Below are positions 1 through 45,392 of a stretch of 45,392 nucleotides of DNA, one piece after another. Positions within the stretch are counted from its first letter, which is position 1; every line of letters begins with the position of its first letter. The DNA is from Planctomycetaceae bacterium (GTDB taxonomy: Bacteria; Planctomycetota; SZUA-567). The position numbers and the translations under genes are program-made. The notes under the pieces are model-generated. The model was not told where the DNA came from. It was given only the letters and a program-made list of their open reading frames with translations, and searched no databases. Location of the stretch: positions 1 through 45,392 of the forward strand of contig JAJQBO010000095.1 of NCBI GenBank assembly GCA_021203245.1, in the 5' to 3' direction.

Positions 1-2
1 GC

Positions 3-983
3 TCCCGGGGAAAGGTAACCCACGGTCTGGCCATTCAGTACCTCGATTCGCTGGTGGAAAAGGGCGGAAAGGCGAAGGAGGACGCAAAATCGAAAGGGTT
101 GTCATCCGGCACCCGCAACCGTCATCTTGCCATATGCCGCCGCTTTTTCAAGTGGTGTGTCAGTACGAAACGTCTCCGCGAAAATCCCTTTGCGGGCATC
201 GACAACCTGAAGGAAGAGGACATCGAGGAGATCATCTACTGCACGAAAGAGGAACGCGACCGCATCCTCGCGGTCGCGCGAGGACTGGGCCGAAAGGACT
301 GGATCGCCATTCCCATAGCCTTTTATGCAGGCTGCCGACGAGAAGAGATCTTTCGTCTGCAATGGGAAGACGTGAATATGGAATCAAAAAGGCTGATTAT
401 CAGGAAAAGTAAAACCGGCGAGCGGCGAACTACCCCCCTCGCTAAAGAGCTGATACCCTTGCTGGATGGCCTCAAAAAAGCCCACGGGCCGGTCGTGGAG
501 CTTCCGGATGATAAAACATGGGAAAACCATGCCGACCGGCTGGTGGAGCTCGTCAGGGAGCGTCTATGCCGTCCGTTGAACCCGGACGAGAAAGGAAATC
601 CCTCCGAGGTGGTGGGTAAGCGGGTGTTTCTGTACACCCCCGCCGAGGTGCGCGGTGTACAGGGGAAGATCGCCAGCATGGAAAGGAGCCTGGCACGCAC
701 TAAACACCCAAAAAAGGCGGTGGAGTTGGCCGCCACGCTGGATAAGTGGCGCAAATGCCCAACGGTGGCTCACGATGGAGGAGAGTGGTTGCCGGCGGAG
801 CGGGTACAGTGGAATGCCTGGCGGCATACCTTCGCATCACTCCGGGTCCAGGCGGGGGTGTCTATCGACAAGGTCAGTTCATGGATGGGAAATTCGCCGG
901 AGGTGTGCCGAAAGCATTACGCACAGTTCATGCCGCGCGACCAACATGACGAGGATATTGACAAGGAAGTGGTTAGAAACTAA
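3..983 (+). CDS. int: Tyrosine recombinase/integrase, 5' end cut by window edge
   Basis: Site-specific recombinase that would integrate and excise the phage. The frame is open to the left edge, so the N-terminus is missing; the GTG at 54 is an internal codon. Counting from 54, the SAM-like core-binding domain covers about residues 1-60 and the catalytic domain about 80-300. Catalytic arginine I lies in GCRREEIF (about R95), the second arginine in NAWRHTFAS (about R257), and the nucleophile tyrosine in CRKHYAQF (about Y289). The histidine usual in HxxR is replaced by Asn, and the usual LGH is MGN, a known kind of variation. It stops 5 bases before the convergent HEPN gene. It could belong to this phage or to an element to the left. 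Confidence 0.88.
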   Translation, partial: SRGKVTHGLAIQYLDSLVEKGGKAKEDAKSKGLSSGTRNRHLAICRRFFKWCVSTKRLRENPFAGIDNLKEEDIEEIIYCTKEERDRILAVARGLGRKDWIAIPIAFYAGCRREEIFRLQWEDVNMESKRLIIRKSKTGERRTTPLAKELIPLLDGLKKAHGPVVELPDDKTWENHADRLVELVRERLCRPLNPDEKGNPSEVVGKRVFLYTPAEVRGVQGKIASMERSLARTKHPKKAVELAATLDKWRKCPTVAHDGGEWLPAERVQWNAWRHTFASLRVQAGVSIDKVSSWMGNSPEVCRKHYAQFMPRDQHDEDIDKEVVRN

Positions 984-988
984 CGCCC

Positions 989-2062
989 TCATTCTTCACG
1001 GGATTCATCGATTTGTAACTGTATATGGTCTTCAAGACCTTCCGCATATGAAATTATCTGTGATCTGATTTTTTCATGCTGCTCCATGAAATCGCAGTAT
1101 TTCTTCAATGCCTTGCGATAATCTTTTTCTTTTTCCAGTAATTTAGCTTTTTTGCGCCAGCGGTCGATTGGATCGCTTTTGCATGGCCAATTAAAGTTGT
1201 GGAAAAACCACTTATGATATTGTCCGTCCGATTTGCGGTTATAACCCTTGGACCGGGCGAATTGTTTACCTTCAGGCCCATAAATAAATGGCCAAAGTTG
1301 TGCGTAGATGACGATGTCTTTTCTTCCGCCTTTCTGAGGTTCATTCTCTGCAATGTACTTAATCGCAGTATTTACTGATTCTATTGTTGCGGAAAGGTCG
1401 GCAAATAAATCTCCAATCAAGTTTTCGGGTAGCGATGCTGCAACGCTATCAAGTCTTCGATAAGCTGCATCGATTAATTTAAAGGGACTTATATTCTTGG
1501 TGTCCAATCCACCAAGGTATTTCATCGCCCGATGGGAAAATGTTTGATTGCCTCCATGTGTCAATCGATCTGGTTTATATGCCCTTAGCAGTGAACAAGC
1601 TGATCGGAAATAGAAAATCGCTAATGAATGTAAAATGCTTTCGTGCCTTAGGCCCTGGTGATACGCGGTATTGCGGTAGGAGTGTAGTTTCAGGATTGTT
1701 TCGCATGAGGTAGCGTCAAAAAGTCCCAGTATTTTGGCAGCTCGGACCTTATCACCAAATCTCTGGCTAAGCCCTTTTTCAATGGCTTGGGGATCGTGTT
1801 CCGGTTTTTTCAAATTACGCCATGCATGGTTAACTCGCTTCATATCTTCGGCAAAACTGTGCAAAGTCAACTCGACGACGTTATCAATCAGAAGGTAAGC
1901 AAATCGATCAAAATTACGATCTCGAATAGCCAGTTGGTCTAAGGCAAGGTCTAATTGATCTATGTTATCTGCAATGAGTTGAATTTTCATTATACGTTCA
2001 GCTTCTTCTATGAATTTGTGCATTATCAGCACAAACCGGATCGGAAAAACCTGACCTACCAC
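989..2062 (-). CDS. HEPN-motif protein, possible defence/exclusion factor
   Basis: About 357 residues. The key visible motif is RNTAYHQG (about R130 to H135), the R-x4-H signature of HEPN RNases with a polar Asn after the Arg, set in a helical region of residues about 35-180. The C-terminal third is rich in Lys, Trp and charged residues (QYHKWFFHNFNWP and a likely coiled coil), and I do not recognise it. Start choice is uncertain: GTG at 2062 gives the longest frame, and the internal ATGs at MHKF and MKIQ lack a good ribosome site. It is AT-rich compared with the virion genes, like its neighbours the repressor and the Abi-alpha-like gene. Known HEPN proteins often act as RNases in abortive infection or toxin systems; that role here is inferred. 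Confidence 0.6.
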   Translation of the reverse strand: MVGQVFPIRFVLIMHKFIEEAERIMKIQLIADNIDQLDLALDQLAIRDRNFDRFAYLLIDNVVELTLHSFAEDMKRVNHAWRNLKKPEHDPQAIEKGLSQRFGDKVRAAKILGLFDATSCETILKLHSYRNTAYHQGLRHESILHSLAIFYFRSACSLLRAYKPDRLTHGGNQTFSHRAMKYLGGLDTKNISPFKLIDAAYRRLDSVAASLPENLIGDLFADLSATIESVNTAIKYIAENEPQKGGRKDIVIYAQLWPFIYGPEGKQFARSKGYNRKSDGQYHKWFFHNFNWPCKSDPIDRWRKKAKLLEKEKDYRKALKKYCDFMEQHEKIRSQIISYAEGLEDHIQLQIDESREE

Positions 2063-2135
2063 GTCGTTACATCAAAATTCCTCGATAAATCATCTTAACG
2101 TCAATAATGGTAATGTTTTATAGCAATGTTAATGC

Positions 2136-2164
2136 TTGACTGTATAGATGAATAAGTGTAATGT
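2136..2164 (+). promoter_or_regulatory. Sigma-70 type promoter for the small rightward gene at 2269
   Basis: TTGACT at 2136-2141 and TAATGT at 2159-2164 are separated by exactly 17 bases. Transcription would start near 2171 and run rightward through a short gene with an excellent ribosome site to the hairpin terminator at 2470. It lies in a gene-free gap between two leftward genes, so no leftward gene explains it. Confidence 0.55.
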
Positions 2165-2266
2165 AACGTTGTAACCATCACCAGAATCCGCTCACGTATG
2201 TGCTTGGCCAAGATAACCCCTAGGGGCATTGTCGTCGTTTGTTTCAATGTCTTAGATGGAGGGGAC

Positions 2267-3166
2267 CTATGCCGTGCGATCCTTACGACCCGGGCTTTCG
2301 CCGGGTGGTTCAAGACCTTCGAGTAGCGATTCAAAATCTTGGACGGTGCCTCGCAGAGATGGAAGCTCCGGAAAAGCCTTTGCGGATTGTCCACTCACCA
2401 GATGCTGACCAAAGGCCGATAGAGCTGCCTGGGTCTGAAAAACAGCCGTGAGAGTTTTTTGCGCCAAATCCCCGCTGGCTTCGGCTAGCGGGGTTTCTTC
2501 AGTCTGATTGACGCTGTCAATGATTACAGCAGGTATTAACCCCTTTTTATTACCCCATGCGTCTGATGTAATATTATACAAAGATTTTTTAGTATAAGCG
2601 GCAAGAACTTGATTAACCACGTTTTGTGCGTACTGGTAATCGGAGTCATAATTCATGATTATAAGGAGTGAATCGACATTCTTGGATAGCATGTAGCTTG
2701 CTATTCGCATAGCTTCTTCGTATACCAAAGATTTGGTTTTACCAACGTTTTCAGAAAAATGGATTTCCTCCATCTCCTCGATTGGTAAGTCAGGTTCAGG
2801 AGTGGAATGTATGAAATATAGGCGATTAGCAGCCTCCAAAAGACGTTCATAGCCTGGTTTATCCAAGTTTTTTATTGCGACATGGACCAACTCATTTGCA
2901 ATTTCCGCAAAACCATCGTCCTTCATTCCATAGACCCAAAAAACCAGATTTTCCAGGTCTGAAGTTTTGCCAGTCAGCAACCAATTCCAATCCACACAAG
3001 ACTCTTCAATCACACCAGCCAGTAAATCCCACGTTGGCCGCGCCTTCCCGTTAATCCATTTGCTTATCTGGTCCTGAGAGACATTGAGGTGTTTCCCAAG
3101 TTTCTGCTGTGTTTCAACGTTGTATATGAAAAAAAGGCGTTGCGTTATCTCTTTCCAGTCAAGCAT
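2267..3166 (-). CDS. Helix-turn-helix phage repressor
   Basis: Likely lysogeny repressor of the CI/HTH_XRE type. Residues about 5-60 from the ATG at 3166 form the helix-turn-helix: TQQKLGKHLNVSQDQISKWI followed by NGKARPTWDLL, where helix 3 is QDQISKWINGKA. The middle region is acidic and helical, and a following segment (about 155-200) looks like an alpha/beta fold. No LexA-like Ser/Lys autocleavage pair was recognised, so induction may not be RecA-driven. ATG 3166 is preferred; TTG at 3178 is the alternative. The last 60-80 codons differ in base composition and overlap an antisense gene and a terminator, so the true C-terminus is doubtful. It is divergent from the early promoter at 3205-3232. 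Confidence 0.75.
   Translation of the reverse strand: MLDWKEITQRLFFIYNVETQQKLGKHLNVSQDQISKWINGKARPTWDLLAGVIEESCVDWNWLLTGKTSDLENLVFWVYGMKDDGFAEIANELVHVAIKNLDKPGYERLLEAANRLYFIHSTPEPDLPIEEMEEIHFSENVGKTKSLVYEEAMRIASYMLSKNVDSLLIIMNYDSDYQYAQNVVNQVLAAYTKKSLYNITSDAWGNKKGLIPAVIIDSVNQTEETPLAEASGDLAQKTLTAVFQTQAALSAFGQHLVSGQSAKAFPELPSLRGTVQDFESLLEGLEPPGESPGRKDRTA
2269..2451 (+). CDS. Small protein (60 aa) antisense to the repressor 3' end
   Basis: Encodes a hydrophilic, probably cytosolic peptide beginning MPCDPYDPGFRR. The ATG at 2269 has a near-perfect ribosome site (GGAGGGG, 2257-2263) 5 bases upstream, a 17-spaced promoter at 2136-2164, and a UUCG-loop terminator 18 bases after its stop. It lies wholly opposite the last 60 codons of the leftward repressor frame. 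The sequence here is visibly GC-richer than the rest of the repressor gene, so this strand may be the true coding strand and the repressor tail a read-through of foreign DNA. No family recognised. It could instead be mainly an antisense RNA. Confidence 0.5.
   Translation: MPCDPYDPGFRRVVQDLRVAIQNLGRCLAEMEAPEKPLRIVHSPDADQRPIELPGSEKQP
2470..2500 (+). terminator. Intrinsic terminator with UUCG tetraloop
   Basis: CCCCGCTGGC pairs with GCTAGCGGGG around a TTCG loop (10 pairs, one G-T), followed by TTTCTTC on the plus strand. The minus-strand side has no T run, so it serves rightward transcription. It sits inside the reading frame of the leftward repressor gene and ends the small gene 2269-2451. 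Confidence 0.75.
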
Positions 3167-3228
3167 GATAGGTTCCAATATGAAAAAAACAGCGTAGAAA
3201 AAGCTTGCATTTATGAAAAAAGAGCGTA
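3125..3228 (+). promoter_or_regulatory. Three operator-like direct repeats, TATGAAAAAA-type
   Basis: Copies of TATGAAAAAA followed by a purine-rich GCG(T) tail lie at 3125-3140, 3179-3196 and 3212-3228. The last two are nearly identical over 17-18 bases. The third lies between the -35 and -10 of the early promoter, the second just upstream of the repressor start and the first inside the repressor coding region. This arrangement resembles a set of O1-O3 operators. Confidence 0.5.
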
Positions 3229-3232
3229 TTAT
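3205..3232 (+). promoter_or_regulatory. Rightward early promoter
   Basis: TTGCAT at 3205-3210 and TATTAT at 3227-3232 with a 16-base spacer, divergent from the repressor gene. The spacer contains one of the operator-like repeats, so repressor binding would block it. First gene downstream is the small membrane protein at 3314. Confidence 0.6.
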
Positions 3233-3313
3233 GCAGTCGTAAGGAACACGAACACAACCACGAACAAGACACTTTACTCAACAGCGCGGATAGATGCAAC
3301 TAGGAGGGCAACC

Positions 3314-3466
3314 GTGAAAGGCTATACCACACATAGCGCCGCGTGGATCTCGACCGCCTGTTGTGTCATTATCTGCATTCTTCAGGGTCATTCCCCTTGG
3401 TGGATTCTCATGCTCTTGTTCCCGATGGGTCTCCATATTGGGAACGATCAGTCCGGCAAGGAATGA
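3314..3466 (+). CDS. Small membrane protein (50 aa), first rightward gene
   Basis: GTG start at 3314 with ribosome site AGGAGGG at 3302-3308. The peptide has two hydrophobic stretches (around WISTACCVIICIL and WWILMLLFPMGL) and ends in NDQSGKE, so a one- or two-pass inner-membrane protein is likely. It is the first gene after the early promoter, where many phages carry a cro-like or host-takeover gene; it does not look like Cro. Its 3' end overlaps the tail of the convergent Abi-alpha-like gene by 19 bases. Confidence 0.55.
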   Translation: MKGYTTHSAAWISTACCVIICILQGHSPWWILMLLFPMGLHIGNDQSGKE

Positions 3467-4140
3467 GGGGATAACTGAAAATTCCCGAGGTTCATGTCGT
3501 CACGAATACATGCCTGGATGAACATTTTGCCCAGTTCAGACATGAAGTAAGTTTTGGAGGAATTAAAGCGATTAAGGTCGCGTTCTTCGCGAAATGGAAT
3601 TCGTTTCGTCTCAAAAAATACCAGACCCAATGAAACAATATGTTCAATATAAAGCGATATATTTTGCGGATGATGGAAGGTTTTCTTATATTCCTCCCGG
3701 TAGGGTTTTGAGTACGCCAAAAAATACTCAAATGTCTTGCAATAGTAGAGAATAAGCGCTTCATCCCGGCACAAACTTGACAGAATCGCCGGGAAGGATG
3801 GATGCGCCAAAAATGCCCTATCCCTTTCAATGGATGTGGCAAGTAAGTTCAGGAACATCTCTGTTAAAGGGCTGTCCTCGGATAAATATCGCATCCCTTC
3901 AAGCGATTTGCCTGTGACCTCTGAAGGCGCGAGAACCAGATCTTCCGTGGTAACCTTTTCTGAGATGCGCCTCAAGTATCGTTGAAATCTATCTTGATAA
4001 GCAGCTAGGAAATCAATGGGAGCTAAGACAAATCGCGCTGTCTTGACGACATTGCGAAACGAGTCGCCCATCTCCTGTGCGGCAGGGCTGAGAAGATCCT
4101 CGTATGCCCTACCTATCGGCAACCATTTCTCAGCACCCAT
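3448..4140 (-). CDS. Abi-alpha/DUF4393 family protein
   Basis: 230 residues. The sequence follows the DUF4393 (Abi-alpha) pattern: an N-terminal LLSPAAQEMGDSFRNVVK segment, a central helix pair with LAPSEVTGKSLEGMRYLSEDSPLTEMFLNLLA (about residues 70-105), then AFLAHPSFPAILSSL and SRDEAL-like text. Family members include lactococcal-type abortive-infection factors, but most are uncharacterised. ATG 4140 has a good ribosome site (GGGAGAT on the minus strand). It is AT-rich, next to the repressor, and leftward, so it is probably expressed in the lysogen. A superinfection-defence role is inferred from family and context. Confidence 0.72.
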   Translation of the reverse strand: MGAEKWLPIGRAYEDLLSPAAQEMGDSFRNVVKTARFVLAPIDFLAAYQDRFQRYLRRISEKVTTEDLVLAPSEVTGKSLEGMRYLSEDSPLTEMFLNLLATSIERDRAFLAHPSFPAILSSLCRDEALILYYCKTFEYFLAYSKPYREEYKKTFHHPQNISLYIEHIVSLGLVFFETKRIPFREERDLNRFNSSKTYFMSELGKMFIQACIRDDMNLGNFQLSPHSLPD

Positions 4141-4213
4141 GACTTATCTCCCAAATGACCTACCGTCTTTATCAAGTTCGAGTTCTCGTCAATTGTATCT
4201 GGAGAATGAAATA

Positions 4214-4426
4214 ATGAAACTCTATACCAGTGGGGAAGTAGCAAAACTCCTCGGGCTGCATCGCGATAAAGTATGTTCCGCTTTGCGCACCGCTGATGCG
4301 CCGAGGCCAACAATGAAAGTCGGTAACCGGTACGCCTACACCGAGGGCGATATATTCGCATTATGCGACTGGTGTGCTTCTAAGAGCATCGCCGTGACTC
4401 GTCCTAAGTTCCCCTCCACTGTGTAG
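4214..4426 (+). CDS. MerR/excisionase-type DNA-binding protein
   Basis: 70 residues. The N-terminus KLYTSGEVAKLLGLHRDKV is a typical MerR/Xis winged-helix opening: helix-turn-helix at residues about 4-25, then the wing MKVGNRYAYTEGDIFAL. It may be an excisionase or a Cro-like regulator. Ribosome site GGAGA at 4201-4205. It is divergent from the Abi-alpha-like gene across 73 bases. Stop is TAG. Confidence 0.75.
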   Translation: MKLYTSGEVAKLLGLHRDKVCSALRTADAPRPTMKVGNRYAYTEGDIFALCDWCASKSIAVTRPKFPSTV

Positions 4427-4470
4427 TCTACTGCCCGATCTATCCCATTCAATTATATTAATTTAGCCAT

Positions 4471-4557
4471 CCGGCTTGAGTTGACGCTATCAACTCTCGC
4501 CGTCGGTCCCTTGCGCTAAGTGATCCCGTATTAATGGGTTACGTCAACCTCAACCGG
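4471..4557. promoter_or_regulatory. Inverted-repeat cluster, candidate operator or origin
   Basis: GAGTTGA (4478-4484) and TCAACTC (4490-4496) form a perfect 7-base palindrome with a 5-base spacer. CCGGCTTGAGTTGACG (4471-4486) is nearly the reverse complement of CGTCAACCTCAACCGG (4542-4557; 14 of 16). The core GTTGAC/GTCAAC thus occurs several times in the gap between two DNA-binding-protein genes. A binding site for one of these two regulators or an origin is inferred. Nothing else is seen in 4427-4604. Confidence 0.45.
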
Positions 4558-4604
4558 AATCGGGAATTCAACTTTTACCAGAAACATCCCTCGGAGGTCC
4601 AATC

Positions 4605-4937
4605 ATGCCACGCCGGCGGGTCATTGTCCCCATGATTATGAATCAAATAGAAGCCGGCGAGTACATCGGCAGGTCGTATGAGTTTTTGCGGCAGAGGGCC
4701 CAGGAACACGACCTCTTTAAACCATCGAATGGCGAGTCCATCTCGGGGGTCCCGAGTATGTACCACCGGAAACATTTGGAATTAATCGCGCTGCATCTGC
4801 TGTTTCCCTCCATGTTGACTGCCGGCGGCGCCCTCAAGGCATGGCGAAGCAAGAGCGAAAACGAGATTCGCGCGGCGTATGAGGAAATCGATGCCGCTAT
4901 GGCCGCACAAGGCAGGGAAAAGGTTGGTGCAAAATGA
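4605..4937 (+). CDS. Putative phage DNA-binding/regulatory protein
   Basis: 110 residues. ATG 4605 follows the ribosome site CGGAGG at 4592-4597. Residues about 10-35 (MNQIEAGEYIGRSYEFLRQRAQ) read like a helix-turn-helix with an excisionase-like recognition helix. The middle is helical (HRKHLELIALHLL), and the C-terminus is a Glu/Ala-rich helix. Its stop overlaps the next start (ATGA), so the two are translationally coupled. No named family recognised. Confidence 0.6.
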   Translation: MPRRRVIVPMIMNQIEAGEYIGRSYEFLRQRAQEHDLFKPSNGESISGVPSMYHRKHLELIALHLLFPSMLTAGGALKAWRSKSENEIRAAYEEIDAAMAAQGREKVGAK

Positions 4938-5092
4938 GGCATATTGTCGACCGCGCCTACGCGCCGCATCGCATGGCGCACCATGATCAGGCGAAATGCC
5001 GCCAGCGCTCGGAGGCTGCGCGGAGTGTGCTGTGGGCTATTTTGTATTTTCTTCTCCTCGGGGCAATGATGCTCTCGGGGTGGCTCGGGTGA
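4934..5092 (+). CDS. Small single-pass membrane protein
   Basis: 52 residues. The start overlaps the previous stop as ATGA. A basic/His-rich N-terminal half (MRHIVDRAYAPHRMAHHDQ) is followed by one hydrophobic helix (VLWAILYFLLLGAMML). Function unknown. Confidence 0.5.
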   Translation: MRHIVDRAYAPHRMAHHDQAKCRQRSEAARSVLWAILYFLLLGAMMLSGWLG

Positions 5093-5179
5093 GGTGGCCG
5101 CGCCCCGCCACCGGAACGGCCTATCCCCCTCGGTTGTTCCGGCCCCGTTGGCGGGGCGTTGGTTTTTTGAGGATTGCAC

Positions 5180-5407
5180 ATGCGTGGAAAATACCAGTGC
5201 CGAAGCTGCGGCCAGGAACTCCATAGCAGTGAATTTTATACCCTCTGGCCGAGGTCCGGCCGGCGAGAGTGTCGGCTCTGCTTTCACACCCGCATGGAAC
5301 GGTTGCACCGCACCAGTGCCAACAAGGTCCGCGCCGAGCGTCAGCGGGACCGCGACCGCGCCTACGGCATGGCGGCCGAATCCCGTGCAGTTGCTGGGAG
5401 GGATTGA
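5180..5407 (+). CDS. Zinc-finger protein (75 aa)
   Basis: ATG 5180, ribosome site TGAGGA at 5168-5173. Two metal-binding pairs, CRSCG near the N-terminus and CRLCF about 20 residues later, make one treble-clef/HNH-like zinc knuckle (YQCRSCGQELHSSEFY). The C-terminus is a strongly basic Arg-rich helix. It resembles small phage zinc-binding proteins but lacks a visible HNH catalytic core. A TTG at 5174 would add two residues. Confidence 0.6.
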   Translation: MRGKYQCRSCGQELHSSEFYTLWPRSGRRECRLCFHTRMERLHRTSANKVRAERQRDRDRAYGMAAESRAVAGRD

Positions 5408-5408
5408 C

Positions 5409-5717
5409 ATGGCGTTCGAACAGATGCGCTCAAAGCTCCATGAAGCCGTCGACGCCTGTGTTGATGCTCTGGCTAATGTAGCGGTGGTCGTATATGAAAC
5501 GTGGCGCGACAGCATCCAGCCGTTTCTCGAAAAGGTCTATATGAAACGACCCCGGGTCGGGCCATGGTGGATACGCGCCCACCATGACCGACGCCGGACG
5601 AAAATCTACATAACCACCACCGCGCGCGCGGCCAGGTCCATGTCTCCTTGGTATCCCTCGGGCCGTCGTCGCGACCGTGTCAGGCGGGCGCGGCTGACCG
5701 CCGCTGTTTTTTATTAG
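5409..5717 (+). CDS. Hypothetical early protein (102 aa)
   Basis: Start ATG 5409 follows GGGAGGG at 5397-5402. The N-terminal half is an amphipathic helix (FEQMRSKLHEAVDACVDALA). The C-terminal half is very basic, with many Arg and Tyr, and could bind nucleic acid. Not recognised. Confidence 0.5.
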   Translation: MAFEQMRSKLHEAVDACVDALANVAVVVYETWRDSIQPFLEKVYMKRPRVGPWWIRAHHDRRRTKIYITTTARAARSMSPWYPSGRRRDRVRRARLTAAVFY

Positions 5718-5765
5718 TCGGCATAATAGCCGTTCATTGATCCGCGCTCACTGAAGGTATGAGAG

Positions 5766-6464
5766 ATGCCCATGACTGCGACGCTTTCCTATCAAGATAT
5801 TGTCGACCGTGCTGCCGCCACAAAAGAGAGTGGTTCTTATCTTTTGCCGCGCGAGGACGGCTGGCAGGTGATCTTGCTTGATGACGGTGTTTCGGTCGGC
5901 GGCGGCTTTTTTCCCAATGACGATGATTCCTATGCGGAGGCGCTTGAACTTATGGAACGACACGCTGAGGGACTCGCCTTGGATGATGACCCAGCACAGG
6001 AGGAAACTCTTCCGGCCTTGGTTCAACCGGCCGACATTCAATGTGCTAGCCAGCAACACGACCTGGTCGAATCGGGTACATGTGAACGGGCTGTGGTGGT
6101 AGCCGGGCATGCGGTTACCATGGCCGATGATACCGTCACAGTCGATGTTGACGAATTCAATATGGACGAGAAGTTTGTGGTCCCGCTCATCCTTAACGGG
6201 GAGAAGATCGGCCGTCTTTACTATGACCCGCCGGAAGTGGTGGCAAAAAATCACACAAGACCGTGGACCGCTTTTGTCGGGGATAAAATTGGTATTGAAA
6301 GCTGTTTTAGTGTCGGCGATTCCCCACAGGCTTCAATACAGGATGCGATGGACAATGGGCTGGAATACCTACGTAAGTCTGTAAGGGCTGGGGTCGAGAT
6401 TAAAAAGCTTCTCAAAAAGAAGTCTTCCATACTAACCGTCGGGAGGCCGCGACCATGCAAATAA
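5766..6464 (+). CDS. Hypothetical protein
   Basis: 232 residues, start ATG 5766; an in-frame ATG at 5772 is an alternative. Acidic protein with no recognised motif. Its middle contains predicted beta-strands (FVVPLILNGEKIGRLYYD). The C-terminus is basic (KKLLKKKSSILTVGRPRP). It overlaps the dNMP kinase-like gene by 10 bases, so the two are probably co-translated. Confidence 0.6.
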   Translation: MPMTATLSYQDIVDRAAATKESGSYLLPREDGWQVILLDDGVSVGGGFFPNDDDSYAEALELMERHAEGLALDDDPAQEETLPALVQPADIQCASQQHDLVESGTCERAVVVAGHAVTMADDTVTVDVDEFNMDEKFVVPLILNGEKIGRLYYDPPEVVAKNHTRPWTAFVGDKIGIESCFSVGDSPQASIQDAMDNGLEYLRKSVRAGVEIKKLLKKKSSILTVGRPRPCK

Positions 6465-7006
6465 TCGGCATCCACGGCAAGAGAGGCGCGGGCAAGACGG
6501 TGGTGTCTGGCTTCCTCACCGCCGAGCTGGCGGACCTGGGATTCACCGTCAAGGTGGACTCGGCTATTCTCTCCCTGCGCCGGCGCGCGCGTGAGGAAGG
6601 GTGGCTCGATAAAGAGGAGCACCGCGGCGAATATCAGCGGGTGGCAGATATCATGCGGAAACCGTCGCCGAACTATTTCCTGAACGATCTTTTCCTCCGC
6701 AACAACATGGATGCCGCCACGCGGGAACAGTGCTCCAATAAATGGGAGCCGGCCGACTTCCTCATCATCCATGACGTGCGCCTCGAGAACGAAGTCCGCT
6801 TCTGCCGCTATCACGGCGTTGTCATCCACATTCAAGGCACCCATGACGCCCTCACCGGCCCAGAGAGCGAGCACGAGACAGAACTGCAGGCGGGTGACCT
6901 TTTCTACGGTGCCGACCATATTATTACCCAGCAGCCCAGTCTAGAGCACCTGCACGCCGTCGTGCGCGCGATGGTGGCAGCCGGTAAACATTTGAAAGTA
7001 CAATGA
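6455..7006 (+). CDS. Phage deoxynucleoside monophosphate kinase-like P-loop protein
   Basis: 183 residues. Walker A is GKRGAGKT at residues about 7-14. EPADFLIIHDVRLENEVRF (about 100-118) fits the DVRxxNE segment of phage dNMP kinases and related nucleoside kinases, which phosphorylate dNMPs to dNDPs for phage DNA synthesis. GTHDALTGPESEHETE (about 128-143) is the usual C-terminal part. The length is somewhat short of T4 gp1-type kinases but usual for prophage members. It begins inside the previous gene. Confidence 0.75.
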   Translation: MQIIGIHGKRGAGKTVVSGFLTAELADLGFTVKVDSAILSLRRRAREEGWLDKEEHRGEYQRVADIMRKPSPNYFLNDLFLRNNMDAATREQCSNKWEPADFLIIHDVRLENEVRFCRYHGVVIHIQGTHDALTGPESEHETELQAGDLFYGADHIITQQPSLEHLHAVVRAMVAAGKHLKVQ

Positions 7007-7107
7007 GTCTCGGCGAGCGACCCCAACCCGCCGAAATCGCCGACGCGCGGCGCGTATTCCCCCTACGCGAGCCACCGGCGATAGTTCGGATTGACATTCC
7101 GGCCTGA
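7003..7107 (+). CDS. Possible coupled micro-protein (34 aa)
   Basis: ATG 7003 overlaps the kinase stop as ATGA and runs 34 codons, MSLGERPQPAEIAD to VRIDIPA, without a ribosome site of its own. Position and overlap are the only support. Confidence 0.3.
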   Translation: MSLGERPQPAEIADARRVFPLREPPAIVRIDIPA

Positions 7108-7151
7108 CGATCTGGCTGTCAGGGGTCGCACCGGACCATATGGAGACATGT

Positions 7152-7790
7152 ATGACAGTGGCAAACATGCAGAAGATTGACGCCAGGCTCGCCAGCCTGC
7201 AGCCGGGCACGTTGCGGCACCAGGTCCTTGTTGCGCTGAAGCAGTTCCGCGCGTCGTGGGTGGAGCTGGGCCGGCTCCTGAATGAGATGGTCTACGGCGG
7301 CGATTACAAAGACGCCGGCTATGACGATTTCGAGGTGTATTGCGCCCGCGAATTGGGCCTGAAAAAGCCCACCGTGCAGAAGTTGCTGGTCAGCTACAAC
7401 TACATGAAAAAATACGAACATGAGCGCTTGGAGGCCCTTGAGGAGGGCGGCGACGATGCGGTCGCCTCGGTGCCGGCATTCCAGACCGTGGCGCTGCTGG
7501 ACCGCGTCCGCCGGCTGGATGAAGTTGAACCGGAGGAAATGGAAACGGTGCACCGCCGTGTTTTCGACGAAGCCGATGGCGACAACGAATCCACCATCCG
7601 CAAAGAACTCCGCGCCATGATACGACCGAACGCCAAGCCGGCCATAGATGTCCAGGGACAGGAACTGTTGAAAATCATCACCGTGGCGCGCCAGTTGCGC
7701 CGGCTGTTGGCCGGGACCCATACGGTGCCGGATGGGCTGCGGGAGCGGCTGGAGCAGCAACTGACCGAATTGGAGGGCCTGCAGGAGTAG
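7152..7790 (+). CDS. Hypothetical early protein (212 aa)
   Basis: Two starts are possible; ATG 7152 has a GGAG 6 bases upstream and is preferred to ATG 7140. Mostly helical. A region with GYDDFEVYCARELGLKKPTVQKLLVSYNYM (about residues 55-85) looks like a helix-turn-helix of the kind found in phage proteins that bind DNA in pairs. The C-terminal helix (GLRERLEQQLTELEGLQE) may be a coiled coil. Function unknown; the position upstream of the replication-like gene suggests DNA metabolism. Confidence 0.6.
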   Translation: MTVANMQKIDARLASLQPGTLRHQVLVALKQFRASWVELGRLLNEMVYGGDYKDAGYDDFEVYCARELGLKKPTVQKLLVSYNYMKKYEHERLEALEEGGDDAVASVPAFQTVALLDRVRRLDEVEPEEMETVHRRVFDEADGDNESTIRKELRAMIRPNAKPAIDVQGQELLKIITVARQLRRLLAGTHTVPDGLRERLEQQLTELEGLQE

Positions 7791-7906
7791 CCACGACGGG
7801 CTTGCCGTCGAAATTCCCGTAACGTTTTCCAGTAATTTGCGGTTCAGTCAGAGGATCGGCACACTGCCGGAATCCACGGTTGTTTATTCTCTTTTGAGGC
7901 GGTGCC

Positions 7907-9010
7907 ATGGCGGACTTGTTGCACTTTGGCTGGATAAAGCTGCATCGCAGTGTTTTCAGTCATCCCGCGTGGTTGGAACATCCGCCGGCCGGGCCGGCCT
8001 TTGTCTGGCTGCTCGGTGCCGCCGCCCCATTTTCACGGATCGACCGTTCTTTTCGGAAGCCGTATCCGGTGGATCGCGGGCAGTTGGTGACCAGCTATGC
8101 GGAAATGACCCGGTGCATCCCCATCCTGACAGTCAAGCAGCTCCGCGCCGCATTCGCCTACATGGAGAGAGAGAAGATGATTACCTGCGAGCCCATTACG
8201 AAACCGAAGTGCACGCTGGTCACCATCGTCAACTTCCCGCTCTACCAGGACAGCGAAAGCGACGCCGCTCTCTCCATGGAGGGGGACTGTGGGAACTTTT
8301 CCGGCGATTTTACAGGGCAGGGTTTTGAGCAAGGTCGAGGGCAGGGTAAAGGGCAAGGTTTCGATTCTTATAACGAGTTACCAGCCAACGAAAAAGACGG
8401 ACCGAACGATGGGCAAGGGCAGGGTGCGGGGCAAGGTAATGGGCAGGGTAATGGGCACGACCATAATAAGGTTAAAGAAATAATTAATCCCCCCTACCCC
8501 CCTTTAAAAAAAGGGGGGGATGGTTCCTCAATTTTCGACTACTCCATGGTGCTGGGTCTGTGGCGGGAAGAGTGGGCACGGGTCGGACGACCGCGCCCAA
8601 AGCGGCGGGAGTCGGCGCGGAATTACAGGGCGGCGAAAAAGCTGCTGGAGAACTGGCTGGCAACCAGAGAGCTGGACGTCGATGGCCTGCGCACCGGGCT
8701 TCGCATCTTCATCGACCGAATCAAAAACGACCGCAATTATAGCCGGTATGACCTCTGGACCTTCGCCGGCGACCCCTTCAAGTTCGGAGCGACAGCGCCG
8801 GTGAAAAACGACAGCACTGTGGCGGTTGACAAGCCGGCCCAAAAGACGGTGCGCTGGAAAACGAAATGTGAGGTCTGCGGCAGTGAGATTTGGACGGAGT
8901 TCCGGCCCTGCGATTCGGCAAAGCCCGGTCCGTCGCCGTGTATTCGCGCTGGCAGGGCAAAATGCCCGGGAATGATGGTCGTTGTGGACGAGCAGTTCGG
9001 CGAGACCTGA
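7907..9010 (+). CDS. Putative phage replication-initiation (DnaD-like/replisome organizer) protein
   Basis: 367 residues. The N-terminal 110 residues (FGWIKLHRSVFSHPAWLEHP, then PVDRGQLVTSYAEM and VKQLRAAFAYMEREKMI) match the winged-helix N-terminus of phage replisome organizers. A Gly/Gln linker (about 138-185) and an NPPYPPLKKGG element separate it from a helical C-terminal domain (residues about 210-300) and a final zinc ribbon (CEVC, later CPG). ATG 7907 has GAGGCGG upstream. It probably loads helicase at the origin; the origin itself was not located. The linker is unusual and repeat-derived. Confidence 0.65.
   Translation: MADLLHFGWIKLHRSVFSHPAWLEHPPAGPAFVWLLGAAAPFSRIDRSFRKPYPVDRGQLVTSYAEMTRCIPILTVKQLRAAFAYMEREKMITCEPITKPKCTLVTIVNFPLYQDSESDAALSMEGDCGNFSGDFTGQGFEQGRGQGKGQGFDSYNELPANEKDGPNDGQGQGAGQGNGQGNGHDHNKVKEIINPPYPPLKKGGDGSSIFDYSMVLGLWREEWARVGRPRPKRRESARNYRAAKKLLENWLATRELDVDGLRTGLRIFIDRIKNDRNYSRYDLWTFAGDPFKFGATAPVKNDSTVAVDKPAQKTVRWKTKCEVCGSEIWTEFRPCDSAKPGPSPCIRAGRAKCPGMMVVVDEQFGET
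8315..8458 (+). repeat. Short GGGCAGGGT-type repeats coding a Gly/Gln linker
   Basis: Two clusters of degenerate 9-12 base units (GGGCAAGGT, GGGCAGGGT, GGGTAATGGGC) code Gly-Gln-Gly text in the replication-like protein. The repeats stay in frame, so they likely grew by slippage into a flexible linker between domains. Confidence 0.7.
8486..8521. repeat. Palindromic element coding NPPYPPLKKGG inside a gene
   Basis: CCCCCCTTT and AAAGGGGGG face each other around a short A run. The in-frame peptide NPPYPPLKKGGD matches the signature of a dispersed palindromic repeat I know from several Gram-negative groups (e.g. Desulfobacterota, Nitrospirota). Here it lies within the coding region and keeps the frame. 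Confidence 0.55.
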
Positions 9011-9025
9011 AAACGAGGAGTGGCA

Positions 9026-10024
9026 ATGGGTACGAATTCAAAAATCGAATGGACCGACCATACCTGGAATCCGTGGCGCGGGTGTACTAAGGTCAGCCCG
9101 GCGTGCGACAACTGCTATATGTACCGCGAGTCCAGCCGCTACGGCTTCAACCCTGCCGAGGTGGTGCGGACGTCTATCATCACTTTCCGCGCGCCCCTGG
9201 TGTGCCACGGCACGCCGCACGTCCCGATGCAGGCGGACAGCCGGCGGCGTCGGGAAAAGCTCCACAAATGGGCCGATGGGGACAAGGTCTTCGTGTGCTC
9301 ATGGTCGGATTTCTTTCATCCCGATGCCGACGAATGGCGCGGTGAGGCGTGGGAAATCATCCGACAGCGACCGGGGCTGGTTTTCCAAATTCTGACCAAA
9401 CGCCCCGAGCGCATCGCCGAATGTCTTCCGGACGATTGGGGCAACGGCTGGCCGAATGTATGGCTGGGCGTCACCGCCGAATATCAGGGTCAGGCCGACA
9501 TGCGCATTCCGTTTTTGCTTTCGGTGCCGGCGGCGAAGCGGTTCGTGTCCATCGAGCCGATGTTGGGACCGGTGAATTTCCGGTGGACACAGTGGGCGCA
9601 GATCGCCGCCGGTGAGACCTACCGGGATTATTTGGAGCGGCGGGGGAGTTGCGGTGAATACGAGGGATTAAAGGGTATTGATTGGATTATTTGCGGTGGA
9701 GAATCCGGCCCGAACGCCCGCCCGCTGCATCCAGGTTGGGTGCGGACCATCCGCGACCAATGCCAGGAAGCGAAGGTGCCGTTCATGTTCAAGCAGTGGG
9801 GTGAATGGTACCCGATACATGGTACCGGTGTTCCACGACGGGATGAAGCAGGATCATGCTGCGCATTCGTATGGGTTGATGATTCGGGGCTATGTTCAAC
9901 GTCAGGTTGTGAACCGGATGCCCTCATGCTTCGCATAGGAAGGGCGTCGGCCGGTTGCCACCTCGACGGGCGCGTATGGAAAGAGTTCCCTTTGATATGC
10001 CAAGAGGAGGGAGTCCAATCATGA
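9026..10024 (+). CDS. Phage Gp37/Gp68 family protein (DUF5131)
   Basis: 332 residues. The opening SKIEWTDHTWNPWRGCTKVSPACDNCYM carries the family's three-cysteine motif (C-x6-C-x2-C) and the WTDxTWNP signature. FVCSWSDFFHPDADEW, FQILTKRPERIAE, NVWLGVT and PAAKRFVSIEPMLGPV are further hallmarks, as is WIICGGESGPNARPLHP. The family is common in phages and plasmids; its enzymatic role is not settled (a radical-SAM-like cluster has been suggested). ATG 9026 lies 5 bases after GAGGAG. Its stop overlaps the nuclease gene start (ATGA). Confidence 0.9.
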   Translation: MGTNSKIEWTDHTWNPWRGCTKVSPACDNCYMYRESSRYGFNPAEVVRTSIITFRAPLVCHGTPHVPMQADSRRRREKLHKWADGDKVFVCSWSDFFHPDADEWRGEAWEIIRQRPGLVFQILTKRPERIAECLPDDWGNGWPNVWLGVTAEYQGQADMRIPFLLSVPAAKRFVSIEPMLGPVNFRWTQWAQIAAGETYRDYLERRGSCGEYEGLKGIDWIICGGESGPNARPLHPGWVRTIRDQCQEAKVPFMFKQWGEWYPIHGTGVPRRDEAGSCCAFVWVDDSGLCSTSGCEPDALMLRIGRASAGCHLDGRVWKEFPLICQEEGVQS

Positions 10025-10380
10025 ACGATGTGGAATTTTTGGCATCGCTGTTGAGTGAGTTTAAATTCCGCCGTTCTCGTGAGATTGACCTACAGGACGG
10101 TGTGCAGCAGGTCCTACTGGGAGAAGACATCGCTTTCCACCGGGAGCACAGGTTTGACCCAGCAAATAGGGTGGACTTCTGGCTTCCGCGCTGTGGCGTG
10201 GCTCTGGAAATAAAAATTAAAGGCTCTCTCACGAATGTCACTTTGCAGTTGTCACGGTATGCGCAGTTCCCGGAAGTAAAAGGGCTTCTACTGTTAACGA
10301 CACGGATATCGCACATTTCCGTACCGCGCCGAATCAAAGATAAACCTGTGGTGGTGGAAATTGTGAGGGTGGGACTGTGA
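10021..10380 (+). CDS. PD-(D/E)XK family nuclease, VRR-NUC-like
   Basis: 119 residues. The catalytic-type motif is D52 (RVDFWLP) and E63-x-K65 (GVALEIKIKG), with the Gln-rich helix QLSRYAQ after it, as in small phage PD-(D/E)XK nucleases. It is coupled on both sides: ATGA with the Gp37 gene and GTGA with the SNF2 helicase gene. A nuclease-helicase working pair in recombination or repair is likely. Start at 10021 preferred because of coupling and the upstream GAGGGAG. Confidence 0.75.
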   Translation: MNDVEFLASLLSEFKFRRSREIDLQDGVQQVLLGEDIAFHREHRFDPANRVDFWLPRCGVALEIKIKGSLTNVTLQLSRYAQFPEVKGLLLLTTRISHISVPRRIKDKPVVVEIVRVGL

Positions 10381-12071
10381 ACGCACGCACATACGGGTCG
10401 CTTCGGTTTGAAGATGGCTATTGGCGGCTAGAGGCTGAGCCGCACTTGATTATCAAGGCGAAACGGTTATTTCCGCGCATCGAAAAGTCAGGCGGCCGGG
10501 CGATCACTATCCGTAGTAATCCGGAGGTATGCCGAGATCTTGAGTGGTTCGCAGACCGTTATCCACTCGACATCGAGGACAGGCGACTTCTCGTCACCGA
10601 GGCAAACCGATTCCGTGAGAACATCGCCCGGCTGGAAGAATTAATCGACCCGAAATACAAACCGGGGGCAGTAGCTCTTTCCATTCCACTTCGGGATTAT
10701 CAACGGCGCGCGGTGGAAGTGTATTTGGCTTCGGGATCGCTGCTTCTCGCAGATGACGTTGGCCTGGGAAAAACTGCCGTAGGAATCGGGTCCTTTGCCG
10801 ATCCGCGCACCCTCCCCGCCGTCGTTGCGACGCTCACCTTTTTGCCACGGCAGTGGGAACGGGAGATCGCTCGCTTCGCCCCAAACCTTCTGGTGCATGT
10901 CGTAAAGAAGATGGAACCATACGACCTCAAATTCATGGGGCGTGGGCCGGACGTCGTAGTCCTGAATTATCACAAGCTGGCGCCGTGGTCCGGGGTGCTG
11001 GCGGGTTATGCAAAATCCATCGTTTTTGACGAAATCCAGGAACTTCGCTCCGGCCATGGCGCGGCGAAATATGGGGCGGCCGAGGAGATCGCTCGCGCGG
11101 CATCCTTTCGCCTGGGCCTTTCGGCAACGCCCATCTACAACTACGGCGGCGAAATTTGGAATGTCCTTAATATTCTCCGTGAGGATGGCCTCGGTGATCG
11201 TGAGGAGTTCGTCCGGGAATGGTGTGAATGTTCATATGGCAGCAAGCCCCGCATCGGTGACCCAACTGCGCTTGGTTGTTACCTACGCGACAATTTTCTG
11301 ATGCTCCGCCGCACTCGCCGCAACGTTGGCCGAGAGTTACCGTCACTTTCCCGCGTGCAGCACTCCATCGGCAGTGACGAACGTGAACTGCACAAAATTA
11401 AAACCACCGCCGCCGACCTTGCCCGGATAATTCTTGGTCGGGTCCAGAGCGACAAGGGTGAGCGTTGGCGCGCCGGCGGTGAATTCGACATGTTGATGCG
11501 TCAGGCGACTGGGCTGGCGAAAGCGCCGTATGTTGCAGATTTTGTCCGCTTGCTCGTCGAGTCGGGAGAATCTGTCCTGCTGTTTGGCTGGCACAGGGGA
11601 GTGTATGAAATCTGGAAGGACAAACTCCGAGACCTCAATCCGGTACTGTTCACTGGGAGCGAATCGGCAGCCGAGAAGGAAGAAAGCCGCGCCGCTTTCG
11701 TATCGGGTCAAAGCAAGCTGATGTGCATGAGCCTTCGGAGCGGGGCTGGCCTGGATGGTTTGCAGGAGGTGTGCCGCGTTGTTGTTTTTGGTGAATTGGA
11801 TTGGTCACCCGGGGTGCATGACCAGTGCATTGGTCGCCTCCATCGTGATGGTCAGAAAGATCCGGTGACGGCGTATTTTCTCGTCGCCGAAGATGGCTCC
11901 GATCCGGTAATAGCCGATGTACTCGGCATAAAACGGGAGCAGTCAGAAGGTATCCGCAACCCAGACGCACCCCTTATCGAAAAGTATGAGGTCGCGGAAG
12001 GCAACTTGCGGTTACTGGCGGAACGGTATCTCGCCGGAGGAATAGCCCCGGGACATAGGTCATCAGAATAA
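10377..12071 (+). CDS. SNF2-type DEAD/DEAH-like helicase
   Basis: 564 residues. GTG start overlapping the nuclease stop. Superfamily 2 motifs in order: Q-like RDYQRRAV (about 106), I DVGLGKT (about 127-133), Ia TLTFLPRQWEREI, II FDEIQ (about 217-221, DEIQ in place of DEAH), III LGLSATP, then motif V-like SLRSGAGLDGLQ and VI QCIGRLHRDGQ. The family uses ATP to move along double-stranded DNA. Phage members often sit beside VRR-NUC nucleases, as here. The role may be in replication, repair or countering host proteins on DNA. Confidence 0.88.
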   Translation: MNARTYGSLRFEDGYWRLEAEPHLIIKAKRLFPRIEKSGGRAITIRSNPEVCRDLEWFADRYPLDIEDRRLLVTEANRFRENIARLEELIDPKYKPGAVALSIPLRDYQRRAVEVYLASGSLLLADDVGLGKTAVGIGSFADPRTLPAVVATLTFLPRQWEREIARFAPNLLVHVVKKMEPYDLKFMGRGPDVVVLNYHKLAPWSGVLAGYAKSIVFDEIQELRSGHGAAKYGAAEEIARAASFRLGLSATPIYNYGGEIWNVLNILREDGLGDREEFVREWCECSYGSKPRIGDPTALGCYLRDNFLMLRRTRRNVGRELPSLSRVQHSIGSDERELHKIKTTAADLARIILGRVQSDKGERWRAGGEFDMLMRQATGLAKAPYVADFVRLLVESGESVLLFGWHRGVYEIWKDKLRDLNPVLFTGSESAAEKEESRAAFVSGQSKLMCMSLRSGAGLDGLQEVCRVVVFGELDWSPGVHDQCIGRLHRDGQKDPVTAYFLVAEDGSDPVIADVLGIKREQSEGIRNPDAPLIEKYEVAEGNLRLLAERYLAGGIAPGHRSSE

Positions 12072-12152
12072 AGATGCCGGACCGAATGTTTGTGGCTCTT
12101 TCGAAGCTGCAACGCATGGACCGCGTTCGTGCGTGGACTTAAAGGGCACGTT

Positions 12153-12602
12153 ATGACCGACCTAGAGAAAAGAACGATGCGCGAGTTGGCCGCACAGGGC
12201 CTGAACGCATATGAGATTGCCGGGCGGGTGGGTAGAGCGGTGAACACCGTGCATGCAGTATTGGCCCGGATGGGAATCGTTGCCAAGCGCGGCGCGGGAC
12301 CCGGTGGGCAGCTTCAGGACTATGCGCTCCCTTTCCTTGGCGAAGTCGAACTCGCGTCCCTGACCGAGAGGCAGCGGCGGGAGCGGGAAGAAGCCGAGAT
12401 GCGGGCGTTTCGGTTGAAGATTGATTTCGAGATGACCGTGACCACAGCCCGGGAGGTGCTCCGGCGGACAGACGCCGAATTGCGTCGGGAACTTGAAATC
12501 GATAATGCCAAGGCGCGCATGGTGCGGAAAGCAGCTCGGCGGTTCCGCCGACGGATTGCCCTCGCCGCTTTGGACGAAAGAGGGAAGGGGTGCCAGGCGT
12601 GA
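12153..12602 (+). CDS. Helix-turn-helix protein with coiled coil
   Basis: 149 residues from ATG 12153. The N-terminal MRELAAQGLNAYEIAGRVGRAVNTVHAVLARMG (residues about 8-40) is a GcrA/homeodomain-like helix-turn-helix. A long Glu/Arg-rich coiled coil follows, ending in a basic tail. The last 30 codons (12495-12600) resemble a dispersed palindromic repeat on the other strand, so the tail may be repeat-derived. Its stop overlaps the methyltransferase start (GTGA). Confidence 0.65.
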   Translation: MTDLEKRTMRELAAQGLNAYEIAGRVGRAVNTVHAVLARMGIVAKRGAGPGGQLQDYALPFLGEVELASLTERQRREREEAEMRAFRLKIDFEMTVTTAREVLRRTDAELRRELEIDNAKARMVRKAARRFRRRIALAALDERGKGCQA

Positions 12603-14278
12603 TCCGGTATATAAGCCTTTTCTCCGGTATCGAATGCGCCTCTGTTGCCGCCATCCCGCTGGGGTGGGAGCCGATATGTTTTTCGGAGATTGAACCGTTT
12701 CCGTCTGCGGTCCTGGCGCACCACTACCCCGATGTCCCCAACGTCGGCGACATGACCGTGCACGATTGGGCACAGTATCGCGGCCGGTGCGACGTGGTTG
12801 TCGGTGGCTCGCCCTGTCAGGCTTTTTCCGTTGCCGGCCGCCGGGAGTCGCTGGACGACGACCGTGGCAATCTTACCTTGCGCTTTGTGGAGGCGGTTAA
12901 TGACATTGCTCCAGCTTTCGTTATTTGGGAAAACGTCCCCGGCGTCCTCTCCACCGCCGACAACGCCTTCGGCTGTTTCCTCGCCGCCCTCGCCGGCGAT
13001 GACAATCCTCTTGAGCCTGGCCCGAGACCTCGACATGGCCGGTCCTCTTCCCACTGGACATGGGAAAAGGACACCGGTGTGCACCGCCCGAAGTGGTCGT
13101 TCGCGGGTGTTGTTGATGGTCCCGAGCGGGCAATCGCGTGGCGGGTCCTCGATGCCCAATATTTCGGCCTGGCACAACGACGCGAGCGTGTGTTTCTTGT
13201 CGCATGTCCTCGATCCGGCGGATTCCATCCCGAAGCGATTCTATTTGAGTTCGCTGGCGTGCGCCGGGATTCTCCGCCGCGCCGCCGAGCGCCGGAAGAC
13301 GTTGCCGGAACCATTGAGGCAAGCTCTGGCCGCAGTCGCGGAGCAGGAATCTCCCCCGGAGTTATCACCCCGGTCGCCGGAACCATAAGCCATAACGGAA
13401 AAGCGGCTGGGAGTGCAACACAACAAGATGCGGAACAGGGTTTATTGATACCACAAGCATTTGGTGGCAACAGAACATCCGGGCCCATTGACGTGTCTCC
13501 GGCGCTGCGGGCTCATCCATCACCGCAGTTCGATTTCGAAAGCGATGCTTTTATTGCCCACACACTACGCGGCGATGGCTTTGACGCTTCGGAGGACGGT
13601 ACCGGGCGCGGGACGCCGTTGGTGGTGGCCTTCCACGGCTCACAGGATCCGGATGCATCGGGTGAGGTGACCCATCCAGTTGGGCGAAACCAGGGACAAG
13701 AGACGTGCATTGCCTTTCGAAGCGACGATGGCAAGTCAGCCATGTCACTTGCACTGCGCGGTCGGGATGGTCGAAACATACCGGAGGTCGGTGGTTCTCT
13801 TGCTCACGCCCTCCGCTCTTCCGGTGGCGGCAGTGACAAGCCGTTCGTCCTCGCATTTCAGGACAGGTTTCGCGGTGATGACGGCCGAGGGTATGACCGC
13901 GCGCCGAATACCACCGCTGACCAGGTCGGTGTATTGGAGACGGTCAAGCGCTGGCATATCGCCTTGGAGTGGTTGGTACGCCGGCTCACGCCTCGTGAAT
14001 GCGAACGCCTCCAGGGACTTCCCGATGATTACACCCTTCTCACTAAGTGGAACGGCTGGCGCTATGTCGAAGATGACGAGGTTCCGGAGGAGTTGCAGGC
14101 CCAGGGCTTTCAGGTGCGGCAAACCAAGAAGACAAAACGTTGGCGGGTGAGTGACCCCGATGGCCCCCGATACAAGGCTATCGGCAATGGAATGGCTCGA
14201 CCGTGCATCGGATGGGTTATATCCCGGGTTCAAAAGGCGTGGTGTGAAGAACAACGTGGTGCCTCAAATTTCTCATAA
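12599..14278 (+). CDS. DNA (cytosine-5) methyltransferase
   Basis: About 559 residues. Motif I LFSGIECASVAAI (FxGxG-like), IV GGSPCQAFS with the catalytic Cys near residue 73, VI ENVPG, VIII QRRERVFLV and X GNGMARP. Between motifs VIII and IX lies an unusually long, low-complexity insert (about residues 220-450) with repeated Gly/Asp-rich phrases such as AHTLRGDGFD and SLAHALRSSGGG, seen in some phage Dcm proteins. Without a partner restriction enzyme nearby, it probably protects phage DNA from host restriction. Start GTG 12599 is coupled to the previous stop; GTG 12590 is the alternative. Confidence 0.9.
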   Translation: MIRYISLFSGIECASVAAIPLGWEPICFSEIEPFPSAVLAHHYPDVPNVGDMTVHDWAQYRGRCDVVVGGSPCQAFSVAGRRESLDDDRGNLTLRFVEAVNDIAPAFVIWENVPGVLSTADNAFGCFLAALAGDDNPLEPGPRPRHGRSSSHWTWEKDTGVHRPKWSFAGVVDGPERAIAWRVLDAQYFGLAQRRERVFLVACPRSGGFHPEAILFEFAGVRRDSPPRRRAPEDVAGTIEASSGRSRGAGISPGVITPVAGTISHNGKAAGSATQQDAEQGLLIPQAFGGNRTSGPIDVSPALRAHPSPQFDFESDAFIAHTLRGDGFDASEDGTGRGTPLVVAFHGSQDPDASGEVTHPVGRNQGQETCIAFRSDDGKSAMSLALRGRDGRNIPEVGGSLAHALRSSGGGSDKPFVLAFQDRFRGDDGRGYDRAPNTTADQVGVLETVKRWHIALEWLVRRLTPRECERLQGLPDDYTLLTKWNGWRYVEDDEVPEELQAQGFQVRQTKKTKRWRVSDPDGPRYKAIGNGMARPCIGWVISRVQKAWCEEQRGASNFS

Positions 14279-14294
14279 GTTCGAAAGGAAGACC

Positions 14295-14714
14295 ATGAGC
14301 AAGCAGAAAAAACCAGTTTCGCGTGTGCCCACTGTGCTCAAAGAGGCACGGACGGATCGGAACATTCCAGTGATCGACGGCCCGCAACACGGTTTCAAGG
14401 GACCCGAGGGCCACGTTTCTTTGGATGAGTATACCATGGTGGGCGTCCGCAAGGATTTGCGGCTCCGGCTTGAATCGGCCAATGCTGGAAAATATTCCAA
14501 GCAGGTGTGGTCGGCGACGCAGTTGATTCTCTGCTCCCGACTTGAACGCGACTTTCCAGGCGCCGTCGTCACGTCCTTCATGCTTACAAAGCAGGGTGAC
14601 ATCGCCCTCAAGGTCGAGGGCGCGACCGACAGCAGCATGTCCACCGATCGTGCTTTCCTGCAAACACGGCTGGATGACGCGTGCGCGAAGATGGCGGAAT
14701 CATTAGGGGTATAG
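14295..14714 (+). CDS. Hypothetical protein (139 aa)
   Basis: ATG 14295 with AAGGAAG upstream. Begins with a Lys-rich disordered stretch, then a charged helical/beta region (YTMVGVRKDLRLRLE). Not recognised. It is followed after 8 bases by a small membrane protein. Confidence 0.55.
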   Translation: MSKQKKPVSRVPTVLKEARTDRNIPVIDGPQHGFKGPEGHVSLDEYTMVGVRKDLRLRLESANAGKYSKQVWSATQLILCSRLERDFPGAVVTSFMLTKQGDIALKVEGATDSSMSTDRAFLQTRLDDACAKMAESLGV

Positions 14715-14722
14715 GAGCGGAA

Positions 14723-14881
14723 ATGGCGGACAAAATATGGATACGATTACTGTTTGTCGGTTCATTCATCCTCATCGGTTGCGATATGAATTTTGAGCAG
14801 TTCGTCAAAGTTGGGATTTTTGTGGCAATTCTTTCATTATGGGAAATTGAGGACCTTGTGCGGAATCGACGGCTTCTTTAA
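14723..14881 (+). CDS. Small membrane protein (52 aa)
   Basis: Two hydrophobic helices (WIRLLFVGSFILIG and VKVGIFVAILSLW) around a Cys-Asp-Met turn. A LIGC motif near residue 19 could be a lipobox, so a small lipoprotein is an alternative. Ribosome site TAGGAG 7 bases upstream. Function unknown. Confidence 0.5.
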   Translation: MADKIWIRLLFVGSFILIGCDMNFEQFVKVGIFVAILSLWEIEDLVRNRRLL

Positions 14882-14904
14882 ACGTTGGTATGTGGAGACC
14901 GGTT

Positions 14905-15135
14905 ATGCCTGAAATTTCGACCACCAAGCGGGAACGGGAGATTATGCGGCATGCTCTCGGGCTTTCGTCAAAGGATAGTTCGTATAGGAACTATTTTTCC
15001 ACAGGGCCAGAATCAGATGATTATGAGGTATGTCAGGGTCTTGTGGAAAAGGGCCTGATGACTGTTCGAAAACTTCCGTTTTGCAACAACTTCCTATACT
15101 ACGTCACCGATGCCGGCAAAGCTGAATTGAATTAG
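14905..15135 (+). CDS. Winged-helix-like small phage protein (76 aa)
   Basis: ATG 14905, GGAG 8 bases upstream; ATG 14890 would add five residues. TTKREREIMRHALGL and the ending KLPFCNNFLYYVTDAGKAEL read like a small winged helix, with a final strand and 'YVTDAGK' seen in phage and MarR-like folds. A DNA-binding role is a guess. Confidence 0.55.
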   Translation: MPEISTTKREREIMRHALGLSSKDSSYRNYFSTGPESDDYEVCQGLVEKGLMTVRKLPFCNNFLYYVTDAGKAELN

Positions 15136-15147
15136 AGGAGACAAGTC

Positions 15148-15468
15148 GTGGCGACATGGGAATTGGTAACCTGCCCAGGCGGGCATGAGATCCGCTCGAA
15201 GGAAGACGGAACGCTGATTTTGCCCGTTGGTAATAACCTCACCTTGGGTAAGCAGCTTGTCGCAGAACACAACGTCCACAAACCACTCGTCGATGTTGCT
15301 TGGAAGGTAATGGCAAAGGCGATTTGTTCTTTCGCCGCGGCTGAGGATGAGTTGCGCCACAATCCACTTTCGTCCCGGGCGAACGAACGGAAGCGCCAGG
15401 CTGAAAATACTGTTGCGAAACTTGACGCTATACTTGAGCACGTGAGGGACGGTGACGGCAGGATATAG
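15148..15468 (+). CDS. Hypothetical protein (106 aa)
   Basis: GTG start 15148, ribosome site GAGGAG at 15135-15140. Begins TWELVTCPGGHEI, which suggests a small beta-fold, then a helical C-terminus with ANERKRQAENTVAKL. Not recognised. Confidence 0.5.
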   Translation: MATWELVTCPGGHEIRSKEDGTLILPVGNNLTLGKQLVAEHNVHKPLVDVAWKVMAKAICSFAAAEDELRHNPLSSRANERKRQAENTVAKLDAILEHVRDGDGRI

Positions 15469-15497
15469 TAATGCCTGATAGAAAAATGGAGATAGCA

Positions 15498-15902
15498 ATG
15501 AATAAAGAGGAATTGGCAGCACTCTTGAACGGCCGCGAATATGGCGAAGAAATCACCAAAGAAGAAATCCAAAAGGCGGCACAAAGCGGACTCGTCGCTG
15601 TTTACGGCTACAGCGATGATAATATGGAGTTCGATGGTGCGATTGAAGATGAAATTGGATGCTACGGAGGCGGTACAGCTTACCTAAAGGATGGGAAAAT
15701 ACTCGCCAATGAATGCAATGATTCGGAATGTCCCTACTTTGCAGAACAGTTAAAGACCGCCTTCACCATCACGGCAATTTGGGATTCCGATGGGTATTCA
15801 TGGACGTATCAGACCAGCATTCCGCACGCCACTTTTGATATTCTTGAAGGCGGTGAGAAATACTGCCGTGGAATTGTCTTCAAAACCATCGACACGTTTT
15901 AG
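15498..15902 (+). CDS. Hypothetical protein (134-143 aa)
   Basis: Start is either ATG 15471 or ATG 15498; the latter has GGAG at 15488-15491. Acidic, with Cys pairs CYGGG and CNDSECPYF. Contains aromatic beta-strand text (SWTYQTSIPHATF). Not recognised. Confidence 0.5.
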   Translation: MNKEELAALLNGREYGEEITKEEIQKAAQSGLVAVYGYSDDNMEFDGAIEDEIGCYGGGTAYLKDGKILANECNDSECPYFAEQLKTAFTITAIWDSDGYSWTYQTSIPHATFDILEGGEKYCRGIVFKTIDTF

Positions 15903-15919
15903 GTGAAATGGAGGGAGTG

Positions 15920-16240
15920 ATGGAAAGCCCTATTATTAAAATTCAATTTCCGATGCCGGATAATGAAGCATGCGCTGCTCCGTACTGGATGATCATAGAT
16001 CCTGAGCGCGTATCTGATGATCGTGAAGATAAATCATTCGTCGCCTCTATTGTCAATGCGCTGGCCGGCCCGTTTTTCAGCAGGGACGAGGCAAAGGAAT
16101 ACCTCGACGCTCAGAAACACAATTTTTCAGCGAAGGCCGTTGTGTGGTCCCTTTATGGGCGCTCAAGAATCTACCAAAATGCTTGGCGCAAAGCAGACGA
16201 CGAGCACGAGGCCGCCATAACCAAGGTCAAGGGTGAATGA
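15920..16240 (+). CDS. Hypothetical protein (106 aa)
   Basis: ATG 15920 (or 15908), ribosome site GGAGGG at 15910-15915. Middle segment YWMIIDPERVSDDREDKSFVASIVNALAGPFFSRDEAKEYL includes a 'FFSRDEAKEYLDAQ' phrase like the read-out of small phage DUF-type proteins. The stop overlaps the next start (ATGA). Confidence 0.5.
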   Translation: MESPIIKIQFPMPDNEACAAPYWMIIDPERVSDDREDKSFVASIVNALAGPFFSRDEAKEYLDAQKHNFSAKAVVWSLYGRSRIYQNAWRKADDEHEAAITKVKGE

Positions 16241-17059
16241 TGAAAATCGCCCGCGTCTTTCCCCGCCGCACCAAAGCCAGTCCCGTCGACGCTCTCGCCT
16301 TTTACGACGAGCCGGGGTTATTTCCTGTCGAGGCTGATCAAGTACATGTCTCTGTTACTTTCACCTACGACATCCCACGTGCTGAACGCCTGGCGAAAGC
16401 GTGGGAGCGGGTAGCGCAGGTGACCATGGGCGGGCCGGCCATGGGCGCGGCGGGCGGCGACTTCACTCCCGGCATGTACCTCAAACCAGGATACGTAATC
16501 ACCTCGCGCGGGTGTCCGAATTGGTGCTGGTTTTGTTCGGTGCCGAAGCGGGAGGGCGATATTCGGGAATTACCGATCACCGAGGGTTACAACGTGCTGG
16601 ACGACAACCTCCTCGCCTGTTCGGAAGAGCACATCCGCAAAGTTTTCGCCATGTTGAAAAGGCAGCGCATGGGGGCGGGTGGAGTTGACCGGCGGACTCG
16701 AGGCGGCGCGGCTGAAGAGGTGGCACGTCGCACTGCTGGAGGACGTCTCGGCGAAGCAGGTTTTTTTCGCCTACGATACGCTGGACGATTGGGAACCGCT
16801 GGTGCAGGCGGCGCGCATGATGCAGGAAGCAGGCTTCACCCCGGCTTCCAAACGTGTCCGGGCATATTGCCTGATCGGGTACCCGGGTGACACCATGGCG
16901 GCGGAAAAGCGACTGCGCGCCACCCTCGCCCTCGGCGTTCTCCCGATGGCGATGTTGTGGCGGGATGAGACCGGAGCCCGCGATCCAGAATGGATGCAAT
17001 TCCAGCGACCGTGGATGCGGGCGGCAATAACGAGAATGGAGAACTTTGTTTGCGGATAG
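16237..17059 (+). pseudogene. Radical SAM protein, broken by one extra base
   Basis: The N-terminal frame carries C93-x3-C97-x2-C100 (RGCPNWCWFC), the 4Fe-4S site of radical SAM enzymes. After the G5 run at 16671-16675 the frame is lost and the rest continues one base on: TGGLEAARLKRWHVALLE, FFAYDTLDDWEPL, CLIGYPGDT and PMAMLWRDETGA. Removing one G restores a single 273-residue protein of the phage-borne radical SAM type. Total length is 823 bases, one more than a multiple of three. It may be a true frameshift or a homopolymer sequence error. The product or substrate is unknown. Start ATG 16237 overlaps the previous stop. Confidence 0.8.
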
Positions 17060-17071
17060 TGGTGGGAAAGC

Positions 17072-17575
17072 TTAATTCTCGGCAATTTCCCGTTTGTGCA
17101 TCCCGATAACTGCGGGTCTGCGTTGAAGAGCCAAGCAGCACTCAAAGATGCGTTCGGCCACCAAACTCTGTTCGTGCGAATTATCGGCGAACCTTACCAA
17201 CCGGTGGTACCAGAGGTGTTCCCGCAACAATTCTCGCAGTCCTCTCCGGGTGTAGGCGGCAGGGTGCGTCAAGTATTGCGGTACAGGGCGCACGGTATAG
17301 TCCTTGCGGTACAGGGCGAGATGATAACGGGTTTGCCCATCCATGCGTTTAATTGAGGTGACCCAGCCGGCGACTTTCGCCATGGGCTTTCCGTTTGCGC
17401 ATAAGGCGGACAAATGAATCGGCTGGCACGAACAGACCCCAGGCAACGGATGGCGCGATGGGTTATAGAGGTGTGCCAGGACGACACCGGGATCTGGTTT
17501 GGCGTAGAGGATGCCGGTTACCTGCGGATGCGGCTGATCGTTAATGACGATTTGCGAAAACTTCAATGTGTCCAT
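17072..17575 (-). CDS. Reverse-strand accessory protein (167 aa)
   Basis: Start ATG at 17575 with GGAG 8 bases upstream on the minus strand. Residues include a beta-rich N-terminus (SQIVINDQPHPQVTGILY), the Cys-rich GVCSCQPIHLSALC and a basic helical C-terminus. It does not match a family I know. It is the only leftward gene inside the early region and is convergent with the radical SAM gene, so it may be a moron expressed on its own. An overprinted open frame is possible but the pattern looks protein-like. Confidence 0.55.
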   Translation of the reverse strand: MDTLKFSQIVINDQPHPQVTGILYAKPDPGVVLAHLYNPSRHPLPGVCSCQPIHLSALCANGKPMAKVAGWVTSIKRMDGQTRYHLALYRKDYTVRPVPQYLTHPAAYTRRGLRELLREHLWYHRLVRFADNSHEQSLVAERIFECCLALQRRPAVIGMHKREIAEN

Positions 17576-17644
17576 TTTTGGAACTCCAGCACGAGAGTCC
17601 CGACCGCCCCACGGGGCATTATAGGGATTGGAAAGAGGAATGCA

Positions 17645-18142
17645 ATGCCCAACTGGTGCGAAGGAACACTAAGAGTAAGAGGTAAAATGTGCAACCTAAA
17701 AAGTTTCGTGGAACAATCTATATTTTCTACAAAAACCGAATTCACCGATGGTGTGCCGATAGTCAAAACAACGCCATTAAACATGGAAGTGAATACCGAA
17801 GCAGTGAGTTGTAGCTTTTCCATTACTGAGGGGGTGATGGATTCGTATATCAGGGGGACAAGCCGGCATTTCATCAGGCAGGACTATATCGAAATATATT
17901 CTGATTCTTGGGATGCCCTCGAGACGTTGTGCCTGCAAATACAAGCCGCATGGGGCATAAACGCTGAACAACTACTGCGTTTGTGTCGGGAGTTCTCGGT
18001 TGATATGAGGATTTATGGATTTGAGTGTGGCGTGGGGTTTAACCAGGACATCGAGATTATCGGTGGAGTGATAACCAAGAATAAAGAAATTCAATTCGCC
18101 GATTATCTATGGGATTGCATTTGTCCAGATATAGGGGGCTGA
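17645..18142 (+). CDS. YubB/DUF1281-like protein
   Basis: 165 residues from ATG 17645, ribosome site GAAAGAGG at 17629-17636. The start MPNWCEGTLRVRG is the N-terminal signature of the YubB/DUF1281 ferredoxin-like fold (usual form MPNWCxNxLxVxG), carried by plasmids and phages. The C-terminal WGINAEQLLRLCREFSVDMRIYGFECGVGF fits the same family. Function in the family is not known. Confidence 0.75.
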   Translation: MPNWCEGTLRVRGKMCNLKSFVEQSIFSTKTEFTDGVPIVKTTPLNMEVNTEAVSCSFSITEGVMDSYIRGTSRHFIRQDYIEIYSDSWDALETLCLQIQAAWGINAEQLLRLCREFSVDMRIYGFECGVGFNQDIEIIGGVITKNKEIQFADYLWDCICPDIGG

Positions 18143-18144
18143 CC

Positions 18145-18591
18145 ATGCCTGACCAAGCCAGCAAGCGGGCGGCGGAGGAAATATTTACACTGATAAAGAC
18201 TCGCCTTGAAGAGCAACTGCCTTTTCTTCAATTTCACGAGGCTCCACAAAACGACCTGGTGCATATCGCTAACATCATCGAACGGCATATGGGTGATGAA
18301 ATATCATCGTTGCGGGAACAGGCCTGTAACCTATACGAAGCCCTCAAGCTTTCAATCCAGGACGAGGACATGTGGGCATGCAAGTATTGCGGTCAAATCA
18401 TCCATTGGGAAACCGGTCACGCCGATAGAGGCTGCATCTGGTCATGCGAAGTGTGCGGCGATACGTTTTGCGCCCAGTGTGCAAGAGAACGTAACCCGCA
18501 ATATGAGGAACGTGACGATGTGAGGTGTCCTGATTGTCTCTCAAAGGAGGCTGAGCCATGCCACGCAGACGCCCTCCAACACTCCGAATAA
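18145..18591 (+). CDS. Zinc-finger protein with MPDQASKR start
   Basis: 148 residues. N-terminal helical part, then two Cys pairs CKYC and CEVC with further C/H residues and CPDC (about 88-135), which together look like a RING- or double zinc-ribbon-like fold. The first 8 residues MPDQASKR are repeated at the start of the gene at 19197. Ribosome site AGGGGG at 18133-18138. Possible protein-interaction role. Confidence 0.6.
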   Translation: MPDQASKRAAEEIFTLIKTRLEEQLPFLQFHEAPQNDLVHIANIIERHMGDEISSLREQACNLYEALKLSIQDEDMWACKYCGQIIHWETGHADRGCIWSCEVCGDTFCAQCARERNPQYEERDDVRCPDCLSKEAEPCHADALQHSE

Positions 18592-18866
18592 TTGGCTACG
18601 ATAGATTACCGGAGGATCATGAAGTAGCAAAAAAGATTGTCCGCGTCTTCTCCTGTTACCGCGCCAGCGAATTGCCGGAAGGGGTGGAGTGTTGGGCCGC
18701 CGCCCCATGCGCCCATAGCGACAGTTGTATGGATATGGTGCGGCGGATTCGTCGGATCATCACTGCGGACAGGATGCAAGAGCGAAAAACGACGGGTGAC
18801 ATTTTGGTGAAATTAACCACGTTGATTCGTGAACTGAAGAAGGAGGTCGCGCCATGCAAGAGGTAA
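18558..18866 (+). CDS. Hypothetical protein (102 aa)
   Basis: ATG 18558, strong ribosome site AAGGAGG at 18543-18549. Contains CWAAAPCAHSDSC, a possible metal site, and a helical charged C-terminus. It overlaps the end of the previous gene and the start of the next. Confidence 0.5.
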   Translation: MPRRRPPTLRIIGYDRLPEDHEVAKKIVRVFSCYRASELPEGVECWAAAPCAHSDSCMDMVRRIRRIITADRMQERKTTGDILVKLTTLIRELKKEVAPCKR

Positions 18867-18982
18867 TTTTGGGAATTATACCTGGTGTGGCATTGTTCGC
18901 GCTCTTGTACGTAGATTGGTGGGTATTCAATCAGAAATTCCCTCATGCCTCGTTTTGGGCGTGGGTGTTATCACCACGATAA
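18854..18982 (+). CDS. Small membrane protein (42 aa)
   Basis: ATG 18854 with AGGAGG at 18841-18846. One hydrophobic segment (VILGIIPGVALFALLYV) followed by an aromatic tail with WWVFN and FWAWVL. Possibly a tiny inner-membrane protein. Confidence 0.45.
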   Translation: MQEVILGIIPGVALFALLYVDWWVFNQKFPHASFWAWVLSPR

Positions 18983-18994
18983 GGAGGCATAGCG

Positions 18995-19186
18995 ATGCAA
19001 CGTCACCATAGACTCAAGCTGTGGTTCAAAGAACTCTGGCTGGATGCAGGTTTTAACAGGGATGAGACTCGGCGGCTAAGGTTGCCGTTCCAAGTCCTGA
19101 AGTTCTTGTTCTGGATTGCGGTGATATGCATTCTCTACCCGATTTTCCTGCTGCTCGATGTGGCAGAGAAGGTTATCTACAAATAG
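18995..19186 (+). CDS. Small membrane protein (63 aa)
   Basis: ATG 18995, ribosome site AAGGAGG 7 bases upstream. Basic N-terminus, then one long hydrophobic helix (VLKFLFWIAVICILYPIFLLL). Function unknown. Confidence 0.5.
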   Translation: MQRHHRLKLWFKELWLDAGFNRDETRRLRLPFQVLKFLFWIAVICILYPIFLLLDVAEKVIYK

Positions 19187-19196
19187 GAGGCTCACC

Positions 19197-19451
19197 ATGC
19201 CTGATCAGGCCAGTAAGCGGGAAGCGGCGAAGAATCGCTGCAAGGGGACCAGGGAGGGCGGCGTTGAATCAACGTGCGCACCGATGGCCGAAGCCCTCAA
19301 AGCCTCTGGTTCTGGAAAGGGTCTACGCCGTCAATTGATACTGAGCAAGAAGAAAATGACGATGAAGAATTACATAATCTACGGGCTGGGAGGCAGAACG
19401 TCGGCGCTTGTGAATTATTGCCCGTGGTGCGGTGGCGTACTTATAGAGTAG
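19197..19451 (+). CDS. Small protein with MPDQASKR start and zinc ribbon
   Basis: 84 residues, AGGAGG 8 bases upstream. The first 8 residues repeat those of the gene at 18145 with silent third-base changes, so a start module was duplicated. The C-terminal part has CPWCG. An inner start (MTMKNYIIYGLGGR) could give only the zinc-ribbon half. Confidence 0.5.
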   Translation: MPDQASKREAAKNRCKGTREGGVESTCAPMAEALKASGSGKGLRRQLILSKKKMTMKNYIIYGLGGRTSALVNYCPWCGGVLIE

Positions 19452-19465
19452 GAGGAGGTCACGCC

Positions 19466-19663
19466 ATGAGTATGTGCTATTGCCCTGACTGCGGTGCGGC
19501 CCATGAACGCGGGGACGCATCGCCGTCGAACAGAGGAAATTGGCACCAAGACTGGCGCAGGGTGTTGTGTCCCCGATGCGGGGAGCATTATCTTGATTTT
19601 AAACCAGGCGCAAATTTGTTGGTTTGCCCCGGAATTGGATGTTTCTATTCGGAACCGAATTGA
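19466..19663 (+). CDS. Zinc-ribbon micro-protein (65 aa)
   Basis: ATG 19466, ribosome site AGGAGGAGG. Contains CYCPDCGAAH and CPRCGEHY, a classical pair of CxxC knuckles, plus a third Cys pair CPGIGC. Probable small metal-binding nucleic-acid or protein adaptor. Confidence 0.6.
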   Translation: MSMCYCPDCGAAHERGDASPSNRGNWHQDWRRVLCPRCGEHYLDFKPGANLLVCPGIGCFYSEPN

Positions 19664-19676
19664 AGGAGGCCGCGCC

Positions 19677-19856
19677 ATGCCATTCCCAGGACACATTAAA
19701 GACAGTAGTCCACCATCGCTTACTCGGTTCTTAAGTTGGCTCGACAGGCCGGAAACTCCGCCAAGTTCACAGTGTCCGTGCTGTCAATGCGAGTGTAGAT
19801 GGATCTTACTGAATGGTTTATGGCGAATGAGAAAGGCCGCACCATGCATGGAGTGA
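19677..19856 (+). CDS. Cys-rich micro-protein (59 aa)
   Basis: ATG 19677 with AAGGAGG 8 bases upstream. CPCCQCEC gives four close cysteines (metal binding likely). The C-terminus overlaps the start of the next gene. Confidence 0.45.
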   Translation: MPFPGHIKDSSPPSLTRFLSWLDRPETPPSSQCPCCQCECRWILLNGLWRMRKAAPCME

Positions 19857-20053
19857 TGAAGTGGCTACCGATACGGACCGCGCCCGAGCAGTCGACCGTT
19901 GTGACCATCGTCAGGGATGCCAAGGGCGAGCGCAATGAACAGCCATTGAAACGCCTTGGGCGGCTGTGGTTCTTCCCGGACGGCTCCATGTACGTTTATT
20001 ATCAGCCGACGCATTGGAGGCCGTTGGGAACAGGTGAAGGAGGTGTGCGATGA
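19844..20053 (+). CDS. DUF551-like small protein
   Basis: 69 residues. MKWLPIRTAPEQSTVVTIVRD and YVYYQPTHWRPL follow the DUF551 pattern (a WxPIxTAPxD opening and a closing aromatic HWxPL) found in many phages. Starts at ATG 19844 or 19856. The stop overlaps the next gene start. Function unknown. Confidence 0.6.
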   Translation: MHGVMKWLPIRTAPEQSTVVTIVRDAKGERNEQPLKRLGRLWFFPDGSMYVYYQPTHWRPLGTGEGGVR

Positions 20054-20421
20054 GTGAGGAATTAAAGTCGTGTCCGTTTTGCGGCGGTAAAGCCGGAATT
20101 GAGGCATATAGCTTTGGTCAATACAGTGTCCAGTGTCATGCGTGCAGAGAAGAAACCGGCCGGTATTCTGGAATGGAAGTAGCTATTGCTGCATGGAACC
20201 GCCGCACGCCGGAGCCGGGGACGAGCGTGGTGCGTTGGGTTGAAAATGACGGGACATATGAGACTCTGTCGGAAAGGTATCGGAAAATCATAGCATATAA
20301 TGAGCGCGGCCATCTTATCGATACCTATATTCGTGGTGAGGAACCCAGTCTTCCGAGAATAATCAAATTTTGGGGATACTTCCCTGAATTACCGAAGGGG
20401 CTGGCCGATGCGGAAGGGTAA
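20050..20421 (+). CDS. Lar-like restriction alleviation zinc-ribbon protein
   Basis: 123 residues. The N-terminal ELKSCPFCGGKAG, then VQCHAC about 22 residues later and AIAAWNRRT, are the zinc-ribbon and A-x-x-x-WNRR end of the Lar family, which modulates type I restriction. An extra C-terminal 65 residues of unknown role follow. Context with a DNA methyltransferase gives two separate ways to avoid restriction. Ribosome site AAGGAGG. Confidence 0.72.
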   Translation: MSEELKSCPFCGGKAGIEAYSFGQYSVQCHACREETGRYSGMEVAIAAWNRRTPEPGTSVVRWVENDGTYETLSERYRKIIAYNERGHLIDTYIRGEEPSLPRIIKFWGYFPELPKGLADAEG

Positions 20422-21538
20422 AAAGCGTCTGGTTCGCGTCACCATTTCGAAGTGGGTTGATAATCTTCCGGATAAACGTCGCTTCCTTAAAATCGCGGCG
20501 GCTGCCAGGGCAAAGGTCCACCGCGATTTCGACGGTGTCAGGTCGCCATGCTGTACCATACGCCAAAAACTTGGCGAGTTCCTTTCCGACCGATTGGCCG
20601 GCCTTGCCAAAAAATCATGCAACGCATCCACCGCCGCCCTTTATCGCCGTCGCCTCCTCGCGTTCGACCAGGCGTTCCACTCGGCACCTTTAGACACCAT
20701 CACCGAACAAGACGTCATCGCCTGGATGAAGCGTCGCCTTGATCGCCCGCAGCGCGGCGACCACGTCACCCGCGACACGGTGAATGCGGACGTCGGGGCG
20801 TTGAAGGCATTCGCGCGGTGGGCGCAGGGGAAGGGGTACGCGCCGGCAGCATTGCCGCTGCTGGTGACGCCCAGGATGTAGACGCCGGGAAAGAAGGCCG
20901 GCACGAATTGGTTGCCGCCGGAGGTGATGGAGATTCACCACCTGCTGGACATTATCGACGCCATCGAGACGGCGCGGCCGGACATGGGCTTGTTTTTCCG
21001 TGGCATGCTTCTTTTTAATCTCCGTCCATCGGAGGCTGCGGCGTTACGGCGCGCGGATGTGCGGTTACCGACGCAGGACAGGGCGGGGACGTTGGATTGC
21101 CGGCGCATTAAGACGCACCAGGAGCAGACCCACGCCATCGAGTATGGGTCTGTTTTTCATAGATGGGCGCGGGAGTGCCTCGACCTTGGGAAGAGGGTGC
21201 GGAAACACCCGCCGACGGATTCCCCTCTCATTATATGTATGACGGGCCGGTGTCGGCGAAATCCCGGCGGCTGGATGACGGATAATTTGGACAAGGCGAC
21301 GGAGCGGCTGTGCGCGCGGCTGGGGATAATGCTCAGCCGGCCGTACATTATCCGCCATTCCATTGTCTCATGGCTTGACGATCAGCCGGAGGTGCCGTCG
21401 GCGGCGGTGTCGGCGCACGCCAGCCACCTCAAGCTGACGACGACGGATGTGTACCGGCACCGAAAGGCGTCGCAGGCGAAACCGGCCTTTAATGCGATAG
21501 AAAAGCTTATTTTGTCAAGAGATAGCAAAACGGCATGA
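20408..21538 (+). pseudogene. Second tyrosine recombinase with in-frame TAG
   Basis: Reads as one protein of 375 residues plus a single amber codon at 20879-20881. Upstream part (157 residues): N-terminal domain, SAM-like core-binding region with YRRRLLAFD and VNADVGALKAFARWA. Downstream part: catalytic Arg in LFNLRPSEAAAL, RPYIIRHS (second Arg and His) and nucleophile Tyr in TTDVYRHR. The two parts are in the same frame with the linker PRM-TAG-TPGKK, so only one codon differs from an intact enzyme. The start ATG 20408 overlaps the previous gene; AAGGGG upstream. It could be a nonsense mutant, or translated through the TAG. Confidence 0.82.
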
Positions 21539-21562
21539 GGGTAAAGAGGTGTTTTTTCGGGC

Positions 21563-21609
21563 AAAAGTGGCCATTGACCCCTGTGGCATAAGGGAAAACG
21601 GCCATTTTT
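21563..21609 (+). terminator. Possible terminator after the second recombinase
   Basis: AAAAGTGGCC (21563-21572) can pair with GGCCATTTT (21600-21608, one bulged G), ending in a T5 run. The loop is 27 bases, which is long, so the call is tentative. It marks the end of the early region. The remaining gap, 21610-21753, contains no gene I can support. Confidence 0.4.
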
Positions 21610-21753
21610 CTTGGTGTGCACGGCGGCGGGAAAAAGAGGCGCATTTTCGGGGCCTCGATGTAGGCGCGGCAACGGGTTAGCGAGATGAAAGCCAATTATC
21701 AATCAATTATTTGGATTCGGGAGGTGAGGTCTTGGCCAATAAAGGGGAGTCTC

Positions 21754-21906
21754 ATGGCATTTTTTTGCCCTTCATGCCGAAAAAGTACAATCGTGGTCGA
21801 TAGTAGACCTGTCCATAATGGAATAAGACGGAGGCGAATGTGCTCGAATTGTGGTCTGAGAATTACAACTCGCGAATCTATCGTAACCTCAAATCCTCCA
21901 ACTTAA
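21754..21906 (+). CDS. NrdR/Ogr-type zinc-ribbon regulator, candidate late-gene activator
   Basis: 50 residues. FFCPSCRKSTIVVDSRPVHN, then RRRRMCSNCGLRITTRESI, follows the NrdR N-terminal zinc ribbon (CPxC...DSR...RRRxCxxCxxRFTTxE) but lacks the ATP cone. P2 Ogr/Delta late activators are also small CxxC-CxxC proteins of similar size. Start ATG 21754 with GGGGAG 6 bases upstream. It precedes the late genes, but a reverse-strand gene intervenes. Its last 29 bases overlap the end of that gene. Confidence 0.65.
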   Translation: MAFFCPSCRKSTIVVDSRPVHNGIRRRRMCSNCGLRITTRESIVTSNPPT

Positions 21907-22528
21907 AAAAAGCGGCAGTTATAGCTATAACCACGGGAATAATTATTTCTGTCAGCCAAAATAGAGTCGCTTCTTTTATGGCGATTGACCAGCTTCGTTT
22001 ATAAAATGTCTTAAGGGTATCCTCGAGGTTGCCCAGTACCTGTTGGTATTGGGCTTTTAAATCAGTGTTTGGATGACTTTTTAGAGCGAGCTCCATTACG
22101 CCGTGTACTTCTTCAATCGTTTTTTTAATCTTATCTCTTGTGGATAATAACCCCCATCCGGCATCCATATGGCCGTCGTATGTGCCAGGCTGGTCGTGGA
22201 TTGCGTAGAAATCATTATACAACCGAGAAAGAAATACTAAAAGTTCGTACAAAATAACGACACGAAGAACGAACTTGAGGCTGAAAACCGGCGTCTGCAA
22301 ATGAGCCGATGGCTCAGGGAAACAGGTAATATTGTACGCGCGAGGATTGATCTGCATTCCAAAGATTTGAAATGAGTTAATATCAAGTTTCAAGCCCCAC
22401 AATAAAATAATGGCAAAGCCAATGCCAACCATGTTTCTTCTGCTGCGATGTGTTTCTGCTGTCATGAAGGTTTGAGACCGATCAAGAGTCGCAAATTTTG
22501 CCAGAGATTTCTTTATCCATGCGAACAT
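21878..22528 (-). CDS. Reverse-strand membrane protein, likely moron
   Basis: 216 residues from ATG at 22528, ribosome site CGGAGAA on the minus strand. Three hydrophobic helices are visible (NMVGIGFAIILLWGLKL; FVLRVVILYELLVFLSRL; LFWLTEIIIPVVIAITAAFF) with a charged cytoplasmic or external loop rich in Lys/Asp between the second and third. AT-rich compared with neighbouring late genes, opposite strand, own upstream region: features of a lysogenic-conversion moron, such as a superinfection-exclusion membrane protein. No family recognised. The longer frame to 22717 lacks a better start. Confidence 0.65.
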   Translation of the reverse strand: MFAWIKKSLAKFATLDRSQTFMTAETHRSRRNMVGIGFAIILLWGLKLDINSFQIFGMQINPRAYNITCFPEPSAHLQTPVFSLKFVLRVVILYELLVFLSRLYNDFYAIHDQPGTYDGHMDAGWGLLSTRDKIKKTIEEVHGVMELALKSHPNTDLKAQYQQVLGNLEDTLKTFYKRSWSIAIKEATLFWLTEIIIPVVIAITAAFFKLEDLRLR

Positions 22529-22843
22529 GTTTTTCTCCGAATCCACAAGATATGGTAGCGATTTTGATATAATACTCAATTTCCAATGATTACACTTGCA
22601 ATTTCGTTTGGATGACGTAAGAACGAACACAGTCAACCTTGGAGCAAGCGGAAACAGGCATATGGCGGGCCTTTGGTGGCGTAATGAGGAAGACCCCACC
22701 ACACGAGACAGGGTCACTGTGCGCGATGCGTGTTGCGGTTCGAATCCGCCTCTTGTTTCAAACTCAATCTATTAGCCAGGGCGAAGCGAGAAAGTAGGAA
22801 GGCTGGAAGCCACCTTCAATCTCAACCCGCCACGGGGCATTTT

Positions 22844-22890
22844 AAGACGCGTCGGCCAGGACTGTCCTCCTGGTTGACGCGTCTTTTTTT
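22844..22890 (+). terminator. Strong intrinsic terminator
   Basis: AAGACGCGTC at 22844-22853 and GACGCGTCTT at 22876-22885 make a perfect 10-pair stem, extended inward by CCAGG/CCTGG, followed by a T run to 22890. It would stop rightward transcription before the packaging genes, so the late operon needs a promoter downstream of 22890. Confidence 0.85.
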
Positions 22891-23267
22891 GTTTCGTCCT
22901 GGCTGAATTATTTGCGCGGCATCTACCCTGCGCCCGCAGTAAGACCAATGGCATGCGAATGCGAGAGCGATGAGTTGGTTTAATCCAGCACCGCGCACCA
23001 CTTTTTGGACGGGCAGACATGACCACGCAGCTCACACAATCACCGAAAGGTAACAATGGCTACGCGTCTTCTGCCCGTACCTGTTTTGAATTGCAGTCGC
23101 AGAAGGCGACCATAGATGCTCGTGCAACTCTTTTTATATCAGCATTTACGATCCCCATTTATGACGAGGTTGATCGCTGGTCGGACGGCGTAGGTACTCC
23201 CGGCGGGGTCACCCCTGCGGGTGCCTTGCGACTCACGAAATAGGGTTAGTCAGCCAGGATTTTTTAG

Positions 23268-23368
23268 GGTTTACGCAGTTTACACAACCGGGTTCGCGCC
23301 ATGGCATGTATTACCCGTCCCACTCCGGCGCGCCAGTTGTGTAAACCTCTGCGATTCAGGTTTACGCA
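23268..23368. promoter_or_regulatory. Direct and inverted GTTTACxCA repeats, candidate cosB/pac or operator
   Basis: GGTTTACGCA occurs identically at 23268-23277 and 23359-23368. GTTTACACAAC at 23278-23288 is repeated perfectly inverted at 23336-23346. Four related sites in 101 bases end just 6 bases before the small terminase start. In lambda, the Nu1 binding sites of cosB lie just upstream of the Nu1 gene, and this gene is Nu1-type. Operator function for late expression is an alternative. Confidence 0.6.
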
Positions 23369-23374
23369 AATGCA

Positions 23375-24046
23375 ATGGCGAAGCTTGTCACAACCACCCA
23401 GCTTTCGGAACTGCTCAGCGTCTCGCGCACGACGCTGTCGAAAGGGATCAAAGAGGGGTGGTTGACGGTTGCGGCGCGCGATTCACGGGGCCGGCCCTTA
23501 TTCAATCCGGCGGTGGCAGGTAAGGAATACTCGGCGCGGGGTGATCACGGCGCGATAAAGAGTCGACACCGCGAGGGGAAAAGCCATGGCGGCCGGCCGA
23601 CGAAAAATCCGCAAGCAGCTTCACCAACAGCGGTGACGGCAATTTCGTTGGAAACGATGGACCCAGGGTCGGGTACGGACTTCTCGGACTTTTCCGAGCT
23701 GCTTCGGTCGGTCCAGGATATTGATCATCCGGCACAGCGCATCCTTTTCATGGAGGCGGTGAAAAAGGCCTGGGATGCCCGGAACTCGATGCTTCGGGCC
23801 ATGCGGGAGGATGGGACGCTTGTTCCCATCCAGAAGGTGAAGACCGACGGCGCGGAGCTCGGCACGGTTCTTATTAGTTCCCTGCAGGCGTTGCCGGACC
23901 GGCTCGCTGACAGGCTGGCGGCCATGAACAACGCACGCGCCATACACGAGCTGATCATGGACGAGATAAACCTCGTCATCAGGGAGATCCGCAAGCGGTG
24001 CGGGTCGCCCGACATTGACGAAGGTGCGGAGATAGCACAGGCATGA
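23375..24046 (+). CDS. Terminase small subunit, Nu1-type
   Basis: 223 residues. Residues about 4-40 (LVTTTQLSELLSVSRTTLSKGIKEGWL) are the winged helix-turn-helix of Nu1-like small terminases that recognises the packaging site. RPLFNPAVAGKEYSARGD follows the same family. The C-terminal helices (residues about 110-215) should bind the large subunit. No clear ribosome site precedes ATG 23375. It overlaps the large subunit gene by 4 bases. Confidence 0.82.
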   Translation: MAKLVTTTQLSELLSVSRTTLSKGIKEGWLTVAARDSRGRPLFNPAVAGKEYSARGDHGAIKSRHREGKSHGGRPTKNPQAASPTAVTAISLETMDPGSGTDFSDFSELLRSVQDIDHPAQRILFMEAVKKAWDARNSMLRAMREDGTLVPIQKVKTDGAELGTVLISSLQALPDRLADRLAAMNNARAIHELIMDEINLVIREIRKRCGSPDIDEGAEIAQA

Positions 24047-25950
24047 TTTCGCCATACCTTGACGGCTTTTTCGAAACGTTCCGCCCGCGTCCAAAGATGG
24101 ATGTTTCGGAATGGACTCAGCGCTACCGCATCCTGCCGAAGGATGGCTCGTCCGCACCTGGGCCATGGAGAAACGACCGGACTCCGTACCTGGTTGAAAT
24201 CATGGACGCTCTGTCGGTGTCCAGCGAGGCCACCGAGGTGATCTTCGCCAAAGGATCACAAATCGGTGCCACCGAGGCGGCGCTGAATTGGATCCTATAC
24301 CTCATCGACTATGTCGGGGGCCCGATTCTGGCGTTGCAGCCGACCGATGACAACGCCTCGGAATGGTCGAAGCAACGTATCGCGCCGAGCCTGGAATTGT
24401 GCGAGAAGATTCGTAGTAAGTTACGGCCGGCCAAAAGCCGGGACTCCGATAACACGATTCTCGAAAAAGGGTTTCTCGGAGGTCGGTTATTTCTCTCTGG
24501 TGTGAATTCATCAAACGCACTTGCCAGTAAGCCCATCGGCAACATCTACGGCGACGAAATCGACAGGTGGCCCGGTAATGTCGGCGACAACGGTGACCCG
24601 GTGGAGCAGGTCAAACGGCGCATGGCGACCTACAAGCGTGGGAAGCGCTTTTTCACATCCTCCCCCGTGCTCATGTCGGACTCGCGCATCTGGCCGAAGT
24701 ATATGGATAGCGATCAGCGGGTCTACGGGGTGCCGTGTCCCCACTGCGGTCACTATCAGGAAATCACGTTCGACAAGCTTGTGTTCGACCGAGCGAATCC
24801 CGATGACGTGTACATGGCCTGCGAAGGATGTGCCGGGCAGATCGAGGAATATCACAAAACCGAAATGCTGGACCGAGGCAAGTGGCGCGCGAAAAACCCG
24901 GGTCACTGGCGGGTCGGCTTCCACTTGTCTGCGCTGTACAGCCCGCTTGGCTGGCTGTCGTGGGCCGAGGTGGTCCGCACCTACATCGAGGCCGAGGGCG
25001 ACATCGTCAAGATGCAGGTGTTTGTCAACACCATCCTTGGCTTGCCATGGGAAGAAGACAGCGAGTCGATTGCCGAAGATTACCTGAAGCGACGCGCCGA
25101 GACTTACAACGCGCAAGTACCGATGGGCGTTCTTCGATTGACCATGGCCGTCGACGTCCAAACCAATCGTCTTGAATGCGAAATCGTGGGATGGGGCGAA
25201 GGCGAGGAATCGTGGGGCATTCAATATGTCGTCCTCCGTGGCGACCCGACCGAACTCATGTCCGGCGACCCAAGCAACCCATCCGTGTGGGAACAGCTTG
25301 ACGATCTTCGCCGTACTGTCTTTCAGCACGAAGACGGCGGCACCATCAAGATTTCCTGCACCTTGGTGGACTCCGGCGGCAACTGCACCGATACGGTTTA
25401 CCAGTACACCAAGCCGCGTTGGCGGGAAAGGGTTTACAGCATCAAGGGAAGCGGCCTTCACAACAAACCCTTGTTGAACCGCGCGACGCGCGGCGGGAAG
25501 GACGGGGCCATTCTCTTTGCGCTGGGGGTGAACATGGGCAAGGACCTCGTGTTTTCCCGAATCAAAACGGATGCGCCCGGCCCGGGGTATTGCCACTTTC
25601 CAAACGGTGAGAACCGTGGCTATGACGGCCATTACTATGCCGGCCTCATCAGTGAGCGGCGTAAATCAAAAATCAAAGGTGGGAAGAGGGTTATGGTGTG
25701 GGAAAAGCCGGACAAGGCGCACAACGAACCCTTCGACCTCCGTGTCTATAACACTGCGGCGATCCGTCTCACCAATCCGAATTGGGAACAGCTACGCCAC
25801 AATCGTAAGGCAGCTGGCGGGAGAGTGTCGGGCGTGGTGGCGCCGCCGACGGCCTCGCCCGCAGCGCGAACACGGGCGGCATCGGTAGTCGTCGACAACT
25901 CCGCGTCGGTTTCTCGTGTCACCGACGGCGTGCAGCTCATCCAGGTGTAG
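24043..25950 (+). CDS. Terminase large subunit, GpA-type
   Basis: 635 residues. Packaging ATPase-nuclease. The Walker A-like motif is GSQIGATEA (about 71-79), with Ala at the usual Lys place, a variation met in some GpA members but worth noting. Walker B is NIYGDEIDRW (D171 E172), coupling motif RFFTSSPVL, then a zinc ribbon CPHC...CEGC (about 230-265). The nuclease domain begins near LTMAVDVQTNRLECEIVGW with the catalytic Asp. The length matches GpA proteins (about 600-650). The start overlaps the small subunit stop. Confidence 0.92.
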   Translation: MISPYLDGFFETFRPRPKMDVSEWTQRYRILPKDGSSAPGPWRNDRTPYLVEIMDALSVSSEATEVIFAKGSQIGATEAALNWILYLIDYVGGPILALQPTDDNASEWSKQRIAPSLELCEKIRSKLRPAKSRDSDNTILEKGFLGGRLFLSGVNSSNALASKPIGNIYGDEIDRWPGNVGDNGDPVEQVKRRMATYKRGKRFFTSSPVLMSDSRIWPKYMDSDQRVYGVPCPHCGHYQEITFDKLVFDRANPDDVYMACEGCAGQIEEYHKTEMLDRGKWRAKNPGHWRVGFHLSALYSPLGWLSWAEVVRTYIEAEGDIVKMQVFVNTILGLPWEEDSESIAEDYLKRRAETYNAQVPMGVLRLTMAVDVQTNRLECEIVGWGEGEESWGIQYVVLRGDPTELMSGDPSNPSVWEQLDDLRRTVFQHEDGGTIKISCTLVDSGGNCTDTVYQYTKPRWRERVYSIKGSGLHNKPLLNRATRGGKDGAILFALGVNMGKDLVFSRIKTDAPGPGYCHFPNGENRGYDGHYYAGLISERRKSKIKGGKRVMVWEKPDKAHNEPFDLRVYNTAAIRLTNPNWEQLRHNRKAAGGRVSGVVAPPTASPAARTRAASVVVDNSASVSRVTDGVQLIQV

Positions 25951-25958
25951 GGGTTCCC

Positions 25959-26192
25959 ATGGCGAACAGGCGGCAAGAGCTAATAGATGAAGCGCGGGAA
26001 ATGGTCGGACTCTACACCAAAGCCGAAAAGGCGGTGTTGCTCAACCAGTCCTACACCATCGCCGGTCAAAGCCTGACCCGCGCCGACCTCGACAAAATAC
26101 GTCTCGGTCGCCGCGAATGGGAAACCCGGCTCAATACCTATATCGGCCAGGGTGAAATGGTCATCCGCCGCGTCCTCCCGATGGATTATTGA
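25959..26192 (+). CDS. Head-tail joining protein gpW-like
   Basis: 77 residues. The sequence RREWETRLNTYIGQG at the C-terminus and YTIAGQSLTRADLDKIRLGR in the middle follow lambda gpW, which closes the portal after packaging. ATG 25959, 8 bases after the terminase stop. Confidence 0.8.
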   Translation: MANRRQELIDEAREMVGLYTKAEKAVLLNQSYTIAGQSLTRADLDKIRLGRREWETRLNTYIGQGEMVIRRVLPMDY

Positions 26193-26193
26193 T

Positions 26194-27837
26194 ATGGGCC
26201 TTATTGGCAAAACATTCTCATCGCTTCTCCCGGGATGGGCCGCGCGCCGCGCCGTCGCCAAGGTCAGGCTGATGCAAGCCGAGATGGCGATGAACGTTCA
26301 TAGTTCCATGGCCGCGCGATTTGGTAGCGGCCTCCCTGGCGGCGGGTCGGCGTACAATGCTGCCTCAAATAAAAACAGTATGGCTGGCTGGCCCACTTCA
26401 TCCGGCTCGGCGGACGCCGACCTGTTGGAAGAGCTGCCGGTTATCAGGGACCGTTCCCAATCACTCTACAACAACAGCGCGGTGGCGCGAGGCGTCATCA
26501 AGCGTAAGGTGTCCGGTGCTATCGGTTCCGGCTTGGTGATGCGGTCTACCATCGACCGCGTTCTCCTCGGCCTGGACGAGGAACAGGCGCGGGAATGGTC
26601 GGATGCGGCAGAACGTGAGTTTCGTCTGTGGGCCGACTCTCGGGAATGCGATTTTGCCCGGCAACTGGCATTCAACGAAATACAGCAGTTGGCCTTCACC
26701 AGCCAGAAGGTACGGGGCGACTGCTTTATCATCATGACCTGGGTACCTCGCGCCGGCGTTCCCTATGATCTCCGCCTGCAGCTCGTCGAAGCCGACCGGG
26801 TCAATAATCCGAATAACCAGCCGGACAGCAAGGAAATCGCCGGCGGGATCAAGCGTGACGAGAATGGCGTTCCTGTCGCCATCTTCGTTCAGAAGGATCA
26901 CCCAGGCAACAATTATGTCAATGTGGTGCCGGAATGGCAGGAGGTTCCCATCTTCGGTCCGAAGACCGGCCGCCGGCAGATCCTCCACCTGATGGAATTT
27001 GAGCGCATCGACCAGAGCCGCGGCGAGCCGTCGTTGGCACCTGTCATCGAAACGCTGAAGCAGTTGACGCGGTTTTCCGAGGCGGAGCTGTCGGCGGCGG
27101 TCATCAATGCGCTGTTGACGGTGTTTATCAAACGGCCGCCGGAAAGTGATGGCGCGCTTAACGGGATGCAAGTCGTTTATGACGAGGCGGACAAAAAGCA
27201 GTGGGAAAACCGCCTCCTCCAGCTTGGTGCCGGCTCTTGGGTAGAAGGTCGCCCGGGTGAGGACCTGCAGATCATCACAGCCAACCGGCCGAGCGCGCAA
27301 TTCGATCCGTTCTTCAATTCATGCCTCAAACAGATCGGCATGGGCCTCGGCGTCCCGTATGAGGTGCTGTGCCTGGTGTTCCAGTCGAGCTATTCCGCCA
27401 GCCGGGCGGCTTTGCTGGAGTTCGGCAAGGAGATGAAGATCGTCCGCGCCTGGCTTCGGAACAACCTTTGCCAGATGGTCTATGAAGAGTTCCTGACTGA
27501 AGCGGTGGTCAAGGGCCGGCTGTATGCGCCGGGTTTCCTGGATGACCCCATCATCCGCGCCGCCTACTGCCGCGCCGAATGGATGGGCCCGAGCGTCGGG
27601 CAGATCGACCCGGTCAAGGAGGTCACCGCCTCCATTATGAAGGTCGTCGCCGGATTCTCCACCATGGGCCGCGAAACGGCGGAACTGACCGGCGCGGACT
27701 TCGAGCAGAACACGTACACCCGCGCCGAAGAATTTGCGCTCCTGAAGAAGCTGAACCTGCTGCTGGAGAGCATGTACAAGATTGCCGGCCAGACGCCGCT
27801 ATTCGACTCCGACGAGGAAACACGAGATGCCGCATAA
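26194..27837 (+). CDS. Phage portal protein, lambda family
   Basis: 547 residues. Forms the dodecameric DNA gate at one head vertex. Family features: RSQSLYNNSAVARGVIKRKVSGAIGSGL (about 75-105), EREFRLWADSRECDF, LQLVEADRVNNP, a later REPSLAPVIETLKQL-like segment and MGLGVPYEVLCLVFQSSYSASRAALLEF near 385-410. The start ATG 26194 is preferred as it just follows the gpW stop. The 3' end overlaps the protease gene. Confidence 0.92.
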   Translation: MGLIGKTFSSLLPGWAARRAVAKVRLMQAEMAMNVHSSMAARFGSGLPGGGSAYNAASNKNSMAGWPTSSGSADADLLEELPVIRDRSQSLYNNSAVARGVIKRKVSGAIGSGLVMRSTIDRVLLGLDEEQAREWSDAAEREFRLWADSRECDFARQLAFNEIQQLAFTSQKVRGDCFIIMTWVPRAGVPYDLRLQLVEADRVNNPNNQPDSKEIAGGIKRDENGVPVAIFVQKDHPGNNYVNVVPEWQEVPIFGPKTGRRQILHLMEFERIDQSRGEPSLAPVIETLKQLTRFSEAELSAAVINALLTVFIKRPPESDGALNGMQVVYDEADKKQWENRLLQLGAGSWVEGRPGEDLQIITANRPSAQFDPFFNSCLKQIGMGLGVPYEVLCLVFQSSYSASRAALLEFGKEMKIVRAWLRNNLCQMVYEEFLTEAVVKGRLYAPGFLDDPIIRAAYCRAEWMGPSVGQIDPVKEVTASIMKVVAGFSTMGRETAELTGADFEQNTYTRAEEFALLKKLNLLLESMYKIAGQTPLFDSDEETRDAA

Positions 27838-29254
27838 CCTCTGCGATAAAGTCCGGGCTGCCATCTTTGCGGAGCCGTGGGCCATTCTCCCGGAATCGTT
27901 AGACCTCATCATCGGCATCGCCGACCGGACCATCGCCGATCGCGAATTGGCGATGTCCATACGGGAAGCAAGGGGAGGGGAGCTTGAGGCCCATAAATCC
28001 CGGTGTGCCGCTGTGATTCCTATCCTCGGTCCAATTTTCCCACACGCGCAGGCCTTCAATTACGTCTCCGGCGCCACCAGTATCGACGCACTGACCCGTG
28101 ACCTAAAATGGGCGCTCGCCGATCGTGACGTTGACCACATCATCTTGAACATCGACAGCCCGGGCGGGCAGGCGAATGGTGTGCACGAGTTCGCCCGCCT
28201 CGTCCGCGCGTCGTATTCCATCAAGCCAATCACCGCCTATGCATCCGGATATTGTGCCAGTGCCGCCTACTGGATTGCCTGTGCCGCCGATTCCATCGTC
28301 GCGGACCGCACCGCCCACATCGGAAGCATCGGTGTTATTACCGCCTGGACCGACGATAGTGTTGCCCGTAAAGCCCAGGGCCTCCGGGACTATGTAATTG
28401 TCTCCTCACAGTCTCCAAAAAAGTATGCGGATCCCAAAAGTGCGGCCGGGCGGCGCGATATACAAGAAAAGCTTGATGCGATGGCCGACATTTTCATCGG
28501 CGCAGTCTCCGAGTTCCGTGGCCTCGATACCTCAGACGTTTCGGAGAACTTCGGAAAAGGCGGTGTATTCCTGGCTGATGACGCCCTGTCACGTGGAATG
28601 ATCGACCGTATCGGCGTTCTAAACGATGTCCTGGCTAGCGTGCCAACCGCGAGGCCAACCAACTCTCATATGGAAGGAACTGCCATGCTCACAGGTATGG
28701 GAACCCCCGTTATTTCGGCCCGAACCGCCAACCGTGCCAGCACCGACGAAGACGATGACGAGGATACCGCCGCCGCCGTCGACACCATCCCCGAAGACAA
28801 TGACGACGACGAGGGCGAGAACGCCGCGACCGATGTCGATGAAGAAGAAGAAGCCGAGGACGATGATGAGGAGCCGAAAACCGGTAAATCCCGCGCCAGA
28901 GCGAAAGCGAACAAGGCCATGAAGGCCAAGGCCCCCGACGTGTGGCAGGCCGCTTATTCCGCCGGCATCGCCGCCGAGCGGACACGTCTCCGGGAAATCC
29001 GCGAACTTGGCCTGATCGGGCAGAAGGCGCTGGTCGAGAAGGCGATGTTTACCACTCCCATGTCGGCCGCCGACCTCGCTGTCGCCTACACAAAGGCGGA
29101 AAGCCATGCTCGGCAGGCAATGGGCAAAGCCCGCATCGACGAGTCTGCCGCCGCGAATGTGCCTGTCGCTTCGGTAGGCGCGAGTGCGTCCAGCGCCGCC
29201 AGTGAAAAGCAGGATCTCATCAACGCAATGGCGGCCGGTATCCGCCCGGTTTAG
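27827..29254 (+). CDS. S49-family head maturation protease fused to scaffold
   Basis: 475 residues. SppA/S49 domain (residues about 60-260): HIILNIDSPGGQANG, catalytic Ser in SGYCASAAYW (about S145), HIGSIGVI, and Lys in SPKKYADP (about K198-199). Then a very acidic stretch (about 305-345) and a helical Ala-rich scaffold domain with a repeated KAKA-type tail. This is the lambda C/Nu3 arrangement: a protease with a nested scaffold. The start ATG 27827 has GAGGAA upstream and overlaps the portal gene end. Confidence 0.88.
   Translation: MPHNLCDKVRAAIFAEPWAILPESLDLIIGIADRTIADRELAMSIREARGGELEAHKSRCAAVIPILGPIFPHAQAFNYVSGATSIDALTRDLKWALADRDVDHIILNIDSPGGQANGVHEFARLVRASYSIKPITAYASGYCASAAYWIACAADSIVADRTAHIGSIGVITAWTDDSVARKAQGLRDYVIVSSQSPKKYADPKSAAGRRDIQEKLDAMADIFIGAVSEFRGLDTSDVSENFGKGGVFLADDALSRGMIDRIGVLNDVLASVPTARPTNSHMEGTAMLTGMGTPVISARTANRASTDEDDDEDTAAAVDTIPEDNDDDEGENAATDVDEEEEAEDDDEEPKTGKSRARAKANKAMKAKAPDVWQAAYSAGIAAERTRLREIRELGLIGQKALVEKAMFTTPMSAADLAVAYTKAESHARQAMGKARIDESAAANVPVASVGASASSAASEKQDLINAMAAGIRPV
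28685..29254 (+). CDS. Nested scaffold protein (internal start of the protease gene)
   Basis: ATG 28685 in the same frame as the protease gene has GGAAGGA at 28672-28678, an unusually good internal ribosome site. It would give a 189-residue protein MLTGMGTPVIS... with the acidic region and the helical scaffold part only. In lambda, Nu3 is made in the same way inside gene C. Confidence 0.6.
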   Translation: MLTGMGTPVISARTANRASTDEDDDEDTAAAVDTIPEDNDDDEGENAATDVDEEEEAEDDDEEPKTGKSRARAKANKAMKAKAPDVWQAAYSAGIAAERTRLREIRELGLIGQKALVEKAMFTTPMSAADLAVAYTKAESHARQAMGKARIDESAAANVPVASVGASASSAASEKQDLINAMAAGIRPV

Positions 29255-29296
29255 TCGCGTCACCATCATTCATCGAAGCATGTAAGAGGAGCAAAA

Positions 29297-29659
29297 ATGG
29301 GCCTGAACATTATCGGCACGATGGAGTATCAGAACATCCTCGCCGGCGATTTCCCGCGTTCGACGCTGCCTGTCACCCTGACTGCCGGCAGGAAATATGC
29401 CGCTGGCGCCGTCGTCGGAAAAGCCACCTCGGACAGTCGGTGCACCCTTGTGGACAGTTCCAAGTCCGACGGCACGGAAAACGTTTATGGTGTGCTTCTG
29501 CATGATGTGGATGCCACCGATGGCGACGCCCTCGGCGTCATCAGCTTGACCGGGGAGTTCAATCGCAACCACGTGGAGTTCGGTGGTAGCGACACCTGGG
29601 AGACGCACTTCGAAGAAGCACGGCGCCTGTGCATCTTCTTCAAGGAACCCGCCCGCTAG
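29297..29659 (+). CDS. Head decoration protein D
   Basis: 120 residues. HDPD family: AGDFPRSTLPVTLTAGRKYAAGAVVG at the start and YGVLLHDVDATDGDALGVISLTGEFNRN, the typical trimeric beta-fold of head stabilisers. The family caps the three-fold sites of the expanded head. Ribosome site GAGGAG. Confidence 0.85.
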   Translation: MGLNIIGTMEYQNILAGDFPRSTLPVTLTAGRKYAAGAVVGKATSDSRCTLVDSSKSDGTENVYGVLLHDVDATDGDALGVISLTGEFNRNHVEFGGSDTWETHFEEARRLCIFFKEPAR

Positions 29660-29710
29660 TGCCGGAAGTATAGCGGATCACCATTTTAGCAACCAATAAG
29701 GGGAATTGCC

Positions 29711-30745
29711 ATGGCTTTGGACGAGAAGTTCCTTTTCAACCCGCGGACCATGATGGCCGCCCTTCGGCAGGCCTCTATTCCGAAGCGGTTTCTTCAGCAG
29801 ACCTTTTTCGCCAATGTCGAGACCTTCGCGACGGAAGAGGTGGGCATTGATATCGAAAAGACCCAGCGGTGCATTGCCGGATTCACCGCCCCGGACAACA
29901 CCGGCAATGTCGTGGATCGCAAAGGCTATTTCACTGTCTCGACAAAGCCGTCCTATATTAAGGAGATGATGCCCACCCGCGTCGCCGACCTGCTGAAACG
30001 GCTTGCCGGCGAGACCATTTACGATGAACTCACCCCCATGGCGCGGGCCGCGAAGCTGCTCGGGAAGGACCTGGCGCAGCTCGAGGAACGCATTATCCGC
30101 CGTGAAGAGGTTATGTGTGCCGAAGCGCTCTTCACCGGCAAATTGCACATCGTCGGTCCCGGAATCAACCGCACCATCGACTTCGGTTACGAAGACGACA
30201 TCCACAAGAAAGTCCTGTCCGGCAGCTCGATGTGGGACGCAGGCGGCGATCCCCTTGAGGATGTGGAGTTGTGGCGGTCGGAAATCATCGAACGGTGCGG
30301 TATTTCTCCCACTCATGCTATCTGTGGACGGAAGGTGGTCAGGGCCATCCGCAATAATCCGAAGGTGCAGGAAAAACTCGACAACCGCCGCTTCGAAATG
30401 GGCCTCATCCAGACTAAGGACTTGGGTAACGGTGTTCGTTATATCGGCACCTTTAACGATTCCATGCTCGATCTCTACGCCTATGACGAGTGGTACGTGG
30501 ACCCGGCGGACAAGAAGTCCAAGCCCATGGTGCCGGAAGATACCATTCTCCTCGCCTCCACCGAAGCGCGCACCCGTATGAACTACGGCCTGATCCAGAA
30601 TCTGAACGGCCTCTCGGCGACGACACGTTTCCCGTGGACATGGCAGGAGCAGGACGGCCGCGCCCGCTTTGTCCAGCTTGAGAGCGCGCCCCTCCCGAAC
30701 CTTATCCAGGCTGACGCCTTCCAGGTGGCCCGGGTGGTTGCCTAG
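29711..30745 (+). CDS. Major capsid protein, E family
   Basis: 344 residues. MALDEKFLFNPRTMMAALRQ, KGYFTVSTKPSYIKEMMPTR, AAKLLGKDLAQLEERIIRREEVMCAEALFTGKL and the C-terminal DTILLASTEARTRMNYGLI belong to the Phage_cap_E family (lambda E-like HK97 fold). It builds the procapsid shell. Good ribosome site AAGGGGA. Confidence 0.92.
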   Translation: MALDEKFLFNPRTMMAALRQASIPKRFLQQTFFANVETFATEEVGIDIEKTQRCIAGFTAPDNTGNVVDRKGYFTVSTKPSYIKEMMPTRVADLLKRLAGETIYDELTPMARAAKLLGKDLAQLEERIIRREEVMCAEALFTGKLHIVGPGINRTIDFGYEDDIHKKVLSGSSMWDAGGDPLEDVELWRSEIIERCGISPTHAICGRKVVRAIRNNPKVQEKLDNRRFEMGLIQTKDLGNGVRYIGTFNDSMLDLYAYDEWYVDPADKKSKPMVPEDTILLASTEARTRMNYGLIQNLNGLSATTRFPWTWQEQDGRARFVQLESAPLPNLIQADAFQVARVVA

Positions 30746-30780
30746 CCGACGAGACGGCGACTCATAAACAGGAGAATGCC

Positions 30781-31143
30781 ATGCCCAGTGTTACCTTAAC
30801 CGCCCCGGTCACCCATGACGACGAGAAGCTGGGACCGGGGGATGTCATCCGGGACCTCAGCGACAAGGCGGCGAAACGACTGGTAGACCTTGGTGTCGCC
30901 ACCCTCGGCGAATCTGTCACGGTGGACGACGGGGAGGAATCGACCAACTCCATTCCCGAAGGGCTGTCCCCAGAGGAGGTGGCCGAAATCAATGGCATGA
31001 AAAAGGACGAATTGATCGCCGCCCTGAAAACGGCCGGCGTCGCCTGCAGCAATGCCGAGAGTAAGCCGCAACTTATCGCCAAGCTCATGAACGCGTGGGC
31101 CGCTGGCGACAGCAACGGGGACGCTGCCGGCGATGCCCAATAG
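30781..31143 (+). CDS. Head completion-associated protein with HeH/SAP-like helix pair
   Basis: 120 residues. N-terminal beta part (VTLTAPVTHDDEKLGPGDVIRDL) and a helix pair MKKDELIAALKTAGVACSNAESKPQLIAKLMNAW (about 74-106) like HeH/LEM or SAP domains. The gene position between capsid and connector genes suits a lambda FI-like role, but the sequence does not prove it. Overlaps the next gene by 11 bases. Confidence 0.6.
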   Translation: MPSVTLTAPVTHDDEKLGPGDVIRDLSDKAAKRLVDLGVATLGESVTVDDGEESTNSIPEGLSPEEVAEINGMKKDELIAALKTAGVACSNAESKPQLIAKLMNAWAAGDSNGDAAGDAQ

Positions 31144-31474
31144 TCAGCCGCCACCCGGCAGGTCGGCATTCTATGAGCAGGTGGCGCAGGATTTCACCGA
31201 CGTCTTCCTCAATGTCGAGGAATTTGGCCGCTTGGTGAAATGGAACGGCCGCGACCTGCTCATCGCCGAAGGTGCCGCGCCGACTCCGATGGAGGCGGAG
31301 GAGGCATCAGGAATCCTCTTCAAAACGAAGGTGGTTATTTGCCGCGATAAGGATCTTCCTCGGCTGCCCAAAGTGGATGAAACGGTCAATCTCAATGGTG
31401 AAAACTGGCAGGTGCTGGACCCGAAGCCGGCCTTCGGCCATTTCATCATCACCCTTGGCAGGTTGAATTCATGA
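31133..31474 (+). CDS. Head-tail joining protein
   Basis: 113 residues. ILFKTKVVICRDKDLPRLPKVDETVNLNGENWQVLDP carries the small beta-barrel pattern of the FII-like/ATP-binding sugar transporter-like head-tail connectors. Overlaps the previous gene; the stop overlaps the next ATG (ATGA). Confidence 0.7.
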   Translation: MPNSQPPPGRSAFYEQVAQDFTDVFLNVEEFGRLVKWNGRDLLIAEGAAPTPMEAEEASGILFKTKVVICRDKDLPRLPKVDETVNLNGENWQVLDPKPAFGHFIITLGRLNS

Positions 31475-32094
31475 TCGAGCTGAAGGTTTTCGGCAACACC
31501 GACCAAGCTATCGAGTTGTGCGCGCAGTTGGGGACCTTAATGGAGCCCGACATGTCGAAGGCGCTGAATCGCGCCGCCCGCGGCATCAAGACAGACTAGG
31601 TCAAGATTCTTACCAAGAAGGGCGTCAGTCGGCCGGACGTCAACGATTCGGGCATGTGGGCGTTTCAAAACGCCCGGGCCGGCTCCATGGAGGCCAAGGC
31701 CATTGTCAAAGGGCAGCGACTGGGGCTGGAAAAGTTCCACCCTGGCCCCTCGCAAAAGATGCAGGGCCACACGCATTTCAAAAACGGGGTGCTGGTCAAT
31801 CTTTTGGGTAATGCAGTCCGTTTTCGCCATGCATTTATCAATGATATATATAGCCCGGAGCTGATCGTGTGGCAACGAAAGCGCGGCGCCACGCCGAAGG
31901 TCAAAAAGTATGTGAAAAACGGCGTCGTCAAGCACATGAAGGGCCGCTTTCCCGTGTCGAAGCTTACTTTCGTGGCGGTGCCACAAATGGCGGATGATGA
32001 CGATGTGGTCGAAATTGTCGTCAAAAACGCCGAGGAACGGTATTTGAAGCAACTTGATCACTTGGTGGACCGGCTGGTAAAGGATTTTGGATGA
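31471..32094 (+). pseudogene. Minor tail protein Z-like with in-frame TAG
   Basis: 208 codons from ATG 31471, with an amber at 31597-31599. Upstream: MIELKVFGNTDQAIELCAQL through NRAARGIKTD; downstream in the same frame: VKILTKKGVSRPDVNDSG, FHPGPSQK, GVVKHMKGRFPVSKLTFVAVPQM. The pattern is the Z/HK97 gp10-like tail-terminator family, in which RAARxxKTxxVKxL is usual. So only one codon (at residue 43) is broken. Tail completion would fail unless TAG is read through. The ends overlap both neighbours as ATGA. Confidence 0.78.
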
Positions 32095-32660
32095 GTGGAC
32101 CGTCAGCGATTCTTCTTCTTTCCGACATCCGTGACGCGCTGCGGGATGCTTTTGCGGATTTTTCATTCCGTGAACCGGTAATGGATGGCAACCCGGTCGA
32201 CGCCGACGGTGCGGAGCATTACTGCACCCCGCACTTCCACCTCGGCCACCTGCCGCCGAAACGCTCTGATGAAGAACAGGGGGAGGATGTCCCGTACATT
32301 CTCGTGAAATCCTCCGGCGGGCAGTGGAATGGCGAAGCACAACCACGATACCTCCGTGATGTGGACATTGTTTTCGCCGTTTATGTCCCAGGGGAAGACC
32401 CGGAGGCCGGCCTCCATGACCTGGAGAATATGGCCGAGCGAATTGTGGGCGTCCTGACGTCTCGTCTGTACTGGCAGGACGACTATTTCGAGCTTGCTTC
32501 ACCAGTCACCTATTCACAGGGCGTTGGCAAAACCGACACCCCATACACTTCCGGCCTACAGGCTCATGGGAACTACTATCAGGGCGCGATTTCGGTCCAG
32601 TTCAGGGCGATGGCCCTACCCAAAGTCATGCACGACGGCATTATCGACGCCAAACGCTGA
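32091..32660 (+). CDS. Tail completion or neck protein, unknown family
   Basis: 189 residues. The start overlaps the previous stop. IRDALRDAFADFSF near the N-terminus and LENMAERIVGVLTSRLYWQDDYFELASPVTYSQG with GNYYQGAISVQFR suggest a tail terminator/completion fold (compare lambda U or similar). Position right before the sheath supports that. Not recognised by name. Confidence 0.55.
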   Translation: MSGPSAILLLSDIRDALRDAFADFSFREPVMDGNPVDADGAEHYCTPHFHLGHLPPKRSDEEQGEDVPYILVKSSGGQWNGEAQPRYLRDVDIVFAVYVPGEDPEAGLHDLENMAERIVGVLTSRLYWQDDYFELASPVTYSQGVGKTDTPYTSGLQAHGNYYQGAISVQFRAMALPKVMHDGIIDAKR

Positions 32661-32686
32661 TTACAGCATTTTTTGGAGGAGTATTC

Positions 32687-33019
32687 ATGGCAAGAAACAG
32701 CAGCTCGACGGACGCCACCAAGCCCGAACCGACCCCTGCAGCTCAAAGCAGCAAGCCGACGGGCACCATTATGTACGTCGGGCCGAGTTTGGTCGAGGAC
32801 GGAACGCCTTTTTCGCACGGACACATCTTTAATAACGGCTTGCCGGCGGCATGGGAGGCGAAGGCGCTCATCGAGCCGGAATTTCGTCATCTCCTGGTGC
32901 CGGTCGCCAAAGTCGGCAAGGCCATCGCTGAGCTCAAGGACCCGCAATCGCGCCTTTCCTCTGTGAGCCGCGCGGTTCTGGAGGCAAGCCGCAAGCGAAT
33001 CAAGGAGGGCGCGAAGTGA
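32687..33019 (+). CDS. Hypothetical tail-region protein
   Basis: 110 residues, AGGAG ribosome site. The N-terminus is Ser/Thr-rich and disordered, then GTIMYVGPSLVEDGTPFSHGHIFNNGLP, a short beta-rich segment, and a basic helix at the end. The same slot in P2-like prophages holds a small DUF2635-like protein; this cannot be proven. The stop overlaps the sheath start (GTGA). Confidence 0.5.
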   Translation: MARNSSSTDATKPEPTPAAQSSKPTGTIMYVGPSLVEDGTPFSHGHIFNNGLPAAWEAKALIEPEFRHLLVPVAKVGKAIAELKDPQSRLSSVSRAVLEASRKRIKEGAK

Positions 33020-34493
33020 CTGCAACCTACCATCACGGCGTGACCGTCAACCAGGTCCCGACCAGCCTACTCTCACCTCGGAAAAGTATGTCGGCCCTGC
33101 CGGTGATTCTCGGCTGCGCGCCCATCCATCGCCTTGCGGCCGTGGATGAGGCGCGCGTGCGTCCTGGCCGGATTGAAATCGTTCATGACCTAAAGGAAGC
33201 CGGGACGGTTTTTGGCATCGACACCGCCATCGACGGCTTCGAGCACTGGACGCTTTCGGAAGCCGCCTATACCTATTTCCAATTGATGAACGTCTCACCG
33301 ATGATTTTCATCAATCTGTTCAATCCGGAGGTGCATCGCCGGATGGTTTCAGCCGAATCGGTAAAATTCGTGCGGGTAAGGGCGCGCTCGCCCACGCCGA
33401 CATCATCGGCGGCGCCGTCCTCAAGCCGACCGACGGCGGCGACCCGTACCAGGCGGGCGTTGACTACCACTTGAACGCCGTCACCGGCGAAATTACCGTG
33501 CTGGACGACGGCGCGCTGACCTCGGTGACGGAAGTCACCGCCAGCTACGCCTATGCGGCTCCGGACATGGTCACCTTGATCGATTGTATGGGCGGCTACA
33601 ACACCGTTTCCGGCCTCACCACGGGAATTTCCCTCATCGACGACGTTTTTCCGAAATATCGGGAAGTGCCGGCCATCGCTCTTGCGCCGAAATTCGGTGA
33701 GGACCCCGCCGTCGCCTTGGTATTAACCGCGAAAATCAAGTCGATTAACGGCGCGTTTCGTGCTGGGGTGGCAGTCGTCGATCTGCCTGCCGATAACGCG
33801 TCCGTGATTCCACGCTACAGCGACGCACCGTCGTACAAACAGCATAACGGCCTCACATCCGAGGACATGATCGTATGCTGGCCAAAGGCTGTCGTCGGCG
33901 ACAGGGTGGTGCGGTTGTCCACGCTCGCGGCCGCGCGAATGGCTGCCACTGACGCGGAAAATCGGGGATTCCCGTTCGTTTCGCCGTCCAATAAATCTCT
34001 TCCCATCACCGGCTGTGTCGCCAACGGTGAAGAGGTGCGGCTTGACCACCAAAAGATCACCTTCCTGGACAAAAACGGCATCGTCACGGTCACCAACTTC
34101 ACCAACGGCTGGAAGCTGTGGGGCAATCATACCGCTTGCTACCCAGACAACATGGACCCGAAGGATTACTTCATTCCGGCACGGCGCATGATGGCCTGGT
34201 ATGGGAACTATCTCATCACCACATGTTGGGAAAAAGTCGACTATCCGCTGACCCGGCGACTGGTCCAGACCATGGTGAATTCCGAGCAGTACCACCTTAA
34301 TTCGCTGACGTCCGGCGAGATTATTCATGGTGGCCGGATCGAACTTCTGGAATCGGAAAACAACATCGTGGACATGATGGGCGGCTCGGTGCGCTTCCAT
34401 TGCTGGCTCGGGATCATCCCGCCAGCACAGCATATCGACTTCGTTCTGGAATATGATCCGACCTACCTGGCAACCCTGTTTAATGCAGTCTGA
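33016..34493 (+). pseudogene. Contractile tail sheath protein, one-base frame break
   Basis: Two frames join into one sheath of about 492 residues. The first part (VTATYHHGVTVNQVPTSLL to NPEVHRRMVSAESVK) and the second (IRAGKGALAHADIIGGAVL to YLATLFNAV) are separated by a single missing base in the A4 run at 33363-33366. Sheath hallmarks: the N-terminal TSLLSPRKSMSALPVILGCAP and the C-terminal INPPA-like GWIIPPAQHIDFVLEYD part. Total length 1478 is one short of a multiple of three. Loss would abolish contraction, so an error in the sequence or a decayed prophage must be considered. Start GTG 33016 with AAGGAGGG. Confidence 0.88.
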
Positions 34494-34520
34494 ACATAGC
34501 GCCGAAAGGAGAACGGCATC

Positions 34521-35027
34521 ATGAACATTCCGGAAGCGGTCGCCCAATATAAGCTCTACAACGAAGCGCAAACAATGATCGGTATCACCACCATCGACTT
34601 TCCCTCCCTGACTTCCTTGGCGGCGGAAATCAGCGGTGCGGGTATCGGCGGCAAAATCACGAAGGCCATTGTCGGCATGTTCGACTCCATGTCCGTTACC
34701 TTCAATATCCGCGCCGTCACCCCTGACCAATTCCGGCTTCTCCATCCCGGCACTCACCACCTGGAAGCGTGGGCGGCCGTGCAGGTGAGCGAAAACGGGC
34801 GGTATGCGGTCAGGCAGCATAAGGTCATCATCGAGGGCGAGTTCAAAACCCTCACCACCGGCAAACATGCCGCCGGGGAGACGCAGGACCGCAGTCTCGA
34901 GATGGAGGTGTTGTATTACAAGGAACAATACGACGGCTACGACTATATCGAAATCGATAAGCTCAACATGATGTTTGTCGTCGAAGGCCGCGATATACTG
35001 GCCGAAGTCCGCGCCGCCATTGGCTAA
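34521..35027 (+). CDS. Tail tube protein, P2 FII-like
   Basis: 168 residues. NIPEAVAQYKLYNEAQTMIG..., DFPSLTSLAAEISGAGIGG and AVQVSENGRYAVRQHKVIIEGEFKTL match the tail tube proteins that form the inner cylinder in P2-like phages. Strong ribosome site AAAGGAGA. Confidence 0.88.
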   Translation: MNIPEAVAQYKLYNEAQTMIGITTIDFPSLTSLAAEISGAGIGGKITKAIVGMFDSMSVTFNIRAVTPDQFRLLHPGTHHLEAWAAVQVSENGRYAVRQHKVIIEGEFKTLTTGKHAAGETQDRSLEMEVLYYKEQYDGYDYIEIDKLNMMFVVEGRDILAEVRAAIG

Positions 35028-35041
35028 CGAAAGGAAGTGAA

Positions 35042-35440
35042 GTGGAAAGACCCCCTTACGAAATTACTGGAACGAATTTTGTTTCGGAAGACGTTCAAGA
35101 CTCGGCATCACCCGTTGTCGAAGTTTCCCCGGCGCAGCCGGAGGAGAGTCTCGGCTACGTGGTCCATGAGCTGAACAAACCCATCACTGTCGATGGCAAG
35201 GAGATCCGGAAAATTGTCCTGGACTTCGACAGCATGTCAGGCGACGCGATGCAAAACATCGAGTCGGAGATGCGCGCCGACGGCAATATGGTTGCTGTAC
35301 TGAACCCGGTTTCATCGGCCACATACTGCCAGTATATCGCCGCGCGAGCGGCGAAAATGAACGTCGCCGACATTCGCCGGCTGAGCTTCAAGGACAACGC
35401 GATTATCGTGATGCGTGTTCAAAATTTTATCACGAACTAA
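35042..35440 (+). CDS. Tail assembly chaperone E (short form)
   Basis: 132 residues. GTG start 35042 with AAGGAAG upstream. KPITVDGKEIRKIVLDFDSMSGDAMQNIESEMR and MNVADIRRLSFKDNAIIVMRVQNFI resemble P2 gpE (tail assembly protein). It is the in-frame product when no frameshift occurs. Confidence 0.78.
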   Translation: MERPPYEITGTNFVSEDVQDSASPVVEVSPAQPEESLGYVVHELNKPITVDGKEIRKIVLDFDSMSGDAMQNIESEMRADGNMVAVLNPVSSATYCQYIAARAAKMNVADIRRLSFKDNAIIVMRVQNFITN

Positions 35441-35586
35441 CGGTTGAGGACGTGGTTAGCCATGCACTAAGGCTGGCACGGTTCTCAAATGGTGGCTTCG
35501 ACTATTTCATGCGTTTGCCGCTATGGCGGTTACGGCGGGTGAGCAGGGCGGCCGGACGTATCGGTCGGGAAGAATCGGAAAAGTAG
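35042..35586 (+). CDS. Tail assembly chaperone E+E' (frameshift form)
   Basis: A -1 shift at the heptamer A AAT TTT (35422-35428) joins gpE to the frame that reads YHELTVEDVVSHALRLARFSNGGFDYFMRLPLWRLRR... and ends with TAG at 35584-35586. The product is 181 residues. In P2 and lambda (G/GT) such a minor fusion is essential for tail assembly, with the extension in the same place between tube and tape measure genes. No SD-like stimulator was judged. Confidence 0.75.
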
Positions 35587-35590
35587 GACG

Positions 35591-37786
35591 ATGGCAAAAA
35601 CACTCGAACTCATATTTTCCATGACCGGCAAACTTGCGCCCGACTTCGTGAAGTCGGCCAGGACTGCCACGTCCGAGTTGAAGGCTGTCGAAAAGGGGAC
35701 AAAGGATATCAAAAAAGCGGCGGAACGCCGCGCTTCGGCGAATTCCTTGAAGGCGTGGACACAGTCCGTCAGCGGTGTGAAAAAGTCTCTTGGCGGGCTG
35801 AAGGGCGAGCTGCTTGGCCTTGGGAAAATCGCCGCCGGCCTTTTTGCCGGTAACGGCCTCATTGGTGGTGCCATCTACGGCGTTGCCAAATCCTCCGCCG
35901 GCTATGCCGACCAATCGCATAAGACGGCCCAAGGCGTCGGCATGACGACCCAGGCGTATACTGAGCTGGCCTACGCGGCCGACATGGCAGGGGTCAACCA
36001 GCAGTTGTTCGCAATGTCCATGGGTAAGACGAACAAGGTTATTGCCGACGCCCTGGGCGGCAACCAGAAGGCGAAGGACATTTTCACCCGCACCGGCATT
36101 TCCATTCGCGATGCCAACGGCGAAATCAAAACGGCCGAAGCTATGCTGGGCGACCTAGCAGAAGCATTTGCGGCTATGCCCGACGGGGTCGGTAAGACAA
36201 AGCTGGCTATGGACCTGTTCGGAGAGGCTGGCACCAAGTTAATTCCGTTCCTGAATGCCGGGAAAAAAGGTATCGACGCACAACGTGAAGCTGCACGGAA
36301 ATTGGGCGTAACACTCACCGAGCAGGATGGCATTAACGCTGAAGGGTTCAACGACTCCTTTGCCAATATCGGCAAGTCGCTTCGCGGCGCGACACTCATT
36401 GTCGGCAAGTCGATGTGGGCTCCATTGACGAAGGTGCATGAATTCATCAGCGACAAAATCCTTACCGCAGCGCAGGACCTTGCCCAGGTCATGCCGGAAT
36501 GGGTGACCGCCTTCGAGGAGGGATGGGAAGATCTGAAGCCGGAACTGGACGCCGCGTGGGTATCCATAAAGGACGGGGCGAAGTACGTCAACGACATCGC
36601 GCAGAGTATGGGCGGATGGGTTCCGGTCATCAAATCGGTGGTTAAATATTGGCTCTATTGGCGTGGCATCCGTATCGGAAAATCCCTATGGGATGTCGGC
36701 AAGGCGGTTCGCGGACTCGGACAAAACTTCCTCGGCCTGCAGTACGCCGGCGTGTCGGTACAAGGCGCAATGGTCGGCCTGGGCGGCAAGCTCAAGGGGG
36801 TGTTCGTTGGTGCGCTTTCGGGTGTCTCTAAGGCCCTGTCGGTCGGCTCGGCGGCGGCCCTGAAGTTCGGCGCGGCGCTCCTCGCAAATCCCATCGGCCT
36901 CGCCATCGCCGGCATCGCCGCCCTCGGCGGCACCGTTTACCTGTGCATAAAGCATTGGGATGACATCACCGCGGCGGTCGGTAAGGCATGGACGTGGATC
37001 AAGGGTGTTTTCGCATCAGGCTGGAAGATGCTCCCTGAATGGGTCCAGACACCGCTGGCTTCGGCCTATGATGCTGTTGCGGGCTTTGGTGGCAGCGTGG
37101 TGTCGGCGTTTTCCATGGCGTGGGACTCAGTGACCGGCCGCTTCTCCTCGGTGATTGATTCCTTCGACGGCGGGTTATTGAAGGGCCTGACGGACCTGAT
37201 CGTTAGATTCAGTCCGGCCGCGTTGTTCATCGATGGCCTGAACGCACTGTCCATGATGATTTTCGACTTCGACCTCAAATCCGCCGGCATGGAACTGGCC
37301 CGCAAGCTCGGCGACGGCATTCTTTCAGCATGGACCGGTATCAAGGACAGTCTCAAATCGGCAATCGTCGATTGGATTCCCGGCGGCTCCACCATCATGT
37401 CCGGCATCGGCGGTGCAGCCGACGGCGTGGCCAGTGCGGCCGGTTGGGTCTCGGATAACGTGTCGTCTATCCTGCCTTTTGCCGATGGCGGCATCGTGAC
37501 GCGGCCGCAGTTGGCACTGGTCGGTGAGGCCGGTCCCGAGGTCATCGTCCCGATGTCCCGCCCGCAGCGCGCGCGGGATCTCCTCGGCGCGGCCGCCAGC
37601 ATAGTCGGCGACGGGAGAGGACCCGGCGGCGTCGCTCTTTCTTTCAGCCCGACCATTACCATCGCCGGTTCTGCCGACGCTTCCGTGCTTGCCCAGCTTG
37701 AGGAACGGTTGCGCCGCCTGAAGGACGAAATGTTCCAGGAGTTGGACAATCGGGTCCGCACCAGCCGCCGAACGGCATTATGGTGA
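35591..37786 (+). CDS. Tail tape measure protein
   Basis: 731 residues. N-terminal coiled coil with Lys/Ala helices, YTELAYAADMAGVNQQLFAMSMGK, GTKLIPFLNAGKKG and hydrophobic segments near residues 425-455 (LKFGAALLANPIGLAIAGIAALG) and 475-640. The C-terminal EDGGIVTRPQLALVGEAGPEVIVPMS-like segment is a family hallmark. It sets tail length and passes through the tube. Six hydrophobic segments and many Gly/Ala fit the usual design. Confidence 0.9.
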   Translation: MAKTLELIFSMTGKLAPDFVKSARTATSELKAVEKGTKDIKKAAERRASANSLKAWTQSVSGVKKSLGGLKGELLGLGKIAAGLFAGNGLIGGAIYGVAKSSAGYADQSHKTAQGVGMTTQAYTELAYAADMAGVNQQLFAMSMGKTNKVIADALGGNQKAKDIFTRTGISIRDANGEIKTAEAMLGDLAEAFAAMPDGVGKTKLAMDLFGEAGTKLIPFLNAGKKGIDAQREAARKLGVTLTEQDGINAEGFNDSFANIGKSLRGATLIVGKSMWAPLTKVHEFISDKILTAAQDLAQVMPEWVTAFEEGWEDLKPELDAAWVSIKDGAKYVNDIAQSMGGWVPVIKSVVKYWLYWRGIRIGKSLWDVGKAVRGLGQNFLGLQYAGVSVQGAMVGLGGKLKGVFVGALSGVSKALSVGSAAALKFGAALLANPIGLAIAGIAALGGTVYLCIKHWDDITAAVGKAWTWIKGVFASGWKMLPEWVQTPLASAYDAVAGFGGSVVSAFSMAWDSVTGRFSSVIDSFDGGLLKGLTDLIVRFSPAALFIDGLNALSMMIFDFDLKSAGMELARKLGDGILSAWTGIKDSLKSAIVDWIPGGSTIMSGIGGAADGVASAAGWVSDNVSSILPFADGGIVTRPQLALVGEAGPEVIVPMSRPQRARDLLGAAASIVGDGRGPGGVALSFSPTITIAGSADASVLAQLEERLRRLKDEMFQELDNRVRTSRRTALW

Positions 37787-38421
37787 CTGCTATGCACTGG
37801 GAATACAAGACGACGCAGGGTGAGACGTGGGATGTTATCGCGCGCCGGATTTACGGCTCGGAGACACTGGCCAGCCGTATCCAGCAAGCAAATCCCGGCT
37901 ACCTCCATCTCCTTTACTTTCCGTCCGGGCTGACGCTCAAGATCCCCGAGACTCCGGACGGCGCCACCGTGCAGCCGCCGGCACCCTGGAATCGGAGCCT
38001 GATATTGGATGAGGTACCCAGCGCCGTCGGAAAAATCATCATTGAGGCCGGTTATTATGGAGGAAATACCGTGGCAACAGGTGGCACCACAGACCATACC
38101 GAACTCGAGAATCGTGGCGCGGCAGACCAGCACCCGACCGGAGCCTTGACCCACAGAGATCGGCCGCTAGACAGCGTCATCGACTCGATGGAGTCAACAA
38201 TCGACGAACTCAGTAAGTCAACCTACGATCACCCACAGGATTATCCTTCGGATGTGTGGCACATTGTCCACAACCTCGGCGTCCGCTACCCAGTCATCAC
38301 CGTCTTCGACGCCGATGGCCACCAGACACATGGTGCGCCAGATTGGCCGAACGCCACTGAGAACACGGTCGATGTGCATTTCGCGAACGCCATCGCCGGC
38401 CATGCCAGGGTGACGGTGTAG
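37780..38421 (+). CDS. Tail protein X (LysM) fused to a fibre-like domain
   Basis: 213 residues; the LysM/gpX part covers residues 5-60 (EYKTTQGETWDVIARRIYGSETLASRIQQANPGYLH). Then GTTDHTELENRGAADQHPTGALTHRDRP (about 100-130), a phrase seen in tail fibres, and SDVWHIVHNLGVRYPVITVFDADGHQ (about 155-180), a beta-sandwich module also common in fibres. P2 X ends after the LysM part, so the second half is extra. ATG 37780 is coupled to the tape measure stop; ATG 37792 is possible. Confidence 0.78.
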   Translation: MVTAMHWEYKTTQGETWDVIARRIYGSETLASRIQQANPGYLHLLYFPSGLTLKIPETPDGATVQPPAPWNRSLILDEVPSAVGKIIIEAGYYGGNTVATGGTTDHTELENRGAADQHPTGALTHRDRPLDSVIDSMESTIDELSKSTYDHPQDYPSDVWHIVHNLGVRYPVITVFDADGHQTHGAPDWPNATENTVDVHFANAIAGHARVTV

Positions 38422-38423
38422 TC

Positions 38424-39464
38424 ATGGCGAAACCGGTTCGGCGGTCCGAATTGACCCTTTGCTATAACACCCAGGACATCTCGGCGGACATCGCGCCGTA
38501 CCTTCTGTCGTTCGACTACACCGACGTGGTCGACGGCAAACAGACAGATAGCCTGACCATCGTTCTTGAAGACACCGGCGGGCTGTGGAGCTTGAATTGG
38601 TTTCCCGAACGTGGCGCGACGGTAAAAGCGTCTTTGACCTGCCACGATTGGCCGGGCGGCAAAATACTGGACTGCGGCACCTTCGAAATTGACGCCCTGG
38701 ATTTTGCCGGCCCGCCGAGTACCTGCACGATTTCCGCCTTGGCGGTTGGCATCACGTCCAGCCTGCGCCGGGAACGCGTGTCAAAGGCATGGGATAATAT
38801 CAATGTCCGGGAAATTGCCGACGAGGTGGCCAAAAAACACGAGTTTGCGCTTGAATTCGACAGCGATATCAACCCGCTCATCGACCACTTCGACCAGCGC
38901 GAACAGTCGGACATGGAACTCCTTACCGTGCTGTGCGAAAACCACGGCCTCGAGCTGCGCATCACGGACAGAACCATCGTCATTTTCGAGCAACTCAAGA
39001 GAGATAGTCAACCGCCGACCATTGTCTTTACCAAAAACGCCAACGGGTACACGCACCACCACTTTCGCGTGGATTCGGCGGACATCTATACCGCCTGCGA
39101 GGTGAAGTATTTCGACCCAACGCAGAAGTTACCGATTGTGTATCGGTACGACGCGGAGGCGAGCCAGTGGTCCGGCGAACGGCCGCCTAGCGGCTATGTT
39201 CTGAAGATTCACGACCGATGCACATGCGAGTCGGAGGCGGAAATCCGCGCCAAGGCGGCGCTCCGGGAGCAAAACAAACGCGAGGTCACCGGCACCATCG
39301 GCTACGTCGGCGACCCCGGGATTAAAGCTGGTGAAGTCGCGGCGTTGGAAGGCTACGGCAAGCTCGATGCCGGCCGCTATCTGGTCGAGAAAGCGGTTCA
39401 CAAGCGGGATCAAAAAGGCGGGTACACGACGACGGCAGAACTGCGCGGAACGGTGGGCTACTGA
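38424..39464 (+). CDS. Baseplate hub, late control protein D (gpD)
   Basis: 346 residues. P2 gpD family (phage late control D): SFDYTDVVDGKQTDSLTIVLED, GFEIDALDFAGPPSTCTISALAVGITSSLRRERVSKAWDN and DFDQREQSDMELLTVLCENHGLELRITDRTIVIFEQL. It forms the hub trimer at the base of the tube. The C-terminal EVAALEGYGKLDAGRYLVEKAVHKRD is present. ATG 38424 follows the gpX stop by 2 bases; the stop overlaps gpV start. Confidence 0.9.
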   Translation: MAKPVRRSELTLCYNTQDISADIAPYLLSFDYTDVVDGKQTDSLTIVLEDTGGLWSLNWFPERGATVKASLTCHDWPGGKILDCGTFEIDALDFAGPPSTCTISALAVGITSSLRRERVSKAWDNINVREIADEVAKKHEFALEFDSDINPLIDHFDQREQSDMELLTVLCENHGLELRITDRTIVIFEQLKRDSQPPTIVFTKNANGYTHHHFRVDSADIYTACEVKYFDPTQKLPIVYRYDAEASQWSGERPPSGYVLKIHDRCTCESEAEIRAKAALREQNKREVTGTIGYVGDPGIKAGEVAALEGYGKLDAGRYLVEKAVHKRDQKGGYTTTAELRGTVGY

Positions 39465-39937
39465 TGGGAAACGCGACGAGCGACGGGCGGCAATCATTCC
39501 GAGTGGGGGTAGTGTCCAGTGTCGACCCGAAGCGAGCCACGGTCAAGGTAAGCTTCCCCGATCTGGACGCCGTCTCCAACGACCTGCCGGTCTTGCAACG
39601 TCGCACATTGGGGAATCGTGATTATTCCCTGCCGAAGCGGGAAGAACAGGTCCTGTGCGCCTTCCTTGGGAGCGGCATTGAATGCGGGTTTGTGCTCGGG
39701 TCAATTTACTCATTGGTCGATGTGCCGCCGGTAGAAGATGCCGAGAAACGGCATTACGTCGCCGAGGACGGTTCTTGGTGGGAGTACGACCACATCACCC
39801 ACAAGCTCACCGCGTGCATTAACGGCGAAATCGACGTGCGGGCGGCCGGGTCGGTGACGATTGCCGCTGAAGGCGATCTGCACCTGCAGGCGGGCGGCGA
39901 TGTCATCGTCAACGGGACCGTTATCCGGCTGAATTGA
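39464..39937 (+). CDS. Baseplate assembly/spike protein V
   Basis: 157 residues. gpV-type: FRVGVVSSVDPKRATVKVSFPDLD OB-fold at the N-terminus, REEQVLCAFLGSGIECGFVLGSIYS (about 65-90), then repeated VTIAAEGDLHLQAGGDVIVNG, the beta-helix that forms the spike. Coupled to gpD (TGATG). Confidence 0.88.
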   Translation: MGNATSDGRQSFRVGVVSSVDPKRATVKVSFPDLDAVSNDLPVLQRRTLGNRDYSLPKREEQVLCAFLGSGIECGFVLGSIYSLVDVPPVEDAEKRHYVAEDGSWWEYDHITHKLTACINGEIDVRAAGSVTIAAEGDLHLQAGGDVIVNGTVIRLN

Positions 39938-39945
39938 GGGCAAAC

Positions 39946-40239
39946 ATGGCTAGAGGCATCCATCGCCAAGGTGACAGCACCGCCGGCCACGGCTGTTGGC
40001 CACCGACGTCGCCGGCGGCGTTTTCCGACAATGTTCTCGTCAACGGTCGCGGCGCGGTGCGGCAGGGTGACGCCATCATCCCTCACACATGCCCGTCCAT
40101 CCCCGAGACGCACAGCGGGGCCTATGCGGGCGATGCTTCGGTGTTGGTCAACGGCCGCCCTGTGCAGGTGGTCGGCAACCCGGTAACTTGCGGCGACCGC
40201 GCCGCCGGCGGCAGCAACGATGTCGTTGTGGGAGGCTGA
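39946..40239 (+). CDS. PAAR-domain spike tip protein
   Basis: 97 residues. ARGIHRQGDSTAGHGCWPPT, NVLVNGRGAVRQGDAIIPHTCP and GDASVLVNGRPVQVVGNPVTCGDRAAGGS: three copies of the G-D/N-V-x-NG type strand pattern with His/Cys metal ligands. It caps the gpV trimer as the membrane-piercing tip. Confidence 0.9.
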   Translation: MARGIHRQGDSTAGHGCWPPTSPAAFSDNVLVNGRGAVRQGDAIIPHTCPSIPETHSGAYAGDASVLVNGRPVQVVGNPVTCGDRAAGGSNDVVVGG

Positions 40240-40241
40240 GT

Positions 40242-40772
40242 ATGGGTGCAAGCCTTGGTGGATTCGGCGATGTTGTTTTCGAGGTCAGCGCCGATACTGT
40301 GCGCACCATCGAACGATTCCAGCGTGAATCCGCCGCCATCTATGCCGACCACATGACCGGCACTGGCAAACCGTCATCGGAATTTACCGGGCTGGATCTC
40401 GACCAGATCAGCCTGACCATGACCCTCCACCTCGGCCTCGGCCTCAAGCCGGCCGATGAGGTGGACCGCTTGATCGAGATGAAAGACAGCGGGAAGGCCC
40501 ACCCGCTGCTACTCGGGACAAAGGTCTACGGCTTTTTCACTATCCGGAAGGTCAGCGAAACGGTTGAGACGTTTCTTGGTGCGATCCCAGCAGTGGTTCG
40601 GGTTGAGCTGTCCATAAAGGAATACGACGACCCAGCGTCCGGCCCCGGGTCCGAAGCGGCCCGGCGCGACGCGGCGAACCGAGGTGTCACCGGCAAGGGC
40701 GGGCCGCCGCCATTGCCTGGCGGCAAGCCGACGACGGCCGGATTGTCACTGACGCCGGGAGAGACGCCATGA
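40242..40772 (+). CDS. Tail protein U-like
   Basis: 176 residues. FGDVVFEVSADTVRTIERFQRESAA fits P2 gpU (VFEVSxxxxxT), and LHLGLGLKPADEVDRLIEMKDSGKAHPLLLGTKVYGFFTIRKVSE also matches. The C-terminal 50 residues are low-complexity (GKGGPPPLPGGKPTT). It may be a tail terminator. Ends overlap gpW start (ATGA). Confidence 0.78.
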   Translation: MGASLGGFGDVVFEVSADTVRTIERFQRESAAIYADHMTGTGKPSSEFTGLDLDQISLTMTLHLGLGLKPADEVDRLIEMKDSGKAHPLLLGTKVYGFFTIRKVSETVETFLGAIPAVVRVELSIKEYDDPASGPGSEAARRDAANRGVTGKGGPPPLPGGKPTTAGLSLTPGETP

Positions 40773-41110
40773 CGAGCGGCGCATGGATCACCGGCGGTCC
40801 GCTGACCAGCATTGATTTCGGCTCCACGGGCATCAGGGACGTCTACCAGTGCGTGCAAACCATCCTCGCGACCCGGGTGGGAACCGTGTTTTTCGACCGT
40901 GATTTCGGCGTCGACGCCGACCTGGTGGACTTGCCCATTCTGGCGGCGCGGCAACGTTTGCGGGCGGAAGTGGTGGAGAAGCTCCGTATGTACGAGCCGC
41001 GTATCCGCGTTCTGGAGGTTGATTTCGTCGATCCGGGCCAGTCGGTAACGGAGCAGGGCGTGTTGGTGCCGAAGGTGTACATCGTTCCACGGGAGGACGC
41101 TTTGTTATGA
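40769..41110 (+). CDS. Baseplate wedge protein W (gp25-like)
   Basis: 113 residues. GSTGIRDVYQCVQTILATRVGTVFFDRDFGVDADLVDLPI is the GPW_gp25 family pattern. Wedge component with T4 gp25-like lysozyme-like fold but without lysozyme residues. Overlaps gpU and gpJ. Confidence 0.85.
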   Translation: MTSGAWITGGPLTSIDFGSTGIRDVYQCVQTILATRVGTVFFDRDFGVDADLVDLPILAARQRLRAEVVEKLRMYEPRIRVLEVDFVDPGQSVTEQGVLVPKVYIVPREDALL

Positions 41111-42294
41111 CTACTTCCGCCATGGACTTTTCGCATCTGCCCGAAGTCCACTTCACCCAGCAGGACGCCAGTAAGGTCCTCGACGCCATCATCCTCATCT
41201 ACGAAAAGCTGGCAAAGCGCGTCGTCTACCCCGGCGAACCGCTCCATATTATCCTGAAGGCTTTGGCGGTGGTCATCTCCCAGCAAAACATCATGCTGGA
41301 CCAGATCGGCAAGCTGAACCTCCTTCGGTACGCAACCGGACCGTTTCTGGATCACCTCGGGGCCATGCTGGACACGCCGCGTCTCGGCGAAGCGCCGGCG
41401 GAGACGACGATGCGCTTTTCTATCGCGCAGCCCATCAATTATACCTTGGTCATCCCCAACGGCACCCGGGTTACGCCCGATTCAAAGCTCTTCTTCGCGA
41501 CCACGGCGGCGTCAATCCTGCCGATTGGCGATACGTATGTGGACATACCGGCCCAGGCGACCGAAATCGGCACCACCGCCAACGGCCTAGTCCCAGGACA
41601 AATTAACAAGCTGGTGGACCGGCTACCGGTGGTGGTGACGGTGAGTAACCTCACCAGGTCGAGCGGCGGGACCGAAGCGGAAAAAGACGATCCCTACCGC
41701 GCCCGTATCCACATGGCTCCGGAAAAGTTCACCTGTGCCGGTTCCGAACAATCCTACATTTACTTTGCCCTGTCGGCGCGCCCCGACATCCAGAGCATCG
41801 TTGCGACGTCGCCATCGCCCGGCAAGGTTGATATCTACGTGCTTTTGAAGGGCGGCATCATCCCCGAACAAGACGGCCCGGAACTCCGCGACGTAATGGC
41901 GGCCCTTTCGGCCGACAAGATCCGTCCCTTGACCGACCATCTCTCCGTCCTGCCGGCGGTGGCAGAAGACCTCGACTATGTGGTCACCTACTACCTGACC
42001 ACCCCGCAGGCCGGGTTCATCGAGCAGCTCGACGAAAAGATAAAAGCCGCAGCAGCCGAATGGGAAACATGGCAGTGCGGTGCAATTGGCCGAGATATCA
42101 ACCCTGACGTGCTGATTAAACAATGTGTCGCCGCCGGAGCGAAGCGCGTGGTTGTCGAGGCAGTCACACGGGATGATGACGGCAAAATTGTCACCCGTCA
42201 GCCGCTCGGCTTCCGTCGCCTGGAACAGCGGCAGGTGGCCCGAATTGCCGAGCGCGACAACCGCGTTATCGCCGGCGGGCTGGAGGACGAGTAG
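41107..42294 (+). CDS. Baseplate protein J
   Basis: 395 residues. Baseplate J-like family: LPEVHFTQQDASKVLDAIILIYEKLAKRVVYPGEPLHIILKALA, RYATGPFLDHLGAML, VIPNGTRVTPDSKLFFATTAA, and a central PYRARIHMAPEKFTCAGSEQSYIYFALSA. It links wedge and tail fibres. Start overlaps gpW stop. Confidence 0.9.
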   Translation: MTTSAMDFSHLPEVHFTQQDASKVLDAIILIYEKLAKRVVYPGEPLHIILKALAVVISQQNIMLDQIGKLNLLRYATGPFLDHLGAMLDTPRLGEAPAETTMRFSIAQPINYTLVIPNGTRVTPDSKLFFATTAASILPIGDTYVDIPAQATEIGTTANGLVPGQINKLVDRLPVVVTVSNLTRSSGGTEAEKDDPYRARIHMAPEKFTCAGSEQSYIYFALSARPDIQSIVATSPSPGKVDIYVLLKGGIIPEQDGPELRDVMAALSADKIRPLTDHLSVLPAVAEDLDYVVTYYLTTPQAGFIEQLDEKIKAAAAEWETWQCGAIGRDINPDVLIKQCVAAGAKRVVVEAVTRDDDGKIVTRQPLGFRRLEQRQVARIAERDNRVIAGGLEDE

Positions 42295-42296
42295 GC

Positions 42297-42986
42297 ATGG
42301 CAGGACAGACGCTCGCCCAGGTCCATTTTATCGACATGCTTCCGGACAGCATCCGTCAGGACGCCCAGGTTATCGCGGCTGCCGACACCTTGGATGTGTT
42401 CCTTCACCTGGGCAGGGTGGAGATGGGCAACGTCCTTATATGGTCGCGTATCGACGGCATGGAGGAGCCGTTGTTGTCGAATCTGGCCTACCAACTCCAC
42501 CTTGAAGGCTATGAGGGCTGGCAGATGGCCGAGTCAGTCGAGCACAAGCGCCGCCTGGTCAAGGACGCCATCAAGCTCCACTTTTATAAAGGCACCTGTT
42601 ACACCCTTAAGCGTTTGTTTGAACTCATCGACATGCGCGGGGTCTTGACCGAGTGGTGGGAGGCTCCGGACGATCCGGATTTCCACCCATACGAATTCGA
42701 CATCGACGTGGACATCTCGCGGCCCATCGACGAGGACTTCTACGGCCGTACCTTGAACCTGATTGCCGCGCTCAAAAACCTGCGTAGTCACCTTCGCCGC
42801 GCACGGTTTTTCCTCACCAGCAGAGGAAAATCTCCGTATATCGGCGGTTCCACCTTGCAGGCGCAAAGCTATACGGTCTACCCGTACCACACGGTCGGCG
42901 GGATCGAGCCACTTCCCGCCGTGGCGCATTTTGGCGGCACGCTTATTACTGATTCCACTTTCCATGCGTACCCGTTGGAGAATTGA
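42297..42986 (+). CDS. Tail protein I
   Basis: 229 residues. P2 gpI family: HFIDMLPDSIRQDAQVIAAADTLDVFLH, GYEGWQMAESVEHKRRLVKDAIKLHFYKGTCYTLKRLFE, and EWWEAPDDPDFHPYEFDIDVDISRPI. It joins baseplate to fibres. ATG 42297, 2 bases after the gpJ stop. Confidence 0.88.
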   Translation: MAGQTLAQVHFIDMLPDSIRQDAQVIAAADTLDVFLHLGRVEMGNVLIWSRIDGMEEPLLSNLAYQLHLEGYEGWQMAESVEHKRRLVKDAIKLHFYKGTCYTLKRLFELIDMRGVLTEWWEAPDDPDFHPYEFDIDVDISRPIDEDFYGRTLNLIAALKNLRSHLRRARFFLTSRGKSPYIGGSTLQAQSYTVYPYHTVGGIEPLPAVAHFGGTLITDSTFHAYPLEN

Positions 42987-42987
42987 G

Positions 42988-44197
42988 ATGGCAGAAGCAA
43001 CGACGCAACGCTACGGCACCCTGATTGCCAACATCGGCACCCGCATTATCGCATCGGCGTTGGCGACCGGCGTCAAGCTTGGCGTTACCCACGTCGCCCT
43101 GGGTGATGGCGGCGGGTACGAATACTATCCTTCGGCCAGCCAGGAGGACATCCGCAACCAGGTCTATATCGGTGATATCAACGCAATGGACACAGACCCC
43201 TTGAATCCAAGCTGGCTGGTGGTCGAAATGTCCATTCCCGGAAATATCGGTGGTTGGTGGATTCGCGAAGCCGCGCTTCGAACCGACGACGGCACTACCA
43301 TCGCTGTCGCTTCCGTCCCCACCCATTACAAACCGGTCCTGTCCGATGGTGCGTCGGTGTCGACCAATTACCGTTTGGTTTTCGAAGTATCGAACACTGC
43401 CGCCATTACCTTGAAAATCGACCCCTCGATCTCAATGGCGACCAAAGAGTATGTGGACCTCACCGTCAACAACCACGCGAAGCAAACGAACGTCCACGGC
43501 GGCACCTACGAAAAAACGCCGAATCGTCTTGCATTACGAAACGGCGACGGTCGGCTTCAAGTTGCCGAGCCGGTCCATCTGGCCGATGCGACGACTCGTG
43601 GCTTTGTCGAAGACCTGATCGCGAGACAGTTAGCAGATCTTCAAACCGCCTGGGATCGCATGAAAGAGGAAATGCAGCAGCAAGTAGAAGAAATAAAAAA
43701 GAATTCAGGAGTCGAGGTGGGAGACATCTGTTTTTAAATCGCAAAGCCCGGACGAACTCAAAACAGGATGGTATGTCTGCGACGGTGGCGTGGTGGCGCT
43801 GGCATCCCCACAGGGGCAGGTGCTGGCGGGCTTTTCCGCAGCATTCAAAACCCGGTGGAAAATTGCCGTTTCAGGAAGCAGCATCACACGCCCGAATCTC
43901 TTTGATGAAGATGGGCGTGGCGTATTCATGCGAGCGGTTAATGGAACGAGTAGGCAAGTCGGCTCTATCGAAAAAGACCAGGTCCAGGGCCACGCGCATG
44001 AGAATGAGGGTGGCAATATTTTGGGATGTGGCGGGGATTGGGATTCCGATTTTATGGGTCCGCGAAGTGGAAAAGGAAAAACCTTCTGGCAAGCACGCAC
44101 CATTATTTCCGACGGTACGAATGGTGAACCACGCACCGGAAGCGAGACGCGGTCCCTGAATATCGGCATGACACCTGCCATTTATCTCGGAGTTTAA
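42988..44197 (+). pseudogene. Tail fibre protein H-like, frame break at T5 and stop
   Basis: First part 42988-43737 (249 residues): P2 H-type N-terminus RYGTLIANIGTRIIASALATGVKLGVTHVALGDGGG, WWIREAALRTDDGT, and a coiled coil before GVEVGDICF. Second part, one base on: SQSPDELKTGWYVCDGGVVALASPQGQVLAGFSAAFKTR to GHAHENEGG...TPAIYLGV, a collar-type fibre end. The join is at TGT TTT TAA: skipping one T reads KSQSPDELK. Total length 1210 is one more than a multiple of three. Either +1 recoding at a stop, mutation, or sequence error. Confidence 0.82.
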
Positions 44198-44220
44198 TTC
44201 GTAAATTGTAGGAGGCCATG

Positions 44221-45243
44221 ATGCCCAATCATCCCGAAATCCCCTTCGACGTTCCCATAAAAATGCGGGCTGGACGAACTGACGATGATCATCTCGCCAC
44301 AGTGGGCGATGTAAAAAAGTACGTCAAGGACGTCAATGATGTGGCCGCCGATGCCACCGAAGCACTGCAAGGCAAATCGGACGTCGGCCACGGCCACGAG
44401 ATGCGGGAGGTCGCGGGCCTCGATGCCGCTCTCATAAACAAGGTGTCCACGGATGACCCCCGCCTCGCCGATGCGCGTAGTCCCACAACCCACGCGGACA
44501 GCCACACCATGGGCGGCGATGACCGTCTTTATCCCGATGACATTGGCGCAATGAAGACGCCGCCGGGTGATGGGAAGCGGTATCTTGCCACAGCAAACGG
44601 GTGGGTGGAGTTTGTTGAAACGACGCCGGCGGAGGATGTCAAGAGTCACACGCAGCTCACCGACCGAGACGCGCCGGACTCACACCCGCAGTCTGCCATC
44701 CAACACCTCGAAAAGGATTTGGCGGCGATTGATGCGGAACTTGAGCAGGTGGCCGGCACGCTACAATCAATTGCTACGGATGTTGCCGGAAAAGCCGCCG
44801 CCGATCATGTGCACGCCGATCTCTCTGCGGCAATCGAGGCGAAAGCGGAGAAGGGAGACAAAGGCGATCCCGGACCAGAGGGACCGCAGGGCATTCAGGG
44901 TCCAAAGGGTGACAAGGGCGACATAGGTGAAACAGGCATTCAAGGGCCACAGGGTCCGGTGGGTCCAAAGGGCGATAAGGGCGATACCGGCGCTACAGGC
45001 CCGCAGGGGCCACAAGGGCCGCAGGGTGTCAAAGGCGACAAAGGTGATACCGGAGCGACGGGACCGCAGGGATTGCAGGGACCACAGGGTGCCAAAGGGG
45101 CAACTGGCGCGACCGGACCCGTTGGCCCGCAAGGGCCACAGGGCGCACCAGGACAGGGTTTCGCTCTTCAGTATAGCACAACAGATTTGGTGTCGGGCGT
45201 TTCTCCTCTAGCAACGGGTACGGTTTTTTTGGTGTATGAGTAG
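44221..45243 (+). CDS. Collagen-like tail fibre or receptor-binding protein
   Basis: 340 residues. N-terminal part carries [19 protein letters not shown] and [22 protein letters not shown], phrases of phage fibre linkers. A run of 33 G-x-y triplets occupies 44854-45150 ([19 protein letters not shown] type). The C-terminus ([27 protein letters not shown]) is a small capping piece. Collagen-like stems are known in phage fibres. ATG 44221 (7 bases after GGAGG) is preferred over ATG 44218. Confidence 0.85.
44854..45150 (+). repeat. Collagen-like G-x-y repeat region
   Basis: 33 consecutive 9-base units each coding Gly-x-y, with GDKGDTGAT and GPQGPQ as the dominant phrases. Imperfect at DNA level but in phase throughout. 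Should form a triple helix stem. Confidence 0.9.
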
Positions 45244-45251
45244 GAGGTGGT

Positions 45252-45392
45252 ATGGCTCGAGGCGGATTTTTAAGCATAGCCGGGCTGGCCCGAAAAGACA
45301 AAAGTCTCCACGTTGGAGTGGGCGGAATCGCGCGTAAGGTAAGGGCCGGTTATGTGGGCGTAGGCAATGTTGCAAGACAATGGTGGCCTGCG
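45252..45392 (+). CDS. Small tail-region protein, 3' end outside window
   Basis: 47 codons visible: MARGGFLSIAGLARKDKSLH..., then internal repeats of the form VGVGGIARKV and VGVGNVARQWW. The VGVxxxARK(V) repeat recalls short phage tail-associated proteins in many prophages. AGGAGG upstream. The gene runs past the right edge. Confidence 0.6.
   Translation, partial: MARGGFLSIAGLARKDKSLHVGVGGIARKVRAGYVGVGNVARQWWPA

Follow-up and report, generated by a model that had tools for sequence, protein, structure and literature searches.

In lambda, the OOP RNA is made from a short unit (pO-oop-tO) that lies antisense to the 3' end of cII (PMC5869508), and an OOP-like RNA is annotated in BTP1 (PMC7067206). 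In the Pseudomonas phage Fc02, gene 10 and olg1-olg2 are small genes that overlap on opposite strands upstream of the repressor, two of which were assayed for superinfection exclusion, with measured effect (PMC9936078). Embedded antisense genes are also documented in E. coli O157:H7 (ano and oloz genes; PMC5960689, PMC9927249), and a small phage protein working through the host LexA provides an example of a small regulator (PMC9700832). The locus presented here, a short rightward unit opposite the end of a repressor gene, appears to have its closest precedents in lambda OOP and Fc02 gene 10/olg1, as judged by arrangement.

The analysed window is a stretch of 45,392 nucleotides that represents the whole contig C24 of an uncultured planctomycete genome (G000; 4.09 Mb, 88.8% complete). 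The contig is prophage-like. The integrase gene is followed by a gene for a 357-aa protein, for which family-library searches gave no convincing match, then by the small unit, the repressor gene and an Abi_alpha gene; by eye, the long rightward frames beyond look like replication, packaging and tail genes. To our knowledge, temperate phage biology in Planctomycetes has been little explored. On balance, we regard the unit as a real small phage gene with its own Shine-Dalgarno (SD) sequence, its own terminator and probably its own promoter, which would form a fixed landmark on which the ends of repressor genes are overprinted. The reading frame, SD sequence, hairpin, relatives, conserved island, swapped flanks and shared tail frame described below were all computed directly. 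The features of the locus are listed in Table 1.

Table 1 Features of the small-gene locus and its surroundings (positions in the window)
Feature	Position	Strand	Basis or remark
Integrase	54-983		
357-aa protein, unclassified	989-2062	-	
Putative promoter: -35 TTGACT 2136-2141; -10 TAATGT 2159-2164 (spacer 17) or TGTAAT 2157-2162 (spacer 15)	2136-2164	+	
Conserved island	2157-2494	.	328/338 identical to G005, flanks unrelated
SD sequence GGAGGGG	2258-2264	+	Sequence, strong-SD count
Small gene, ATG 2269 to stop 2451, 60 aa (P0001)	2269-2451	+	ORF list, relatives G000:C233 and G000:C83, model
Intrinsic terminator: 10-bp stem, UUCG loop 2470-2493, U tract 2494-2499	2470-2499	+	
Repressor ORF, 299 aa, Phage_CI_repr HTH at residues 7-67	3166-2267	-	
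Putative exchangeable immunity cassette: repressor body, operator-like repeats, -35/spacer of divergent promoter	2495-3223	.	No alignment to G005
Operator-like direct repeats AAAAAA[C/G]AGCGTA	3184-3196 and 3216-3228	.	
Abi_alpha gene (PF14337, 87 bits; PADLOC PDC-S47)	3448-4140	-	

A preliminary description, made from the sequence without database searches, had listed a 60-codon frame, an excellent ribosome site and a UUCG-loop terminator opposite the last quarter of the repressor ORF, and all three are present. The GC content, which it had seen to change at about 2500 inside the repressor frame, falls from 0.55 over 2301-2500 to 0.37 over 2501-2700. GGAGG and the start codon are separated by six bases. 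The stem-loop at 2470-2493 has a folding energy of -21.3 kcal/mol, compared to a mean of -9.7 for shuffled sequences (z -5.1), and is directly followed by a modest U tract (TTTCTT). Counted over both strands, the window contains 226 stop-delimited frames with an ATG ORF of 50 aa or more, of which 23 have a strong SD sequence and two a terminator within 90 nt. The combination occurs once, at ORF 2269-2451, with about 0.2 frames expected if both were independent. An origin of the terminator as a genome-wide repeat was ruled out, as the genome holds one exact copy and one copy with three mismatches.

The promoter near 2136 is the weakest part of the unit; it is plausible and unproven. The proposed arrangement with a spacer of 17 (TTGACT-17-TAATGT) does exist and belongs to the top local site of a promoter matrix, but its -10 box matches the consensus at three of six positions only, and a consensus promoter scan did not list the site. 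The matrix consists of E. coli frequencies. With it, the site (best as TTGACT-15-TGTAAT) ranks first on the plus strand within 1900-2400 and is one of 4 among 90,722 positions in the window to reach such a score. In a related prophage from a second genome of the same genus (G005), TTGACA-16-TAATGT is found at the corresponding place and likewise has the best local score. TTGAC is located at the right distance in both genomes (17 and 16) despite unrelated left flanks. As a separate observation, the 11 bases ATGCTTGACTG that include the putative -35 box (2132-2142) recur on the opposite strand at 3156-3166, where this copy of ATGCTTGACTG forms the first codons of the repressor gene; roughly 0.01 such repeats are expected by chance according to a hand estimate.

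The G005 prophage is split on two contigs, C99 and C35 (coverages 5.8 and 5.5), which were joined at an exact 55-base end overlap. It is the only related prophage found, and the small unit is present in it. The two prophages share an island of 338 bp with 97% identity and no gaps, which diverges abruptly on both sides. Its edges are the -10 box on the left and the last stem base of the terminator on the right. The first 263 bases of the island contain 3 differences, compared to 16 in the median 263-base window outside, where 5 of 3,305 overlapping windows contain as few. The island thus has the appearance of a fixed piece between a cargo slot on its left and an exchangeable immunity cassette on its right. 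The cargo between integrase and island differs (989-2062, minus strand, in the window vs L023:8970-11812): the 357-aa protein is encoded in the window, whereas G005 carries, left of the island, a 347-aa protein, an AriA-like (PARIS) ATPase and an integrase, the latter assigned by eye. A second difference lies further right, where the stretch 3476-4120 with the Abi_alpha gene is missing from C35 and its flanks abut; it looks like a clean cargo insertion.

The terminator stem differs between the two prophages by two changes, which swap G-U and A-U pairs and keep the pairing on the plus strand, while the minus strand copy contains one A-C mismatch in each allele. Folding energies for the plus and minus strand are -21.3 vs -16.5 kcal/mol in the window and -28.6 vs -22.0 kcal/mol in G005. 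The hairpin favours the plus strand and pairs fully only as plus strand RNA.

To the right of the island, the repressor genes are exchanged. The HTH domain of the window's repressor is a Phage_CI_repr match (PF07022) of 29.7 bits against a Pfam cut-off of 22; the structure model of the protein is poor (pLDDT 46) and was discarded. G005 encodes another, shorter HTH-like protein (by eye; no Pfam match), whose N-terminal part is unrelated, and the alignment resumes only past 3223, where the divergent early promoter has its -10. The frames of the two repressors continue into the island in register, giving them a common tail of about 75 residues, encoded by 2267-2494. The operator-like repeats of G005 differ as well (CGCGAG[A/T]T[T/A]ATGCG, twice). 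Since both the repressor body and these repeats differ, 2495-3223 seems to behave as a single exchangeable immunity cassette. At the early promoter, the -10 TATTAT (3227-3232) is kept, preceded by TTGCAT-16 in the window and TTGACA-16 in G005. Four further loci of this genus (L014, L015, L018 and L021; from G000, G001 and G003) encode short proteins that, by eye, seemingly consist of two tandem CI-type HTH domains and little else.

The homology search that the preliminary description had proposed for the 60-residue peptide yielded two diverged relatives. Among 149 genomes, matches to P0001 at E up to 0.01 were obtained in two, G000 and G005. The first relative is a 69-aa ORF on contig C233 of G000 (E 0.0015, 35% over 43 aa), with its start codon in register and its own SD sequence GGAGGG. 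The second, on C83 of G000, came from a search of 392 genomes with a two-row profile of P0001 and the C233 protein (E 3.1e-5). Its ATG is preceded by the SD sequence GGAGGGCGGACC (GGAGGG), and it could be a C-terminal domain because it is in frame with a longer ORF of 242 aa. The two relatives are 33-36% and 29% identical to the small protein. The pairwise scores of the three members lie above plain shuffles with z values of 11.2, 8.1 and 9.9; for shuffles that keep the hydrophobic pattern, the values are 7.7, 7.7 and 7.6, and 1, 0 and 0 of 20,000 shuffles reach the score. The nested small gene is therefore conserved at the protein level in its own frame within a three-member family (z 7.6-11.2).

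Both relatives are co-directional with their neighbours, which comprise ORF6N, DnaB and integrase genes on C233 and Bro-N, HTH_17 and AAA ATPase genes on C83, and neither lies opposite a repressor. A regulatory partnership of the small protein is suggested by this company only, namely ORF6N or Bro-N near the relatives in two elements. A similar stretch (TTCT.TATATCGGC..GCCGAA) recurs in two leaders (L062 6000-6090, L005 600-680), those of the genes that precede the relatives or are in frame with them, and may point to a common operon origin. Because the two relatives start in register in other mobile elements, the small ORF is probably a real gene. They are stronger evidence for it than the open frame, which on its own is weak evidence because it is kept in 38-62% of synonymous recodings of the repressor tail protein. 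Together with the full hairpin pairing on the plus strand alone, they also support the complete antisense transcription unit that had been proposed.

Further members were not obtained. At E up to 0.05, the two-row profile matched in 34 of 392 genomes, with about 20 expected by chance; its additional matches, nearly all inside long frames, were rejected with the exception of C83. A three-row profile matched in 4 of 199 genomes, the two beyond G000 and G005 being weak and inside long frames. No family match for P0001 was found in PHROGs, NCBIfam or PADLOC, and the best Pfam match is at chance level (E 0.2). Against Pfam, one relative had no match and the other reached E 0.065 only. No relative was found in viral contigs with P0001, P0003, P0002, a backbone gene and profiles A1 and A2, or in plasmids with P0001. 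Matches in the Streptomyces phages Microdon (E 0.06, near a minor tail protein gene) and Crosby (E 0.6) are attributed to chance; both lie inside larger genes. The small protein and its relatives thus appear to represent a new small family without matches in the family libraries, confined so far to mobile elements of one planctomycete genus.

A single-sequence model of the small protein consists of one helix (residues 8-32, pLDDT about 95 over 11-30). This helix carries an a/d heptad seam of F10 V14 L17 I21 L24 L28 (F/I/L), with the counterparts F11 I15 L18 L22 L25 L29 and F8 I12 L15 L19 L22 I26 in the relatives. A single amphipathic helix, possibly oligomeric, is predicted, and a short coiled coil would follow naturally from helix and shared seam.

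The overlap was compared between the window and G005 to see which strand is coding. In the repressor frame, eight changes fall 0, 2 and 6 times at codon positions 1, 2 and 3, and six of them are synonymous as read by hand from the alignment. The excess at third positions has a p value of about 0.02, based on two alleles and eight changes. In the plus strand frame, five changes are distributed 0, 4 and 1, with one synonymous, which makes the final ~10 residues of the small protein appear unconstrained. In backbone genes, third positions carry the expected excess (e.g. 10, 11, 56), and codon usage did not separate the two frames. The close comparison thus tends to favour the repressor frame, mainly over 2420-2494, while the distant relatives tend to favour the plus strand frame over its first ~45 residues. 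Since the changes near the junction point to the one and the distant relatives to the other, both strands may be coding, as far as two alleles and eight changes can indicate. Such an overlap would be the simplest account of the close comparison, the distant comparison and the hairpin. The preliminary description had counted strong conservation of the repressor's C-terminus against the unit. The last ~75 residues are indeed kept in G005, but the small gene is not removed thereby; their conservation rather suggests that both strands are used. Of the two partners, the small gene appears to be the older, given that its relatives occur in other elements and those of the tail are limited to G005, and the tail looks like an overprint.

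A possible but less likely explanation is that only the plus strand gene is real. The repressor would then functionally end near 2500, its ORF merely reading through the antisense frame, and the unit would be an ordinary convergent small gene. When the small protein is recoded synonymously, the repressor frame opposite it survives in 21-70% of cases, the GC content of the tail by codon position (0.72, 0.52, 0.47) is unlike that of the backbone (0.62, 0.45, 0.70), and L008 is an HTH-only protein that lacks such a tail. The tail has no relative in viral contigs or phages; a search of 392 genomes at E up to 0.01 matched five, namely G000, G005 and three near chance level, and a scan of genome contigs returned two G005 contigs only. 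What this explanation leaves unaccounted for is that the two repressors, although unrelated, share their frame on entering the tail and that the changes there concentrate at third positions of the repressor frame.

An antisense RNA controlling the repressor mRNA had been offered as another function. It is improbable that the unit is mainly such a cis-acting RNA, which would lower the repressor mRNA or stall its transcription in the manner of OOP, with the ORF being incidental. The transcript would be fully complementary to the final ~230 nt of the repressor mRNA and has its own terminator, and precedents are found in PMC5869508 and PMC7067206; however, the protein-level relatives of the ORF are not antisense to a repressor, Rfam gave no match in 2000-2600, and the RNA folds no better than shuffled sequences (z -0.56). 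If the two transcripts are made together, they will necessarily pair, but the RNA of the unit has the look of an mRNA and not of a structured RNA. In the predicted fold, its SD sequence may pair with an upstream CCCC, a candidate translational lock.

The alternative suggestion of a small immunity-modulating protein is supported with regard to the small protein, given its relatives elsewhere, but not with regard to immunity modulation: no operator repeat was found at the small-gene promoter when compared with the operator-like repeats of both genomes. Counts above those of shuffled sequences were rejected as evidence for control of this promoter by the repressor, as they came from non-operator matches, save one 10-base half-match in G005. 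A role of the small gene in lysogeny control is a candidate role and unproven. We also consider it rather improbable that the locus is a built-in toggle, in which the repressor's C-terminal domain is overprinted on an older phage gene, so that one stretch of DNA could not yield repressor and coiled-coil protein at full rate simultaneously. The small protein would then be an antirepressor or a partner of the shared tail, and since this tail does not vary, it would work with any swapped-in repressor body. That only the repressor tail is real, with plus strand ORF, SD sequence and hairpin as chance products of its coding sequence, is very improbable: the plus strand frame often survives recoding and the allele changes favour the repressor frame, but two independent relatives are in register, the combination of SD sequence and terminator is unique among the 226 frames, and the hairpin pairs fully on the plus strand alone.

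The favoured reading thus remains that of a real small gene overprinted by repressor ends, for which we infer transcription, translation, dimerisation and dual coding. A promoter near 2136 would give rise to an mRNA of ~330 nt ending at 2493-2499, which would encode the 60-aa helical, self-associating (coiled-coil-like) protein, and the terminator would stop the message before the repressor body and the repressor promoter. The unit would serve as a fixed landmark with a slot for defence cargo on its left and the immunity cassette on its right. As the end of each repressor ORF would be overprinted on its back, different repressor bodies would share one tail. Most likely, the small protein would act in trans, as is the case for other small proteins that mobile elements use early or in lysogeny. 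Convergent transcription and pairing of its message with that of the repressor would be a secondary brake at most.

If both frames are used, the nested gene would hold the C-terminal quarter of the repressor in place, while the DNA-binding part, the operators and the -35 box of the early promoter would be exchanged as one cassette (2495-3223). This would explain in concrete anatomical terms where immunity regions have their recombination joints, and it would be a natural example of overprinting that gave rise to the tail of a gene. In addition, the locus brings to light a family of small proteins, as yet unannotated, from mobile elements of Planctomycetes.

In comparison with known systems, geometry and hairpin would suit an OOP-like RNA that is terminated and faces the 3' end of a gene for a lysogeny regulator, the transcript here being a predicted one. 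OOP is a small RNA opposite cII that acts without encoding a protein; the present unit contains a conserved ORF with SD sequence and protein relatives, and its overlap of about 230 nt is with the repressor gene itself. Prophage accessory loci (morons) are by definition missing at the corresponding position of a closely related prophage. The small unit is present in the G005 prophage, its GC content is nearer to that of the phage backbone than the GC content of its flanks is, which does not mark it as foreign, and no empty site is known. It does resemble such loci, as described in PMC7067206, in being a self-contained unit beside a prophage repressor.

With Fc02 gene 10/olg1-olg2, the locus shares an opposite-strand overlap of small genes in the lysis-lysogeny region of a temperate phage. 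The overlap in Fc02 is upstream of the repressor, whereas here it lies inside the repressor gene, and the likeness drawn here is one of arrangement. Similarly, the ano and oloz genes are short genes embedded antisense in another gene, in some cases with their own promoter and terminator; the embedded ano gene is described there as the young one, while the nested small gene here appears to be the older. In a limited search of open-access text, no description was found of a repressor gene with another gene nested antisense inside it. We regard the family of small genes as new and its arrangement as a new one within a kind already known.

Follow-up and report, generated by a model that had tools for sequence, protein, structure and literature searches.

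Comparative evidence for a programmed −1 frameshift in the tail assembly chaperone gene of a contractile-tailed phage from Planctomycetota

The window, the whole 45,392-nucleotide stretch of Planctomycetaceae bacterium DNA analysed here, carries a contractile-tail assembly chaperone gene, E, which is very probably decoded with a programmed −1 ribosomal frameshift (probability about 0.93, judged from sequence). The case for −1 frameshifting is carried by comparative evidence, which we grade as strong: the phase of the slippery heptamer, the open −1 frame, the slip site and E′ extension conserved in relatives, and the signature of coding selection in the −1 frame are all legible in the sequences. 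The E/E′ logic, as in lambda G/GT, is already textbook, and the mechanism is an ordinary one, of which the window provides only a further member.

Most ribosomes would end at the TAA of E, releasing the 132-residue protein. A minority, with AAT and TTT occupied by Asn-tRNA and Phe-tRNA, would slip back by one base (AAT to AAA, TTT to TTT), pass the TAA and append 52 residues, giving an E+E′ product of 181 amino acids. Slippage probably takes place at a rate of a few per cent; rates of 6–7% have been measured in two other phage chaperone genes (PMC3711429). By analogy with lambda G/GT (PMC5009743), E would bind or coat the tape measure protein, and E+E′, the rarer form, may recruit the tube protein through its E′ part.

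Gene E and its neighbourhood

The product of E matches the tail assembly chaperone family phrog_3140 in a family profile search (E = 5.2e-21), and this match, together with the flanking tube and tape measure genes (Table 1), bears out its initial annotation as tail chaperone gpE. The gene order of the window, sheath (phrog_23), tube, E/E′ and tape measure, is the same as in P2. The P2 E family, PF10109, recognizes the E protein of the window at E = 5e-4 and 20.4 bits, below the cut-off of 25, which is passed by the E proteins of the relatives L003, L004 and L006. Alignments with phage homologues of E extend to residue 129, the slip site. Searches of the E/E′ region for a sigma-70 promoter or an internal terminator returned nothing above chance.

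Relatives of E were recovered by a search with a six-sequence alignment (A2); scans of viral and genome contigs with the E protein alone, and DNA-level searches of phages and plasmids, gave no match. The nearest relative (L043/L002), whose E is 65% identical, is a Planctomycetaceae bacterium contig of the same genus as the genome of the window, and the phage host is therefore probably a Planctomycete. Beyond this same-genus locus, a profile search of 392 Planctomycetota genomes found no relative of E, and a clade-specific scan with A3 yielded no further Planctomycete relatives. The window would extend tail-chaperone frameshifting to a phage lineage in Planctomycetota.

The tail sheath gene of the window (33016–34493) is split, with its N-terminal part in an ORF at 33016–33474 and its C-terminal part in another frame, in an ORF at 33471–34493 that is listed from a TTG although its frame stays open 5′ of that codon; the break in frame lies at about 33350–33365. 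The sheath gene of L043 (365–1852) is one intact ORF of 495 amino acids. Either the break in the window is a genuine mutation or it arose in assembly; the phage is then possibly defective, or else the contig may contain indel errors.

Table 1 Features of the E/E′ region and its flanking genes in the window
Feature	Position	Strand	Basis or remark
Tail tube gene, directly 5′ of E	34521–35027	+	PF04985 Phage_tube, E = 9e-34
Gene E, tail assembly chaperone	35042–35440	+	GTG start, 132 aa
Slippery heptamer A AAT TTT, in phase	35422–35428	+	CAA AAT TTT in L043; position homologous to T TTT TTG/TTA of distant relatives
E′ extension, −1 frame	35428–35586	+	52 codons plus TAG; match to profile of relatives’ E′; substitution pattern 7/4/15
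Possible stimulatory hairpin	35437–35496	+	Folding z score and two-sequence consensus
TAA stop of E, zero frame	35438–35440	+	
Tail tape measure gene, directly 3′ of E/E′	35591–37786	+	phrog_8462, E = 3e-46

Slip site and −1 frame

The codons at the 3′ end of E are CAA AAT TTT ATC ACG AAC TAA, and the heptamer AAATTTT at 35422–35428 therefore has the X XXY YYZ phase that the initial annotation had assigned to it. The heptamer had been placed 12 bases before the stop of E, which holds if the three bases of the stop codon are counted in; nine bases (three sense codons) separate it from the stop codon itself. Slippage by −1 opens the frame YHELTVEDVVSHALRLARFSNGGFDYFMRLPLWRLRRVSRAAGRIGREESEK, whose 52 codons are closed by a TAG at 35584–35586; the four bases GACG lie between this TAG and the ATG of the tape measure gene (35591), so that the length and spacing first proposed for the extension agree with the coordinates.

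A count over 3,686 codons in 16 neighbouring genes gave five in-phase heptamers (0.14%), and A AAT TTT in E is the only one near the end of a gene. The chance that Gln-Asn-Phe would be coded as CAA-AAT-TTT is 0.04 in this window of 56% GC. The open length of E′ was rejected as evidence by itself, 52 open codons being met about 12% of the time by chance.

Conservation of the E′ extension

The slip region of L043 reads CAA AAT TTT ATG ACG AGC TGA. Its E′ consists of YDELTVENILYVALKLARFSNGSLE, a 10-N assembly gap and PLWQLRRMAKVARKIDREEARE, followed by TAG (YDELTVENIL...LARFSNG...PLWQLRR), and the tape measure ATG stands two bases after that TAG. Between the E stop and the gap, substitutions that separate the window from L043 number 7 at first, 4 at second and 15 at third positions of −1-frame codons (Fisher p = 6e-4); when the whole of E′ 3′ of the E stop is counted, p = 0.002. 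Over E′ as a whole, dN is about 0.34 and dS about 2.2. The 10-N scaffold gap, at about 2925–2934, falls within the E′ of the only close relative.

A wider family survey covered 52 relative loci, 33 of them distinct. In all 33 distinct relatives the −1 frame runs 113–194 nt past the E stop (median 158), whereas the +1 frame stays open for a median of 31 nt. The E/E′ overlap of 30 of the 33 contains an in-phase X XXY YYZ heptamer, mostly T TTT TTG or T TTT TTA; off-phase heptamers, counted over two phases, occur in six, and all of these are TTTTTTT. The E′ sequences of 20 relatives, not including those of the window and L043, were made into a profile and searched against the 881 stop-to-stop frames of at least 30 codons in the window; the profile picked only the frame that holds E′ (E = 4.4e-5; next best, 0.69). 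The E′ of L043 has a poor score in this profile. A joined E+E′ product is annotated in the records of Vibrio phage X29 and P2.

Retention of the slip site and the E′ frame in relatives had been put forward as a comparative check, and both are kept across the survey and in L043. Homologues that would speak against frameshifting, namely those with E′ absent or fused in frame to E, were not seen in the 52 relative loci. A sequencing or assembly indel that broke up a single long gene, or reading frames that overlap by chance, might be suspected from the broken sheath gene nearby in the same assembly. Indel errors nevertheless fail to explain E/E′ because the relatives show the same layout: two frames recur in the related contig and in the 33 distinct relatives, almost all of which have a slip site, and none was seen with E and E′ fused in frame. 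The relatives in essence refute this explanation, the probability of which is close to nil.

It is also very improbable that E′ is a separate small gene with its own start, such as the GTG at 35452, coupled to the end of E. That GTG lies eight codons into E′, and several annotators have predicted short stand-alone genes at the E′ position, for example in L003 and L004, but the conserved YHELTVE/YDELTVE residues begin 5′ of it, the first 25 codons of E′ in L043 contain no ATG, GTG or TTG, and start codons in the E′ of other relatives are variable in position or absent. The in-phase heptamers at the overlap in 30 distinct relatives likewise argue for entry into E′ by frameshifting. Annotations of the window and its relatives should give E+E′ as a joined product; in many of the relatives E′ is currently unannotated or appears as a hypothetical gene.

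The E′ of the window has no Pfam match, including to PF06528 (the P2 E′ family), and no direct match to phrog_3140 or phrog_30074. The E′ of 20 relatives has no PF06528 match either, and P2 E′ itself scores 78.7 bits.

Two groups of relatives differ at the slip position. Five loci (L035, L036, L037, L039 and L041) have E and a conserved −1-frame E′ (SPKSLWQLAGRG...VDYWIGLPV) and lack an X XXY YYZ heptamer in the overlap; a non-canonical slip or some other mechanism may serve them instead. In the Paenibacillus Pd_22F-like group (L006, L021, L026, L027, L044–L046, L048 and L049), GTT TTT AT(C/T) TTG GGG replaces the usual slip site, and the frame could change at either TTT or (T/C) TTG GGG.

Relation to known chaperone systems

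The region resembles that of P2 in the order of sheath (FI), tube (FII), E/E′ and tape measure (T) and in a slip near the end of E; the same logic at the same gene position had been claimed for P2 E/E+E′ and for lambda G/GT, and this comparison stands. After the slip, E′ is 57 amino acids long in P2 and 52 in the window, and the heptamer is T TTT TTG in P2 as against A AAT TTT here. Between the two E′ sequences there is a weak, motif-level resemblance (hhalign probability 7%).

Closer counterparts are Vibrio phage X29, Lily and KLER1-1 (phrog_3140), each with a homologous E, a −1-frame E′, the tube gene before and the tape measure gene after. The E proteins of Lily and KLER1-1 align with that of the window right up to the slip site. 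All three slip at T TTT TTG, one codon downstream of the site in the window, where Lily and X29 have AAT TTT TTG and the window has AAT TTT ATC.

The lambda G/GT heptamer is G GGA AAG. Both this heptamer and the tail type of lambda differ from those of the window, and the likeness to lambda is one of logic. That logic comprises a short chaperone and a rarer, frameshifted long form, encoded just 5′ of the tape measure gene (PMC5009743).

Register of the slip and possible origin of the heptamer

Many relatives carry (G/A)AAT TTT TTG, encoding Asn-Phe-Leu, and their slip is assigned to T TTT TTG. The third codon is ATC in the window and ATG in L043, and A AAT TTT is the only in-phase heptamer there; with TTG replaced by ATC or ATG, T TTT TTG is gone and the slip register lies one codon upstream. 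Both heptamers overlap as A AAT TTT TTG/TTA in five loci (L010, L016, L040, L042 and L057), which offer a plausible route between the two slip states. There is perhaps an even chance that the register moved one codon upstream in the Planctomycete lineage, with overlapping intermediates keeping function throughout. The region would then be a small, testable case of a recoding signal possibly drifting between heptamers through such intermediates.

All 64 heptamers have been assayed in E. coli by Sharma et al. in 2014 (PMC4066793). The H_HH.U_UU.Y motifs, A_AA.U_UU.U among them, were in the most efficient group, and U_UU.U_UU.G is not in the bacterial list of that study (PMC4066793). If the register did move, the E. 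coli motif data suggest that the new site is perhaps more slippery, which would entail a changed ratio of E to E+E′ or compensation elsewhere. The initial annotation called the heptamer an interesting variant; it does differ from that of P2, but its novelty was overstressed, because the motif class had already been measured as efficient (PMC4066793) and the site overlaps the T TTT TTG of most relatives with an offset of one codon.

A different kind of slip, by a single P-site Phe-tRNA on T TTT or by transcriptional slippage on the AAAATTTT run, is improbable. A single-tRNA slip at TTT would produce the same peptide junction as the tandem slip, and the Pd_22F-like group keeps TTT AT(C/T) at the slip position without A AAT TTT. 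The A4 and T4 runs of the window would be too short for polymerase slippage, and L043 retains the A that opens the heptamer. Sharma et al. report hardly any shifting on tetramers that lack a stimulator and the highest efficiency on heptamers that allow cognate re-pairing in the A site (PMC4066793), which argues for tandem slippage on A AAT TTT.

A possible downstream stimulatory hairpin

A hairpin that may aid frameshifting is predicted a few bases 3′ of the slip site in both the window (z = −2.25) and L043 (z = −2.76), and the consensus of these two sequences includes three two-sided changes. The E/E′ region has no above-chance match in Rfam. A family-wide stimulatory hairpin is unsupported, with a median z of −0.22 in the relatives and 0.05 in controls (p = 0.08). 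Very stable hairpins just 3′ of the slip site were found in Vibrio phage X29 (L051, 1756–1825; z = −5.65) and in L016 (z = −6.98), and these two are candidates for strong stimulators.
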